Source: Candidatus Methylopumilus rimovensis (GTDB lineage: Bacteria; Pseudomonadota; Gammaproteobacteria; Burkholderiales; Methylophilaceae). From it: a DNA stretch of 64,000 nucleotides. Each line of letters starts with the position of its first letter. Position 1 is the first letter of the stretch. This document shows, piece by piece, positions 1 through 64,000 of this stretch. Location of the stretch: contig NZ_CP040986.1 in the NCBI RefSeq assembly GCF_006364615.1, positions 1 through 64,000 on the forward strand. Direction: 5' to 3'. The notes beneath the pieces are model-generated. The model ran no database searches. It was not told the DNA's origin and was given only the letters and a program-made list of their open reading frames with translations. The position numbers and the translations under genes were made by a program.

Positions 1-1275
1 TTGGCACCCAATAAGTTTGTACAGCAGTGGGTCAAAGATCGCTTTGCCCAAAAAATTGAAGTATTAGCCAAAGAACAGCTTCCTGATGTTACAAAAGTTG
101 AGTTTGCAATACGCGCCATCAAAGAATCTATACTGCCTAAAAAAGAGGCAGTTTTATCAAAAGCTTTGGCAATTTCACCACCAAATAATATAGCTGAAGC
201 ACCAAGTCATGACGCAACCAAAAAAAGTGCAGGTGGCACATTAAAAGAAGCTAAAGCTTCAGGCCTTAATCCTAATTTTACATTTGAAAGTTTCGTGACA
301 GGCAAAGCCAACCAATTAGCTTGCGCTGCAGCCATGCAGGTGGCTGAAAATCCAGGTAAGGCATATAACCCATTATTTATTTATGGTGGCGTCGGATTAG
401 GCAAAACACATTTAATTCAAGCCATCGGTAATCACTTAAAACATATTCAGCCCGATGCAAAAATTAAATATCTTCATGCAGAACGTTACGTATCTGATGT
501 CGTTAAAGCTTATGAAAATAAATCATTTGATGCATTTAAAAAAAATTATCATTCATTAGATTTACTATTGATTGATGACATTCAATTCTTTGCAAAAAAA
601 AATCGCACTCAAGAAGAATTCTTTTATGCATTTAATACGCTAATTGAAAATAAAAAACAAATTATCATTACTTGCGATAGTTATCCAAAAGAAATAGAAG
701 GTGTAGACGAACGCTTAAGAACCCGCTTTAGCTGGGGTCTTACAGTAGCGATTGAACCTCCAGAGCTTGAAATGCGCGTTGCTATTCTGCTTAAAAAAGC
801 GGAAGAAAATAAAATGAAAATTTCTGAAGAAGTTGCATTCTTTATTGCAAAACAAATTCGATCTAACGTACGTGAATTAGAAGGAGCATTAAATAGAATA
901 TTAGCCATGTCTAATTTTACAAAGTCGGCTATTGACATTCATTTAGCCAAAGATGCACTTAAAGATTTAATTGCAGTACGTGGGCGCCAAGTGAGTGTTG
1001 AGAATATTCAAAAAACAGTGGCTGAATATTTTAAAATTAAAATATCAGATATGTTGAGCAAAAAACGTTCGCGCAATTATTCTAAACCCAGACAGCTTGC
1101 GATGGCATTAACAAGAGAACTCACCAATTTAAGTTTTCCTGAAATTGGTGAGGCCTATGGTGGCAGACACCATACAACAGTCATGCATGCATGCGAAGAA
1201 ATTGAACAATTGCGATTAAACAATCAATCTATTGCGCAAGATTTGGGAATACTAAAACAAGTCCTTAAGGGTTAA
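1..1275 (+). CDS. dnaA: Chromosomal replication initiator DnaA (5' end cut by window edge)
   Basis: DnaA binds origin DnaA boxes and, in its ATP form, opens the origin and loads DnaB. Numbering from the first visible codon: Walker A GGVGLGKT at 129-136, Walker B LLLIDD ending at D193, and the domain IV DNA-binding signature [11 protein letters not shown] at 387-397. The sequence opens with TTG followed by [14 protein letters not shown], which in DnaA lies inside domain I, so this TTG is an internal Leu codon and roughly 45 N-terminal residues lie outside the window. It is followed by DnaA-box-rich DNA and dnaN, the classic origin arrangement. Identity is certain; only the start is missing. 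Confidence 0.98.
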
Positions 1276-1504
1276 TTAAACCCTGTGGAAGGGTTGTGGA
1301 TGAATTGTGGATAAGTAAGGGTTTATAAAAATATGTGTTTTTTATGCACAAATTATCCACAGGAAATTACAATAGAAATGCATAGTTATTCACAAGATAA
1401 CTAATTGTTTATATTAAATTTTATAGGGTTATCCATAGAAAACCTTACCTTTATTACTATTGTTAGATTTATATATTAAAAAACATTAATTAAAGAAGAA
1501 GAAT
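1276..1504. other. oriC: Probable chromosomal origin oriC (dnaA-dnaN intergenic)
   Basis: This 229-nt AT-rich gap holds a cluster of 9-mers matching the DnaA box TTATCCACA. Perfect copies are at 1353-1361 (+) and 1306-1314 (reverse complement, TGTGGATAA). One-mismatch copies are TTATGCACA 1342-1350, TTATTCACA 1386-1394 and TTATCCATA 1429-1437, plus a weaker reverse match around 1295-1303. The stretch from about 1440 to 1500 is very AT-rich and could be the unwinding element. Location next to dnaA/dnaN is typical. A second box cluster upstream of dnaA would lie outside the window. Confidence 0.85.
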
Positions 1505-5046
<3,542 letters not shown>

Positions 5047-5059
5047 GTTTACTTAATTT

Positions 5060-5959
5060 ATGACACTAAGTGAACTAAGATTTGTGGTTGCTGTAGCTAA
5101 AGAAAAAAACTTTAGACGCGCAGCAAGTAAATGTTTTGTGAGCCAGCCAGCATTAAGTTTAGCCATTAAAAAACTAGAAGAAGAACTTAATGTTTCATTA
5201 TTTGAAAGAAATCGTACCGAAGTTACTATTACGGAAATTGGCGAAAGAATTATTGCGCAAGCCAATATCATTTTAGACGAAGTTGAAAAAATTAAATCAT
5301 TCGCCAAATCTGGCGGAGATCCCTTAGATGGATCAATTAAAGTAGGCATGATTCATTCAGTCGGACCTTACTTGTTACCACAAATTATTCCTATTTTAAG
5401 AAAACTAGCGCCGAAAATGCCGTTAGAAGTCGAAGAAAATATTACTTCAAGTCTTGAATTACAATTAAAAAACGGACAAATTGATGCAGCGATTGTGGCT
5501 TTGCCATTTAATATTCCAGGTATACAAGTCTTGCCTCTTTATAAAGAAGAGTTTGTAGTGGCTGTGCCGAATAATCATCCTTGGGCAGCTCGAAAAAATA
5601 TTGACCCGAAAGAATTAAGTGATGAAAAAGTATTACTTTTAAATAGTGGACATTGTTTTAGTTTGCAGGTGGTGGAGTCGTGTCCAGACTTATCTAAAAA
5701 AGGCGAAGTGCTTCAAGGCAATTCACTTGAAACAATTCGTAATATGGTGGCATCTAACCTAGGTATTACCGTATTACCAAAAAGTGCAACCTCAGATCGT
5801 TATCAAAATCATTTAATAAAGGTGATACCTTTTATTAAACCTATTCCTTCAAGAACTATTGCAGTGGCTTATCGCAAAAGCTTTGTGCGAATGAAGGCTT
5901 TGGAAACTATTTCAGAGGCGATACGATTGATTAAAACAGATACGATTGAAATGATTTAA
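5060..5959 (+). CDS. oxyR: LysR-type peroxide regulator OxyR
   Basis: This is a LysR-family regulator: N-terminal winged helix (residues 1-60, with RRAASKCFVSQPALSLAIKKLE as the recognition region) and a periplasmic-binding-like sensor domain. GHCFSLQVVESC places cysteines at residues 199 and 208, exactly the redox pair of E. coli OxyR, which forms a disulfide with H2O2 and turns on catalase/peroxiredoxin genes. It lies 13 nt after gyrB, so it is probably read with it, and ends in a strong hairpin. The two-cysteine pattern makes OxyR much likelier than a CysB/CbbR-type paralogue. Confidence 0.9.
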   Translation: MTLSELRFVVAVAKEKNFRRAASKCFVSQPALSLAIKKLEEELNVSLFERNRTEVTITEIGERIIAQANIILDEVEKIKSFAKSGGDPLDGSIKVGMIHSVGPYLLPQIIPILRKLAPKMPLEVEENITSSLELQLKNGQIDAAIVALPFNIPGIQVLPLYKEEFVVAVPNNHPWAARKNIDPKELSDEKVLLLNSGHCFSLQVVESCPDLSKKGEVLQGNSLETIRNMVASNLGITVLPKSATSDRYQNHLIKVIPFIKPIPSRTIAVAYRKSFVRMKALETISEAIRLIKTDTIEMI

Positions 5960-5961
5960 GA

Positions 5962-5991
5962 AAGAAGCGTTATTGATATATAACGCTTCTT
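5962..5991 (+). terminator. Hairpin between convergent oxyR and DUF2892 gene
   Basis: Perfect 12-bp inverted repeat AAGAAGCGTTAT / ATAACGCTTCTT around a 6-nt TGATAT loop. It sits 2 nt after the oxyR stop and 16 nt before the end of the convergent DUF2892 gene. The T-tract is short, but the position suggests a shared bidirectional terminator or 3'-end stabiliser. Confidence 0.7.
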
Positions 5992-6006
5992 AATATGGAT
6001 AAGCGA

Positions 6007-6324
6007 TTAACGAGCTGCGCGTCTTCTTTTTGGAGCCGCTTTACGTTTAGCAGCTGGTTTTTTAGCAGCAGCTTTACGAGCTGGTTTACGTTTAGCTGGT
6101 TTTCTTGCCGCAGTTGACCTTGCAGGCGCTTTCTTAGAACCAAGACCTAAAACAGATTTGACAGGACATGAAGCTAAAACACCAGTGCCTAATAAAAATA
6201 CACCGACGATTTCATCAACCATGCCATATTCAAAAACAGAGTAACCACCAATTGCTTGGCCTAATACAGCAGCACCAACAGCAATACGAACTACTCTTTC
6301 TAAACCTTTAACGTTCTTCTTCAT
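6007..6324 (-). CDS. DUF2892-type membrane protein with Lys/Arg/Ala-rich C-terminal tail
   Basis: Residues 1-60 look like the small DUF2892 family (N-terminal MKKNV..LERVVRI, two membrane helices about 12-27 and 35-52, then CPVKSVLGL). The function of that domain is unknown; it also occurs behind rhodanese domains as in YgaP. Residues 63-105 are a highly basic tail made of K, R, A and P (AARKPAKRKPARKAAAKKPA), similar to histone-H1-like proteins. A good AAGGA stands 7 nt before ATG. It lies alone between the oxyR hairpin and prmA. The tail could bind nucleic acid or acidic lipid, but that is inference. Confidence 0.75.
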   Translation of the reverse strand: MKKNVKGLERVVRIAVGAAVLGQAIGGYSVFEYGMVDEIVGVFLLGTGVLASCPVKSVLGLGSKKAPARSTAARKPAKRKPARKAAAKKPAAKRKAAPKRRRAAR

Positions 6325-6376
6325 TTACTAATCCTTTTTATTAAGAGGAGTTTGCATCATAAACGAATTAAAAAAT

Positions 6377-7276
6377 TTAGGAAATACTTTTTTTCGTGCC
6401 TGACATGAGAATCCAGCCTTCGCGTTCAATCGGTTTGTTTAAATTAAACCATGCACTATATATTTCAGTCAGCATTTCAACTTGTTCTTTTAATATACCA
6501 GATAACGCAATTTTTCCTTGAGGCTTGCAAGCCTTGGCTATGATGGGCGCTAAGACAGAGAGTGCGCTAGATAAAATATTTGCAACAACAATGTCAGCTT
6601 CAAATTTTAATGATGATTCTGAATTATAAAATTGAATGTTGACATGATTTTCTTTTGCATTATGTGTGCTTGAAATAATTGCTTGTGGATCAATATCTAC
6701 ACCTACGACTTCTTTTGCACCACATTTCTTTGCTGCAATCGATAAAATACCTGACCCACATCCGTAATCTAAGACACAATCATTGATCTTTACTTCTTTA
6801 ATAAGCCACTCTAAACATAAATGTGTTGTAGGGTGGCTTCCTGTACCAAATGCCAATCCAGGATCTAAAATAATATTGATAGCGCTTGGATTGGGTGTTG
6901 TATGCCAGCTTGGAACGATCCAAAGTTTATTTAAAATGCTAATCGGTTCAAATTGTGATTGTGTTAACGTGACCCAATTTTGTTCTTCTACAGACTCAAG
7001 CGTGTAATCAATATCAGATAAACCCGTCATAGTTTTAAGTTCATCTATCACAGTATCAATAGATATAGAGTCATCAAAAAGAGATTCAATTGTGTTGTGT
7101 TGCCAGATCGTATTGCTAGGTATATTGGGTTCGCCAAAAAGGGCTTCTTCATTTTCGCTATTGAGATACGAGTCTTCGATGGATGATGAAAGTGCGCCAA
7201 GTTCGATTAAAGCATCACTAATGATGTGTGCATATTCTGCACTTGCTTGGATTTTAAGATTGATCCAAGCGGCCAT
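6377..7276 (-). CDS. prmA: Ribosomal protein L11 methyltransferase
   Basis: PrmA is an S-adenosylmethionine-dependent enzyme that trimethylates lysines and the N terminus of L11. The N-terminal substrate-recognition domain is followed by the Rossmann methyltransferase domain, with the PrmA-specific DPGLAFGTGSHPTTHLCLEWL region (about residues 138-158) and motif I VLDYGCGSGILSIAA. Length of 299 is typical. Its ATG abuts the accC stop with no gap, so it is translated from the accB-accC operon, an order often seen in Beta/Gammaproteobacteria. Confidence 0.95.
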   Translation of the reverse strand: MAAWINLKIQASAEYAHIISDALIELGALSSSIEDSYLNSENEEALFGEPNIPSNTIWQHNTIESLFDDSISIDTVIDELKTMTGLSDIDYTLESVEEQNWVTLTQSQFEPISILNKLWIVPSWHTTPNPSAINIILDPGLAFGTGSHPTTHLCLEWLIKEVKINDCVLDYGCGSGILSIAAKKCGAKEVVGVDIDPQAIISSTHNAKENHVNIQFYNSESSLKFEADIVVANILSSALSVLAPIIAKACKPQGKIALSGILKEQVEMLTEIYSAWFNLNKPIEREGWILMSGTKKSIS

Positions 7277-8626
7277 TTATTTTTTTTGTATGCCGAGTTT
7301 TTTTTCTAAATAATGGATGCTGACACCGCCATTGTTAAACGCTAGATCAGCCATGAGATCTAAGTGCAAAGGAATATTTGTTTTAATACCTTCCACGACC
7401 ATTTCTGATAAGGCCACACGCATTCTTGCTACAGCTTGATCTCGTGTATCACCATAAGTAATTAATTTACCAATCATAGAGTCGTAATTAGAAGGCACGG
7501 TATAGCCTGCGTAAGTATGTGTATCTACGCGAACACCAGGACCTCCTGGCATATGGAATGTAGTTACTTTGCCAGGTGAAGGAACAAAGTTATAAGGATC
7601 CTCAGCATTAATTCGACATTCAATCGCGTGACCCTTAAATACAATATCTTTTTGCTTAAATGGTAATTTTTCACCCGCAGCAATTTTGATTTGCTGTTGA
7701 ACAATATCAATACCGGTTATAAATTCAGTAACAGGATGTTCAACTTGCAAACGTGTATTCATTTCAATGAAATAAAATTCATTATTTTCATATAAAAATT
7801 CAAATGTGCCTGCGCCTCGATAATTAATTGTGCGACATGCTTCGGCACAGCGTTCGCCAATTTTCTCGCGAAGTTTTGCAGATAAACCAGGTGCAGGTGC
7901 TTCCTCGATAATTTTTTGATGGCGACGTTGGAGAGAACAATCGCGTTCGCCAAGATATACTGCATTACCGTGTTGGTCAGAGAGGACTTGAAATTCGATA
8001 TGCCGAGGTTTTTCTAAAAACTTTTCCATATAAACCGTTGGATTACCAAATGCTGTTTGTGCTTCTTGTTTGGTCATATTAACCGAAGCAATAAGGGCGG
8101 CCTCGGTATGAACAACGCGCATGCCTCGCCCACCACCACCACCAGCAGCCTTAATGATTACTGGGTAACCAATTTTTTTAGCAATAGCGATTATTTCTTT
8201 GGGTTCATCAGGAAGCGCTCCATCCGAGCCCGGTACACATGGTACACCGGCTTCTTTCATTGCATTTTTTGCGCTGACTTTGTCGCCCATTAGGCGAATA
8301 GTTTCTGGACGAGGACCAATAAATACGAAGCCGCTTTGTTGAACGCGCTCAGCAAAATCTGCATTCTCAGATAGAAAACCATAGCCAGGATGAATTGCTT
8401 CTGCATCCGTCACTTCAGCGGCACTAATTACAGCCGGAATATTTAAATAGCTTTGAGTGGAAGGTGCTGGGCCAATACATACAGATTCATCAGACAGTTT
8501 GACATATTTTGCATCGCGGTCTGCTTCAGAATGCACAGTGACTGTTTTAATGCCAAGCTCACGACATGCACGCAATACTCTAAGTGCAATTTCGCCACGA
8601 TTGGCGATTAGTATTTTTTCAAACAT
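7277..8626 (-). CDS. accC: Biotin carboxylase subunit of acetyl-CoA carboxylase
   Basis: AccC carboxylates the biotin on AccB using ATP and bicarbonate, the first step of malonyl-CoA formation for fatty acids. It starts with the classic [20 protein letters not shown] and has the ATP-grasp Gly-rich loop [11 protein letters not shown]. The catalytic block [18 protein letters not shown] contains the conserved Glu/Asn/Arg residues. Length 449 is standard. It lies 8 nt after accB and directly before prmA. Confidence 0.98.
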
Positions 8627-8634
8627 AAAGTTAG

Positions 8635-9087
8635 TTAGCCAATAATAAAGAGAGTTTCGCCGTACTCAACGGGCTGACCGTTCTCAACCAAGATTTTTTT
8701 AATCGTACCAGTTGCATCCGCTTCAATTTCATTGAGTAATTTCATAGCTTCAATAATACAAAGCGTGTCACCTTTAGTAACTTTAGACCCCACATCGACA
8801 AAAGACTTAGCATCAGGAGAAGGTGAACGATAGAAAGTTCCTACCATCGGCGAATTTACTGCATGACCATCTATTTTTTCTGCAACAGGTTTAGTTTCTG
8901 GAGCGCTTACGTCTGATGGAGTTGTCATTTGAGGCTGAGGCGCTTGAATATAATGCGTCATAGGCGCGCCTTGATTCATAAGTTGACGACTAATTTTGAC
9001 TTTTTCTTCACCTTCGGTGAGTTCAAGTTCAGCGATACCAGACTCTTCAACCAAGTCGATTAATTTTTTAAGTTTGCGTAAATCCAT
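8635..9087 (-). CDS. accB: Biotin carboxyl carrier protein of acetyl-CoA carboxylase
   Basis: AccB carries the covalently bound biotin between carboxylase and transferase subunits. The start [22 protein letters not shown] is typical, followed by a Pro/Gln/Thr-rich linker (about 40-70) and a C-terminal biotinyl domain with [12 protein letters not shown], where K116 is the expected biotinylation site. It is first of the accB-accC-prmA group, and aroQ lies 20 nt upstream. Confidence 0.97.
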
Positions 9088-9107
9088 AATGACCTCTTTT
9101 TAAAACT

Positions 9108-9545
9108 TTAAGCGTTAATTGCAAAATTAAGGGCTGCTATATAACCATCCGCACCTAAGCCGCTAATCACAGCGACAGCGATATCAGAAAAATAGGAGTG
9201 ATGCCTAAAAGGCTCCCTTGCATATACATTAGATAAATGAACTTCTATAAATGGTACTTTCACAGCTGATAATGCATCGCGCATCGCCACAGATGTGTGC
9301 GTATAAGCTGCCGGATTAATAATTAGAAAATCAATTTTGTCTTTATGAAGTGATTGGATTTTGTTTACTAAGTCCCCTTCACTATTGCTTTGCATGGTTT
9401 CAAGTTTAATGGCCTTTGCTGATGCAATGGTTTTTAAGACTTGATCGATGTCTTCTAAGGTTTGTTTGCCATAATGCTGCGGCTCGCGCTCGCCTAGAAG
9501 GTTTAGGTTGGGCCCATGCAAAACTAGGATTGATTTTGTTGCCAT
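9108..9545 (-). CDS. aroQ: Type II 3-dehydroquinate dehydratase
   Basis: AroQ dehydrates 3-dehydroquinate to 3-dehydroshikimate in the shikimate pathway. Family motifs: [18 protein letters not shown] at the N terminus with the catalytic Tyr, [18 protein letters not shown] and [19 protein letters not shown]. Length 145 is normal for this dodecameric enzyme. Position upstream of accB-accC is a common proteobacterial arrangement. Confidence 0.97.
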
Positions 9546-9631
9546 GCGTTACGTTTTTTCTTGAATCTATGGAAGTTAATTTTGCCGAAAATAACGTTTT
9601 TTGTCTACAAATTAGACGAAATTAAGGAAAA

Positions 9632-10180
9632 TTAAAGGCTTTTAGAGGGTTGCAATAAAGGTTTGAGTATGGCATTCAATTGGTCTTGATGAATACGACC
9701 AGGAATGGTTTTTTGAATGATACCTTGCGAATCTATGATTACAGTATAAGGCAAAATACCTTCATTGTTTCCTAAATTTTTACCCAGAACCACTCCTTTA
9801 TCCTCATCTACAAGAATAGGGTATGTTACTTTTGTGCTTTTAAGATAAGACCTCACGGCCTTTTCTTCATCAATTGCAATCCCTACTACCACAACGTTTT
9901 TAGGTTGATTCTCAACATAGATGTTAGACAATTCAGGCATTTCTTCGCGACATGGCTCGCACCAAGTTGCCCAAAAATTAAGCACAATGATTTTATGCTG
10001 AAATTGTTTGAGGTTTTGAGGCTTGCCATAAGGATCATTTATGACCGATGCAAATAGAGGGGCAGACGAGAGATTGTTTTTTTCCGCAGGCTTTAAAAAA
10101 ATGCGAGAAAAAGAAAATCCTAAAAAAATAATGGCAACCACATAGATGGTCACATGAAGTTTAGTTTTATTGATTTTCAT
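9632..10180 (-). CDS. TlpA/ResA-like membrane-anchored thioredoxin
   Basis: An N-terminal membrane anchor (about residues 8-27) is followed by a thioredoxin fold of the AhpC-TSA/redoxin type. NFWATWCEPCREEMPEL puts the active-site pair at C74 and C77. Such proteins reduce periplasmic disulfides, for instance in cytochrome c maturation. The first codons overlap the dsbD 3' end by 14 nt, which suggests coupling and that DsbD is its electron donor. Exact substrate unknown; ResA, CcmG or TlpA are the alternatives. Confidence 0.85.
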   Translation of the reverse strand: MKINKTKLHVTIYVVAIIFLGFSFSRIFLKPAEKNNLSSAPLFASVINDPYGKPQNLKQFQHKIIVLNFWATWCEPCREEMPELSNIYVENQPKNVVVVGIAIDEEKAVRSYLKSTKVTYPILVDEDKGVVLGKNLGNNEGILPYTVIIDSQGIIQKTIPGRIHQDQLNAILKPLLQPSKSL

Positions 10181-11960
10181 GTTGGAGCGTTTTAAGGTGA
10201 TCTAGCATTTGTGATGAATTCTTAAAGCCTACAATTTTAAAAGTATGTAATTCGTTATGTTGTTTATCGAAAAATAATATGGCTGGCGGACCATAAAGAT
10301 TGAAATGTTTTAATAAAGCTTTATGCTCGGTATTATTTTGAGTGACGTCAACCTGAAGCAATCTATATTCTTTGAGGTGTTCTTTGACCTTTGCGTTATT
10401 GAAAGTAAGTTTTTCGTATTCTTTACAAGATACACACCAATCTGCATAAAAATCTAGCATGATCATCTTGTTGTCTCGCTGATTCAGTTCCCGAGATAAA
10501 TCATCAAGACTTTGAATTTGTTTAAATGGTAAAACAGAGACGTGATTAGACTTCGCGGCAATAGAAATATTTTTATTAGCAGATAAATCTATTTTTTGAA
10601 GTGTTAGTCCAAAAAGTAAAATGGAAGCAATGAGTGTCACAAAAGCAAGTAGATGAACCCAAGACATCGATTTATATTTGAAGCGACGAATTGCAAAAAA
10701 TAAATAAATAGAGAGCGCAAGCAATAAAGCGCTGTAAGCAATCTGATCGATATTTTCAGGGAACAATGGGCTCATAATAAACAGGCCCATGGCAATTAAG
10801 ATAAAGCCAATCAGCTCTTTAACAATAATCATCCAGTGGCCGCGTTTAGGTAGCCATTGATCAGAAAAGATACCAATAAGAAGTAGTGGGATACTCATGC
10901 CAATAGAAAGTGTAAATAAAGCTAAGCCGCCCAAGACAAAATCTCTTGATTGATTGATATAGATGATTGCTCCTGCAAGAGGAGGCGCAATGCAGGGGCT
11001 TAATACAAGAGATGAAATCATTCCGATAATAAATACATTAAGATACTTGCCCCCTTCTACACGAAGGATAGATGTCGCAATAAAATTTTCAATGAAGTGA
11101 GGTAATTTAAGCGCATATAGATCAAACATAGAAAGTGCTAAAAGAATAAAAACAACGCCGAGAACAAACATGAGCAAAGGGCTTTGAATGCTTGACGTAA
11201 TTAAATTTCCTGACAATCCTGCAAAAATACCTATGAAGGTATAAGTAAAAGAAACGCCACCCACATAACTGAAAGACAGAAAAAAATCTTTTAAGCGTGT
11301 TTGATGAGAGGGGCGTTTATGTGAAGCAAAAATAATGCTTGATAAAATCGGAATCATGGGAAGAACGCAAGGTGTTAATGAAAGTAAAAGCCCTGCAATA
11401 AAAAATCCTAACAAAATAAGACCAATGTGTTGTGACTGCAATAAAAATTGCATCGTATCAACTTCAGAATTAGAGCTGATCGCGTTTAAATTTTTAGTTT
11501 GAATGTTATCGTACTTAAATTCTTTTGAAATGGGCGCATAGCAAAGACCTTTTGAACTACACCCCTGATATGTCAGGCTAATTTTTTTTGGTGGATGATT
11601 TGGATCGTATGGAATTGAGGCGTTTAAAGTGCCATGGTAAATTTCTGTTTTTCCAAAATGAGGGTCAGTTTTAATTTCTCCCGTTGGCAAAAGTATTTGA
11701 TTTTGAGAAATATGATCAAATTCAACTTTCAATTTGTTGCGATAAAGATAATAGTCTTTCGCAATAAAGAAAGCTGCCTCGATAGATTGAGAATTTTTTT
11801 TGATTGTTAATTGAAAAGCTTCGTCAGGCTGTAGAAAAGCATTTTTATCTTTTAAGAATAAAGATTCGTTAGCATTTGCGATATTGATGTGTAAGCCGAT
11901 AAAAAATAAACTAAACAAAACTGTTATTTTTTTTGAAAAAGAAAAAATACGGCTAAACAT
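10167..11960 (-). CDS. dsbD: Thiol:disulfide interchange protein DsbD
   Basis: DsbD passes electrons from cytoplasmic thioredoxin across the inner membrane to periplasmic thiol proteins. Three parts are visible: a signal peptide plus N-terminal Ig-like domain with the GCSSKGLCYAP cysteine pair; an eight-helix membrane domain with LTPCVLPM and LSPCIAPPLAG; and a C-terminal thioredoxin domain with FYADWCVSCKEYE (C509 and C512). Length 597 is close to the E. coli protein. It forms a two-gene unit with the overlapping TlpA-like gene. Confidence 0.96.
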   Translation of the reverse strand: MFSRIFSFSKKITVLFSLFFIGLHINIANANESLFLKDKNAFLQPDEAFQLTIKKNSQSIEAAFFIAKDYYLYRNKLKVEFDHISQNQILLPTGEIKTDPHFGKTEIYHGTLNASIPYDPNHPPKKISLTYQGCSSKGLCYAPISKEFKYDNIQTKNLNAISSNSEVDTMQFLLQSQHIGLILLGFFIAGLLLSLTPCVLPMIPILSSIIFASHKRPSHQTRLKDFFLSFSYVGGVSFTYTFIGIFAGLSGNLITSSIQSPLLMFVLGVVFILLALSMFDLYALKLPHFIENFIATSILRVEGGKYLNVFIIGMISSLVLSPCIAPPLAGAIIYINQSRDFVLGGLALFTLSIGMSIPLLLIGIFSDQWLPKRGHWMIIVKELIGFILIAMGLFIMSPLFPENIDQIAYSALLLALSIYLFFAIRRFKYKSMSWVHLLAFVTLIASILLFGLTLQKIDLSANKNISIAAKSNHVSVLPFKQIQSLDDLSRELNQRDNKMIMLDFYADWCVSCKEYEKLTFNNAKVKEHLKEYRLLQVDVTQNNTEHKALLKHFNLYGPPAILFFDKQHNELHTFKIVGFKNSSQMLDHLKTLQHENQ

Positions 11961-12072
11961 GAATAATGACCTTTAATTTATAAGAAGTTAGTAGGTTGGA
12001 GTTAAATCATCACAAAATCGTTCCTTAAGTATGATTCAATCAAGCTCTTAAGCACAACGATCATTTATTACA

Positions 12073-12078
12073 TATAAT
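12073..12078 (+). promoter_or_regulatory. -10 element upstream of fxsA
   Basis: Perfect TATAAT 26 nt before the fxsA ATG in the divergent dsbD/fxsA gap. The -35 is weak (TAAGCA at 12049-12054, 18-nt spacer). No clear Shine-Dalgarno precedes the ATG. Confidence 0.5.
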
Positions 12079-12103
12079 TCTACTAAATTAATAGAATAAC
12101 CTA

Positions 12104-12499
12104 ATGCGATTACTTTTTACTATTCTTTTATTATCCTTCCCAATCATTGAGATATGGGGCATCTTTAAACTAAGCGCTCTTTATGGGTGGTGGTTTTTTC
12201 TTTATATGATTTTAGTCACGTACCTTGGTTGGAGATTAATCAAAGAAGAAAAACAATTAGTTTTTGCAAAGCTAATGGGCTCAATGAGTCAAGGTGGTAA
12301 CCCAATTAAAGCCATGATTGGAAGTGCACGTAATTTTTTTGCAGGTATCTTATTTATTATTCCAGGTGTGGTTACAGATTTTTTTGCAATTATATTGCTT
12401 TTAATACCTATTAAAGATAAAGCTTCTCAAAATATTGATCCAAAAGAGGAAGATGTTATCGAAGGTGAATATCGACGAGATGATGAGCTTTTAAAATAA
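12104..12499 (+). CDS. fxsA: FxsA family membrane protein
   Basis: A small inner-membrane protein; in E. coli, FxsA overproduction relieves exclusion of phage T7 by F plasmid, but its normal role is unknown. Family features: N-terminal PIIEIWGIFKLSALYGWW, then YLGWRLIKEEK, and a helical hairpin FFAGILFIIPGVVTDFFAIILLL, ending in an acidic tail. Length 131 is typical. The stop overlaps the next ATG by one base (TAATG), so it is cotranslated with the flavin reductase. Confidence 0.85.
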   Translation: MRLLFTILLLSFPIIEIWGIFKLSALYGWWFFLYMILVTYLGWRLIKEEKQLVFAKLMGSMSQGGNPIKAMIGSARNFFAGILFIIPGVVTDFFAIILLLIPIKDKASQNIDPKEEDVIEGEYRRDDELLK

Positions 12500-13521
12500 T
12501 GAGTTACACCATAAAACTTTTACCCAGTGGACATACCTTTCAAGCCAAGGGAAGCCAAACAATTGTAGAGGCAGCAATTGATGCGGGTGTTCATTTACCA
12601 TATGGTTGTCGAAATGGCGCTTGTGGCGCATGCAAAGGCAAAATCGTTGAGGGTAAAGTACATTTAGAAGAGTATCAATCAGCCATTATCTCAGAAGAAG
12701 AGATTAAAAATGGTATGACACTGTTTTGTAGAGCAATGCCAATAGAAAATTTAACCATTGAGATTAAAGAATTGGGAAGCACTAATAATATTAAGCCTAA
12801 AATATTTCCTGTGCGTGTTGAGGCTTTAGAGAAACTTACATCTGATGTCATGTTGATGAAATTAAAACTCCCAAGCACTGACAAACTTCAATTTGTAGCA
12901 GGACAATACTTAGAGTTTTTACTTAAAGATGGAAAGCGCCGAGCATTTTCGATTGCAAGCCCCTCATATGAATCCTCATTACTTGAGATACATCTTAGAT
13001 TAATTCCAGGTGGCGAATTTACAGAATATGTATTCCAAGAAATGAAAGAAAAATCTATTTTGCGCGTGGAAGGTCCATTTGGAAATTTCTTCTTACGCGA
13101 AAATTCTATAAAGCCTATTATTTTTGTAGCTGGGGGAACGGGCTTTGCACCAATCAAGGGCATGATTGAAGAATCTATTCAAAAAGGCATGAAACGACCT
13201 ATTAGGCTTTATCGTGGCGCAAGAATATTAGAAGATTTATATATGGATGCGTTATGCAAAAAATGGGCACACGAATTTTCGCACATTGAATATATACCTG
13301 TATTGTCAGAATCACGCAAAGAAGATAAATGGCAGGGATGCGAAGGCTTGGTGCATGAAGTTGTCTTAAAAGACTTTACAAGTCTGAATGACTACCAGCT
13401 ATATTGTTGTGGTGCCCCACAAATGGTAGAAGTCGCTCATAAAGCATTTATTGCACAAGGACTTCCGGAAGATGAATTTTATTCAGATGCCTTTACATTT
13501 GCAGCACCCTTAAAAAAATAG
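12499..13521 (+). CDS. 2Fe-2S ferredoxin/FAD-NAD(P)H reductase (CDP-6-deoxyglucoseen reductase-like)
   Basis: An N-terminal plant-type ferredoxin domain with cluster ligands C37, C42, C45 and C77 (YGCRNGACGACKG ... LFCRAM) is fused to a FAD-binding and NAD(P)H-binding ferredoxin reductase module (RRAFSIASPS, AGGTGFAPIKGMIE). Such proteins carry electrons from NAD(P)H to an oxygenase or similar partner. Databases usually label the betaproteobacterial form CDP-6-deoxy-delta-3,4-glucoseen reductase, but no deoxysugar genes are nearby, so that name is probably not its function. Overlaps fxsA by 1 nt; followed by a terminator. Confidence 0.82.
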   Translation: MSYTIKLLPSGHTFQAKGSQTIVEAAIDAGVHLPYGCRNGACGACKGKIVEGKVHLEEYQSAIISEEEIKNGMTLFCRAMPIENLTIEIKELGSTNNIKPKIFPVRVEALEKLTSDVMLMKLKLPSTDKLQFVAGQYLEFLLKDGKRRAFSIASPSYESSLLEIHLRLIPGGEFTEYVFQEMKEKSILRVEGPFGNFFLRENSIKPIIFVAGGTGFAPIKGMIEESIQKGMKRPIRLYRGARILEDLYMDALCKKWAHEFSHIEYIPVLSESRKEDKWQGCEGLVHEVVLKDFTSLNDYQLYCCGAPQMVEVAHKAFIAQGLPEDEFYSDAFTFAAPLKK

Positions 13522-13536
13522 AAACAAATAAGCATA

Positions 13537-13562
13537 AAAAAAGGCGCTGTAAGCGCCTTTTT
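13537..13562 (+). terminator. Bidirectional intrinsic terminator
   Basis: GGCGCT-GTA-AGCGCC stem (13543-13557) flanked by an A-run on the left and TTTTT on the right. It serves the reductase gene on the plus strand and the convergent Ala/Lys peptide gene on the minus strand. Confidence 0.88.
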
Positions 13563-13582
13563 CTTTGGATACAAAAAGCTAA

Positions 13583-13714
13583 TTATTTAGCAGCTTTAGC
13601 ATCAGCAGCTGGTTTAGCAGCTTTAGCATCAGCAGCTGGAGCAGCTGGTTTAGCAGCTTTAGCATCAGCAGCTGGAGCAGCTTTAGCATCAGCAGCTGGT
13701 TTAGCAGCGTCAGC
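13583..13714 (-). repeat. Tandem short repeats encoding AADAKAAKP units
   Basis: Repeated blocks of about 24-36 nt (forward-strand text TTTAGCATCAGCAGCTGG recurs several times) encode the Ala/Lys units of the small exported protein. Such DNA is prone to slippage, so copy number may vary between strains. Confidence 0.7.
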
Positions 13715-13777
13715 AGCGAAAGCGTTTAAAGAAAGTGCGAATAAACCTGCAACTAATGAAGCGAATAACTTAGACAT
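13583..13777 (-). CDS. Small exported Ala/Lys/Asp/Pro-repeat protein
   Basis: 64 codons: a signal peptide (MSKLFASLVAGLFALSLNAFA, with AFA-AD as likely cleavage site) followed by about 43 residues built almost only from A, K, D and P in repeats of the type AADAKAAKP. AAGGA stands 7 nt before ATG. It has its own promoter-like -10, a leader with two perfect stem-loops, and a terminator, so it looks like a well-expressed monocistron. The mature peptide is probably disordered or helical in the periplasm or outside the cell. Function unknown; no catalytic residues. Confidence 0.75.
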   Translation of the reverse strand: MSKLFASLVAGLFALSLNAFAADAAKPAADAKAAPAADAKAAKPAAPAADAKAAKPAADAKAAK

Positions 13778-13807
13778 GTAATTTCCTTAAATATTAATTA
13801 AACAAAA

Positions 13808-13853
13808 ATATGTATCAAAGTGATACATATTGAATCGTGAATAAAGCACGATT
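13808..13853 (-). promoter_or_regulatory. Two stem-loops in the leader of the Ala/Lys peptide gene
   Basis: Perfect 10-bp inverted repeat ATATGTATCA-AAG-TGATACATAT at 13808-13830, and a 7-bp one AATCGTG/CACGATT with a 7-nt loop at 13833-13853. Both lie between the -10 at 13862-13867 and the ATG at 13777, so they would form back-to-back hairpins at the mRNA 5' end. The first could equally be a DNA operator. Confidence 0.6.
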
Positions 13854-13861
13854 TGACGCGC

Positions 13862-13867
13862 ATTATA
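13862..13867 (-). promoter_or_regulatory. -10 element of the Ala/Lys peptide gene
   Basis: Perfect TATAAT on the minus strand, predicting a start near 13855 and a leader of about 78 nt. No strong -35: TTGTAG at 13887-13892 is the best match, with a 19-nt spacer. Confidence 0.5.
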
Positions 13868-13973
13868 CATGAGCCACAATTTTTATCTACAAAAATACGA
13901 CTCACAGTCAAAGACTTAAATATTCTGAAGAAGTTCCATGATGTTTATAGCGCATATACAAAGAAAATAATTT

Positions 13974-14372
13974 TTAATTAAAACGACTTTGCAATATAGC
14001 GCTATAAAACTCAATCATAGCTTGCTTTACAGCGCCTATTGTAAATTTAATAGCATGAAAAATTTTTGTAATATGTCCTAAAAGCGAAGCATAAACTTCA
14101 TGACCTAGGAAAATATTTATACCAAATCCAATGCCAAAACAAATCAAGACAATAAAGGAATGAGTAATTAAATGTCGAGGTAATTCCTTAACGAATGGAT
14201 TATTTCTCTTTCCTATTTTCTTAAATTTAAAATTCTTGAAATGAAAAAAATAATAACTGATAGTTTGAAATGCAATGATAAGCAAGAGCCAAGAACAATT
14301 TAAATTATTAAGACCGACTAAAATAGACAGAATAATACTTATAAGCAATCCAAGCTTTCCAACAAGTTTCAT
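13974..14372 (-). CDS. Unknown small membrane protein (132 aa)
   Basis: Not recognised. It starts MKLVGKLGLLISIILSILVG and shows three probable membrane helices (about 5-22, 27-43 and 70-90), separated by a basic stretch FKNFKFKKIGKR, with an amphipathic C-terminal region. It lies downstream of hemC-hemD on the same strand after a 90-nt gap, where many Betaproteobacteria have hemX. It shows no HemX features and is too short, so the position does not give a function. Confidence 0.6.
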   Translation of the reverse strand: MKLVGKLGLLISIILSILVGLNNLNCSWLLLIIAFQTISYYFFHFKNFKFKKIGKRNNPFVKELPRHLITHSFIVLICFGIGFGINIFLGHEVYASLLGHITKIFHAIKFTIGAVKQAMIEFYSAILQSRFN

Positions 14373-14462
14373 ATACGGCTTAGTGAATTAAAGACTCACT
14401 AATTTAGCATTTGAGTTTTATTACACAATCCACAATACGCAGCGATATTTTTTATTAAAAAA

Positions 14463-15236
14463 TTAATGATCGATTGTTTCTAAAAGTTTTTTCATCATTG
14501 ATTGATCAGACGGTTCGTCTGACGCAAAAGTCATAAAAGATTCTCTTTCAAGCACGCTTACCATTCTTGGATGATTTACAATAAAAAGAACATCTTTTAA
14601 AAAATTCATATCTTTCAAACGGCTTAAACGAACAAATTCTTTGCATGCTTCCGAGCTTGTAATAAATACTGCTGAAATATGAATTTTTTCGGAAAAAGCC
14701 TTTAGTAAATCTAAATTACTCTGAGGAAAAGTGCGTGTATAACATTCCGCATAAGTGACCTCAGCGCCTCGAGCCCTTAATGTTTCTGCCAAAGTTTCTC
14801 GACCGCCTTCACCTCTAAAAATTACAATTTTTTTATTTTTAATGTCATTCATTTCCTTGGTAGCAAGCAAACCTTCACTATCAAAGTTTTCATCTGGGAT
14901 GAGTACATTATTTACATCAAATAATTTCAATGCTTTTTGAGTAGATGGCCCAATAGCTGCAAATTGGGTTAACTTAGGTAATGTGTGAAATGCCTGTTTT
15001 ACTACCGGCATACCAAATTGAACTGCATTTGAGCTAATAAAAATAGCCCAATCATAATCATCTAATTTCAAAACGATATTTTGAAAAATTTCATTTTGGC
15101 TTTTTGACTTGATTTCAAGCAATGGAAATTCAATTGGATGTCCTTGGTGCTCGTTCACCAAAGCTTTAATTTCCCCTGTTTGATGAGAGGGACGTGTAAT
15201 TACAATACCTGTTTGATGGAGTTCTTTTTTGCTCAT
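14463..15236 (-). CDS. hemD: Uroporphyrinogen-III synthase
   Basis: HemD closes hydroxymethylbilane with ring D inversion to uroporphyrinogen III, the branch point of heme and siroheme. The family is poorly conserved, but this one has ITRPSHQTGEI near the N terminus, AIGPSTQKAL (about 92-101), and the C-terminal ITSSEACKEF block. The ATG overlaps the hemC stop by 4 nt, confirming the assignment. Length 257 is normal. Confidence 0.93.
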   Translation of the reverse strand: MSKKELHQTGIVITRPSHQTGEIKALVNEHQGHPIEFPLLEIKSKSQNEIFQNIVLKLDDYDWAIFISSNAVQFGMPVVKQAFHTLPKLTQFAAIGPSTQKALKLFDVNNVLIPDENFDSEGLLATKEMNDIKNKKIVIFRGEGGRETLAETLRARGAEVTYAECYTRTFPQSNLDLLKAFSEKIHISAVFITSSEACKEFVRLSRLKDMNFLKDVLFIVNHPRMVSVLERESFMTFASDEPSDQSMMKKLLETIDH

Positions 15237-16162
15237 ATCGCAAGACTTGCTAAAATTTTATCTGCACCTTGATCAAGAAGTTGCTTAGCGAGTTTTTCGC
15301 CAAGCTTTTCAGCGTCTTCAATGGAGCCTTCAACTTTATCTTTGACCATTTCTTTTCCATCAATAGAAGCGACAAAGCCCTGTAGTTTAAGTAATTTATT
15401 TTCAATAATGGCATGCGCGCCAAGAGGCACAGTGCAACTACCACCTAAAGTTCGACTCATTTCTCTTTCAGCTAAAACACACTGAGCCGTCTCATAATGA
15501 TGAAGTGGCTTTAATAGCTCAACAAGATCAGCTCGTACTTTTAATATTTCAATAGCAAGCGCACCTTGCCCCACTGCAGGAATTGAATTTTCAGGAGACA
15601 TATATTGTCGGATTCGCGTTTTTAATTTGAGTCGAATGAGTCCAGCTGCTGCCAAAATAATTCCTTGATATTGTTTTTTATCGAGTTTTCTTAATCGGGT
15701 TTGCAAATTACCTCGTAAAGGCTCAATAACTAGCTCAGGAAACCGACGTTGTAGTTGACTTTGTCGGCGAAGACTTGAAGTGCCTACAACACTTCCAGGA
15801 GGCAGCATCTCGAGCGCTCCAAAGTCATTAGAAATGAACGCATCTCTTGCATCTTCTCGCTTCCCAATTGCGGCAATCATGAATTCATCACTTAAATGCA
15901 TGGGTAAATCTTTGAGAGAATGCACAGCAATATCAGCTTCTTTATTTTGTAATGCGACTTCAAGCTCTTTAATAAAAAGACCTTTGCCACCAATTTTAGA
16001 GAGTGATTTATTAAGTGTTTTATCACCTTGGGTTGTCATACCAAGAATACTCACTTCTAATCTCGGATATAAAGATAAAAGTTGTGACTTAATATATTCG
16101 GCTTGCCAAATCGCAAGCTCACTTTCGCGTGTCGCGATGGTTATATGTTTAGGCTGGGTCAT
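15233..16162 (-). CDS. hemC: Hydroxymethylbilane synthase (porphobilinogen deaminase)
   Basis: HemC links four porphobilinogens into hydroxymethylbilane on a covalent dipyrromethane cofactor. GGSCTVPLGAHA places the cofactor-binding cysteine at C243 (E. coli C242). Other motifs: ATRESELAIWQAEY, GKGLFIKELE, VGTSSLRRQSQL. Length 309 is typical. It is the first gene of hemC-hemD and divergent from argH. Confidence 0.97.
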   Translation of the reverse strand: MTQPKHITIATRESELAIWQAEYIKSQLLSLYPRLEVSILGMTTQGDKTLNKSLSKIGGKGLFIKELEVALQNKEADIAVHSLKDLPMHLSDEFMIAAIGKREDARDAFISNDFGALEMLPPGSVVGTSSLRRQSQLQRRFPELVIEPLRGNLQTRLRKLDKKQYQGIILAAAGLIRLKLKTRIRQYMSPENSIPAVGQGALAIEILKVRADLVELLKPLHHYETAQCVLAEREMSRTLGGSCTVPLGAHAIIENKLLKLQGFVASIDGKEMVKDKVEGSIEDAEKLGEKLAKQLLDQGADKILASLAI

Positions 16163-16191
16163 AGTTGAAATTAAAACGAATAAGACATTTT

Positions 16192-16244
16192 ATCATAAGC
16201 TAGGCCATTGAAAATTTAGAAAATCATAAGCTTTAGCTTATACT
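16192..16244 (+). promoter_or_regulatory. argH promoter region with direct and inverted repeats
   Basis: A -10 TATACT lies at 16239-16244 with a weak -35 TTAGAA at 16216-16221 (17-nt spacer). ATCATAAGCT occurs twice, at 16192-16201 and 16223-16232, 31 bp apart. The second copy is part of a palindrome ATAAGCT-TT-AGCTTAT at 16226-16241 that covers spacer and -10. The arrangement looks like an operator, regulator unknown. Confidence 0.5.
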
Positions 16245-16251
16245 TTCACCT

Positions 16252-17646
16252 ATGGCTAAAAAAGAGACAAAAAAAGCGAATTGGTCAGGCAGATTTAATG
16301 AGCCTGTGACAGAACTCGTTAAAAGATTTACAGCATCGATTAACTTCGACCAGAAATTAGGTCTTTACGACATTGAAGGATCAATGGCACACGCTGAAAT
16401 GTTAGCTGCACAAAAAATTATCACACAAAAAGATTTAAAAGCGATTCAAGATGGCTTACAGAACATTCAAAAAGAAATCTTAACGGGCACCTTTAAATGG
16501 TCAGTCGATTTAGAAGATGTACATTTAAATATTGAAAAAAGATTAACGGATAAAATTGGTGAGGCCGGTAAAAAATTACATACAGGCAGGTCAAGAAATG
16601 ATCAGGTCGCCACTGATTTGAGGTTATGGTTAAGAGCGATTACAGATGAAACGATCCAAAAAATTAGAACGCTTCAGTTGTCGGTTGTTCAGTTAGCAGA
16701 TAAACATCAAAAAACAATCATGCCTGGCTTCACACATCTTCAAGTGGCCCAGCCTGTGACTTTCGGTCATCATTTGATGGCTTACTATGAAATGTTGCAA
16801 AGAGATCTTACAAGATTTGAAGACGCCAAAAAAAGAATGAATCAATTGCCGCTCGGTGCCGCGGCACTTGCGGGTACAAGTTACCCTATTGATAGAAACA
16901 AGGTAGCTAAAAAACTTAAATTTGATGGCGTATGTGAAAACTCTATAGACGCAGTTTCAGATAGAGATTTTGCAATTGAATTTACTTTTGCAGCTTCTTT
17001 ATTAATGACGCATTTATCAAGATTTTCAGAAGAACTTATTATGTGGTCGAGTCCGATGTTTGGATTTATAGAAATTGCCGATAGATTTTGTACCGGTTCA
17101 TCGATCATGCCGCAAAAAAAGAATCCAGACGTGCCAGAATTAGTGAGAGGCAAAACAGGAAGAGTGACAGGGCATTTAATGGGCCTTCTTATGCTTATGA
17201 AAGCACAGCCCCTTGCTTATAATAAAGATAACCAAGAAGATAAAGAGCCTCTTTTTGATACCGCTAATACAATTTTAGATGCACTGACTATTTATGCAGA
17301 TATGCTAAAAGGCATCACCGTCAATGAAAAAAATATGAAAGAAGCGACTTTAAAAGGATACGCTACCGCCACTGACTTAGCAGATTATCTTGTGATCAAA
17401 GGTGTAGCATTTAGAGATGCACATGAAATTGTTGCAAAAGCTGTACATGCAGCTATAAAAAACAAATGTGATTTGTCAGAACTTAAAATAGATGAATTGA
17501 AAAAATTTAGTAAGATGATTTCAAGTGACGTATATAAACATCTCACGCTTGAGGGGTCAATCAAGTCCAGAAATCACATAGGCGGTACGTCCTATGATCA
17601 AGTTAAAAAGGCGATTGAAAAAGCTAAAAAATCTTTAAATCAATAA
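16252..17646 (+). CDS. argH: Argininosuccinate lyase
   Basis: ArgH splits argininosuccinate into arginine and fumarate, the last step of arginine synthesis. Motifs: WSGRFNEPV at the N terminus, [17 protein letters not shown], and the fumarase/aspartase superfamily signature [16 protein letters not shown]. Length 464 is normal. No Shine-Dalgarno precedes the ATG and the predicted transcript would start at or within 2 nt of it, so it may be leaderless. Confidence 0.97.
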
Positions 17647-17660
17647 TTAATTTAAAGATT
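17630..17660 (+). terminator. AT-rich bidirectional terminator between argH and efflux gene
   Basis: Inverted repeat AATCTTTAAAT / ATTTAAAGATT with a 9-nt loop, flanked by an A-run and TTTTA. It overlaps the last argH codons and ends just before the convergent efflux stop. Low GC makes it weaker than classic terminators. Confidence 0.6.
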
Positions 17661-19055
17661 TTATTGAGTAGACCAGCTGCCGCCTAAAGATTTAAATAGT
17701 TCCACGCTCGCCATAAGTCTCAATTGCCTTTTTTGAATATATGCAATCGATGCATCGTTGTATATACGCTGAGCATCAAGATATTCTAGGTAGCTTGAAT
17801 AACCAGCTTTGTAGCGATTTGATGCAATATCCATTGCTTTCTTTGCTGCGTCTTGCGTAAGTTTTAAATCATTTTCTTGTTCAGTATATTCTTTTAAAGA
17901 AACGATCGCGTTATTCACTTCTTTAAAAGCATTTTGTATAGAAGACTCATAATAGCTAAGCGCCTGTTTTTGTTTGGCTGTCGCTTGAGAAACTCTCGTT
18001 TGCGCTCTTCCCGAATCAAAAATTGGTAGTGTTAATCCCAAACCGATTCCCCATATATCTGAACCAGTTTTATCGATGTTTTTTAATTCAGCACTTTCTC
18101 TCCCGAAATTTGCTGTAAGAACAATATTTGGAAAAAGAGCCGCCTTAGCAACGCCAATATTTGCATTAGCTGCAATCATTATTTGTTCAGCTTCTTTAAT
18201 ATCTGGCCGTGATTCTAAAAGTGACGATGGCATATTAGCCGGAGGTATAGGAGGTGTGACCAAGGCATCTAATTTATTTTCTGGAATATTTAAATTCATA
18301 TCGCCCGATAAAAGAATAAGCTGATTCGCAACGATTTCGCGTTGACGCATAAGATCGCTAAGTTGAGCTGAAAGATTATTTAAAGCTGCTTCTGCTTGAT
18401 GAAGATCGAGCGCTGATATAAGCCCGCTCTCCAAACGCTTTTTGGTTAGCTCTAAATTTTCTTTGCGAGATACCACATTTTCTTTTAAAGCTAGTATTTG
18501 TGAATCAATACTCCGTAATAATAAGTAATTACTTGCAAGCGTGCTTTGTAAACTCAGTACCACAGTATCTTTTGAATATTGAGATGCAATATATTCTGCG
18601 CGCGCTGATTCTTTTGCTCGACGTAACCTTCCCCAAAAGTCTAGCTCAAATGATGTGCCTAATTGAATATTAAAATTTTTACGAAAAGGCTGTACAAAAC
18701 TTGGAGGAATAATGCCATTTTCAGTTGCTTTGCTCCGATTTCCCTGAGACGTTAAATCTACAGAAGGTATTAGAGCAGCACCTACTTGTTTTAAATATGC
18801 ATCAGCCTCTTCTAATCTTGCAATGGCGGCATTTATATCTACATTCTTATTTAATGCTTTATCCATGAGATGATCAAGTGCCGGGTCCTGATAAAGCTTC
18901 CACCAATTATTTAAATCTGTGGCTATATTTTCCTTATTAACTTCTTGATGATAAGTATTAGGTAAATTAATCTCTGGGCGTTTGTAATCCGGACCAACCA
19001 ACGCACAACTGATTAAATTTGAAAAAATAAAAAGTAATAAAAGACGAAGTATCAT
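17661..19055 (-). CDS. RND efflux outer-membrane factor (OprM/NodT family lipoprotein)
   Basis: TolC-like channel that joins the inner-membrane pump to the outside. A lipoprotein signal ends LISC with C17 as the lipidated residue, followed by GPDYKRPE and the repeated outer-membrane efflux domains (WWKLYQDPALDHL, GLGLTLPIFDSGR, YLDAQRIYN), all typical of NodT/OprM. Length 464 is normal. It is third in the MFP-pump-channel operon, 2 nt after the pump gene. Confidence 0.93.
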   Translation of the reverse strand: MILRLLLLFIFSNLISCALVGPDYKRPEINLPNTYHQEVNKENIATDLNNWWKLYQDPALDHLMDKALNKNVDINAAIARLEEADAYLKQVGAALIPSVDLTSQGNRSKATENGIIPPSFVQPFRKNFNIQLGTSFELDFWGRLRRAKESARAEYIASQYSKDTVVLSLQSTLASNYLLLRSIDSQILALKENVVSRKENLELTKKRLESGLISALDLHQAEAALNNLSAQLSDLMRQREIVANQLILLSGDMNLNIPENKLDALVTPPIPPANMPSSLLESRPDIKEAEQIMIAANANIGVAKAALFPNIVLTANFGRESAELKNIDKTGSDIWGIGLGLTLPIFDSGRAQTRVSQATAKQKQALSYYESSIQNAFKEVNNAIVSLKEYTEQENDLKLTQDAAKKAMDIASNRYKAGYSSYLEYLDAQRIYNDASIAYIQKRQLRLMASVELFKSLGGSWSTQ

Positions 19056-19057
19056 TT

Positions 19058-22000
19058 TTATTTTTTCTCCTCATCAATATGGCCATGATGACGAATATGA
19101 TGACCACTAAGCCATACAAAGAAGAGTGGGATAAAAATAGTAGCTATAAAGGTTGCCAAAATCATGCCACCAAATACGCCAGTGCCCATAGATTGTCGTG
19201 CGGCTGCACCCGCCCCTGTCGCGAAGACAAGAGGCACAATACCAAAAACGAATGCCATGGATGTCATGACAATAGGTCTAAATCGAAGACGAGCAGCTTC
19301 AATAGCAGCCTCCATAATTGGCATACCCTCTTCCATTTTTTGGCTTGCGAATTCAACAATTAAAATTGCATTTTTAGCAGCAAGACCAATTAAAGTAATT
19401 AAGCCGATCTGAAAATAAATATCATTAGGCATGCCGCGAATCATGATAGCAATGAGAGCGCCAGCGATTGCAAATGGCACAGCCATAATCACTGCAAGAG
19501 GTAATGCCCATGTTTCAAATTGTGCAGCTAAAATCAAGAACACCATAATAATGGCGAAACCAAACGCAAAGAGTGCTGCAGAGCCGGTACGTTTTTCTTG
19601 GTAAGCTTGTCCTGTCCAAGCCATTTGATAGCCATCAGGTAAGCTTTCTTTTGCAATTTTCTCAACAAGTTTAATTGCGTCACCTGAGCTTACACCAAAG
19701 GCACCACCCGCTAGGACTTTAGCTGACAGTAACCCATTAAATCGTTCAAGCTGTTCAGCACCGACAATACTATTCACTGAGCTAACTGCTGAAAGGGGAA
19801 CCATAGCACCGGTATTTGAGCGCACATAAACTTTTCCTAGATCATCAGGCTTCATTCGATAAGGTGCTTCCGCTTGAAGTTGAACACGATAAGTTCTACC
19901 TGATTTATTAAAATCATTCACATAAAGTGAACCCATGGTGCTTTGAAGCGTGTCATAAATACTTGAGATAGGGATACCTAAACTCATGGCTTTGGCTTCA
20001 TCTACTTCAATAAAGAGTTGTGGTACGGTAGGCCTAAAAAAAGTATTAACACCTGTAAGGTGAGGTTCTTTGTTAAGTGCCTCTACAAATAAATTCACTG
20101 CCGCAAATAAACCTAATGGATTTGTATCGCTGCGACTTTGAATATAGATTTCCATGCTGCCAGAATTACCTAACCCACGAATGGACGGGGGGTTAAACGC
20201 GATTGCAAGACCGTCGGGCTGCATCATACCAATACCGAAAAGTTTATTGACAATGTCACTCGCAGAGCTTTTTCTTTCTGCCCAATCTTTTAATCTTACA
20301 AACATAGTAGCTGAATTTGATTTGTTACCACCACCAATAAGATCATAACCATTCACTGCAAATTGAAATGTGCTCGCAGGATCTGAAGCTATTGCGGAAC
20401 GTACAGCTTCTGTGGTTTTGGAAGTACGACTAATTGTAGCGCCATCAGGGAGCATCACCGCTGTGATTACATAACCTTGATCTTCAGAAGGTATAAAGCT
20501 TGTGGGCGTAAATTTAAAAAGAAAAACAGAACTAATCACAATACCAATAAAAACAATACCACCAATAAGGCGGTGACGGAGGGTACTATTAACGACCTTA
20601 ATATAAAAATGAGTTAAGCGATTAAAGCCATTATTAAAATGATCAAAAAATTTAGAATGAATATTGTTTGGATTTAAAATAATTGCGCATAATGCGGGCG
20701 TGAGTGTTAAGGCCACAATGCCAGATATCACCACAGCAATAGCTACTGTCACTGCAAACTGACGATAAAGCTCTCCTGCGATACCACCCATAAATGCAAC
20801 TGGCACAAAGACGGCACACAATACCAATACAATAGCAATTACTGCAGCAGCCACTTGTTCCATAGATTTAATAGCAGCCTTAATGGGAGAAAGTTTTTCT
20901 TCCGACATCAAGCGCTCAATATTTTCTAAAACGACAATGGCATCATCCACTACGATACCAATAGATAAGACCATAGCAAAAAGTGTCAGTGTGTTTATTG
21001 AAAAACCAAAAAGATATAAACCTGCAAATGTACCTATAAGAGATATTGGTACCGCAATGATAGGAATTAAAGTGGCGCGCCAATTTTGTAAAAATAAAAA
21101 TACGACAAGCACTACAAGAAGCATTGCTTCGCCCAACGTTTTGAATACTTCTTTCATAGATGCTTTTACAAAATTACTTGTGTCATAAGGAATTTCAAAA
21201 TCCATACCCTTAGGAAAGCGCTCTTTGAGTTCTGCCATTTTTTCTTTAATGCCTTTGGCCGTATCAAGAGCGTTAGCACCTGTTTGAAGGAAAATAGGAA
21301 TGCCTACGCCGGGTTTGCCATTCAATGTGGTATTAATATCATAGGTTTGTGCACCCAATTCGATGCGTGCAATGTCCTTGAGATAAAGAATGCCATCAGG
21401 CCCGCCAGCTCTTACGATAATATTTCCAAATTGGTCAGGATCTAACAATCGACCTTTTGCATTCACTGTATATATAAGCTGTTGATCAGTGACTGAGGGT
21501 TCTTGACCAATTTTACCTGCCGCATATTGTGCATTTTGGCTTTGAATGGCAGCTGCGATATCACTGGTCGTAATACCAAGCTGTGCCATTCGATCTGGTT
21601 TTAGCCAGATTCGCATAGAGTAATCGCGAGCTCCAAAAATGTTAGCATCACCCACACCTTTGACGCGTTTGATTTCATCTAATACGTTTAGCGTTGCATA
21701 GTTACTTAAATAAAGTGGATCAAATTGTTTATCTTTTGACGTGAGCATGACCACTAAAAGAATGTCATTTGATTTTTTTTGCACAATGACACCTGTGCGC
21801 CTTACCATTTCTGGTAAGCGAGGAGAAGCAATGTTGACACGATTACTTACATTGAAGGTAGCCTGATCAATGTTAGTGCCAATTTCAAAAGTTGCAGTTA
21901 TATTAAGGGTACCGCTAGAATCGGTGCTTGAATTAAAATAAAGAAGACCTTCAACACCACTTAATTGTTCCTCAATAGGCCCTGCTACTGTTTTAGAAAG

Positions 22001-22168
22001 TGTTTCTGCGCTCGCACCAGGATAGTTTGCAGTAATAACGACTGTAGGCGGAGCAATTTGTGGATATTGTGCAATCGATAATTTAAAGGCAGCCGCAATA
22101 CCAGCTAGAACAATAATGATTGAGATTACCGCAGCAAAAATAGGCCGCGTAATAAAAAATTTACTCAT
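19058..22168 (-). CDS. RND multidrug efflux pump, HAE1 family (AcrB/MexB-like)
   Basis: Proton-driven inner-membrane pump with twelve helices and two large periplasmic loops. It opens MSKFFITRPIFAAVISIIIVL and has YPGASAETL, the TM4 proton-relay GIVVDDAIVVLEN and the TM10-11 ITLIGLAAKNAILIVEFA region. Length 1036 is standard. Its ATG shares one base with the stop of the membrane-fusion gene. Substrates cannot be predicted. No adjacent TetR/AcrR regulator. Confidence 0.95.
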   Translation of the reverse strand: MSKFFITRPIFAAVISIIIVLAGIAAAFKLSIAQYPQIAPPTVVITANYPGASAETLSKTVAGPIEEQLSGVEGLLYFNSSTDSSGTLNITATFEIGTNIDQATFNVSNRVNIASPRLPEMVRRTGVIVQKKSNDILLVVMLTSKDKQFDPLYLSNYATLNVLDEIKRVKGVGDANIFGARDYSMRIWLKPDRMAQLGITTSDIAAAIQSQNAQYAAGKIGQEPSVTDQQLIYTVNAKGRLLDPDQFGNIIVRAGGPDGILYLKDIARIELGAQTYDINTTLNGKPGVGIPIFLQTGANALDTAKGIKEKMAELKERFPKGMDFEIPYDTSNFVKASMKEVFKTLGEAMLLVVLVVFLFLQNWRATLIPIIAVPISLIGTFAGLYLFGFSINTLTLFAMVLSIGIVVDDAIVVLENIERLMSEEKLSPIKAAIKSMEQVAAAVIAIVLVLCAVFVPVAFMGGIAGELYRQFAVTVAIAVVISGIVALTLTPALCAIILNPNNIHSKFFDHFNNGFNRLTHFYIKVVNSTLRHRLIGGIVFIGIVISSVFLFKFTPTSFIPSEDQGYVITAVMLPDGATISRTSKTTEAVRSAIASDPASTFQFAVNGYDLIGGGNKSNSATMFVRLKDWAERKSSASDIVNKLFGIGMMQPDGLAIAFNPPSIRGLGNSGSMEIYIQSRSDTNPLGLFAAVNLFVEALNKEPHLTGVNTFFRPTVPQLFIEVDEAKAMSLGIPISSIYDTLQSTMGSLYVNDFNKSGRTYRVQLQAEAPYRMKPDDLGKVYVRSNTGAMVPLSAVSSVNSIVGAEQLERFNGLLSAKVLAGGAFGVSSGDAIKLVEKIAKESLPDGYQMAWTGQAYQEKRTGSAALFAFGFAIIMVFLILAAQFETWALPLAVIMAVPFAIAGALIAIMIRGMPNDIYFQIGLITLIGLAAKNAILIVEFASQKMEEGMPIMEAAIEAARLRFRPIVMTSMAFVFGIVPLVFATGAGAAARQSMGTGVFGGMILATFIATIFIPLFFVWLSGHHIRHHGHIDEEKK

Positions 22169-23307
22169 TATTTTTTGAAGTTAGGCATGTTAGTGACAGG
22201 CATGCCAGGACGCACTTTAATAAGATTGTCGATAATGACTTTATCGCCAGCTTGAAGTCCTCCTAAAATAACCCAATCTTTTCCTTTCCACTCACCCGTG
22301 ATCACAGGGCGAGGTGTAGCTTGATTTTTTTCATTCACGACAAATACAAACTTACCTTGATCGGAATTAAGAACGGCTAATTGAGGCAATACAAATACAC
22401 CATCTTTTTTACCAGTGGTCACACGAACACGAACGAATTGACCTGGCAAAATTTGATGTTCATTATTTTCAAATGTTGCACGAAGTTCCTGTGTTCCAAG
22501 TGCTGGATTAATTTCACTTGCTGCAAAATTTATTTTTCCTTTTTTAGAGTACTCATTTCCATCAGGCAGGATAATAGAAACTTCTTCTACATTTTTTTCA
22601 TTTAATGCACCGCCTAGTTTTTTAAGTTCATTATCTGAAAAACTAAAGCGAGCCCATATAGGATTTACCTGGGCAAGTGTAGTGAGTAAACTTGTATTTG
22701 CAGAAATGAGGGCACCTTCGGAGAACTGAAAACGACCTGAGATGCCATTTACAGGAGCTGTGACATTCGTATAAGAAAGATTTAGTTCGGCTTGTTTTAA
22801 ATTTGCACGACTCTGAGCAAGGGCTGCAACGCTAATAGATTCATCGGATGCTGCATTATCAAATTCACGCTGACTAATTGATTGAGACTCGATTAAACTT
22901 TCTAAACGTTTTTTTTCACGCTTTGCTTGTTCTGCTCGAGCAAGAGTTTGATTGTATTGAGCGCGTGCTTGATTTAGGGCAATTTTATATGGTTCAGGAT
23001 CAATTACGAACAAAGTTTGACCAGCTTTTACTGCAGAACCTTCATTATATTTTCGTTTTAATAAAATACCACCAACACGTGGCCTAATTTCAACTTCTTT
23101 AGCCCCTTCTGTTTGGCCCACAGCTTCAGCTGTAATAGGAACACTTGTAGGCGACACTTCAAGCATGGTCACTGGCAAAACAAAATTAGGCGGCATACCA
23201 GTACCTTGATCTTGCTGTTTATGACAACCATTTAATGAAAGTAGAAGGAAACTAACAAGTAAAATAAATCGAGATGACAAAAAATGCTGCTGCAAGTAAA
23301 GCCCCAA
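22168..23307 (-). CDS. RND efflux membrane fusion protein (AcrA/MexA-like lipoprotein)
   Basis: Periplasmic adaptor between pump and channel. A lipoprotein signal ends LNGC with C28. Then come the biotinyl-lipoyl halves (PRVGGILLKRKYNEGSAVKAGQTLF and NVTAPVNGISGRF) around a coiled-coil hairpin (about 100-165) and a C-terminal beta-barrel. The start is not certain: the ATG gives a 28-residue signal, which is acceptable. First gene of the three-gene pump operon. Confidence 0.92.
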   Translation of the reverse strand: MGLYLQQHFLSSRFILLVSFLLLSLNGCHKQQDQGTGMPPNFVLPVTMLEVSPTSVPITAEAVGQTEGAKEVEIRPRVGGILLKRKYNEGSAVKAGQTLFVIDPEPYKIALNQARAQYNQTLARAEQAKREKKRLESLIESQSISQREFDNAASDESISVAALAQSRANLKQAELNLSYTNVTAPVNGISGRFQFSEGALISANTSLLTTLAQVNPIWARFSFSDNELKKLGGALNEKNVEEVSIILPDGNEYSKKGKINFAASEINPALGTQELRATFENNEHQILPGQFVRVRVTTGKKDGVFVLPQLAVLNSDQGKFVFVVNEKNQATPRPVITGEWKGKDWVILGGLQAGDKVIIDNLIKVRPGMPVTNMPNFKK

Positions 23308-23412
23308 TCTTAGAAATAAGCTACTGAAACAAATGTTTCTGTTAAGAGCTCATTTTACAATTAAATCAGGGGATTAAGATGAGTTTAAAAAATTTAAATA
23401 GATATGAAACTT

Positions 23413-24108
23413 TTAGGAAAATAAGTGAGCTAAACCAAAAGCAGCTGAAGATGCTAATGCGCCAATAACAAACGTTTGCATCGCTGAGCGTCCTTGATTC
23501 ATACCTGTAAAACGACCTTTTATCCAACCGAAGAGAATCAATGCAATACTTGTCGCAATCACGGACATTTTTAGGGCTGGTCCAATATCAGATATGAAGA
23601 TATACGGCGTTAAAGGAATGAGGCCGCCAATAATGTAGGCTAATGAAATAGTCGTGGCACTAATCAAAGCTCTTTTGGGGTCAGGCCTTTCTAAATTTAA
23701 TTCAAATTTCATCATAAATTTAATCCAGCGTTCACGATTAGAAGTAATAGATTTAACAACACTTTTGAGTGTATTTCCTTTAAGTCCATATTCTGAAAGT
23801 ATTTCCTCAACTTCCGAAATTTCACGCTCACGTAAATGTTTAATTTCATAGACTTCACGTTTTAACTCAGAGTCATAATGTTCAATATCTGTTTTACCAG
23901 CAAGATATCCGCCAAGACCCATGGCAATAGCACCTGCAGCAACTTCTGCTAATCCAGCTGTCACAATAATAGCTGATGAATCGACAGCTGCGGATAAGCC
24001 TGCAGCTAAAGCGAATGGAACCGTAAGTCCATCTGACATACCAATGACAACATCCCTAACTATTTCCGTAGAAGTGAAGTGTGTTTCCGAGTGATGATTG
24101 TTTGACAT
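23413..24108 (-). CDS. VIT1/CCC1 family iron/manganese transporter
   Basis: Homologous to the vacuolar iron transporter family, which moves Fe2+ or Mn2+. The signature IVRDVVIGMSDGLTVPFALAAGLS leads helix 1, followed by AAGAIAMGLGGYLAGKTD, a charged cytoplasmic loop rich in Glu (about 75-130, metal-binding in the family), and three C-terminal helices. Length 231 is typical. Monocistronic. Probably iron/manganese detoxification or storage; direction of transport is not visible. Confidence 0.9.
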   Translation of the reverse strand: MSNNHHSETHFTSTEIVRDVVIGMSDGLTVPFALAAGLSAAVDSSAIIVTAGLAEVAAGAIAMGLGGYLAGKTDIEHYDSELKREVYEIKHLREREISEVEEILSEYGLKGNTLKSVVKSITSNRERWIKFMMKFELNLERPDPKRALISATTISLAYIIGGLIPLTPYIFISDIGPALKMSVIATSIALILFGWIKGRFTGMNQGRSAMQTFVIGALASSAAFGLAHLFS

Positions 24109-24203
24109 ACGCGTTTCATTAAATTTTATTTTTGTTAAAAATACTATATATTAGATTTGCAATTTAAACATTATCAAGCTATTTAAATATTAAGGACTTA
24201 AAA

Positions 24204-24452
24204 ATGAAACAATGTACTTACAATGTATTAGCCTTACTAATTTTTGCTTTGTCTTTTTCATATGTGCCTACAGCAGCATTTCAATACCACTGTGTTTATG
24301 ATGGTGTAACAACTTTCAATGTACCTATCTTCATATTTCAGCAAGTTTTTTTAGCGACTATTTTATTTATTATTGGCCGATATAGTTTCAAAGATGGCAA
24401 GATGGTCTGTTGGATGTCATGCAGCCGCAAAAAAGACAAAAAGAAAAAATAG
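24204..24452 (+). CDS. Unknown small membrane protein (82 aa)
   Basis: Not recognised. AAGGA stands 8 nt before ATG, supporting a real gene. Two likely membrane helices (about 7-26 and 42-60), four cysteines (YNVLAL preceded by C4, C30, C68, C72) and a lysine-rich end. The stop codon directly touches the stop of a convergent 46-codon ORF with no base between. Confidence 0.6.
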   Translation: MKQCTYNVLALLIFALSFSYVPTAAFQYHCVYDGVTTFNVPIFIFQQVFLATILFIIGRYSFKDGKMVCWMSCSRKKDKKKK

Positions 24453-24593
24453 TTAATCGAATTTAGCTTTATGTTTAGGCTGTCTTTTAAACTTTGTTTT
24501 GTCTTTTTCAACTTTAGGTTTAAAAGGTAAGTCAGCACGGAAAAGTGCGTAATGTGTTTGAGAGCGTAATTTAAGTTTTCGAATTTGCTTCAT
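24453..24593 (-). CDS. Putative 46-aa basic protein behind marC, ArfA-like pattern
   Basis: An ATG ORF starting 6 nt after the marC stop. The product begins MKQIRKLKLRSQTHYALFRA and is strongly basic. The stretch ALFRADLPFKPKVEKDK followed by KFKRQPKHK resembles the core of alternative ribosome-rescue factor A (ArfA: AL..LFR.RVEKxKK..Y.RK.K) from memory, though the KGKG element is missing. No clear Shine-Dalgarno is present, so it may be translationally coupled to marC. It would be missed by length cut-offs. Real gene plausible; function tentative. Confidence 0.5.
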   Translation of the reverse strand: MKQIRKLKLRSQTHYALFRADLPFKPKVEKDKTKFKRQPKHKAKFD

Positions 24594-24599
24594 AAAACA

Positions 24600-25214
24600 T
24601 TACGCAATAATATCTAATACGCCTCGTGTAATAAATTCAATTGCCATAGATCCTAAAAGCAATCCCATGACGCGTGTAATAATTTTTGTGCCAATCGCAC
24701 CAATCACCTTAGAAATGTTTTCTGCAAAACTTAATGTGAGCCAGATTAAAAGAGACACAGCTATACAAGGCAAGACAAGAAAGCTTTGATTAATTAAATT
24801 AGGCGCTTGGTGGGCTGCAATAATCATATTACTCATGGCGCCAGGACCTGCGAGAAGAGGGATACTCAAGGGTACAAAAGCAATCAATTCTTTATCTGAT
24901 TTTCCATTTTGCCCTGATTCAATAATTTGATGTTTACCTAGCATCATAGAGATCGCCATAATTAATAGAAGAATACCGCCACAAATTTGAAAGCTTGGCA
25001 TGGTGATACCAAACATGTTTAAAATTTTATCGCCCAAGAAAAGAGAGGTTACAAGAATAATAAAGACAGTAATTGCTGTCATCTTGACGACATTTTTTTT
25101 GTTAATTTTTTTATGTTGACCCGTCAGGCTTAGAAAAAGTGGCAGGCATCCAATGGGATCTACAATTGCAAACAATGCAATGGTTGTTTTAATAATAAAG
25201 GTCCATTCAATCAT
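24600..25214 (-). CDS. MarC family integral membrane protein
   Basis: MarC/YchE/YhgN-type protein with six predicted helices. Conserved patterns: FAIVDPIGCLPLFLSLT near the N terminus, PLSIPLLAGPGAMSNMI in the middle and GLLLGSMAIEFITRG at the end. Length 204 is typical. The family's role is unknown; the old link to multiple antibiotic resistance has not held up. Followed closely by the 46-codon ORF. Confidence 0.9.
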   Translation of the reverse strand: MIEWTFIIKTTIALFAIVDPIGCLPLFLSLTGQHKKINKKNVVKMTAITVFIILVTSLFLGDKILNMFGITMPSFQICGGILLLIMAISMMLGKHQIIESGQNGKSDKELIAFVPLSIPLLAGPGAMSNMIIAAHQAPNLINQSFLVLPCIAVSLLIWLTLSFAENISKVIGAIGTKIITRVMGLLLGSMAIEFITRGVLDIIA

Positions 25215-25329
25215 GATGTTTTCCTTATTTAAAATCCTATTAAACTCAAGTAGCTATTCATACTAAAATATAAAAATGATTTTGTGATGGTAAATGATTG
25301 CATAACTTTGCGATGAGATCTCAATCGAA

Positions 25330-26181
25330 TTAATAACTGACCGTGGTCGGTATATTAAGGCCAATTAATTTTTTAGCAATATTTTTAAGCTCTTCCTCAC
25401 TAATACGTCCTAAATCACCTGCCCTGGGCTGTAATGAAGGCCTTGCTAAACCATAAAGATGAACACCTTTAATAATTTTTTTTGCTTTGTTAATTAATTC
25501 TATATAAGCATCAATATCTTTATCATCGGGACTTTTCCCATTGATCATAAAAACACAAGTCTGAACAAAAGTTGGGCAAATATTTGCAGTATTTAGAAGT
25601 CGCTCTAATATTTGATTGGGTTTAAGATTAACTTGATTAACAGTTTTAATAGTTTCTTCAGTAGCAGCATCAACTTTAAACCAAACTTCACCATTTATTT
25701 CTTCAAGCATTTCAATACTTTTTAATACAGAAGTTTCATGCATCAAACTTCCATTAGTAATCAATCTAATTTTAATTTTATGAAGCAAATCAAATTCTTG
25801 AAGTATTTTTTTGACAATTAAGATAACTTGCGGAAATTCTGCAGCACTTGTTGGTTCACCATTGCCTGAAAAAGCAATGTCTTTTAAATGACGATCTTCA
25901 ATTGCTACATTTCTCTCCATGTAATCTCCATGAATAATGTCGTGAAGAAAAAGACGTAGTTCATTTTCAAGCACGTCTAACTCAATGGGCGGAGGTGAGC
26001 CACGCGTAAGATTTGGAATCTCACAATAAATGCATTGCCAATTACAAGCATTATTTACATTCAGATTTATACCAATAGATAATCCACCAGCACGTCTTGA
26101 TACAACAGAATAAATATATTTAAGACCACTTAATTCTCGGCTGTGATCATGAATACTAAGATACTGTTTAGATACGCTCAT
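25330..26181 (-). CDS. Radical SAM protein of unknown substrate
   Basis: The NNACNWQCIYCEIP motif gives the Cx3Cx2C cluster ligands C46, C50 and C53 for a 4Fe-4S/SAM radical enzyme. Further motifs FSGNGEPTSAAEFPQ (SAM-binding GGE-like), RLITNGSLMHE and WFKVDAATEE place it near the COG0731-type Fe-S oxidoreductases. Length 283. It follows the DUF442 gene after 2 nt. Substrate unknown. Confidence 0.85.
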   Translation of the reverse strand: MSVSKQYLSIHDHSRELSGLKYIYSVVSRRAGGLSIGINLNVNNACNWQCIYCEIPNLTRGSPPPIELDVLENELRLFLHDIIHGDYMERNVAIEDRHLKDIAFSGNGEPTSAAEFPQVILIVKKILQEFDLLHKIKIRLITNGSLMHETSVLKSIEMLEEINGEVWFKVDAATEETIKTVNQVNLKPNQILERLLNTANICPTFVQTCVFMINGKSPDDKDIDAYIELINKAKKIIKGVHLYGLARPSLQPRAGDLGRISEEELKNIAKKLIGLNIPTTVSY

Positions 26182-26183
26182 GC

Positions 26184-26603
26184 TTATTTAAGCGCGTTGA
26201 GACGATCTCTTAATGAAGATAGGTCATAGCCTGCATTTTGAGTCTTGCTCAAAATATCATCAATAGGTAGTGTGCTTGCATGGGAAAGAGCCCAGAGTGT
26301 TGAACAACGGGTGCCTGTTCGACAATAAGCAAAAACAGGTTTTTGAGCTACCTTAAAATAAGCGTCAAATTGAATAATATCAACATCTGAAATTTGTCCG
26401 CCTACCACCGGCTGATGAATTGCTTTAATACCTAAATTTTGAGCTTCTTTTTCGATGAGTGAAAAAGCTAACTGGCCTTCAGACTCTTGGTCAGGCCGAT
26501 TACAAAATATAGTTTTGTATCCTTGCGCATGAATCTCTTTTAAGTCTTCGATCGTGATTTGATCAGAGACAGTCAGTTCGTTATTTATTTTTGCAAATTT
26601 CAT
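26184..26603 (-). CDS. DUF442/TIGR01244-type phosphatase- or sulfurtransferase-like protein
   Basis: Small dual-specificity-phosphatase-like fold with FAYCRTGTRCSTLWAL, the Cys-x5-Arg active-site loop, and the family hallmark EIHAQGYKTIFCNRPDQES near residues 27-45. Related domains are fused to sulfide dioxygenase-like enzymes (Blh) in other bacteria. Length 139. It lies between hemW and the radical SAM gene (9 and 2 nt). Substrate unknown. Confidence 0.83.
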   Translation of the reverse strand: MKFAKINNELTVSDQITIEDLKEIHAQGYKTIFCNRPDQESEGQLAFSLIEKEAQNLGIKAIHQPVVGGQISDVDIIQFDAYFKVAQKPVFAYCRTGTRCSTLWALSHASTLPIDDILSKTQNAGYDLSSLRDRLNALK

Positions 26604-26612
26604 AACTTCATT

Positions 26613-27782
26613 CTACTTTAAAAAAATGCCAAGCAGGTCATTTAAGAATCGCTGACCTAGAACTGTTGGCTTAATCATTTCGTGATTTATGCTAATCAGT
26701 TTTTTATCCACTGCAGTTTTAAGTTCCTTTTCAATAGATGAAATAGTTAATCCAGTTTTTTCTTCAAAACTTTGAATAGTAAATCCATCAATAAGGCGTA
26801 AATGATTCATCATAAATTCGAAAGCCAAATCATTTTCATGAATGATTGTTTCTGACTCAATCATATTTTGTGAATTTACTTTTTCCATATATTGCTTCGG
26901 ATTTTTGTAGCGACTTTCACGTGTCATTTTGTCATGAAATGTAAGTTTACTATGAGCACCTGCGCCTATACCTAAGTAATCTCCAAATTGCCAATAATTC
27001 AAATTATGTTGGCATTGTGATTTAGGTTTTGCAAAAGCAGATGTTTCATAATGCTCATAACCATGTTCACTTAATATAATTTCAATAGTTTCTTGCATCA
27101 CTGCACTCTCATCATCTAGTGGTAATTGAGGAGGATGCTTAAAAAAGAAAGTATTTGGTTCAATTGTTAAATGATAAAAAGATAAATGCTGTGTATTGAA
27201 AGAGGTTGCTGTTTTAGCATCATCCATCGCTTCATCTAATGTTTGATGAGGTAATGCGTACATTAAATCTAAATTCACCTTATCAAAATGATACATCGCA
27301 ATTTCAATGCCTTTTTTAGCATCTTCACTATCATGAATGCGACCTAATGATTTGAGATGCGCATCATTAAATGATTGAATTCCAAGCGAAACTCTTGTAA
27401 CACCAGCATCTTTATAATCCGCAAAGTGATTGGTATCAATCGTACCTGGATTGGCCTCAAGTGTAATTTCAGCATCATATAAGATTGGTGTGAGCGCGCG
27501 AACTTGACTTAAAATTTTATGAATAGCTTTTCCGCTAAAAAGACTTGGTGTTCCACCACCAAAAAAAATTGAATGAATTTTTCTACCCCAAATTTTAGGT
27601 AGAGAGTATTCAAGATCTTTAATGAGCGCATCCACATACATAGATTCCATATCAGTAAAACTTTGTGTTTCTTTATGTTCATGGGAATTGAAATCACAAT
27701 AGGGACATTTTTTTACACACCAAGGAATATGAATATAAAGCGATAGTGGCGGTGGGATAGCGAGTCTTGAAGTTTGACTCAT
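26613..27782 (-). CDS. hemW: Heme chaperone HemW (HemN-like radical SAM)
   Basis: Reads YIHIPWCVKKCPYCDFNSH, with C22, C26 and C29 as 4Fe-4S ligands. The HemN-specific CxC extension is absent (CDF instead), which marks HemW, a heme-binding protein that delivers heme rather than a coproporphyrinogen oxidase. Other motifs: FGGGTPSLFSG and GIGAGAHS. Length 389 matches. Located in the common rdgB-hemW neighbourhood. Confidence 0.93.
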   Translation of the reverse strand: MSQTSRLAIPPPLSLYIHIPWCVKKCPYCDFNSHEHKETQSFTDMESMYVDALIKDLEYSLPKIWGRKIHSIFFGGGTPSLFSGKAIHKILSQVRALTPILYDAEITLEANPGTIDTNHFADYKDAGVTRVSLGIQSFNDAHLKSLGRIHDSEDAKKGIEIAMYHFDKVNLDLMYALPHQTLDEAMDDAKTATSFNTQHLSFYHLTIEPNTFFFKHPPQLPLDDESAVMQETIEIILSEHGYEHYETSAFAKPKSQCQHNLNYWQFGDYLGIGAGAHSKLTFHDKMTRESRYKNPKQYMEKVNSQNMIESETIIHENDLAFEFMMNHLRLIDGFTIQSFEEKTGLTISSIEKELKTAVDKKLISINHEMIKPTVLGQRFLNDLLGIFLK

Positions 27783-27789
27783 AGATGAT

Positions 27790-28017
27790 TTATTTATTTT
27801 TTAAATAAGGATTAATAAGATCATCAACCATTTGATGAAGTGCTTCTTTCATTTGTTGTTCTGAGACTTCCATTAAAAGACCATCTTCAATGGCATCTTG
27901 AGAAAGTTGCTTTAACTCATCAAAGTTTTCTTTCATGACCTTAATTTTTTCTGTACATGAAACGACTGTTTTGTCGTCACGAACCCAAGTAGGCCATTTG
28001 TTTTTTGATTTATCCAT
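27790..28017 (-). CDS. Unknown small soluble protein (75 aa) between rdgB and hemW
   Basis: Not named. Begins MDKSKNKWPTWVRDDKTVVS, then CTEKIKVMKENFDELKQ; it is acidic and predicted helical in its C-terminal half. Its ATG overlaps the rdgB stop by 8 nt and its stop is 7 nt before hemW, so it is certainly in the operon. I recall similar short proteins at this place in other Betaproteobacteria, but no function. Confidence 0.75.
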   Translation of the reverse strand: MDKSKNKWPTWVRDDKTVVSCTEKIKVMKENFDELKQLSQDAIEDGLLMEVSEQQMKEALHQMVDDLINPYLKNK

Positions 28018-28606
28018 AAATCTGATTTAGTTTTAATTTAAGTTTTTGTAATGCTTGTCCGCGATGACTAATTCTATTTTTAATGTCTGTAGGCAATTCT
28101 GCCACAGCTTTTTCAGTCATATGATCTAAAAATAAGGGGTCATAACCAAAACCACCTGAACCTCTTGGGACTTTCAGAATTTCTCCATGCCAAATACCCT
28201 CAACAATGATGGGCTCCGGATCCATTTCATGTTTTACAAATACAATGACACAAATGTAATGCGCTTTTCGATTTGATTCGTTTTCTAAACTTTTTAAAAG
28301 TTTTTCATTATTTTTTTCATCCGATGAAGGTTCTCCTGCATATCGAGCAGATAAAACACCAGGTTTACCATCAAGTGCATCGACACAAATACCTGAATCA
28401 TCTGCAATCGCAGGTAATTTTGATAAACGGCTTGCATGCCTTGCTTTAATAAGTGCATTTTCAACGAATGTATGAAAAGGCTCCTCACTTGCCTCAATTT
28501 TAAAGTGTGATTGCGGAAGTATCTCGACACTCATGTCATTTAAAATTGACTGAATTTCGATGAGTTTTTTGGCATTGCTTGTTGCAATGACGATTTGTTT
28601 CTTCAT
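28010..28606 (-). CDS. rdgB: RdgB/HAM1 non-canonical purine NTP pyrophosphatase
   Basis: Hydrolyses ITP, dITP and XTP to monophosphates, keeping deaminated purines out of nucleic acids. Motifs: IATSNAKKLIEIQ at the N terminus, AIADDSGICVDALDGKPGVLSARYAG, GSGGFGYDPLF and SHRGQALQKL. Length 198 is typical. Lies 4 nt after rph, the usual rph-rdgB-hemW order. Confidence 0.97.
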   Translation of the reverse strand: MKKQIVIATSNAKKLIEIQSILNDMSVEILPQSHFKIEASEEPFHTFVENALIKARHASRLSKLPAIADDSGICVDALDGKPGVLSARYAGEPSSDEKNNEKLLKSLENESNRKAHYICVIVFVKHEMDPEPIIVEGIWHGEILKVPRGSGGFGYDPLFLDHMTEKAVAELPTDIKNRISHRGQALQKLKLKLNQIYG

Positions 28607-28610
28607 GAAA

Positions 28611-29324
28611 TTACTTTAAAACGTTTTTTTGTAATTGAATAAGTTCTTTAATGCCCTCTGCTGCAAGGTCAGACATTTGATCCATCATCTCGCGAGAAAA
28701 AGGTGTGCCTTCGGCAGTGCCTTGAATTTCCACAAAACCACCTGAGCCTGTCATGACAATATTCATATCTGTGTCGCAACTTGAATCTTCCGAATAATCT
28801 AAATCTAATAAAGTTTTTCCTTCATGGAGACCGACAGAAATAGCTGCTACAGCATCAATCAATGGGGATTCGGAAATAAGTTTTTGATTTATTAAATGTG
28901 AAATTGCATCGTGAACCGCGACATAAGCCCCTGTAATACTTGCAGTGCGGGTACCACCGTCAGCTTGAATTACATCACAATCAATTTGAATGGTGCGTTC
29001 ACCAAGTTTTTTTAAATCGATAATGGCTCTTAAGCTTCGTCCAATAAGACGTTGAATTTCTTGAGTGCGACCTGATTGTTTTCCTCGCGCAGCTTCCCTA
29101 TCCATTCTAGATCCTGTTGATCTTGGAAGCATCCCATATTCTGCTGTAATCCAACCTTGATTTTGGCCTTTTAAAAAAGAGGGTACTTTTTCATCAATAC
29201 TTGCAGTGCATAACACATGGGTATCACCGAATTTAATTAAGACAGAACCTTCAGCATGTTTTGTGTAATGCCTAATAATTTCAACCGGTCTTAATTGGTT
29301 GTGAGCGCGTTGATTTAATCTCAT
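28611..29324 (-). CDS. rph: Ribonuclease PH
   Basis: A 3'-5' phosphorolytic exoribonuclease that trims tRNA 3' ends. The body ([58 protein letters not shown]) is canonical. Three in-frame Met codons are possible. GAGGA lies directly against the first ATG but about 10 nt from the third, and the family begins MRxxxRxxxQLRP, so the third (29324; 237 aa) is preferred over 29333. Confidence 0.96.
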
Positions 29325-29458
29325 GATCATCATTCCTCAATAGAAGTCGTCATTATAAGCTAGCTTTAATTGATTGATATCTTGTCATTTAAAGGTTTTA
29401 GTCGCAAATGCAACTATAGATTGATAAAATGACGCTTAAACATTGAATTGGATACCCT

Positions 29459-30325
29459 ATGGCTTTAAGTATGACCGGTTTTTCTTTTAAAGAAGCAGAT
29501 ACAGAACAGGGTATTTTGCTCCTTGAATTTCGGTCTTTAAATAATCGATATTTAGAGCTCCAAGTTAAATTAGACGAATCCTTAAGGTCTTTTGAGCCCA
29601 TGATTCGCGATCTGATATCCGCAGAAATTAAAAGAGGCAAAGTAGATTGCAGAATTTATTTTAAATCTAAAACGCATGCGCTTGATGTTAAAAATGTAGA
29701 TACCATTAAGTTAAAACAGCTCGCAACTTCAGTGGATGAAATTGCAAAATATTTTCCTCATGTTCAACCGATTAATGCGCTCGATATTTTAAAAACAACT
29801 GAGATCATGCACGATCAATCGGTCAATATAAACTTGCTTGAGCAAGACCTTAAAAAAAATCTTAAAGAAGCGCTGATCGAAATTCAGGCATCTAAAGCGC
29901 GCGAAGGTGAAAAGTTACAAAAGATTTTATTGGACAAATTAAAAGATATTGAAATGCTTATAGATGAAGCTAAAAAAATCTTGCCCGTTTTAATCAAAGA
30001 ATATCAAACTAAAATTGAAAATAAATTTAAGGATGCATTAATCGCAATTGATGATGATCGACTAAAACAAGAGTTTCTTATTTTTATACAAAAGATGGAT
30101 ATTGACGAAGAGCTTAATCGTATTACATCCCATATCGATGAAGTAAGGCGCTTACTTAAAACAGATGGTGCAATTGGTAAAAAACTAGACTTTATGATGC
30201 AAGAACTTAATCGGGAAGCTAATACTTTAGGTTCAAAATCGATTTCACCTAAAACTTCACAAATATCAGTGGATTTAAAAGTTTTGATTGAGCAAATGCG
30301 CGAACAAATTCAGAATATTGAATAA
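29459..30325 (+). CDS. yicC: YicC family endoribonuclease
   Basis: YicC-like protein. Starts MALSMTGFSFKEADTEQG with the family hallmark SMTGF, then EFRSLNNRYLELQVKLDE, and ends with FMMQELNREANTLGSKS. Recent work links YicC to endonucleolytic RNA cleavage, including small-RNA turnover. Length 288 is typical. It stands 19 nt before gmk, a frequent pairing. Confidence 0.93.
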   Translation: MALSMTGFSFKEADTEQGILLLEFRSLNNRYLELQVKLDESLRSFEPMIRDLISAEIKRGKVDCRIYFKSKTHALDVKNVDTIKLKQLATSVDEIAKYFPHVQPINALDILKTTEIMHDQSVNINLLEQDLKKNLKEALIEIQASKAREGEKLQKILLDKLKDIEMLIDEAKKILPVLIKEYQTKIENKFKDALIAIDDDRLKQEFLIFIQKMDIDEELNRITSHIDEVRRLLKTDGAIGKKLDFMMQELNREANTLGSKSISPKTSQISVDLKVLIEQMREQIQNIE

Positions 30326-30344
30326 TAATGATTAAAGAATATAT

Positions 30345-30956
30345 ATGAGCCAAGCCCATTTATTTATTATTGCAGCAGCTTCCGGTGCCGGTAAGACGAC
30401 ACTCGTAAAAGCCCTATTAAATAAAGATAAAGATCTTCAGGCCTCGGTATCACACACCACGCGAAAACCACGTCCAGGTGAAGTGAATGGTGTGGACTAT
30501 CATTTTGTTGATGAAAGCACCTTTTTAGATTTGAAGAAAAAAGGTGAATTCTTAGAATCTGCTGAATGTCACGGCGGTATGTATGGTACGAGTAAAAAAT
30601 CAGTCCAGTCTATTCTTGATCAAAAGAAAGACGTGATTTTAGAAATTGATTGGCAAGGTGCGCAAGCACTCAAAGCTCAGTTTAAAGAAGCCATTTCAAT
30701 TTTTGTATTGCCACCCTCTGTTGAAACATTAGCTGAAAGATTAAATAACCGTGGACATGATAGTGATGAGACGATTGCGAAGAGACTCGCGGTTGCCCGA
30801 GAAGAGATGAGCCATGTAGATGAGTTTGATTATGTTACAATCAATGATGACTTTGAAGTAGCTCTTCATGATCTTATGGCCATTATTCGATCTACTCGAT
30901 TAATGTGTCATATTCAGCTTAAACGACATAGCCACTTAATTAAAAACTTGACTTGA
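30345..30956 (+). CDS. gmk: Guanylate kinase
   Basis: Phosphorylates GMP to GDP. P-loop [15 protein letters not shown] near residues 11-25, then [19 protein letters not shown], the GMP-binding hallmark, and EIDWQGAQ. Length 203 is standard. Order yicC-gmk-rpoZ-spoT is conserved in Proteobacteria and joins nucleotide and (p)ppGpp metabolism. Confidence 0.97.
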
Positions 30957-30972
30957 AATTTGGAGAAATAAC

Positions 30973-31188
30973 ATGGCACGAATTACAGTAGACGATTGTT
31001 TAGAGATGATTCCTAATCGCTTTAAACTTACATTAGCTGCCGCATACCGCGCAAGACAATTAGCCAACGGTGCTGAAGCATTAGTGAGCACACATGGCTT
31101 AAGAGATAAGCCTACGGTATTAGCATTAAGAGAAATTGCAGCAGGTAAAGTTGGTCTTGATATCTTAAATAGAAAAACAACGTACTAA
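30973..31188 (+). CDS. rpoZ: RNA polymerase omega subunit
   Basis: Small RNAP subunit that helps assembly and forms part of a ppGpp site. Sequence [20 protein letters not shown] with RARQL and ALREIAAGK is diagnostic; 71 residues is a short but normal form. TGGAGAAAT precedes the ATG. Lies between gmk and spoT. Confidence 0.97.
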
Positions 31189-31230
31189 TTCTAAAAATTA
31201 GGGCTTAACGCCCCCAAAAGAGTAAAGACC

Positions 31231-33432
31231 ATGGCTAGTACCGCTCATTTTAATAAAGCGGATGCTCAAAAAACACCGCCGCTTCCGTTACTGCCTGTCG
31301 ATAACGAAGACTCTGAACTCACAATCCTTCTCAAGAGCTATTTAAAAACCAAGGACATCCATAAAATATGGGATGCCTATCGATTTAGCGAAGAAGCACA
31401 TCACGGCCAATCTCGACGCAGTGGTGAGCCGTATATTGTGCATCCAGTGGCTGTGGCATGTACCTTAGCCAGACTTCATCTTGACGCCCCTACAATACTT
31501 GCAGCTCTACTTCATGATGTCGTTGAAGATACAACGGTTACAACAAAAGAAATTGAAAAGAAGTTTGGAAAACAGGTATCCGTATTAGTCGACGGTTTAT
31601 CCAAGCTTGATAAAATTGAATTTCAAGATGCTACAGAAGCGCAAGCTGAAAATTTCAGAAAAATGTTATTGGCGATGTCGAATGATGTCCGTGTCATTTT
31701 AGTGAAGCTCGCTGATCGTCTTCATAACATGCAAACCTTAGATGTGCTAAGGCCTGAAAAACAAAAACGTATTGCGCAAGAAACGCATGATATTTATGCA
31801 CCCATTGCAAATCGATTAGGCTTAAATACCATCTATCAAGAACTTGAAGATTTAAGTTTTAAACATCTATATCCAATGCGCTATCGCGCAATTCAAAAAG
31901 CCATGAAAGCTTCTCGAGGAAATCGTCGTGAAGTGGTTGAAAAAATTACGGCGGCAATTCAACAAAAACTCACTGAGATGAAAATGGAAGCGGAAGTTAC
32001 AGGCCGCGAAAAAAATACTTATAGTATTTATAAGAAGATGAGTGAAAAGGGTATGTCATTTGCACAGATCAATGACATCTATGCATTCAGAATTATCGTG
32101 AAAGAAGCAAACGACGCTTACTCAGCATTAGGTGCATTGCATGCACTTTATAAACCTCTTCCAGGTAAATTTAAAGATTACATTGCGATTCCAAAAGCTA
32201 ATGGATACCAATCATTGCATACAAGTTTGTTTGGACCTTTTGGGACACCCATCGAAGTACAAATTCGTAGTGAAAAAATGCATAAACTTGCAGAGGCAGG
32301 TGTTGCAGCACATTGGCTTTATAAAACAAAAGATGCACATCTCACTGAGCTGCAACAACAAACACATCAATGGTTAAAACGTCTCTTAGAGATTCAATCA
32401 GATAGTTCAGACTCACTCGAATTCTTAGAACATTTAAAAGTCGATCTTTTCCCTGATGAAGTTTATGTATTTACGCCTAAAGGGAAAATTTTAGCGCTTC
32501 CTAAAGGTTCGACCGCAGTTGATTTTGCATATGCAGTTCATAGTGATGTGGGTAATTGTTGTGTAGCAGCAAAATACAATCAAGAACTCGTCCCGCTTCG
32601 TGCAGAAGTCCATAACGGCGATCACATTGAAATTATCACAGCGCCGTTAGCTAAACCTAATCCTGCATGGTTAAATTTTGTTATTACTGGAAAAGCAAGA
32701 TCACATATTCGACAATATTTAAAATCTATTGAATCAGAAGAATCTTCAAGGCTTGGCGAAGGCATGCTTAACCAAGCACTCAAAGCTCTTCACATCAGCC
32801 CGTCATCTATTAAAGAGTCTCATTGGAAAAAATTAATCAGTGATTATGGCGTTAAAAATAAAGAAGATATTTTGGCAGAGATTGGTTTGGGTAGGCGTAT
32901 GAATGTCATGGTAGCCCATCAACTTATTAGTTTTATGGATGGCGTGAGTCATGAAAAAGGTAAACATAAGCAGCTCGATGTGATCACCATTAAAGGCTCT
33001 GAGAGCATGGCGATTCAATTAGCAAGTTGCTGTCACCCTATTCCAGGCGACCCTATTTTAGGATTTATTAATAAAGATAAAGGCCTTGTGGTTCATACCC
33101 ATGATTGTTTAGCGATTAGAAAATTTAAACTTGATCCTGATAAATGGCTTGATGTTGAATGGGATCCAAATCCAGATCGATTATTCAAGGTTAATTTACA
33201 AATTATGGTATTAAATGAGCGCGGGATGCTTGCTAAGATTTCTTCCGTGATTGCAGAATCAGATTCAAATATTGATAATGTGAACGTTGAAGAGTCGGAT
33301 GGCGGACATTTTGTAAATGTGAACTTTATTGTGCAAGTGCATAATCGAATTCACTTAGCAGATCTCATGCGAAACTTAAGAAAAATTACTAATATTTCCA
33401 GAATCAGTCGTGTCAAAATGAAAACCTTTTAA
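31231..33432 (+). CDS. spoT: Bifunctional (p)ppGpp synthetase/hydrolase
   Basis: Rel/SpoT protein controlling the stringent response. Domains in order: HD hydrolase (ALLHDVVEDT, LADRLHNMQTL), synthetase (YSIYKKMSEKGMSF, GYQSLHTSLFGP, EVQIRSEKM), TGS (FTPKGKILALPKGSTAVDFA) and a C-terminal ACT domain. Both catalytic parts keep their motifs, so it probably makes and degrades (p)ppGpp. Length 733. Adjacent to rpoZ as in E. coli. Confidence 0.95.
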   Translation: MASTAHFNKADAQKTPPLPLLPVDNEDSELTILLKSYLKTKDIHKIWDAYRFSEEAHHGQSRRSGEPYIVHPVAVACTLARLHLDAPTILAALLHDVVEDTTVTTKEIEKKFGKQVSVLVDGLSKLDKIEFQDATEAQAENFRKMLLAMSNDVRVILVKLADRLHNMQTLDVLRPEKQKRIAQETHDIYAPIANRLGLNTIYQELEDLSFKHLYPMRYRAIQKAMKASRGNRREVVEKITAAIQQKLTEMKMEAEVTGREKNTYSIYKKMSEKGMSFAQINDIYAFRIIVKEANDAYSALGALHALYKPLPGKFKDYIAIPKANGYQSLHTSLFGPFGTPIEVQIRSEKMHKLAEAGVAAHWLYKTKDAHLTELQQQTHQWLKRLLEIQSDSSDSLEFLEHLKVDLFPDEVYVFTPKGKILALPKGSTAVDFAYAVHSDVGNCCVAAKYNQELVPLRAEVHNGDHIEIITAPLAKPNPAWLNFVITGKARSHIRQYLKSIESEESSRLGEGMLNQALKALHISPSSIKESHWKKLISDYGVKNKEDILAEIGLGRRMNVMVAHQLISFMDGVSHEKGKHKQLDVITIKGSESMAIQLASCCHPIPGDPILGFINKDKGLVVHTHDCLAIRKFKLDPDKWLDVEWDPNPDRLFKVNLQIMVLNERGMLAKISSVIAESDSNIDNVNVEESDGGHFVNVNFIVQVHNRIHLADLMRNLRKITNISRISRVKMKTF

Positions 33433-33462
33433 GTAACTTATTACAAAAGAAAGATTGAAGAA

Positions 33463-33840
33463 ATGACAAAAGAAATTATTCAAACTAAAAATGCACCAGA
33501 AGCGATTGGGACTTATTCTCAGGCTGTTAAAACAGGCAACACTATTTATTTGTCTGGTCAAATTGCACTTGATCCTCAATCCATGCAATTAGTTGAAGGT
33601 ATTGAAGCACAAATTCATCAGGTATTTAAAAATTTAAAATCAGTCGTTGAAGCATCTGGCGCTCAATTAAGCGACATCGTTAAAATTAATATTTACTTAA
33701 CTGATTTGTCTCATTTTGCTTTAGTCAATACCATCATGGGCGAATATTTTACGAAACCTTATCCAGCCAGAGCTGCGGTAGGTGTTGCATCACTTCCTAG
33801 AAATGCACTTATTGAAGCTGATGGCGTCGTTGTTATTTAA
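33463..33840 (+). CDS. ridA: RidA enamine/imine deaminase
   Basis: RidA hydrolyses reactive 2-aminoacrylate and related imines formed by PLP enzymes. Starts [20 protein letters not shown]; motifs [14 protein letters not shown], a conserved Arg in [20 protein letters not shown], and the C-terminal Glu. Length 125 is typical. Located after spoT as in many Proteobacteria. Confidence 0.95.
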
Positions 33841-33867
33841 ATTATTTTTATTTAAGAGTATTTCAAT

Positions 33868-35931
33868 CTGACTTCTTTAGCCGAGCTTAAGCTTTTTACA
33901 CCTTCAGTATTAAATAAGCTCAAAAAATTGGGCCTTGAAGATGTATTTAGTTTAGCAATGCATCTTCCTATTCGTTATATTGATGAAACTATTGTGACGC
34001 CCATTCGTGATATTGAAATGGGTGTGCTTTCTCAAATAGAAGCAGAGGTTATTCGTGCAGAAATTGTCTATAAGCCCAAAAAAATGCTTATCGTACAAGT
34101 CAAAGATACATCTGGCAGCTTGCAGCTTAGATTTTTACATTTCTATCCAAGTCAAATGAAGATGTTTGAATCGGGTAATCGTATTCGTATTTTAGGGGAG
34201 GCTCGTCATAATTTATTCGCATTCGAGATGATTCATCCTCAATGTAAATTGACTAGAGAAGGTGATGAATTGCCAGAAGCACTTACGCCCATTTATTCTT
34301 TAGTTGCAGGTGTGGGACAAAAAACAGTCAAAGATGCGATCGATAAATTGTTTCATCACTTCGATCTAAAAAATTATTTAAAAGATCTATTTTCGCCATC
34401 AGTGTATGAAAAATTACGCTTACCAAATCTATATGAGAGCATAAAAAGCATTCATCACCCGAAAGACTTTAAAGAAGTTGCAAGCCACGAAGCTTTTTCT
34501 AGCATGTCATATAAAAGAATCATCTTTGATGAATTTTTAGCGCAACAATTATCTTTAAGATCTAATTATTTAATTAGACGAGCACTTACCGCCACTCCCT
34601 TAAAAGCCACCAATAAACTCACGAATATTTTTATGGGTCATCTTGAATTTGACTTAACGCATGCGCAGAAAAAAGTCATTCAAGAAATTAAAAATGACCT
34701 TGAGAAAAACTATCCAATGCAAAGATTATTACAAGGTGATGTAGGCAGTGGTAAAACAGTAGTAGCAACAATCGCCGCTCTGCAAGTGATCGAGAATGGA
34801 AGTCAGGTTGCTTTTATGGCACCTACGGAAATTTTAGCGGAACAACATTATCGTAAACTTTATAAATGGTTGACCCCTTTAAATATAAAAGTCGCATGGT
34901 TAACAGGTAGTCAATCCAAAAAAAATCGTGAAACCTCTTTATATATGACGCAATCGGGTGAAGCGCATATTGTAGTAGGTACGCATGCCCTTTTTCAAGA
35001 ACATGTGATATTTAAAAAATTAGGCTTAAGTATTATTGATGAACAGCACCGATTTGGGGTTGAGCAAAGATTGGCCTTAAGAAAAAAAGGCGAATTAAAT
35101 AAAGTGATTGAGCCTCATCAGCTCATGATGAGTGCAACACCCATTCCAAGAACACTTTCCATGAGTTATTTTGCAGATCTTGATGTGTCGGTGATCGATG
35201 AATTGCCTAAAGGCCGTGAAGCGATTGTGACAAAACTTTTTTCAGAAGATCGACGAGACGAGATTTTAAAAAGGGTGCATGAGGTATGTCATGCCGGTGC
35301 CCAAGTCTATTGGGTATGCCCTTTAATTGAAGAAAGTGAAGTATTACAACTTCAAACGGCAGAAGAAACCTATTTAAATATGCAATCTCATTTTAAAAAC
35401 TTAAAGGTAGGCTTAGTTCATGGACGAATGAAATCATCAGAGAAGCAAAAAGTCATGTCTGATTTTGTGAAAGGTGATATTCAATTATTAGTAGCGACTA
35501 CAGTAATTGAAGTGGGTGTTGATGTGCCCAATGCGACATTGATGGTGATTGAAAATGCCGAGCGCATGGGACTTTCACAATTACATCAATTACGTGGTCG
35601 CGTGGGGCGGGGTTCACTTAAAAGTACATGCATTTTATTATTTCAAAAAAAATTATCAGAGCTAGCACGACAAAGACTCAAAGTGATTTTTGAAAATACT
35701 GATGGTTTTATCATTGCACAAGAAGATTTAAACATAAGAGGCCCCGGAGAATTTTTAGGGGTCAGACAAAGCGGGGTGCCTATGTTGCGCATTGCTAATC
35801 TCAATCGTGATTTTAAATTATTAGAAGAAGCTAAAACGATAGCGGACCAATTATTGGAAGATTATCCTGAAGCTTCTCATCTTCACTTAAAACGCTGGCT
35901 AAGCCATGCGAATGAAAGAGTGAAAGTATAA
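33868..35931 (+). CDS. recG: ATP-dependent DNA helicase RecG, probable CTG start
   Basis: RecG reverses forks and branch-migrates recombination intermediates. Wedge/OB domain at the N terminus, helicase motifs LLQGDVGSGKT (Walker A), IIDEQHRFGV (DEQH box), MMSATPIPRTLSMS, VGRGSLKSTCILLF. The homology with other RecG proteins (helix TPSVLNKLKKLGLEDVFSLA) begins upstream of the first TTG (33928). The frame is open back to 33856 and contains no ATG, GTG or TTG there, but a CTG at 33868 has AAGAG 9 nt upstream and gives 687 residues, near the E. coli 693. Confidence 0.92.
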   Translation: MTSLAELKLFTPSVLNKLKKLGLEDVFSLAMHLPIRYIDETIVTPIRDIEMGVLSQIEAEVIRAEIVYKPKKMLIVQVKDTSGSLQLRFLHFYPSQMKMFESGNRIRILGEARHNLFAFEMIHPQCKLTREGDELPEALTPIYSLVAGVGQKTVKDAIDKLFHHFDLKNYLKDLFSPSVYEKLRLPNLYESIKSIHHPKDFKEVASHEAFSSMSYKRIIFDEFLAQQLSLRSNYLIRRALTATPLKATNKLTNIFMGHLEFDLTHAQKKVIQEIKNDLEKNYPMQRLLQGDVGSGKTVVATIAALQVIENGSQVAFMAPTEILAEQHYRKLYKWLTPLNIKVAWLTGSQSKKNRETSLYMTQSGEAHIVVGTHALFQEHVIFKKLGLSIIDEQHRFGVEQRLALRKKGELNKVIEPHQLMMSATPIPRTLSMSYFADLDVSVIDELPKGREAIVTKLFSEDRRDEILKRVHEVCHAGAQVYWVCPLIEESEVLQLQTAEETYLNMQSHFKNLKVGLVHGRMKSSEKQKVMSDFVKGDIQLLVATTVIEVGVDVPNATLMVIENAERMGLSQLHQLRGRVGRGSLKSTCILLFQKKLSELARQRLKVIFENTDGFIIAQEDLNIRGPGEFLGVRQSGVPMLRIANLNRDFKLLEEAKTIADQLLEDYPEASHLHLKRWLSHANERVKV

Positions 35932-35933
35932 CC

Positions 35934-36413
35934 ATGTCATGGCTAGGATCACCTGCAATTAAAGGACATGAGTTTTCTTGGATTACTGAAGAAGGTTCTT
36001 TAACAGAGCGATTAAAAAAAGAATTTAACGATGTCAAAGTTGATGTCATTTATGAAGGTTTGGCCTCAGAAAAAGAAACAGATTACATTCGTGAAGTAAT
36101 TATCAAAAGTTGTGATAAGCCTATGATATTTGCTCAGACGCGAGTAAAAATGATTGATCTTGATAGTGCTTGGAGCTGTTTAAAAGAACTTGGCCAACAA
36201 TCGCTCGCAAATATTTTATTTAAAGATCCCAAAATTTTTAGACATTCACTTTTGTATCGATTATGTGATTCAGATGATATTTTATATAGACGTTTAAAAT
36301 CACTTGGTTATATTCATGAAGAAATTTTATGGATTAGAAAATCGAAATGGGAAAAAGACGGAAAGATTCTTTCTTTAACTGAAGCCTTTTTGCCAAAACT
36401 TTTCAATCAATAA
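35934..36413 (+). CDS. ubiC: Chorismate pyruvate-lyase
   Basis: UbiC converts chorismate to 4-hydroxybenzoate and pyruvate, the first ubiquinone step. The family is divergent, but key places match E. coli: REVII with the active-site Arg, LKELGQQSLANILFKDP, and LTEAFLP with the catalytic Glu. Length 159 is typical. Starts 2 nt after recG; ubiA follows after tonB, supporting the call. Confidence 0.85.
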   Translation: MSWLGSPAIKGHEFSWITEEGSLTERLKKEFNDVKVDVIYEGLASEKETDYIREVIIKSCDKPMIFAQTRVKMIDLDSAWSCLKELGQQSLANILFKDPKIFRHSLLYRLCDSDDILYRRLKSLGYIHEEILWIRKSKWEKDGKILSLTEAFLPKLFNQ

Positions 36414-36431
36414 CCAAGTTGATGTTAGCTT

Positions 36432-36464
36432 ATTGATGATAATCATTCTCATTTAAGCTATAAT
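36432..36464 (+). promoter_or_regulatory. Fur-box-overlapping promoter of the TonB gene
   Basis: The 19-mer at 36432-36450 (centre TGATAATCATT) matches the Fur consensus at 15 of 19 positions. It overlaps -35 ATGATA (36436-36441), which is 17 nt from a perfect -10 TATAAT (36459-36464). Iron-bound Fur would block this promoter. Confidence 0.75.
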
Positions 36465-36501
36465 TTTCCTTTAATTTTTTTCAAAGCATTTTTCAACAAT
36501 T

Positions 36502-37152
36502 GTGAGTTTGTCGAGACATATTCCCTTTCATATTGATTTGCCTAAAGCTATTGGAGTTTCAATCGCTATTCATATCATTTTGATGGTAGGTTTACCCGAA
36601 TTTAATAAGCCATTATTAACACCGCAAGAGATGAGCGTTACGATTTCAAGTTCGCCAATTCAACAGCCAATCGAAAAAATTGAAACGCCTGAGCCTATAA
36701 AAAAAGTGGAGCCTATTCAGAAAATAGAGAAAAAAATTACACCAATTATTGATAAAAATGCAACAACAGTTGCTCAACCTGCGCCGAAAGAAGTGGCGCC
36801 ACCTGCGCCTGCAGAGGTTATTTCAAAAATTCCGAATGTTGTACCACAAGAACAAGTGACTCAGTCTATAGAGAGTTATAGCAGTTTGCTTGCAAATGCG
36901 ATTGCAAAATATAAGCAATATCCAAAAATTGCTCAAATGCGAGGTTGGCAAGGGACTGTTATTGCAGATCTTGAAATTGATAGTAAAGGCTCAGTGATTA
37001 GTGTCAAGATTAAAAAGAGTAGTACTTATGAAGTTTTAGATAACGAAGCGCTCGAAATGATAAAAAAAGCTTCGCCATTTCCAGCTCCACCAGATAATTT
37101 GCGTGGTAAAAATTTTAATGTGCTTGTGCCTATTTCATTCAAACTCGAATAA
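36502..37152 (+). CDS. tonB: TonB family energy transducer
   Basis: TonB carries proton-motive energy from ExbBD to outer-membrane receptors. N-terminal membrane helix (about 14-32), a Pro/Glu/Lys-rich spacer (about 45-115), and a C-terminal TonB domain (YPKIAQMRGWQGTVIADLEI, SPFPAPPDNL). Starts at GTG. No exbB/exbD adjacent. A Fur-box promoter implies iron uptake. It lies between ubiC and ubiA. Confidence 0.9.
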   Translation: MSLSRHIPFHIDLPKAIGVSIAIHIILMVGLPEFNKPLLTPQEMSVTISSSPIQQPIEKIETPEPIKKVEPIQKIEKKITPIIDKNATTVAQPAPKEVAPPAPAEVISKIPNVVPQEQVTQSIESYSSLLANAIAKYKQYPKIAQMRGWQGTVIADLEIDSKGSVISVKIKKSSTYEVLDNEALEMIKKASPFPAPPDNLRGKNFNVLVPISFKLE

Positions 37153-37170
37153 TCCGATTTAATTTTAAAG

Positions 37171-38019
37171 ATGCGTTCTTATTTTCATCTTATGCGTCTT
37201 GATAAGCCCATTGGCATTTTTTTGTTATTGTGGCCAACCTTATGGGCACTTCTCATATCAAGCCATGGCCATCCGAGCATTCAACATCTCACCATTTTTA
37301 TTTTAGGTACAGTCTTAATGCGCTCAGCTGGTTGTGTGGCGAATGATATTCTTGATCGCAAATTTGATTCTTTTGTCACACGTACAAAATTACGTCCTTT
37401 AGCGAATCAATCCATCTCCGTTAATAATGCATTCTTTTTACTGATTACTTTGTTATTGGGTGCATTGATATGTGTTTTATTTTTAAATGAACAATCATTT
37501 TATTTTTCATTGATAGCTTTATTCTTAGCGCTCACTTATCCCCTAACCAAAAGATTCTTTGTCATGCCACAGGCATATTTAGGTTTAAGTTTTGGTATGG
37601 GCATTCCCATCGCTTTTGTTGCAAATGATATTTCCCTAACTTTAACGACATGGCTTTTATTTTTTGCAAATGTATTTTGGGCGATTGCTTACGATACGCT
37701 TTATGCGGTGACAGACAAAAATGATGATTTAAAAATTGGTATTCGCTCTTCGGCTATTTGGTTTGGAAATTACGTGAAAGAAGCCATTATGTTCTGTTAT
37801 ACCTGTATGATGGGATGCTTGATTTGGGTAGGACAGTCAGAAAATTTTAGCTGGCCTTTTTACGGATTTATGATGTTGAGTCTTATTTTTATTGGGGTTC
37901 TTTGTCGACAAATCAGGGCGCTCAACCCAAAAGCCTGTTTTGATGCATTTTTGAGCAATAATTACCTGGGCGGGCTCGTCTTTTTAGGTGTGTTTTTTCA
38001 CTATCTCTATGTGAACTAA
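37171..38019 (+). CDS. ubiA: 4-hydroxybenzoate polyprenyltransferase
   Basis: UbiA attaches the polyprenyl chain to 4-hydroxybenzoate in the membrane. Starts MRSYFHLMRLDKPIGIFLLLWP; the two Asp-rich motifs are NDILDRKFD and YDTLYAVTDKNDD. About eight helices; length 282 typical. Forms the ubiquinone entry pair with ubiC, here separated by tonB. Confidence 0.95.
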   Translation: MRSYFHLMRLDKPIGIFLLLWPTLWALLISSHGHPSIQHLTIFILGTVLMRSAGCVANDILDRKFDSFVTRTKLRPLANQSISVNNAFFLLITLLLGALICVLFLNEQSFYFSLIALFLALTYPLTKRFFVMPQAYLGLSFGMGIPIAFVANDISLTLTTWLLFFANVFWAIAYDTLYAVTDKNDDLKIGIRSSAIWFGNYVKEAIMFCYTCMMGCLIWVGQSENFSWPFYGFMMLSLIFIGVLCRQIRALNPKACFDAFLSNNYLGGLVFLGVFFHYLYVN

Positions 38020-38032
38020 ATCATTAATAAAA

Positions 38033-38062
38033 TTGACAAAACAGGCAGTTTTGACATAGAAT
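38033..38062 (+). promoter_or_regulatory. rplM-rpsI promoter
   Basis: TTGACA (38033-38038), 18-nt spacer, TAGAAT (38057-38062), 44 nt before rplM. A second TTGACA at 38051-38056 with TTAAAT (38075-38080) could be an overlapping second promoter. Confidence 0.65.
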
Positions 38063-38105
38063 TCACCTCTTTTTTTAAATTTATAGCGCAAAAGTTGGTA
38101 TTGAA

Positions 38106-38534
38106 ATGAAGACATTTTCAGCAAAATCCCACGAAGTAAAACGCGATTGGTTCGTTGTAGACGGAACTGATTTAGTATTGGGTAGATTAGCAAGTGCGAT
38201 TGCACATCGATTACGTGGCAAACATAAAGCCATTTATACACCGCACGTAGATACAGGTGATTACATTGTAGTGATCAACGCGGAAAAGATTAAAGTAACG
38301 GGTAACAAAGGAGATGACAAGGTTTACCATCGCCACTCAGGTTATCCAGGCGGCATTTCAACAACGAACTTCTCTAAGATGCAAGACCGTTTTCCAGGTC
38401 GTGCTTTAGAAAAGGCAGTGAAGGGAATGTTACCAAAAGGACCTTTGGGTTATGCCATGATTAAAAAGATGAAAGTCTATTCAGGCGCAACTCATGATCA
38501 TGTGGCACAACAACCACAACCATTAAGCATATAG
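38106..38534 (+). CDS. rplM: 50S ribosomal protein L13
   Basis: Early-assembling large-subunit protein. Starts [20 protein letters not shown]; contains [17 protein letters not shown] and [19 protein letters not shown]. Length 142 is standard. Paired with rpsI as in nearly all bacteria, under its own promoter. Confidence 0.98.
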
Positions 38535-38547
38535 TTAAGGAAATACT

Positions 38548-38940
38548 ATGATAGGTAAATACAATTACGGAACGGGTCGCAGAAAAAGCTCAATAGCTCG
38601 TGTGTTCATTAAGCCAGGTAAAGGTGTGATTACAGTGAACGACAAACCTGCAGATGAATATTTTTCACGTTATACCTCTCGTATGATTTTCCGCCAACCA
38701 CTTGATTTAACGAATACTTTAAATACATTTGATATTCATGTGAATGTCATCGGTGGTGGTGAGTCTGGTCAAGCAGGTGCAGTGCGTCATGGCATTACAC
38801 GTGCACTTATTGACTATGATACAAATTTAAAGAGTACGCTTTCACAAGCTGGCTTTGTAACACGTGATGCACGTGAAGTTGAGCGTAAAAAAGTGGGTCT
38901 TCGAAAAGCTCGTAGACGTAAACAATTCTCGAAACGTTAA
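38548..38940 (+). CDS. rpsI: 30S ribosomal protein S9
   Basis: Its C-terminal tail reaches the decoding P site. Contains [33 protein letters not shown] and the basic end [15 protein letters not shown]. Length 130 is standard. AAGGAAA precedes the ATG; an intrinsic terminator follows. Confidence 0.98.
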
Positions 38941-38961
38941 TTGTTTCAAGTTCCAAAGAGC

Positions 38962-38989
38962 AAAAAGGCCGCTTTCAAGCGGCTTTTTT
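38962..38989 (+). terminator. Intrinsic terminator after rpsI
   Basis: GCCGCT-TTCA-AGCGGC stem (38968-38983) followed by TTTTTT, with an A-run before it. Confidence 0.9.
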
Positions 38990-39065
38990 GTTATATAGAG
39001 TTAAATAAATTTTGTTAGTATGGGTTTTTAAGGATTAAGACTTCTTTTAAATTAAAGGTGCGAAC

Positions 39066-40112
39066 GTGATGAGTAATCTTTCAAAGATTAAAGTAGGCGT
39101 GGTGGGTGCGACCGGTTATACCGGCGTTGAGCTATTAAGAATTTTAGTTAAACATCCTCATGTGACTATCCAAACCGTGACCTCCAGAGCAGAAGCTGGC
39201 TTATCCATCGCGACCTTATTTCCGAGCTTAAGAGGATTAATCGATCTTAAATTTGAAGATCCAAAGACTGCTGATTTGGTAAATTGTGATCTCGTGTTTT
39301 TTGCAACACCTAATGGGATTGCCATGCAAGAAGTGCCCGCACTTCTTAAAGCTGGGGTCAAAGTGATTGATTTGGCAGCAGATTTTAGGCTAAAAGACGC
39401 TAACGTCTGGGAAAAATGGTACAAAATGCCGCATTCATGTAGCGATCTACTTAAAGATGCTGTTTATGGTTTGCCAGAAATTAATAGAGAAAAAATTAAA
39501 AAAGCTTCACTTGTAGCTAATCCGGGTTGTTATCCCACAGCGATTCAATTGGGATTTATTCCTTTGATTGAATCTAGTGTGATTAACCTTGATGATCTCA
39601 TCGCAGACGCTAAATCAGGTGTGTCAGGTGCGGGCAGAAAAGCTGAAGTGAATGCATTGATGGCGGAAGCGTCTGATAACTTTAAAGCATACGGTGTTGA
39701 AGGGCATAGACATTTACCCGAAATCACGCAAGGACTTACGGGTGTTGCGAATCAAGCGGTGCATTTAACCTTTGTGCCACATTTAACGCCTATGATTAGA
39801 GGTATACATGCAACACTTTATGCAACGCTGACTAAAAATATAGACATACAAGCACTTTTTGAATCGAGATATAAGCATGAGTCCTTTGTGGACGTGATGC
39901 CAAAAGGCGCTCATCCCGAAACAAGATCTGTAAGAGGCTCAAATCAATGTCGCATCAGTATCCATCAGCCGCAGGGAAGTCATAAGGTTGTTGTTTTATC
40001 TGTCATCGATAATCTCGTGAAAGGCGCGGCAGGACAGGCTGTGCAAAATATGAATCTTATGTTTGATTTTCCAGAGATTTCTGGACTTGATCTTGTGCCT
40101 TTGATGCCATAA
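39066..40112 (+). CDS. argC: N-acetyl-gamma-glutamyl-phosphate reductase
   Basis: ArgC reduces N-acetylglutamyl phosphate to the semialdehyde in arginine synthesis. Rossmann start [19 protein letters not shown], active-site Cys in [14 protein letters not shown], and [11 protein letters not shown]. Length 348 (from GTG 39066; the next codon is ATG). AAAGG fits the GTG slightly better. In many Betaproteobacteria argC follows rpsI. Confidence 0.96.
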
Positions 40113-40124
40113 AGTGTTGTTTCT

Positions 40125-40490
40125 ATGAGAAAAGTTAAGCGAACCTATACAAAATATTTTGGCGTAACACGTCGGAGAATGCGCATTAAAGCAGGTGCGT
40201 CTTGGCATACCTATTTGATAATCGCTGCGCTCTCATTTATAGGCGGCGCAGGGTTTACTTATTGGGAGTTAAACGGTGGCTCAGTGATTGGATTTATTTC
40301 AAAAATTCAAGCATTGGAAGCTGAAAATCAATCAATACAAGGCCAGTTATTACAACAAAAAATTGAGCTTCAATTGAAATCGATTTCAGGCGATAAAGTA
40401 TCAGGCGATATTACTAAACTCCAAGAAGAAAATGCCAAGTTAAAAGAAGACATTCTTTTTTACGAAAAAATTGTAGGCAAGAAACGATAA
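40125..40490 (+). CDS. Unknown single-helix membrane protein with coiled coil
   Basis: Not recognised by name. Basic N terminus (about 1-25), one membrane helix (about 28-46), and a C-terminal coiled coil (about 60-115; LEAENQSIQGQLLQQKIELQ). Located 12 nt after argC and 10 nt before the bactofilin gene, so possibly a membrane partner of that cytoskeletal filament. Length 121. Confidence 0.7.
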   Translation: MRKVKRTYTKYFGVTRRRMRIKAGASWHTYLIIAALSFIGGAGFTYWELNGGSVIGFISKIQALEAENQSIQGQLLQQKIELQLKSISGDKVSGDITKLQEENAKLKEDILFYEKIVGKKR

Positions 40491-40500
40491 AGGATATTTC

Positions 40501-40884
40501 ATGTTTTTTAATAAAAAAAATAAAGCGCGCACAATTGATACACTCATTGATAAAGATATTACGGTGCGTGGTAATGTGACTTATTCAGGCGGCATTCGTG
40601 TAGATGGCTCCATTCATGGTAATCTCACTGAACTTCCAGGTACGGCGGGCACTCTTATTATGGGTAATAAGAGTCGCATTAAAGGAAATATATCAGCCCA
40701 TACAGCCATTATTGGCGGAGATGTGAATGGTAATATTGTATGTGCCGAGTACTTAGAGCTTCATGGGAATGCCAGAATTATGGGCGACATCGAATATAAG
40801 GTGATAGAAATTCATGCAGGTGCTAAAGTGTATGGACGACTTAAAGAAGTTGCTAAAGATTATCAGTCACAAAAAAAGAAATAA
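40501..40884 (+). CDS. Bactofilin (polymer-forming cytoskeletal protein)
   Basis: Bactofilins form membrane-associated beta-helical filaments used in cell shape or localisation of enzymes. Central beta-helix repeats (GGIRVDGSIHGNLTE, SRIKGNISAHTAIIGGDVNGNI, ARIMGDIEY) with short charged ends. Length 127 is typical. Adjacent to the coiled-coil membrane protein. Confidence 0.9.
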   Translation: MFFNKKNKARTIDTLIDKDITVRGNVTYSGGIRVDGSIHGNLTELPGTAGTLIMGNKSRIKGNISAHTAIIGGDVNGNIVCAEYLELHGNARIMGDIEYKVIEIHAGAKVYGRLKEVAKDYQSQKKK

Positions 40885-40899
40885 TCAGGAGTAAATATT

Positions 40900-41265
40900 A
40901 TGAATCAAATCGTTGAATCAAAAGAAATGGAAATGCCAACCCCACTTATTTTTACAGATAATGCTGTAAAGAAAGTAAAGGAATTGATTGAAGAAGAAGG
41001 TCAACCAGAGCTCAAACTTCGAGTATTTGTGAGTGGTGGTGGATGTTCGGGTTTTCAGTATGGATTTACATTTGAAGAAGCAATCAACGAAGACGACACG
41101 CAAGTAACAAAAGATTCTGTCACTTTGTTGATTGACCCCATGAGCCTGCAATATTTAATGGGTGCTGAAATTGATTATCAAGATAGCGTTCAAGGCTCAC
41201 AATTTGTCATTAAGAATCCAAACGCACAAACAACTTGTGGTTGCGGTTCTTCTTTCTCAGCTTAA
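40900..41265 (+). CDS. erpA: Iron-sulfur insertion protein ErpA
   Basis: A-type carrier that delivers Fe-S clusters to apo-proteins. Cluster ligands are C49 ([11 protein letters not shown]), C113 and C115 (TTCGCGSSF). The sequence and position after bactofilin/argC fit ErpA in Betaproteobacteria better than IscA. AGGAG precedes the ATG. Convergent with gltA, 7 nt apart. Confidence 0.93.
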
Positions 41266-41272
41266 AACGGAT

Positions 41273-42556
41273 TTAATTTTTAGGGACGTCACGTCGAGGT
41301 TTACCTGTGTAAACTTGGCGTGGTCGGCCAATTTTACTTCCAGGTTGACCTAGCATTTCATTCCATTGAGCAACCCAACCTGCCGTTCTTGCAAGCGCAA
41401 ACACCGCAGTAAACATCGAATTAGGAATTCCCATAGCGCGCATCACTATGCCAGAATAGAAATCTACATTTGGGTATAGTTTTTTCTCAATGAAGTATTC
41501 ATCCTCAAGTGCAATTTGTTCTACTTTCATGGCAAGTTTGAAAATAGGATCATCTTTCAAGCCAAGTTCATCAAGGACTTCATAGCAAGTCTTACGCATG
41601 ATTTCTGCACGAGGATCTTTATTGCGATAAATGCGATGGCCAAATCCCATCATACGGAAAGAATCATCTTTATCTTTTGCGCGTTTAATGAATGCGCCAA
41701 TTCTACTTTCATCCCCAATTTCTTCGAGCATTTTTAAAGTAGCTTCGTTCGCGCCGCCATGTGCTGGGCCCCAGAGAGATGCAATGCCTGCAGCAATACA
41801 TGCAAAAGGATTAGCTCCTGATGAGCCCGCAAGCCTTACTGTAGAAGTGGATGCATTTTGTTCATGATCTGCATGAAGAATTAAAATGCGTTCAAATGCT
41901 TTAGCAAGAACTGGATTAGGTTTATATTCTTCACATGGTGTTGCAAACATCATGCGCATAAAGTTTTCTGCATAACCCAAATCATTTTTAGGGTAAATAA
42001 AAGGTTGGCCTAAGCTATATTTGTAACTCCATGCCGCGATAGTAGGTACTTTAGCTAATAGCTGATGCGCAGATATTTGACGATGTTCAGGATTCATCAC
42101 ATCCATGGCATCAAAATAAAATGCAGACATTGAGCCTACAACCCCTACCATGACTGCCATAGGATGAGCATCACGTCTAAATCCACGGAAAATATTATTT
42201 AATTGATCGTGGAGCATGGTGTGACGATTAATGGTTGTTGAAAATGTTTCTTTTTCTTGAGGCTTGGGTAATTCACCATGCATTAATAGGTAAGCAACAT
42301 CTAAAAAATCGTAATGTTCTGCTAGTTGCTCAATAGGGTAGCCACGGTATAGAAGAAGACCTTTCTCTCCATCAATAAAAGTAATTTCAGAGCTGCAAGA
42401 AGCAGTCGACATAAAACCGGGGTCATAACTAAAGACTTGATGAGCACCTAATTGACGGATATCAATGGCGTCGTTACCCATAGTGCTTTTTACCAAAGGC
42501 AATTCTAAGGATGTTGATTCTTGATCAAAGTTTAATGTGACTTTAGTTGATTTCAT
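41273..42556 (-). CDS. gltA: Type II citrate synthase
   Basis: Condenses oxaloacetate and acetyl-CoA to citrate. Motifs: [30 protein letters not shown], catalytic His in [20 protein letters not shown], and [14 protein letters not shown]. Length 427 typical of the hexameric proteobacterial form. Monocistronic on the minus strand, with a perfect -10 TATAAT at 42587-42592. Confidence 0.97.
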
Positions 42557-42623
42557 TTTTGAAAAATAAAATTAATTATTAAATGAATTATAACTTTTCA
42601 CGACACTTTTGCTAGCGCTATCT

Positions 42624-43721
42624 TTATGCAGGATAGAGTGCACCTAAAATGCGTAAGCCTTTAGCCCCAGTGACTTCGGGTAAGTTGCCTGGTTTTGAAA
42701 ATAGCATTTGTTTTGCAAGCCATGCGAATGCTGCGGCTTCAACATATTGTGTAGGTATACCAAGCAGATCTGAGGGTTGAATTTTAATTTTGGGCATTAA
42801 TGCTTTTAATCGTTCAACCAAGAAACTATTTAAAGCACCACCACCACATAAATATATTTCAGTGATGTTTGCAGCATGCGTATCTATTGCTTTTGCAATG
42901 CTTAATGCCGTGAGTTCCAAAAGCGTTCTCTGGATATCTTGTGTTGAGTAAGATTTTTGTAGGTGTTTATTAAGCCACGATTCATTAAAGTGATCACGGC
43001 CGGTACTTTTGGGCGCAGTTTTTTCAAAATAAGCGTCTTTAAAAAAAGCACCAAGGAGTGTTTCAATAATTTTACCCTCTTTAGCCCATACACCATTCTC
43101 ATCAAATGCTTGATTTCGATGCGTCTTGCTCCAGTGATCTAATAAAATATTACCAGGGCCCGTATCAAAACCTGACACAGTAGCTTTAGGATTTAATAGA
43201 GTGACATTAGCAATTCCGCCAATATTAAGAATGGCACGATAAGTGGTTGGATGTGAAAAAATTTCTTGATGAAATGCGGGTACCAATGGCGCACCTTGTC
43301 CACTTGCTGCAACATCTCGACTTCTAAAATCAGCAATCACATTGATATTGGAAAGCTCAGCTAAAAGTGCAGGATTTCCAATTTGCAAGGTGAAGCCTTT
43401 TTGGGGTTGATGCCGAATGGTTTGCCCATGAAATCCAATGGCTCTGATATCTTTGGATACGATATTTGTTTTTTTAAGCAAAGCTTCAATCGCTTCATAG
43501 GCTTTTTTGCTAACTGTGTTGCCTATGACGAGACTTTCTTCAAGCTCATTAGTATTTGGTGAATGGAGTCTTAATAAAGCCATTTTGAGTTTATCCTCAT
43601 AGGGCACATAGCTATGACCCATAATTTTGATGTCTTGAGATTTTTCACCAAAATTGACAAGCACTGCATCCATGCCATCAAGGCTGGTGCCGGACATAAG
43701 ACCTATAAATAATTCATTCAT
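42624..43721 (-). CDS. anmK: Anhydro-N-acetylmuramic acid kinase
   Basis: Phosphorylates and opens 1,6-anhydroMurNAc during cell-wall recycling. Contains FIGLMSGTSLDGMDAVLV at the N terminus, GFHGQTIRHQP, NIGGIANVTLL and LCGGGALNSFL. The open frame reaches 43850 but would then run into tyrS; the family begins at MNELFIGLMSG (43721), giving 365 residues (E. coli 369). An ATG at 43760 is the alternative. Neither has a clear ribosome site. Confidence 0.94.
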   Translation of the reverse strand: MNELFIGLMSGTSLDGMDAVLVNFGEKSQDIKIMGHSYVPYEDKLKMALLRLHSPNTNELEESLVIGNTVSKKAYEAIEALLKKTNIVSKDIRAIGFHGQTIRHQPQKGFTLQIGNPALLAELSNINVIADFRSRDVAASGQGAPLVPAFHQEIFSHPTTYRAILNIGGIANVTLLNPKATVSGFDTGPGNILLDHWSKTHRNQAFDENGVWAKEGKIIETLLGAFFKDAYFEKTAPKSTGRDHFNESWLNKHLQKSYSTQDIQRTLLELTALSIAKAIDTHAANITEIYLCGGGALNSFLVERLKALMPKIKIQPSDLLGIPTQYVEAAAFAWLAKQMLFSKPGNLPEVTGAKGLRILGALYPA

Positions 43722-43829
43722 GTGTGAGATTGTAAATGGTTTATTTCCGCTATTTTCCATATTGGTAAAATAATTTAGGCTAAAATGATGGCAATTATTA
43801 AACTTCAATAAAACCATTCGGAAATATTT

Positions 43830-45029
43830 GTGGCTACTGAAATCAATCAAGCATTAGCGCTCATTAAAAGAGGCGCTGAAGAAATTCTTCTAGAAGAAGA
43901 GCTTCTTGAAAAACTCAAAAAAGGCAAACCTTTAAGAGTTAAAGCTGGCTTCGATCCTACAGCCCCCGATCTTCATTTAGGCCATACCGTTCTATTAAAT
44001 AAACTTAGACAATTTCAGGATTTAGGCCACCACGTTTTATTTTTAATTGGTGACTTCACAGGGATGATTGGGGATCCCACAGGTAAAAGTGCGACACGAC
44101 CCCCTTTGTCTCAAGATGAAGTTAAAAAAAATGCTGAGAGTTATGCCGAGCAAGTTTTTAAAATATTAAAACGTGATCAAACCGAAGTAGTTTTTAATTC
44201 AACATGGCTTACCGATTTGGGTGCTGCCGGTATGTTGAAATTAGCGGCAAGCCATACAGTCGCACGAATGCTAGAGCGTGATGATTTTAGTAAGCGATAT
44301 AAAGCTAACCAGCCTATCGCTATTCATGAATTTTTATATCCCCTTCTTCAAGGTTATGACTCTGTGGCATTAAAAGCAGATGTGGAATTGGGCGGTACTG
44401 ATCAAAAATTTAATTTATTAATGGGTCGCGAATTACAAAAACAATCAGGTCAATCTCCGCAATGTGTTATTACGATGCCACTTCTCGAAGGCTTAGATGG
44501 CGTGCAAAAAATGTCTAAATCGCTAGGTAATTACATTGGGATTAATGAAGCACCTGAGATAATTTTTGCAAAAATTATGTCAATTTCAGATGAATTAATG
44601 TGGCGATATATTGAGTTACTTTCTTTTGCAACTTTGGATGAGATTCAAAGCTGGAAAGCAAACGTAGAGGCAGGTCAAAATCCTCGTGATATCAAAGTTA
44701 CTTTTGCTCAAGAAATTGTGGCGCGATTTCATTCAAAAGAGGCCGCTATCGAAGCGCTGGATAATTTCCAAACTCGCTCTAAAGGTGGCATCCCAGAGAA
44801 TGTGCCTGAGGTAAACATCACTATTCAAACTGATACGATAGGTATTTTACAGATTCTTAAAGAGGCGGCCCTTGTGACGAGCACTTCAGAAGGCATGCGT
44901 CTTATTGAGGGCGGTGGTATTAAAATTGACGGCGAGCGCCTTGAAGATGGCAAAAAAATGATCTCTAAAAATAGTGAATTTGTAGCTCAAATAGGCAAAC
45001 GAAAATTTGCCAAGATTAAAGTGCTTTAA
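43830..45029 (+). CDS. tyrS: Tyrosyl-tRNA synthetase
   Basis: Charges tRNA-Tyr. Class I HIGH-like element [20 protein letters not shown] in [10 protein letters not shown], and a C-terminal S4 RNA-binding domain ([19 protein letters not shown]). Length 399 fits the TyrRS-II type. Starts at GTG. Divergent from anmK. Confidence 0.97.
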
Positions 45030-45085
45030 CGTGATGGATCGCATTGATTTTTAATGAAGTTTTGATTTCAATTATCTGAATTTAT

Positions 45086-45094
45086 TGATATAAT
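45086..45094 (+). promoter_or_regulatory. Extended -10 promoter of rimP-nusA-infB
   Basis: TGA-TATAAT gives an extended -10 (TGn) with perfect hexamer at 45089-45094. No good -35 at 17 nt, as usual for extended -10 promoters. Predicted start about 45101, leader about 72 nt before rimP. Confidence 0.65.
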
Positions 45095-45111
45095 TCGGCA
45101 TGAAAATATTG

Positions 45112-45133
45112 ATGGGCTTTAGGCCCATTTTTT
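45112..45133 (+). terminator. Terminator-like hairpin in the rimP-nusA leader
   Basis: ATGGGC-TTTAG-GCCCAT stem followed by five Ts. It lies only about 11 nt after the predicted start of the rimP operon and 83 nt after tyrS. It may be the tyrS terminator, an attenuator for the operon, or both. Confidence 0.75.
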
Positions 45134-45172
45134 GTTTCTGCAACTTGGGTAATTTTAGGAAATCAGCCTTAG

Positions 45173-45613
45173 ATGGAAAAGCTTGAGACATTAATTGAAA
45201 AAACCGTACAACAGCTCGGATACGAGTTGGTCGATTTGGAGATTTCAAATCGAGGAAAGCTTTTACGTGTTTATATTGACAAGCCTGATTCTGTGACGAT
45301 TGATGATTGCACTTTAGTGAGCAACCACCTAGGTCACGTATTTACCGTAGAGCAGGATTTAGATTACGACAGACTAGAGGTGTCATCCCCTGGTATGGAT
45401 CGCGTATTAAAGAAATTAGCTGATTTTGAACGCTTTAAAGGTGAGCGAGCTTCTGTGAAGTTAAGGATGCCTCTAGATGCGCGTAAAAATTTTTTAGGCA
45501 CCATTGATGGGACAGAAAAAGATACTGTGCTTTTGATGTGCGAGGGTGAGCTTTATCGTTTTGCTTTATCAAATATTGATAAAGCGCGATTGAGCCCAGA
45601 ATTTAAACGTTAG
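45173..45613 (+). CDS. rimP: Ribosome maturation factor RimP
   Basis: Needed for late 30S assembly. Contains MEKLETLIEKTVQQLGYELV, LRVYIDKPDSVTIDDC, and the diagnostic YDRLEVSSPGMDRVLKK. Length 146 typical. First of rimP-nusA-infB-rbfA-truB-rpsO-pnp. Confidence 0.97.
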   Translation: MEKLETLIEKTVQQLGYELVDLEISNRGKLLRVYIDKPDSVTIDDCTLVSNHLGHVFTVEQDLDYDRLEVSSPGMDRVLKKLADFERFKGERASVKLRMPLDARKNFLGTIDGTEKDTVLLMCEGELYRFALSNIDKARLSPEFKR

Positions 45614-45635
45614 AAAATGATTTGCGGAGATTGAA

Positions 45636-47102
45636 ATGAGTCGCGAGATTTTATTATTAGTAGATGCTTTAGCCCATGAAAAAAATGTGAACAAAGACGT
45701 GGTCTTTGAAGCACTTGAATCAGCCTTGGCTTCTGCTACAAAGAAAAAAAATACAGAAGATATTGACGTGCGTGTCGAAATCAATCGCGATACGGGCGAA
45801 TATAAATCTTTTAGACGTTGGACGATTTTGAATGATGAGCTTATTGAAAATGAAGATGCTCAGATCTCTTTGACTGATCCTCGTGCAGAAGGCAAAGCTG
45901 AAAACGATACGATCGAAGTACCTTTGGAATCTATTGAATTTGGACGAATTGGCGCACAAGCGGCAAAACAAGTGATCTTACAAAAAGTACGTGAAGCTGA
46001 AAGAGAGCAAATTTTAGAAGACTTCTTAGGCCGTAATGAAAAATTAGTGACAGGTGTGATTAAGCGTATGGATCGCGGCAATGGCATTATTGAAGTGGGC
46101 CGCATTGAAGCAGTGCTTCCGCGCGATCAAATGATCCCTAAAGAAAATTTACGAATCGGTGACCGCGTAAGAGCTTATCTTACAAGCGTTGAAAGAAGTC
46201 ACCGCGGACCACAATTGATTTTATCCAGAACAGCACCTGAATTTCTTGTTCGTTTATTTGAACTTGAAGTACCTGAAATTGAAGAAGGTTTATTAGAAAT
46301 TAAATCTGCGTCACGTGATCCAGGCTTACGTTCAAAAATTGCCGTAAAAGCAAACGATCAAAGAATTGATCCGGTAGGCACATGTGTCGGTATGCGTGGA
46401 TCAAGAGTTCAAGCAGTGACGGGTGAACTTGCGGGTGAGCGTGTTGATATTGTTTTATGGTCTATGGAGCCAGCACAGTTTGTGATTAATGCCATGGCAC
46501 CTGCTGAAGTTTCAAGCATTGTAGTCGATGAAGAAAAACACAGCATGGATGTTGTAGTGAATGAAGAAAATTTAGCGCAAGCGATTGGTCGAAATGGACA
46601 AAACGTTCGTCTTGCATCTGAACTCACAGGTTGGAATATTAATATTCTGACGGAAGAAGAATCTTCTAAGAAAAATGAAGAGGAATATGCAAGTACAAGT
46701 CAATTATTCATGGCGAAACTTGATGTGGATGAAGATGTGGCTGATATTCTTGTGCAAGAAGGATTTAGTACATTAGAAGAAATTGCATATGTACCATTAC
46801 AAGAAATGGTTGAGATCGAAGCATTCGATGAAGACACAGTGAATGAACTTCGTTCACGTGCGAGAGCTGCTCTTCTTACTGAAGCGATTGCTAAAGAAGA
46901 AAAAGTTGAAGAGGCAGCTGAAGACTTACTTACGATGGAAGGTATGGATGACGCTACGGCAAATCTCCTTGCATCCAAAGGCATTTCAAAAATGGAAGAT
47001 CTTGCAGATCTTGCTGTAGATGAATTGGTTGAAATGACTTCAATGGATGAAGAGCGTGCGAAACAGTTAATTATGACTGCTAGAGCGCCTTGGTTTGTTT
47101 AA
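45636..47102 (+). CDS. nusA: Transcription factor NusA
   Basis: Binds RNAP to modulate pausing, termination and antitermination. N-terminal RNAP-binding domain, S1 ([19 protein letters not shown]), KH1/KH2 ([35 protein letters not shown]), and two acidic C-terminal repeats (about 355-488). Length 488 is the proteobacterial form. Follows rimP by 22 nt. Confidence 0.97.
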
Positions 47103-47141
47103 AGGCATGTGCATCCTTCGATGAATATTATGAGGTATTAA

Positions 47142-49640
47142 ATGGGACAATCAACTGTCACTAAATTTGCTGAGGAATTAGGATTGCCTGTTGATTTATT
47201 AATCGAACAGCTTAAAAGTGCTGGCGTAAATAAATCAGCAGCAGAAGATTCATTAACCGAAGTAGATAAATCAGCATTGCTTGAATATCTTCGTAAGGAG
47301 CATGGTCAATCTCAAGCGCCAAAAAATAAAATCACTTTAACGCACAAGCAAAACAAAGAGATTAAAAAAACAGATAGCACAGGACGCGCTCGCACCATTC
47401 AAGTTGAAGTCCGTAAAAAACGTGTTCTGGTAAGACGTGAAGATGGACAGCCTGTTGATACACCTATTGAAGCGCCTAAGCCTATTGAGTCAGTTGCGAA
47501 ACCTCAAGCAAAAGGTCATGTGCTTGGTGAAGACGAATTATCGATGAGGGAAGATGAAGCTAAGCGTCATGCGGCCCTTGCTGCAGCGCAAGCTGAAGAC
47601 GTTAGAAAAAAACAAGAAGCGGTTGCAAAAGCAAATGCAGCCCCAGCAGCCAAATTAAGTGAAGGCACACTGCATCGCCCTGCTTCAAAAGCTGGCGTTA
47701 AAGTGGAAGGTAAAGACAAACAAGTTGATAAGAGCGAGAAGGATTGGTCTGATCGCGAATTTAAAAAACGTACACTGAAAGGCCGTGGTGATTCTAGCGC
47801 TGCTTCAGGATGGCGCTCACCTAAATCAAAATCAAAACATCGCGAAGAGAATGAAGAGTCAACATTTGTGGCGCCCACCGAACCGATCGTTCGGGAAATT
47901 CACGTACCAGAAACGATTTCAGTGGCTGACTTAGCGCATAAGATGTCAGTGAAAGCTACCGAAGTGATTAAGGTGCTCATGAACATGGGCATGATGGTAA
48001 CAATCAATCAAATTCTAGATCAAGATACTGGAATGATTGTGGTCGGTGAAATGGGTCACAACGCGATTGCAGCTTTAGATAACGATCCTGAAGCGTTGAT
48101 TGATCAAGACTCAACAGTAGAGGCTATTTTAGAAATGCGTCCTCCAGTCGTGACTGTCATGGGTCACGTGGATCACGGTAAAACATCACTTCTTGATTAC
48201 ATTAGAACAACACGCGTAGCTTCTGGCGAAGCAGGCGGCATTACACAACATATTGGTGCATATCACGTGGAAACACCACGTGGCATGGTGACTTTTTTAG
48301 ACACACCAGGCCATGAAGCATTTACGGCAATGCGCGCTCGCGGCGCTAAAGCTACCGATATTGTGATTTTAGTGGTGGCAGCAGATGATGGAGTCATGCC
48401 ACAAACTATTGAAGCGATTCATCATGCAAAAGCAGGTAATGTTCCGCTTGTAGTTGCAATTAATAAAATTGATAAACCTGAAGCAGCTCCAGAGCGCGTG
48501 AAAATGGAGCTCGTTGCGCAAGAAGTGGTACCTGAAGATTTTGGTGGCGACACCATGTTCGTGGAGGTCTCAGCAAAATCAGGACAAGGTATTGATAAAT
48601 TGCTTGAGTCAGTTCTTCTTCAAGCTGAAGTGTTAGAGCTCAAAGCACCTAAAAATACGCCAGCTAAAGGCATCGTGATTGAAGGCCGTTTGGATAAAGG
48701 TCGTGGCCCTGTTGCAACTATTCTTATTCAATCAGGCACATTACAACGCGGTGATACATTATTGGCTGGATCAGCTTTTGGTCGTATTCGTGCGATGCTC
48801 GATGAAACAGGTAAAGAAATTAAAGAAGCAGGACCTTCGATTCCGGTTGAGGTGCTGGGTCTAGCAGACGTTCCGAATGCAGGCGAAGAAGTTGTGGTAT
48901 TAAATGATGAACGCAAAGCGCGTGAAATTGCTTTATTCCGTCAAGGTAAATTTAGAGATGTGAAATTAGCAAAACAACAAGCTGCAAAACTCGAAAATAT
49001 ATTTGATCAAATGGCTGAGGGTAGCGTCAAAGTGTTACCACTCATTATTAAATCCGATGTACAAGGTTCTTACGAAGCGCTATCTACATCACTCCAAAAA
49101 TTATCCACAGATGAAGTTAAAGTGAATGTGATTCACATGGGTGTGGGTGCAGTGACGGAGTCTGATGTGAACTTAGCAAGCGCATCAAAAGCAATTTTAA
49201 TTGCTTTTAATGTAAGAGCAGAAGCAGGTGCACGTAAATTAATTGATTCACTCGAAGTTGATGTTCACTATTACAGTATTATTTATGAAGCAGTGGATCA
49301 AGTGAAAGCGGCGCTTGGCGGATTGTTATCTCCTGAGCAAAAAGAAAGCGTTATTGGTATGGTTGAAATTCGCGAAGTGTTCAAAATTTCTAAAGTGGGT
49401 TCGATCGCCGGTTGTTATGTTCAAGATGGTGTGATTCGAAGAAATTCAATGGTGCGGGTCTTAAGAAATAACGTTGTGATTCATTCAGGCGAACTCGATT
49501 CATTGAAACGCTTCAAAGATGATGTCAAAGAAGTTAAAAATAATTTTGAATGCGGACTCTCTATAAAAAACTTTAATGAAATTGAAGTGGGCGATATGCT
49601 CGAAGTATTCGAAGTGGTTGAGGTTGCTCGTAAGCTTTAA
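47142..49640 (+). CDS. infB: Translation initiation factor IF-2
   Basis: GTPase placing fMet-tRNA on the 30S subunit. N-terminal IF2N (about 1-50), a long charged linker (about 60-240), second IF2N (about 253-305), then the G domain with [30 protein letters not shown] and NKID, and domains II-IV. Length 832 is shorter than E. coli (890), the difference lying in the linker. 39 nt after nusA. Confidence 0.97.
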
Positions 49641-49642
49641 CC

Positions 49643-49990
49643 ATGGTGAATCGATCTTATGCGAGAAGTGATCGCATTTCAGAGCAAATTAAGCGAGAAC
49701 TCGCAGAGCTTATTCAATCAGAACTCAAAGATCCTGCAGTAGGAATGCTGACCATTACTGAAGTCCAAGTGACTCCTGATTTACTTCACGCTAAAATATA
49801 TTTTACATCCCCCACTAATGATCCTTTGATCATGCAAGGCCTAGAGCGCTCCACAGGATATTTACGTGCCCAATTATCAAAGCGCATGGCAACACGCGGC
49901 ATACCCCAACTTCATTTTGTGTACGATACGTCTATCGATGAGGGTATGAAAATTTCACAACTCATTAAAGACGCACTCCCTCCCCAGTAA
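49643..49990 (+). CDS. rbfA: Ribosome-binding factor A
   Basis: KH-fold factor for 16S 5'-end maturation and cold adaptation. Contains RISEQIKRELAELIQSELKDP, LTITEVQVTPDLLHAKIYFT and HFVYDTSIDEGMKISQLI. Length 115 standard. Starts 2 nt after infB. Confidence 0.97.
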   Translation: MVNRSYARSDRISEQIKRELAELIQSELKDPAVGMLTITEVQVTPDLLHAKIYFTSPTNDPLIMQGLERSTGYLRAQLSKRMATRGIPQLHFVYDTSIDEGMKISQLIKDALPPQ

Positions 49991-49999
49991 TTTATTTCT

Positions 50000-50902
50000 A
50001 TGCAAAAGAAGTCTTCGAAGCGCGAGATTGATGGCGTTTTTCTACTCGATAAGCCGCTTGGTTTTTCTTCAAATCAAGCGTTAAAAAAAATTCAATGGTT
50101 GTTAAATGCAAAAAAAGCAGGACACACAGGCACCCTTGATCCGATGGCTTCAGGACTTTTGCCTATTTGTTTAGGTGAGGCTACAAAATTTTCTCATCGT
50201 CTTCTTGATGCCAATAAAACTTATATCGCAACGATTCAATTGGGCATCACTACTACAACGGGAGACCAAGAAGGGGCTGTAGTTTCAGACAAAGAAGTTG
50301 TCTTAAATGAAGCTCAATTAAATGATACATTAAAAAAATTTATAGGTGAGATTACACAAATACCGCCTATGTATTCTGCGCTGAAATTTGAAGGAAAACC
50401 CTTGTATGAATATGCAAGAGATGGGATTGAAATTGAGCGGAAATCTCGACAAATCAAAATTTACGACATCAAGCTTATAAAAATTGAAGAGAGCATCATC
50501 ACTATTGAAGTTGCATGCAGTAAAGGCACTTACATTAGAACCTTGGCAGAAGATATTGGGCAGACATTGGGATGTGGTGCCCATTTAAAGGGTTTAGTAA
50601 GGACCCAAACAGGTAATTTTCAATTATCAGATGCACTCTCAGTCGAAGCACTTGAGGCTATGTCTATGGCGTCACGAGAAAAATCACTCATACCCATTGA
50701 TGCTTTACTCGAAGATTTATTATCGGTCGAATTAACTGTGGCCGAAACGGAAGCGATTAAAAAAGGGCAAAGTATTGATTTTATTGGTAAAAATGAGAAA
50801 GAATTACGCTTATATAGTGCTACAGGTCAATTTGTAGGCGTAGGCCAGCCCGACCTTGAGGGGCGCCTTTTTCCTAAGCGCTTAATCGCAAATATATTAT
50901 AA
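50000..50902 (+). CDS. truB: tRNA pseudouridine-55 synthase
   Basis: Makes pseudouridine 55 in the T-loop of tRNAs. Contains GVFLLDKPLGFSSN, the catalytic block KAGHTGTLDPMASGLLPICLG, and SKGTYIRTLAEDIG; C-terminal PUA-like domain. Length 300. 9 nt after rbfA. Confidence 0.97.
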   Translation: MQKKSSKREIDGVFLLDKPLGFSSNQALKKIQWLLNAKKAGHTGTLDPMASGLLPICLGEATKFSHRLLDANKTYIATIQLGITTTTGDQEGAVVSDKEVVLNEAQLNDTLKKFIGEITQIPPMYSALKFEGKPLYEYARDGIEIERKSRQIKIYDIKLIKIEESIITIEVACSKGTYIRTLAEDIGQTLGCGAHLKGLVRTQTGNFQLSDALSVEALEAMSMASREKSLIPIDALLEDLLSVELTVAETEAIKKGQSIDFIGKNEKELRLYSATGQFVGVGQPDLEGRLFPKRLIANIL

Positions 50903-50969
50903 AAAACATATTGTTAAATCAAAAGAATACAATTAAAATACGCGGTTCTGAATGAGGAGAGAAGATTAA

Positions 50970-51239
50970 ATGGCATCAACAGCAGCAGAAAGAGCCAAAG
51001 TTGTAAGTGAATATCAACAGGCAAAGAACGACACGGGATCCCCAGAAGTGCAAGTTGCACTTATCACAAGTCGTATTGGTTATTTAACAGAACATTTCAA
51101 AACCAATGCAAAAGACCATCACTCACGTCGTGGACTTTTAGCGCTTGTAAGTCAACGCAGAAAATTATTAGATTACCTCAAGGGTAAGAATTTAGGTCGC
51201 TATCAATCATTGATTGAGCGTCTTGGTTTACGTAAATAA
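50970..51239 (+). CDS. rpsO: 30S ribosomal protein S15
   Basis: Primary 16S-binding protein. Contains [41 protein letters not shown] and [12 protein letters not shown]. Length 89 exact. GAGGAGAGAAG precedes ATG. A terminator-like hairpin follows before pnp. Confidence 0.98.
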
Positions 51240-51294
51240 TTTTTTAACTATTTAAATTAATTAGTTTAAGAGATTTATTGATTCGTAAGTTTTG

Positions 51295-51340
51295 AAGCCG
51301 ATTGCAATCCTTCTTTAAAGAAAGATGCGTCGGCTTTTTT
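51295..51340 (+). terminator. Hairpin between rpsO and pnp
   Basis: AAGCCGA (51295-51301) pairs with TCGGCTT (51330-51336), with an inner TTCTTT/AAAGAA helix and a TTTTTT tail. Probably an intrinsic terminator for rpsO with partial read-through to pnp; the long arm could also be an RNase III target as in E. coli. Confidence 0.8.
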
Positions 51341-51415
51341 ATTGGATGTTAAATGTTAGTTAATGTATTCGTTATTAAGAAGTGAATAATGAATGAAAAA
51401 AGAAAAGGGTAAATT

Positions 51416-53545
51416 ATGTTTAAAGCAATTAAGAAAAGTATTCAATTTGGTGCGCACACCTTAACACTTGAAACAGGTGAGATAGCAAGACAAGCAGATG
51501 GCGCAGTATTAGTTAGTTATGGTGATACAGCAGTGTTAGTTACAGTCGTGGGCAAACACGATGTTAAAGAAGGTCAAGATTTCTTTCCACTTACAGTTGA
51601 TTATCAAGAAAAAACATACGCTGCAGGTAAAATTCCTGGCGGTTTTTTCAAACGAGAAGGACGTCCAAGCGAAAAAGAGACACTCACTTCGCGTTTAATT
51701 GATCGTCCATTACGCCCTTTATTTCCAGAAAGTTTTTACAACGAAATTCAAATCGTTGCGATGGTTGTTTCATCTGACAGTGAAATTGATTCTGATATTC
51801 CAGCAATCATTGGCGCTTCAGCGGCACTCGCTATTTCCGGTATTCCATTTTATGGACCGATTGGCGCAGCGCGCGTAGGTTACATTAACGAGGAATATGT
51901 TACCAATCCGACAGCTTCGCAATTAAAAGACAGTGAACTTGACCTCGTAGTTGCGGCGACAGATTCAGCTGTATTGATGGTGGAATCAGAAGCAAAAGAA
52001 CTACCTGAAAGCATCATGTTGGGTGCCGTACTTCATGGCCACAAAGAAATGCAAGCTGTGATTAAAATGATTAATGAGTTAGCTAAAGAAGTAGGTAAAG
52101 AGCCGTGGGATTGGGTTGCACCAGAACCAGATAAAGCACTCATTAAAAAGATTCATGATTTAGCAGCAAAAGATGTTCATGCTGCATTTCAAATTAAATC
52201 AAAAGGCGATCGCTCAGCAAAACTAGAAGAAATTAAAAATAAAGTATTCGCAGAATTGATTACTGAAGATACAGATACGATCGAAACAAACAAAATTAAA
52301 AATGAATTTTTTAATTTAGAAGCAAAAACAGTACGCACACAAATTTTAGATGGTGAGCCACGTATTGATGGTCGAGATACTCGCACAGTAAGACCGATTG
52401 CGATTAGATCAAGCGTTCTTCCAAGAACACATGGTTCAGCATTATTCACGCGTGGAGAAACACAAGCGCTTGTAGTAGCCACATTAGGCACAGGCCGTGA
52501 TGAACAATCGATTGACGCACTGCAAGGTGAGTATTCAGATCGCTTCATGCTTCATTACAATATGCCTCCATATGCAACCGGAGAAACAGGACGTGTAGGA
52601 ACACCTAAGCGTCGTGAAATTGGTCACGGTCGACTCGCTAAGCGTGCATTGATTGCTGTATTACCTTCTAAAGAAGATTTTAGTTACACAATTCGTGTCG
52701 TTTCAGAAATTACAGAATCTAATGGTTCAAGTTCTATGGCTTCTGTATGTGGCGGCTGTCTAGCTTTAATGGACGCTGGCGTTCCGATTAAAGCGCACGT
52801 TGCAGGTATTGCTATGGGCCTTATTAAAGAAGGTAACCGCGTTGCAGTTCTGACAGATATCTTAGGTGATGAAGATCACTTAGGTGATATGGACTTTAAA
52901 GTGGCGGGCACTGAAGATGGTATTACAGCGCTTCAAATGGACATCAAAATTACAGGTATCACGACTGAAATTATGCAAGTGGCATTAAGCCAAGCTAAAG
53001 AAGGACGTGAACATATTTTAGCGATTATGAAAAAAGAAATGAAAGGTAGCCGAAAAGAGTTATCTACATTTGCACCAAGAATTATTACTGTGAAAATTCA
53101 TCCAGATAAAATTCGCGAAGTGATTGGTAAAGGCGGATCAGTGATTAAGGCTTTAACTGAAGAAACAGGTGCGACTATCGATATTGAGGATGACGGCACG
53201 ATCAAGATTGCTTGTGTCGATGGTTTACAAGGTGAAGAAGCTAAACGTCGTATTTTAGAAATCACAGCAGAAATTGAAGTAGGTCAAATCTACGAAGGTA
53301 CTGTGATTAAGATGTTAGACTTTGGTGCCATTGTATCTCTCCTTCCTGGTAAAGACGGCTTACTTCATATTTCACAAATTGCACATCAACGTGTAAATGC
53401 AGTGACCGACTTCTTGTCTGAAGGACAAAAAGTTAAAGTGCAAGTGATTGAAGTGGACGATAAGGGTCGTGTTCGTGTAAGTGCAAAAGCATTGATTGAG
53501 CCACCTCCTGCTGAAGAAAAATCTGAAAGCAAAAAAGAAGACTAG
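51416..53545 (+). CDS. pnp: Polynucleotide phosphorylase
   Basis: 3'-5' phosphorolytic exoribonuclease of the degradosome. Two RNase PH domains ([24 protein letters not shown] and [19 protein letters not shown] regions), then KH ([18 protein letters not shown]) and S1 ([19 protein letters not shown]). Length 709 typical. AAAAGGG precedes the ATG. Confidence 0.98.
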
Positions 53546-53570
53546 TTGTTTTGAAGAAATTTAAGATAAC

Positions 53571-53599
53571 AAAAAACCCGGGATCTCCCGGGTTTTTTT
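53571..53599 (+). terminator. Strong bidirectional terminator between pnp and dksA-like gene
   Basis: CCCGGG-ATCT-CCCGGG (53577-53592) flanked by A6 and T7, so it works on both strands for the convergent genes. Confidence 0.93.
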
Positions 53600-53614
53600 A
53601 TTTCAATAGTTTGA

Positions 53615-54364
53615 TTAGCCTGCCATCTGTTTTTCACGGATTTCATCAAGTGTTTTGCAATCAATACAAAGCGTCGCTGTAGGACGCGCTTCCAAACGCT
53701 TTAAGCCAATCTCTTCGCCACAGCCAGTGCAATAACCATAATCTTGGCTTTCGATATTTCTTAAGGTCTCATCTATTTTTTTGATAAGTTTACGTTCGCG
53801 ATCACGGTTTCTGAGTTCAAGTGCCATATCAGACTCTTGACTTGCACGATCATTAGGATCTGCATATGAAGTGAGTTCATCTTGCATAGTATGAACTGTG
53901 CGATCGATATCCTGACTTAATTCTGTTTTCCATTCATTAAGGATTGTGCGGAAATGATTAAGTTGGCTTTTACTCATATAGTTCTCGCCCTTTTTAGCCT
54001 CATAAGCTCTAAATTGTTTTAAGCCTTTTTGAGACGAGCTAACTACTTTTTTAGATTTAAGCGGAACAATTTTTGCAGGTATAGGCTTCTTAGCAACAAC
54101 TTTCTTAGCTACTACCTTTTTAGGGGCTGCTTTTTTAACCACTACTTTTTTAGCTGCCGGTTTTTTCTTAGCTACCACTTTTTTTACTGGAGCTTTTTTC
54201 TTAGCAACAACTTTCTTAGCTATTACTTTCTTGGCCGCTACCTTCTTAGGAGCTGCTTTTTTAACCGCTACTTTTTTAGCTGCTGGTTTTTTCTTAGCTA
54301 CCACTTTTTTTACTGGAGCTTTTTTCTTAGCAACAACTTTTTTAGCTACTTTTTTAACTGCCAT
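53615..54364 (-). CDS. dksA: DksA with Lys/Ala-rich histone-H1-like N-terminal arm
   Basis: The C-terminal half (from about residue 107) is DksA, the RNAP secondary-channel protein that acts with ppGpp: HFRTILNEWKTELSQDIDRT, coiled-coil tip DPNDRASQESD, RNRDRERKLIKKIDETL, and a four-Cys zinc finger (YCTGCGEEIG, LCIDCKTL), ending EKQMAG as in E. coli. Residues 1-91 are new relative to E. coli DksA: two copies of a 42-residue unit (8-49, 50-91) of K, A, V, P. AGGA precedes the ATG by about 8 nt, supporting the long start; a weaker internal start at M130 exists. Confidence 0.9.
   Translation of the reverse strand: MAVKKVAKKVVAKKKAPVKKVVAKKKPAAKKVAVKKAAPKKVAAKKVIAKKVVAKKKAPVKKVVAKKKPAAKKVVVKKAAPKKVVAKKVVAKKPIPAKIVPLKSKKVVSSSQKGLKQFRAYEAKKGENYMSKSQLNHFRTILNEWKTELSQDIDRTVHTMQDELTSYADPNDRASQESDMALELRNRDRERKLIKKIDETLRNIESQDYGYCTGCGEEIGLKRLEARPTATLCIDCKTLDEIREKQMAG
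54092..54343 (-). repeat. Two tandem 126-bp units in the dksA-like gene
   Basis: Units 54218-54343 and 54092-54217 encode near-identical 42-residue blocks beginning KKVVAKKKAPVKK. Each block is itself made of short KKVVAKK-type motifs. Copy number may vary between strains. Confidence 0.85.
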
Positions 54365-54462
54365 TTTTTTAATCCTAAAGTAAAAACAAATGAAAATAAT
54401 CGCGAAAGTTTACACTGATCGACTATGAAAGCAAGATGTAATTGAGGTATTTTTCTGACTAT

Positions 54463-55317
54463 TTATAGGGCAGACAACTTTTGTGCGAGAAGCGTATTTC
54501 CCATTAACGTAGCCACCGTCATAGGTCCCACTCCTCCTGGAACGGGCGTAATAAAACCAGCTCTTGTTTTAGCGATATCAAACTCAACATCTCCTACTAT
54601 TTTTCCGTCATCAAGCCTACTGATACCAATATCAATCACTATGGCACCAGGCTTAATCCAGCTACCTTTTATAAGCCCAGGTATCCCCACTGCTGCCACA
54701 ACAATATCTGCCAATTCAATTTTTTGCTGAAGATGTTGAGTATGACGATGACATATCGTCACGGTACAGCCAGCTAAAAGAAGTTCTAGACCCATAGGCC
54801 GACCAACATGGTTAGATGCACCAACCACTATTGCATCAAGCCCTCTTGTTGGGAGCTGAGTGGCCTCGATAAGCTTCATCACACCGAAGGGTGTGCAAGA
54901 TCTTAATTGAGGTTGTCTTACGGCTAAGAGACCAATATTTTTGGGATGGAATCCATCCACATCTTTACGCGGCGAAATGGTTTCAAAAATGACATCATTG
55001 TTAATGTGATCCGGTAAGGGCGACTGAACTAAGATGCCATCAATATTGGCATCATTATTTAATGTTTCAATAAGTGTGATAAGTTCTTTTTCAGACGTCG
55101 TATTAGGCAAATCATAAGCAATCGATTTCACGCCAATTTTTTCACAAGCTAAACGTTTATTCCTAACATAGATGGAAGATGCAGGATCAGAACCCAAAAG
55201 AATGACCGCTAAACTGGGATTTCGAATGCCTTTTTTTAATCTCACATCAATTTCTTGTTTAAGAACTTGAAGAAGATTTTCAGCAACTGTTTTTCCATCA
55301 ATTATCTTGGCTGACAT
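54463..55317 (-). CDS. folD: Methylenetetrahydrofolate dehydrogenase/cyclohydrolase
   Basis: Interconverts 5,10-methylene- and 10-formyl-THF. Contains [51 protein letters not shown] and [17 protein letters not shown]. Length 284 typical. In methylotrophs FolD is also part of one-carbon handling, but it is universal enough not to prove methylotrophy. About 100 nt upstream of dksA, same strand. Confidence 0.97.
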
Positions 55318-55452
55318 GGATTGATCTATGAGTATAAAAACAACATTTTAACATATTGGACTTTTAACTATGTTTCATAAGGACTGAATCTTTTGTAAGA
55401 AGAGTCGTCGAAGAGTATGATTAATCTTGATTATTTTTTAAGGGAGTTAAAA

Positions 55453-55752
55453 ATGATGAAAAAAAGTTTTTGGTTAGTTTCATTGGCATTAATTTTTGGG
55501 TTCAATACACCTATTTTTGCAGACCATGACGGCACGGGCGAGCATTGCAAGATGCATACAAAAAAATCATTTGATGAAGCGGATATTGATCGTGATGGAA
55601 CGCTTGATCGTGAAGAAGCCAAAGCCGTTTGCAAGGAAGATTTCGATCTTATGGATAAAGATCATGACGGGACATTGACCAAAGATGAGCTCAATGCATG
55701 CAAAGGTAAGAAGGGTAAGTCAGGCCATAAAAAAGCCGCTAAAGCTACGTAA
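55453..55752 (+). CDS. Small exported EF-hand protein
   Basis: Signal peptide (MMKKSFWLVSLALIFGFNTP, cleavage near IFA-DH) then two EF-hand calcium loops, DIDRDGTLDREE and DKDHDGTLTKDE, and a lysine-rich end. AGGGAG stands 6 nt before the ATG at 55453, better than the upstream in-frame ATG at 55417. 99 residues. Probably binds Ca2+ in the periplasm; role unknown. Confidence 0.8.
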   Translation: MMKKSFWLVSLALIFGFNTPIFADHDGTGEHCKMHTKKSFDEADIDRDGTLDREEAKAVCKEDFDLMDKDHDGTLTKDELNACKGKKGKSGHKKAAKAT

Positions 55753-55789
55753 ATAGAAGAAATCATGGGGCCCAAGCCACCCCTTTGAT

Positions 55790-55819
55790 TTGACCTAAAC
55801 CCTTAATTAGGCTATATTC
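55790..55819 (+). promoter_or_regulatory. tRNA operon promoter
   Basis: TTGACC (55790-55795), 18-nt spacer, TATATT (55814-55819), then a GC-rich discriminator (CTCGCCC), typical of stringently controlled stable-RNA promoters. tRNA-Pro starts 9 nt later. Confidence 0.75.
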
Positions 55820-55827
55820 TCGCCCTC

Positions 55828-55904
55828 GGGGTGTAGCGTAGCCTGGTAGCGCGCCTGCTTTGGGAGCAGGATGTCGGGAGTTCGAATCTCTCCACCCCGA
55901 CCAG
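55828..55904 (+). tRNA. tRNA-Pro(UGG)
   Basis: 77 nt, complete cloverleaf. Acceptor CGGGGTG/CACCCCG, anticodon loop TTTGGGA (anticodon TGG), T-loop TTCGAAT, encoded ACCA end. First of a Pro-Arg-His tRNA cluster. Confidence 0.97.
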
Positions 55905-55966
55905 ATTTAGCATCTTACTTACTATAGAAAAAAAGGATTTTCTGTAACACGCTTTGTGTTGTTAAG

Positions 55967-56043
55967 CTGCCCGTAGCTCAACTGGATAGAGCACCAACCT
56001 TCTAAGTTGGGGGTTACAGGTTCGATTCCTGTCGGGCAGGCCA
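55967..56043 (+). tRNA. tRNA-Arg(UCU)
   Basis: 77 nt. Acceptor CTGCCCG/CGGGCAG, anticodon stem CCAAC/GTTGG with loop CTTCTAA (anticodon TCT), T-loop TTCGATT, discriminator G and encoded CCA. Confidence 0.96.
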
Positions 56044-56058
56044 ATTTCATAGTTCATT

Positions 56059-56135
56059 GGTGGCTGTAGCTCAGTTGGTAGAGTCCAGGATTGTGATTCC
56101 TGTTGTCGTGGGTTCGAGCCCCATCAGCCACCCCA
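56059..56135 (+). tRNA. tRNA-His(GUG)
   Basis: Acceptor GTGGCTG/CAGCCAC, with G at 56059 as the encoded G-1 opposite C73. Anticodon loop TTGTGAT (anticodon GTG), T-loop TTCGAGC, encoded CCA. Confidence 0.96.
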
Positions 56136-56194
56136 GTTTTTAAATGCATTGAATCCACAGTTAATTGACGATATAGTCATTTCAACTTTAATTA

Positions 56195-56956
56195 ATGTTT
56201 AATGCATTCATGGACGATCAGCAACTTCTCCGATATAGCCGTCATATTTTATTGCCTGATATTGAGTATCAAGGGCAAGAAAAACTTCTTCATAGTCATA
56301 TTCTAATTGTAGGTGCAGGCGGTTTAGGTGCGCCCATTGCAATGTATTGTGCCGCCGCCGGTATTGGAAAAATAACTATATGTGATTTTGATGATGTAGA
56401 TTTAAGTAACCTTCAAAGACAAATCATTCATGACACACAATCCGTAGGTATTAATAAAGCTTTTTCCGCAAAACAATTTATTCAATTACTTAATCCAGAT
56501 ATAGAAGTGATTGCAGTGACAAACAAACAAACTGAAGCAAGCATGAAAGTGATTGCAAAAGATGTCGATGTCATTATTGATGGCTCAGATAATTTTGCTA
56601 CACGTTATGCACTTAATCGAATTGCAGTGGAGTTAAAAAAGCCTTTAGTTTCAGGCGCTGCTGTAGGATTTGAGGGTCAGATCAGTGTCTTTGATATGAG
56701 GCATGATAAGAGCCCTTGTTATCATTGTTTATTCCCTGATACAGGTGATCGCAATGAAACACGCTGTGCTGACAATGGTGTTTTTTCTCCTACCGTTGGT
56801 ATGATTGGTACTTCGCAGGCTGCTGAAGTGATGAAAATTATTTTAGGTATCGGCGAGTCTTTAGAGGGCCGCTTACTATTGCTAGATGTGAAATCGATGC
56901 AATGGAAAAATATTCAACTTAAAAAAGATCCTTCCTGCCCCGTATGCTCTAAGTGA
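56195..56956 (+). CDS. moeB: MoeB/ThiF family adenylyltransferase
   Basis: E1-like enzyme that adenylates the C terminus of a small sulfur carrier (MoaD for molybdopterin, or ThiS for thiamine). Nucleotide loop GAGGLG (40-45), SNLQRQIIHD, catalytic C191 in TRCADNG, and zinc ligands C175, C178, C248 and C251. Length 253. The family usually starts near MDDQQLLRYSRH, so 56210 is an alternative start; neither has a clear ribosome site. Whether it serves MoaD or ThiS cannot be told. Confidence 0.88.
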   Translation: MFNAFMDDQQLLRYSRHILLPDIEYQGQEKLLHSHILIVGAGGLGAPIAMYCAAAGIGKITICDFDDVDLSNLQRQIIHDTQSVGINKAFSAKQFIQLLNPDIEVIAVTNKQTEASMKVIAKDVDVIIDGSDNFATRYALNRIAVELKKPLVSGAAVGFEGQISVFDMRHDKSPCYHCLFPDTGDRNETRCADNGVFSPTVGMIGTSQAAEVMKIILGIGESLEGRLLLLDVKSMQWKNIQLKKDPSCPVCSK

Positions 56957-56962
56957 TTTTTT

Positions 56963-56980
56963 ATGGCAGACATCTGCCAT
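56963..56980. promoter_or_regulatory. 18-bp palindrome upstream of valS promoter
   Basis: ATGGCAGA-CA-TCTGCCAT, a perfect 8-bp inverted repeat 18 nt after moeB. It lies just before a likely valS promoter (CTGATA 56986-56991, 16-nt spacer, TAAAAT 57008-57013). There is no T-tract after it, so an operator is likelier than a terminator. Confidence 0.5.
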
Positions 56981-57046
56981 GAGGCCTGATATCACTTATC
57001 CCTATGTTAAAATGAACCTTTAACAAATCCTCTATGTGTTTTATTC

Positions 57047-59863
57047 ATGGAAAATAATCTCTCTAAACCTTTTAGTCCAAAAGATATTGAAAGTCGATGG
57101 TATGACTTTTGGGAATCAAAAGGCTTTTACCAAGCAGGTGTAGATACAAAAAATAATCATTCATTTTGTATTTTATTGCCGCCACCCAACGTAACGGGAA
57201 CGTTACATATGGGGCATGGATTTAACCAAACACTTATGGATGCATTAACGCGTTATCACCGCATGAAAGGTGACAATACGCTATGGCAGCCAGGTACTGA
57301 TCACGCAGGTATTGCGACACAAATCGTGGTTGAAAGACAGCTTGATAAAGAAGGTATTTCAAGACATGACCTAGGCCGAGAAAAGTTTTTAGAAAAAGTA
57401 TGGGAATGGAAAGAATATTCAGGTGGCACGATCACACAACAGATGCGTCGCCTAGGCACTTCGCCTGACTGGTCACGCGAGCGTTTCACGATGGATGAAG
57501 GTTTATCAAAAACAGTCACCGAAACATTTGTAAGTTTATATAAAGAAGGACTTATCTATCGAGGCAAACGTTTGGTGAATTGGGACATTCAATTACAAAC
57601 AGCTGTATCTGATTTAGAAGTCGTTCAAGAAGAAGAGGATGGGTTCATGTGGCATATTCAATATCCACTTGCATCCGGCAAAGGCCACTTAACGGTTGCC
57701 ACCACAAGACCTGAAACGATGTTGGGTGATGTGGCGATTATGGTTCATCCAGAAGATGCGCGCTATGAAAAATTAGTTGGCCAAATGGTAAAGCTTCCTT
57801 TATGTGATCGTGAAATTCCAATCATTGCAGATGATTATGTAGATCAAACATTTGGGACAGGTGTTGTGAAGGTAACGCCAGCACATGACTTTAATGACTA
57901 TGCCGTAGGCATGCGTCATAAGCTTCCCATGATAAGTGTGTTGACACTCGATGGACACATTAATGAATCAGCACCAAAAATTTATCAAGGTTTAGAGCGA
58001 TTTGCTGCGCGCAAAAAAATTGTAGAAGATTTAGATGCGCAAGATTTTCTTGTTAAAACTGAAAAACATAAATTGAAAATTCCGCGTGGCGATAGAACAG
58101 ATGTAGTGATCGAACCGATGCTCACAGATCAATGGTTTGTTGCCATGACAAAAAAAGGCCATGATGGAAAAAGCATTACAGAAAAAGCACTCGATGTAGT
58201 AAAAGCGGGTGAGATTAAATTCTTTCCTGATAATTGGGTGAATACTTATAACCAGTGGTTAAACAATATTCAAGATTGGTGCATTTCAAGACAACTTTGG
58301 TGGGGCCATCAAATACCAGCTTGGTATGGTGAACAAGGCCAAGTATGGGTTGCGCATAATGAAGAAGAAGCTAAAGCGCTCGCTTTAAAAGAAGGTTACC
58401 AAGGCCATTTAAAACGTGACTCAGATGTTTTAGATACCTGGTATTCATCAGCACTTTGGCCTTTTTCAACGCTTGATTGGACGCCTGACTATCCGAAAGT
58501 ATCAAATCCAGCGCTCGATCTTTATTTGCCTTCCACAGTGCTAGTGACAGGTTTCGATATTATCTTTTTCTGGGTAGCGCGGATGGTGATGATGACAAAA
58601 CATATCACTGGAAAAATTCCCTTTAAGCATGTGTATGTGCACGGATTGATTCGTGATGCAGAAGGCCAGAAGATGAGTAAATCAAAAGGCAATGTTTTGG
58701 ACCCTATTGATTTAATTGACGGCATCTCATTAGAAGCGCTCATAGAAAAAAGAACGACGGGGCTTATGAATCCAAAGCAAGCCGAATCGATTACTAAAAA
58801 AACACGTAAAGAATTTCCAGAAGGCATAGCCGCTTTTGGCACTGATGCTCTACGTTTTACTTATGCCAGTTTAGCGAGTCCTGGACGTGATATTAAATTT
58901 GATCTTCAGCGCTGTGAAGGCTATCGAAACTTTTGTAATAAATTATGGAATGCGACGCGATTTGTATTGATGAATTGCGAAGGCAAAGAAAATGGTTTTG
59001 GCGAATGTGTGGATGGTTATTTAGAATTTTCAAAAGCTGATCGTTGGATCGTGAGCGTATTGCAAGAAAGAGAAGCGGCGATTGAAAAAGCATTTGCAGA
59101 TTATCGATTTGATTTGTTATCCCAAGAGCTTTATCAATTTGTATGGGATGAATTTTGTGATTGGTATCTTGAAGTGGCTAAAGTTCAATTGCAAATCGGC
59201 AACGAAGCTGAACAAAGAGCGACACGTAGAACACTTTTGCGCGTTCTTGAAACCATTTTAAGATTGATACACCCAGTGATGCCTTTCATTACCGAAGAAA
59301 TCTGGCAAACAATAGGGCCTATGAATGGAAGGTCGGGACCTTCAATTATGCTGGAGGTATATCCTCAAAGTGACGCCAAGAAAATAGATCAAGAAAGTAT
59401 TCAATGGATGTCAATTTTAAAAGAGATGGTCGATGTATGCCGGAAACTTCGCGGCGAAATGAACATTTCTCCGGCACAGAAAATTCCACTTGTCATTTCC
59501 GGCGATAAAAAATCACTTGAGCTATATGCAGCTTATCTTAAAGCGCTCGCTAAATTAACTAACGTCGAGATTGTGGATGAACTTCCAGCGATGGATGCAC
59601 CCGTCATGTTAGTGAAAGATTTTAAGTTAATGCTTAAAGTTGAAGTGGACGTAGCAGAAGAAAAAGAAAGAATCACAAAAGAACTGAATCGTATTCAAAT
59701 TGAAATACAGAAAGCTAAAGGAAAGTTAGAAAATGCTAGCTTTATTGATAAGGCACCTGAAGCAGTAATCGTTCAAGAAAAAAAACGTTTAGAAGAATTT
59801 ACAGAGACTTTTGAAAAGTTAGAAGCACAGCTAAAAAAAATTAGCTTAAACGACGTTTTTTGA
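57047..59863 (+). CDS. valS: Valyl-tRNA synthetase
   Basis: Charges tRNA-Val and edits Thr. HIGH-like element [15 protein letters not shown]1 editing domain ([19 protein letters not shown]), [18 protein letters not shown], anticodon domain, and a C-terminal coiled coil (about 870-930). Length 938 typical. Its last 23 nt overlap the convergent tusA-like gene. Confidence 0.98.
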
Positions 59864-60077
59864 TAAAGAAGGTAATGACGCCATCATCATCTTCAAGAGA
59901 CAAAAGTTCGTGCCCTGTCTGGCGACAAAATGCATCAAAATCTTTCTTACTCCCAGGGTCTGTTGCGATAATTTTTAAAACCTGATCAGATTGAATTTCA
60001 TTTAAACCTTTTTTACATCGCAAAATAGGCAACGGACATTTAAGCCCTGTTGCATCTACTTCGTGATCATAATGCAT
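59841..60077 (-). CDS. TusA-like sulfur carrier protein
   Basis: SirA/TusA/YeeD fold: [20 protein letters not shown] gives the CPxP motif with C14. 78 residues from the ATG at 60077, which is preferred over the 18-residue upstream extension because family members begin a few residues before DATGLKCP. It follows the rhodanese gene with a 1-nt gap, so the two probably pass persulfide sulfur between them. Confidence 0.88.
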
Positions 60078-60078
60078 A

Positions 60079-60402
60079 TTATTTGAGTGCTGAAAAAGTA
60101 TACCCAGCATTTGCCCAGGCAATGACACCACCTGCTAAGTTATACACATCGTGATAATCATGTTCGGCAAGATAAGATGCTGCGTGCGCTGAACGAATAC
60201 CGCTATGACAATAAAAAACAATACTAGATTTTTTAGGAAGCTTATCAAATGCTTGAGGAAGGTTAGCAAGGGGGATATGTTTTGCCCCTTGGATAATGCC
60301 TCTTGCAACTTCGTCATCATTTCTTACATCAATTAAAACTAAATCATCTTGTTTGATCATGCCATGTAAAGTTTCGGCATCTATAGTCATGAAAGCACTC
60401 AT
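60079..60402 (-). CDS. Rhodanese-like sulfurtransferase
   Basis: Single rhodanese domain: LIDVRNDDEVARGIIQGAKHIPL and the active loop YCHSGIRS with catalytic C65. 107 residues. Cytoplasmic (no signal). Paired with the TusA-like gene; probable persulfide donor to it. Confidence 0.9.
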   Translation of the reverse strand: MSAFMTIDAETLHGMIKQDDLVLIDVRNDDEVARGIIQGAKHIPLANLPQAFDKLPKKSSIVFYCHSGIRSAHAASYLAEHDYHDVYNLAGGVIAWANAGYTFSALK

Positions 60403-60420
60403 AAAAGAAAAGCTTATATA

Positions 60421-60819
60421 TTAAAGAATTTTTTGAATGATCAGGGCGATCACATTTGTCGCAGCAAGTGCTTGCAAGCCCCACAGTGTGTATTTCATAC
60501 CCTGAACTCTAAGTTCTATATTAGGCGTTGCTTCTAGAAAAGCTTTTGCATAATAAAGTCGACCTGCAGTAAATAAGCCACCTAGAAGTAAAACGATTGT
60601 CCAATGAATATGATTAGCTTCAAGACATCCTAAGAGGATAAGACCTAAGGGAACATACTCTGCAAAATTACCATGCGAACGGATTGCTTGTTGCAAATCG
60701 TCTCGACCGCCATCGCCTAAAGACACTTCATTTTGCCGCCTTAAGTTAATGACGTTTAATGTTAATTTAACGTATACAAAGGTAAGGATAGCAGCGTAAA
60801 TAGCAGTAATTTTTAACAT
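60421..60819 (-). CDS. MAPEG family membrane protein
   Basis: Four-helix MAPEG protein (microsomal GST-like). Contains VKLTLNVINLRRQNEVSLGDGG, the conserved RSHGNFAEYVPLGLILLG and NIELRVQGMKYTLWGLQALA. Length 132 typical. Often annotated as YecN-like; substrate unknown. Perfect -10 TATAAT at 60854-60859 on the minus strand. Confidence 0.9.
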   Translation of the reverse strand: MLKITAIYAAILTFVYVKLTLNVINLRRQNEVSLGDGGRDDLQQAIRSHGNFAEYVPLGLILLGCLEANHIHWTIVLLLGGLFTAGRLYYAKAFLEATPNIELRVQGMKYTLWGLQALAATNVIALIIQKIL

Positions 60820-60915
60820 GGTTTTTTTGAATGAAATAATCTAAGAAGGCCTCATTATAACATCGAGACTTGGCCCTTATAAACGGGCACTACTTAATTT
60901 TTATAACCTTGGAGA

Positions 60916-60952
60916 GTGCATTTTACCAAAAGACTTTGATGAGAAAATGCAC
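60916..60952. repeat. 9-bp inverted repeat in the 186-nt gap after the lipoprotein gene
   Basis: GTGCATTTT (60916-60924) and AAAATGCAC (60944-60952), 19-nt loop. No T-tract. The rest of the gap 60820-61005 contains only the MAPEG promoter; no ORF seen. Confidence 0.4.
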
Positions 60953-61005
60953 ATACATTCATTACTTCTTTTAAATTTCAATACTAAATGAGCGTAATTT
61001 GAATT

Positions 61006-61350
61006 TTATTTCTTCTCATTCATTTCTTTCATTTCTTTTTCTATTTCAATGATGGCATTATCCATTTTTGTTTCTTCTTTTTTCTTAACTACTGAAGGTG
61101 CTTTAGTTTTGCAAGATATTTCCATTTTATTTAGTACATAAGGTATAGACTCCGAGGTGCTAATTACATTATAACCGTCCGCACATAACTCGTTTGCTTT
61201 TGCATTGCATGCATCGATAAGTACACATTTAATTTCAGTGACTAAAGACTTATTTTTTTCAGTTGTTTCTTGTTTTGTGGTGTAAGTCATAGAACTGCAA
61301 GCAGATATAAATATCGCACTAATAAGTACTGAAATATTCTTAACTTTCAT
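61006..61350 (-). CDS. Unknown lipoprotein (114 aa)
   Basis: Not recognised. Lipoprotein signal MKVKNISVLISAIFISACSS with C18, then a short domain with four further cysteines (IKCVLIDACNAKANELCADG and ISCKTKA) that could form disulfides, and a charged helical end rich in Glu/Lys. Monocistronic. Confidence 0.75.
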   Translation of the reverse strand: MKVKNISVLISAIFISACSSMTYTTKQETTEKNKSLVTEIKCVLIDACNAKANELCADGYNVISTSESIPYVLNKMEISCKTKAPSVVKKKEETKMDNAIIEIEKEMKEMNEKK

Positions 61351-61428
61351 TTTAATAAGCCCATTCTTAATAGAGGATATGTCAAAATTATAATCAACTT
61401 TAGCTTAAAGAATATTTAATTTTTTAAA

Positions 61429-61499
61429 GCGGATGCAGTTCAATGGCAGAATGTGAGCTTCCCAAGCTCGACATGCGTGTTCGATTCCCGTCATCCGCT
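61429..61499 (+). tRNA. tRNA-Gly(CCC), divergent and without encoded CCA
   Basis: Acceptor GCGGATG/CATCCGC, anticodon loop TTCCCAA (anticodon CCC), T-loop TTCGATT, D-arm TTCAATGGCAGAA. Weak points: T52 faces C62 in the T-stem, G10-T25 wobble in the D-stem, and the 3' end reads T-CAA, so CCA would have to be added. Other tRNAs here encode CCA. Confidence 0.85.
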
Positions 61500-61506
61500 C
61501 AAATGG

Positions 61507-61977
61507 CTAAATTAATTTTGATGTGGCAAAAGTAGCGAAGAGTGCCCAGAGTGTGACCATCAACATTAAATTAGAGCCGAACTTTGTGATGCTTCGAATT
61601 CTGCCGGTGATGAAAGCTGCATAAGTAATCGTAAATAAATTTCCAATCAATTGATTGAAGTCATTTGTAAATCCTTGACTGTATAAAGGGTAGAGTACAC
61701 AGTTTAAAAATAAAATCGGCACTATTGAAAGCAATGCACGGTCACGTGTTTTCTTGATAAGCAGCCATTGTGTATAAGCCATAAAACCAATCAGCACTGT
61801 CCAAATAAGACCAATCATCCAAGATGAAGGCAACAAAGGATATTCAGGTTTAATGGGTTGAGTGACTGATTGATTGATGTTGAATGTAAAAAGAATGCCA
61901 TTTATCAACGTGGTAATGCCAAGGCTGATGACCAACAATTGAATAAGACCGCGGCGATTGGGTTTGATATTGAACAT
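61507..61977 (-). CDS. TspO/MBR-like membrane protein
   Basis: Five probable helices. The segment LLPSSWMIGLIWTVLIGFMA recalls the TspO signature PPSWVFGPVWTILY, and the C-terminal helix keeps LWALFATFAT. Family members bind porphyrins/tetrapyrroles. It lacks the high Trp content of classic TspO, so the call is moderate. Length 156 fits. It ends 8 nt from tRNA-Gly, on the opposite strand. Confidence 0.7.
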   Translation of the reverse strand: MFNIKPNRRGLIQLLVISLGITTLINGILFTFNINQSVTQPIKPEYPLLPSSWMIGLIWTVLIGFMAYTQWLLIKKTRDRALLSIVPILFLNCVLYPLYSQGFTNDFNQLIGNLFTITYAAFITGRIRSITKFGSNLMLMVTLWALFATFATSKLI

Positions 61978-62075
61978 GAACTATTCCTTAAAAAATAATT
62001 TTGTTGATTAAACTTTTGAGTTATTAATTAATTCATAATACTACTGAAACTATGCGTTCTAAAAGACATTAAATC

Positions 62076-62915
62076 ATGAAAAAAAATCCTCCATGCGTCA
62101 TGACATTTTCAGCGACCGATCCGACGGGCGGCGCAGGACTTCAGGCTGACGTTTTAACGCTTGCTAGCTTAGGCTGTCACCCGTTGTCTGTGACAACGGC
62201 GATTACCGTTCAAGATACCTCAGGTGTTGAAAGTATGATGGCTTTTGATGCGGACTGGGTGAATGACCAAGCACGTAGCTTATTAGAAGATATACAAGTT
62301 GCTGCATTTAAATGCGGTTTATTAGGCAGTGTAGAAACGATTGCAATGATTGCAGAAATTGTGGCGGATTATCCGACCATTCCACTTATCATTGATCCTG
62401 TATTAGCCTCAGGCCGAGGTGATGCATTGGTGACAAATGAAATGATTAATGCGATGTCAGATTTGTTGTTATCTCAAGCAACACTTATTACACCCAATAG
62501 TATTGAAGCAAGACGTTTAGCGTTTAGAGATCATGATGATTTTGGTGAAGCAAGTTTAGATGAATGTGCAGAGCGACTTCTTAATACGGGTTGCCAATTG
62601 GCTTTAATTACCGGCACACATGAAGTAACGACCGAAGTCATCAACACCTTATATAACGAGCATGGCAAAGTGAAGAGCTACAACTGGGAAAGATTGGCAG
62701 GCAGTTATCATGGTTCAGGCTGCACTTTAGCTTCAGCGATTGCAGGTTGTATGGCATTAGGATCCACCTTAGAAGAAGCGATTCAAGAAGGACAACGTTT
62801 TACTTGGCAGTCTTTAAAACATGGATTTAAGCCAGGCATGGGCCAGTTTATTCCAGATCGACTTTTTTGGGCCCATGACGATGAATTGGAATATGCGCGA
62901 TTCATTCATCATTAA
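62076..62915 (+). CDS. thiD: Hydroxymethylpyrimidine/phosphomethylpyrimidine kinase
   Basis: Phosphorylates HMP twice for thiamine synthesis. Contains FSATDPTGGAGLQADVLT, IDPVLASGRGD, LITPNSIEARRL and the GSGCTLASAIAG anion-hole/catalytic region. Length 279 typical. No TPP riboswitch is seen in the 98 nt upstream. Overlaps thiE by 23 nt. Confidence 0.95.
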   Translation: MKKNPPCVMTFSATDPTGGAGLQADVLTLASLGCHPLSVTTAITVQDTSGVESMMAFDADWVNDQARSLLEDIQVAAFKCGLLGSVETIAMIAEIVADYPTIPLIIDPVLASGRGDALVTNEMINAMSDLLLSQATLITPNSIEARRLAFRDHDDFGEASLDECAERLLNTGCQLALITGTHEVTTEVINTLYNEHGKVKSYNWERLAGSYHGSGCTLASAIAGCMALGSTLEEAIQEGQRFTWQSLKHGFKPGMGQFIPDRLFWAHDDELEYARFIHH

Positions 62916-63519
62916 AGGTTTGTACGCCATCACTCCCGATATGGCGGACTTAAAGACTCTTATTCAAAAGACTCAATTAGCCATTGAAGGCGGTGCTTTT
63001 ATGGTGCAATATCGCAGCAAAATCCACGATCGTGACGCTAAAATGCAGCAATGTGCTGCTATTTTACGTCTTTGTCGTCAATATAAGATACCTTGCATTG
63101 TCAATGACGATGTGGACATGTGCCGTATTTTGGAAGCAGATGGTGTTCATTTAGGTGAAAAAGACGACAATATCGCAGATGTTAGGCGCATTTTAGGCGA
63201 AGATGCAATCATTGGAAGCTCATGTTATGACCAACTGAACCGTGCAAAACAGGCTCAAAATGAGGGTGCAAGTTATGTGGCTTTTGGTGCAATGTTCGAA
63301 ACCCTCACAAAACCTAATGCACCGAGAGCCACTTTAGAACTTTTAAGAGAGGTTAAATCTCAAATTCAAATCCCCGTCGTTGCAATTGGGGGCATCACCA
63401 TGAATAATGCTCATGATGTGATTGAGACGGGAATCGACGCGATCGCTGTCATTAATAGTCTTTTTGAGGCTAAAACCATTAAGGAAACCGCAGAAACATT
63501 CTCTAAGATGTTTCATTAA
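62893..63519 (+). CDS. thiE: Thiamine phosphate synthase
   Basis: Joins HMP-PP and thiazole phosphate to thiamine phosphate. Contains GLYAITPDM, MVQYRSKIHDRDAK, VNDDVDMCRILEADGVHLGEKD, IIGSSCYDQ, AFGAMFETLTKPNA and VVAIGGIT. Start set at 62893 (MRDSFIIKGLYAITPD; 208 residues, E. coli 211) rather than the longer frame deep inside thiD. Confidence 0.95.
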   Translation: MRDSFIIKGLYAITPDMADLKTLIQKTQLAIEGGAFMVQYRSKIHDRDAKMQQCAAILRLCRQYKIPCIVNDDVDMCRILEADGVHLGEKDDNIADVRRILGEDAIIGSSCYDQLNRAKQAQNEGASYVAFGAMFETLTKPNAPRATLELLREVKSQIQIPVVAIGGITMNNAHDVIETGIDAIAVINSLFEAKTIKETAETFSKMFH

Positions 63520-63525
63520 ATCGAT

Positions 63526-64000
63526 ATGAGTCAAAATAAAACGCTATTTGAACGTTCACAAAAAGTCATTCCAGGTGGTGTGAATTCCCCTGTCCGCGCA
63601 TTTAAGTCTGTAGGTGGCACGCCGATTTTTTTCAAAAAAGGTTTAGGCAGTAAGTTATGGGATGAAGATGGTCGTGAATATATCGACTACATCAATTCCT
63701 GGGGTCCGATGATTTTGGGTCACGCGCACCCTCAAGTGCTTAAAGCCATTCAAGAAGCCTCATTCGATAGTTTGTCATTTGGCGCACCCACAAAACGCGA
63801 GCTCGAGATGGCGGAACTTCTCGTGAAGCTCGTTCCAAGTATTGAACAAGTGAGATTGGTAAGTTCAGGCACAGAAGCTACCATGAGTGCGATTCGAGTT
63901 TCACGTGGATTTACGAAACGTGACACGCTCGTTAAATTTGAAGGTTGTTATCACGGTCACGCCGATGCGTTATTAGTGAAAGCAGGTTCAGGGCTCTTAA
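63526..64000 (+). CDS. hemL: Glutamate-1-semialdehyde aminomutase (3' end cut by window edge)
   Basis: Makes 5-aminolevulinate from glutamate semialdehyde for heme. The visible 158 residues have [59 protein letters not shown] and [19 protein letters not shown], all canonical. PLP-lysine lies beyond the window. Begins 6 nt after thiE, the usual thiD-thiE-hemL order. Confidence 0.97.

Follow-up and report, generated by a model that had tools for sequence, protein, structure and literature searches.

A lysine-rich N-terminal arm on DksA of Candidatus Methylopumilus rimovensis, with similar arms across Gammaproteobacteria

Introduction

Starving bacteria adjust their RNA polymerase through the regulator DksA. 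In the window analyzed here, the first 64,000 nucleotides of contig NZ_CP040986.1 of Candidatus Methylopumilus rimovensis, the reading frame of this protein opens with a long basic stretch before an ordinary DksA begins. The locus raises the question of whether this arm is really made, where else it occurs, and what it might do. That the arm persists in a streamlined genome of 1.28 Mb, where only one DksA is kept, is informative in its own right.

Results

The features of the locus are as follows.

53615..54364, minus strand: dksA, 249 codons plus stop with an ATG start, the sole DksA/TraR zinc-finger match in the genome
54373..54376, minus strand: ribosome-binding site AGGA, 8 nt 5′ of the long ATG
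54086..54364, minus strand: Lys/Ala/Val/Pro arm, residues 1–93, from the translation, with a composition-type match to Pfam HC2 of 52.1 bits
54087..54348, minus strand: 126-bp tandem repeat (42 residues, 2.1 copies, 91% matches) making up most of the arm
53978..54085, minus strand: linker, residues 94–129, from alignment with relatives
53615..53977, minus strand: DksA core, residues 130–249 plus stop, from profile matches and the 1tjl alignment
53840..53860, minus strand: coiled-coil tip, residues 169–175 (DPNDRAS), from the DP.DRA pattern as in 1tjl
53657..53731, minus strand: C4 zinc finger, Cys 212, 215, 233 and 236, from Pfam and the 1tjl alignment

The window DksA was confirmed to join about 100 extra, basic N-terminal residues to an intact core of the E. 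coli type. The core scored 166 bits against the TIGR02420 (DksA) cut-off of 115.5 over residues 130–238 and 47.6 bits against the PF01258 (zf-dskA_traR) cut-off of 24.9, with Pfam DksA_N likewise above its cut-off. Residues 106–249 align to residues 8–151 of PDB 1tjl (144 residues, E 4e-54), which we take to be DksA of E. coli, with all four cysteines in line and D-P-N-D-R-A at the acidic tip (DP.DRA) of the coiled coil, bearing out the first-pass annotation of a complete DksA with zinc finger and coiled-coil tip. The profile for full-length DksA of the E. coli type (NF008045) was not reached, at 199.6 bits against a cut-off of 289. A search of the whole 1,283,799-base single-contig genome returned this one DksA/TraR zinc-finger match. 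Core, tip, and C4 zinc finger are shared with E. coli DksA (PDB 1tjl, 5vsw, 5w1t, 7khe, 7khi), but that protein is armless at 151 amino acids, none of the five distinct solved chains matched is longer, and no solved DksA-like chain returned by the sequence search has an arm. The annotation was thus right that E. coli lacks the arm, 1tjl being aligned from its residue 8, and close on its size, given as about 105 extra residues with 1–91 nearly all K, A, V and P: the excess is about 98 residues over 1tjl or about 109 over unarmed relatives, which have about 20 residues before core M130, and residues 1–91 are K, A, V and P throughout except M1 and I48. Net charge over arm and linker (residues 1–129) is +47. 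The linker ends in KQFRAYEAKKGENY, which matches the ordinary short DksA N-terminus in relatives, e.g. TKQFTPYQPKPDEEY. The AlphaFold model of the protein, which is of low confidence (mean pLDDT 52.7), has helices at 132–165 and 173–205 and no secondary structure N-terminal of residue 132, with pLDDT of 34–49 in blocks over residues 1–120.

The arm exceeded the cut-off of Pfam PF07382 (HC2; 52.1 bits against 40) as a low-complexity match and stayed below those of the NCBIfam profiles for histone H1-like Hc2 (NF038052, 50.3 of 135 bits) and for Burkholderiales H1-like proteins (NF038053, 47.4 of 80 bits). It resembles these in composition, and the HC2 match is taken to be driven by composition and probably not by homology. 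Such sequence is rare elsewhere: 50-residue stretches with at least 12 K and at least 25 K plus A occurred in 18 of 1971 other long frames in the window and loci L002–L173, and because at least 14 of these 18 are DksA frames of a second armed genus (g15, below), the true background is at most 4. Downstream, a hairpin (CCCGGGATCTCCCGGG, window 53577–53592) flanked by A and T runs lies between the convergent pnp and dksA genes and looks like a shared two-way terminator of the two.

On comparison of the loci, the arm is almost certainly translated. The annotation had pointed to a good ribosome site at the long start and argued that the arm is really made; the first point held, and the second is well supported. 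In 28 of 29 assessable loci (12 from the genus of the window, g1, including the window itself, and 17 from g15), the long ATG follows an AGG-type ribosome site, at about equal position in the 11 other intact g1 members, with the one exception (L052) having GGAG in its place. Five of the 29 loci (L040, L042, L049, L051, L058) contain no ATG, GTG or TTG between the long ATG and core M130, yet retain the linker directly 5′ of M130, so a start at the arm is required in them. A 14-row alignment shows no variation at linker residues Y121, K124, E127 and Y129. Each of the two other forward frames across the arm contains 1–29 stops, compared with the open arm frame, which is open by construction since its start is the first ATG after a stop. 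The extension of DksA in Xanthomonas euvesicatoria is presumably lysine-rich. It is likewise N-terminal and translated, the protein having 256 rather than 147 amino acids on the evidence of peptides and start-codon mutagenesis, with a processed variant also seen, and the available part of that report gives no function for it (PMC5559785). A mis-called start, with translation starting at M130 or around residue 107 and the product lacking the arm, could appeal to a purine-rich stretch 5′ of M130 and to inner GTG, TTG or ATG codons within the arm in 24 of the 29 loci, where an inner start would in many still retain part of the arm, but given the conserved ribosome site, the invariant linker, the five loci with no alternative start and the experimental support for an extended DksA in Xanthomonas (PMC5559785), this reading is already largely refuted and scarcely credible.

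The TIGR02420 profile was sought in 150 Methylophilaceae genomes and matched in 141; arm lengths for loci include the linker up to core M130. In g1 the arm is present in 12 of 12 assessable members, window included. Thirteen g1 relatives had a match, and the 11 that are intact are all armed; at L041 a contig end interrupts the gene, yet it is lysine-rich and passes the strict arm test, while L044 is cut at the core and was not counted as assessable. No TIGR02420 match was found in g1 genomes G108 and G113. The closest named locus among the matches listed is from Candidatus Methylopumilus universalis (L094), which bears out the annotation's placement in Methylophilaceae. In g15, which is probably marine OM43 by comparison with the available part of PMC6794327, a K-rich arm of 59–133 residues is present in all 17 assessable members, 15 of which pass the strict test (L056 and L063 fail); 21 genomes had a match and 20 loci were fetched, the weak G143 being left out, and L055, L057 and L059, cut at a contig end, are excluded from the 17. 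The annotation had proposed checking whether the arm is absent in all close relatives, and these two genera show the opposite. No arm was found in 57 loci from 22 other Methylophilaceae genera, a count that concerns main copies (106 genomes with a match, 57 fetched, the unfetched main copies having frames of at most about 161 amino acids), and in these unarmed genera DksA starts about 20 residues N-terminal of core M130, as in MAEVITKQFTPYQPKPDEEYM. The genus g20, which we infer to be Ca. Methylosemipumilus from comparison with the same source (PMC6794327, in part), is unarmed, with genomes of 1.6–1.75 Mb and one fragmentary at 0.8 Mb. Among the best 78 further loci listed (L096–L173, mostly betaproteobacterial; L135 cut) none passed the strict test; the arm of L167 is shorter and of mixed K/R/T/A composition.

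A PNP tree of 30 genomes placed g1 and g15 on one side of a single branch (support 100/99), and in the DksA-core tree one change suffices for the two genera (support 82). Of 30 Methylophilaceae genomes compared, with and without the arm, 28 have dksA no more than about 260 bases from pnp (exceptions G019 and G021). These patterns would fit a single gain of the arm in place, beside pnp, in the ancestry of g1 and g15. The annotation's description of DksA as fused to an H1-like arm fares less well, as repeat growth in place at the conserved pnp-dksA locus fits better. Fusion with a separate histone-like gene was set aside as unneeded, given that the locus is kept in armed and unarmed genomes. No other frame of the genome reaches the HC2 cut-off. 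Four g15 loci (L307, L308, L310, L312) encode small stand-alone proteins of about 75–120 residues with an amphipathic-looking start followed by (KPAAKK)n, and the repeat could conceivably have been borrowed from such a protein.

Composition of the arm is kept and its sequence is not, as seen in repeat units that vary from species to species and in drift between close pairs with steady lysine (36.9% of the arm in g1, 30.2% in g15). Arm length drifts through repeat gain and loss, arm plus linker being 98–159 residues with net charge +34 to +57 in g1, and with net charge +14 to +39 at the lengths given above in g15. In the two closest equal-length pairs, arm pN/pS was 0.013/0.022 and 0.024/0.000, with zero amino-acid changes in the cores, and arm substitutions in one close pair were mostly A to V. 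A separate observation concerns codon choice over the part of the gene at window 53978–54364: AAG accounts for 118 of 551 lysine codons in g1 arms compared with 4 of 97 in g1 cores, with a small contrast in g15 (143 of 477 arm, 48 of 190 core), a pattern that would suit avoidance of long A-runs in the arm (the longest in g1 is 7), although repeats inflate these codon counts.

The arm is not special to Ca. Methylopumilus, and similar arms are common across Gammaproteobacteria. The class survey covered 143 gammaproteobacterial genomes, one per family code, of which 134 had a match; with our own genome and G197 (same order) left out, 132 families remained, and the strict K/A-arm test was passed by 44 of them. 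Loci were fetched for the 80 with long frames; the 52 unfetched genomes have frames of at most 167 amino acids, too short for the test, except the weak G333, and a few short frames may be contig-end cuts (G300 and G387 are at or near one). G428 carries its arm on the second-best copy, and in G341 the match is under the family cut-off. The 44 armed families have a median arm of 132 residues including the linker and net charge of +10 to +66. Their K/(K+R) is 0.58–1.00 in arms compared with 0.21–0.53 in cores of the same proteins, a ratio biased upwards by a test that demands lysine and counts arginine-rich arms (e.g. L211) as unarmed. It declines with GC (arm rho −0.42, p 0.005; core rho −0.61), and across armed cases spanning GC of 0.34–0.72, lysine dominance is also seen at 60–72% GC. 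AT-richness was rejected as the cause of the arm, median GC being 0.55 in armed and 0.57 in unarmed fetched loci of the class survey (p 0.36). Phage or plasmid origin was likewise rejected, no record in either collection reaching 80% cover; matches among plasmids were at best 52% cover with about 64% identity, and any arms in these collections would be masked by low-complexity filtering. Four of the 20 loci fetched in the order survey passed the arm test, these 20 being the long frames among 146 genomes outside the family (L297 cut by a contig end). The DksA-core tree has 26 armed/unarmed label changes, at least 6 of them forced by well-supported (starred) branches, which with 120 columns and 243 rows are only a rough sign of gain and loss; L056 and L063 are labelled armed there although failing the strict test. 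From recurrence across families and these label changes, similar arms have very probably been repeatedly gained and lost.

Discussion

The DksA of the window belongs to a widespread, little-described class of DksA variants, the breadth of which is the main surprise for a specialist. A lysine-rich DksA arm was not found described in the open-access PMC literature on DksA as far as its text was available, subscription papers lying outside that scope. With such tails on this protein in many other bacterial families, a well-studied protein probably has a common, little-examined extra part that is likely to grip nucleic acid. If about one third of gammaproteobacterial families have a strongly basic disordered DksA arm, promoter-finding models of stringent control may not transfer among them, and repeated gain and loss of the arm amounts to a natural experiment.

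We would give about even chances to the reading that this DksA is a normal secondary-channel factor of RNA polymerase to which the arm adds a basic, disordered tether for nucleic acid. The analogy is with AlgP and PhaF of Pseudomonas, whose KPAA-repeat H1-like tails are disordered K/P/A tandem repeats, as in the arm, and in vitro DNA binding is described for a fragment of the AlgP tail and for peptides of the KPAA repeat; clonal variation of algP repeats is the subject of a 1990 title among the references of the same paper (PMC9239181, in part). In composition the arm appears like these DNA-binding tails, which makes tethering to DNA plausible, although the tails are C-terminal, on granule or nucleoid proteins, whereas the arm is N-terminal, on an RNA polymerase factor. 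On this reading, tandem repeats would have grown, at the locus itself, into a translated, disordered, lysine-rich arm that took over from the first few residues of DksA; this arm would bind nucleic acid non-specifically through charge, most likely DNA near transcribing polymerase, and DksA would thereby stay close to the nucleoid and reach the secondary channel from a high local concentration. The globular domain of DksA touches the β′ rim helix and the coiled-coil tip extends to the active site (PMC7822876, in part). Being N-terminal, away from that tip, the arm need not hinder channel insertion, and because lineages can gain or lose it, its probable role is to tune affinity and location and not regulatory chemistry. 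The intact core, retention of the arm in g1 and g15 with none in the 57 loci of other genera, the single PNP-tree branch that sets the armed genera apart, lysine kept during drift, the excess of lysine over arginine in the 44 gammaproteobacterial arms and the low-confidence disordered model suggest a tether, while the absence of constraint on arm sequence would also suit a neutral repeat, and RNA, ribosomes or another polyanion would attract the arm equally. The effect on rRNA operons or stringent control that the annotation proposed would be a further possibility.

Two other settings for the arm were considered. Loss of ppGpp was rejected, a RelA/SpoT synthetase domain being present in 28 of 28 genomes searched, our own included. 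Compensation for lost H-NS was rejected as well, since H-NS was found in none of 28 Methylophilaceae genomes, armed or unarmed, and its absence therefore does not track the arm.

More tentatively, and at clearly less than even probability, the findings may be read jointly: DksA in much of Gammaproteobacteria would consist of two parts, a secondary-channel factor and an H1-like arm that binds the chromosome and has been repeatedly gained and lost, so that the armless picture from E. coli fails to transfer, and in streamlined pelagic Methylophilaceae the arm would have a single origin close to the transition to open water and may also serve as a nucleoid protein.

It is possible, if unlikely, that the arm is neutral low-complexity growth, in which slippage expanded repeats at the 5′ end of dksA and the product was tolerated without a selected function because the N-terminus is not needed inside the polymerase channel. 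This would be consistent with an arm sequence free to change, as in the pN and pS of the close pairs, with repeat units that vary by species and with arm plus linker spanning 59–159 residues. However, neutral growth sits poorly with retention by all assessable members of two streamlined genera, with lysine content held and lysine preferred over arginine even in GC-rich genomes, and with recurrence in 44 of 132 other families when such windows are rare in other frames. Also rather improbable is a tether to RNA or ribosomes, by which the arm would keep DksA on nascent rRNA or ribosomes and not on DNA. The electrostatics would be identical, and DksA acts strongly on rRNA promoters (PMC7822876, in part), but bacterial KPAA tails are described, in the available text, as DNA-binding (PMC9239181).

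Quite unlikely is a polyphosphate sensor, in which the lysine arm would bind polyphosphate (lysine polyphosphate modification) and link DksA to the state of phosphate supply or starvation. Of four lysine-rich P. aeruginosa proteins tested, EngA and SrmB bind polyphosphate and InfC and FadB do not (PMC12077175, in part), AlgP is located on polyphosphate granules (PMC9239181, in part), and six of the seven g1 genomes searched, our own among them, have Ppk1. However, six of nine armed g15 genomes and the g1 genome G063 gave no Ppk1 match, and a profile search of genomes 94–99% complete did not find Ppk2 either in armed G056, G080, G086, G098 and G063, in which arm plus linker is 132, 118, 91, 90 and 130 residues, respectively. 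With neither enzyme seen in five armed genomes, polyphosphate is disfavoured as the ligand, and the arm as a nucleic-acid tether remains the preferred reading. The small armed genomes in which Ppk1 was not found are G034, G046, G056, G080, G086 and G098 (g15) and G063 (g1), while it was found in all 12 unarmed genomes searched; polyphosphate synthesis appears to have been patchily lost among small armed genomes.

Other basic low-complexity proteins were also observed. In the window, 6007–6324 (minus strand) encodes a YgaP-like membrane-domain protein (PF11127) of 105 residues, about 40 of which form a K/A/R/P tail. This is a second basic low-complexity tail in the window, and HC2-type matches occur at a similar coordinate in four genus members. 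A 64-residue signal-peptide-like protein of A/K/P/D repeats, with a perfect 36-bp repeat and no Pfam match, is encoded at 13583–13777 (minus strand). At L309, in genus g4, a protein that reads as TatA-like from its sequence carries a long KPAAKK-repeat tail.
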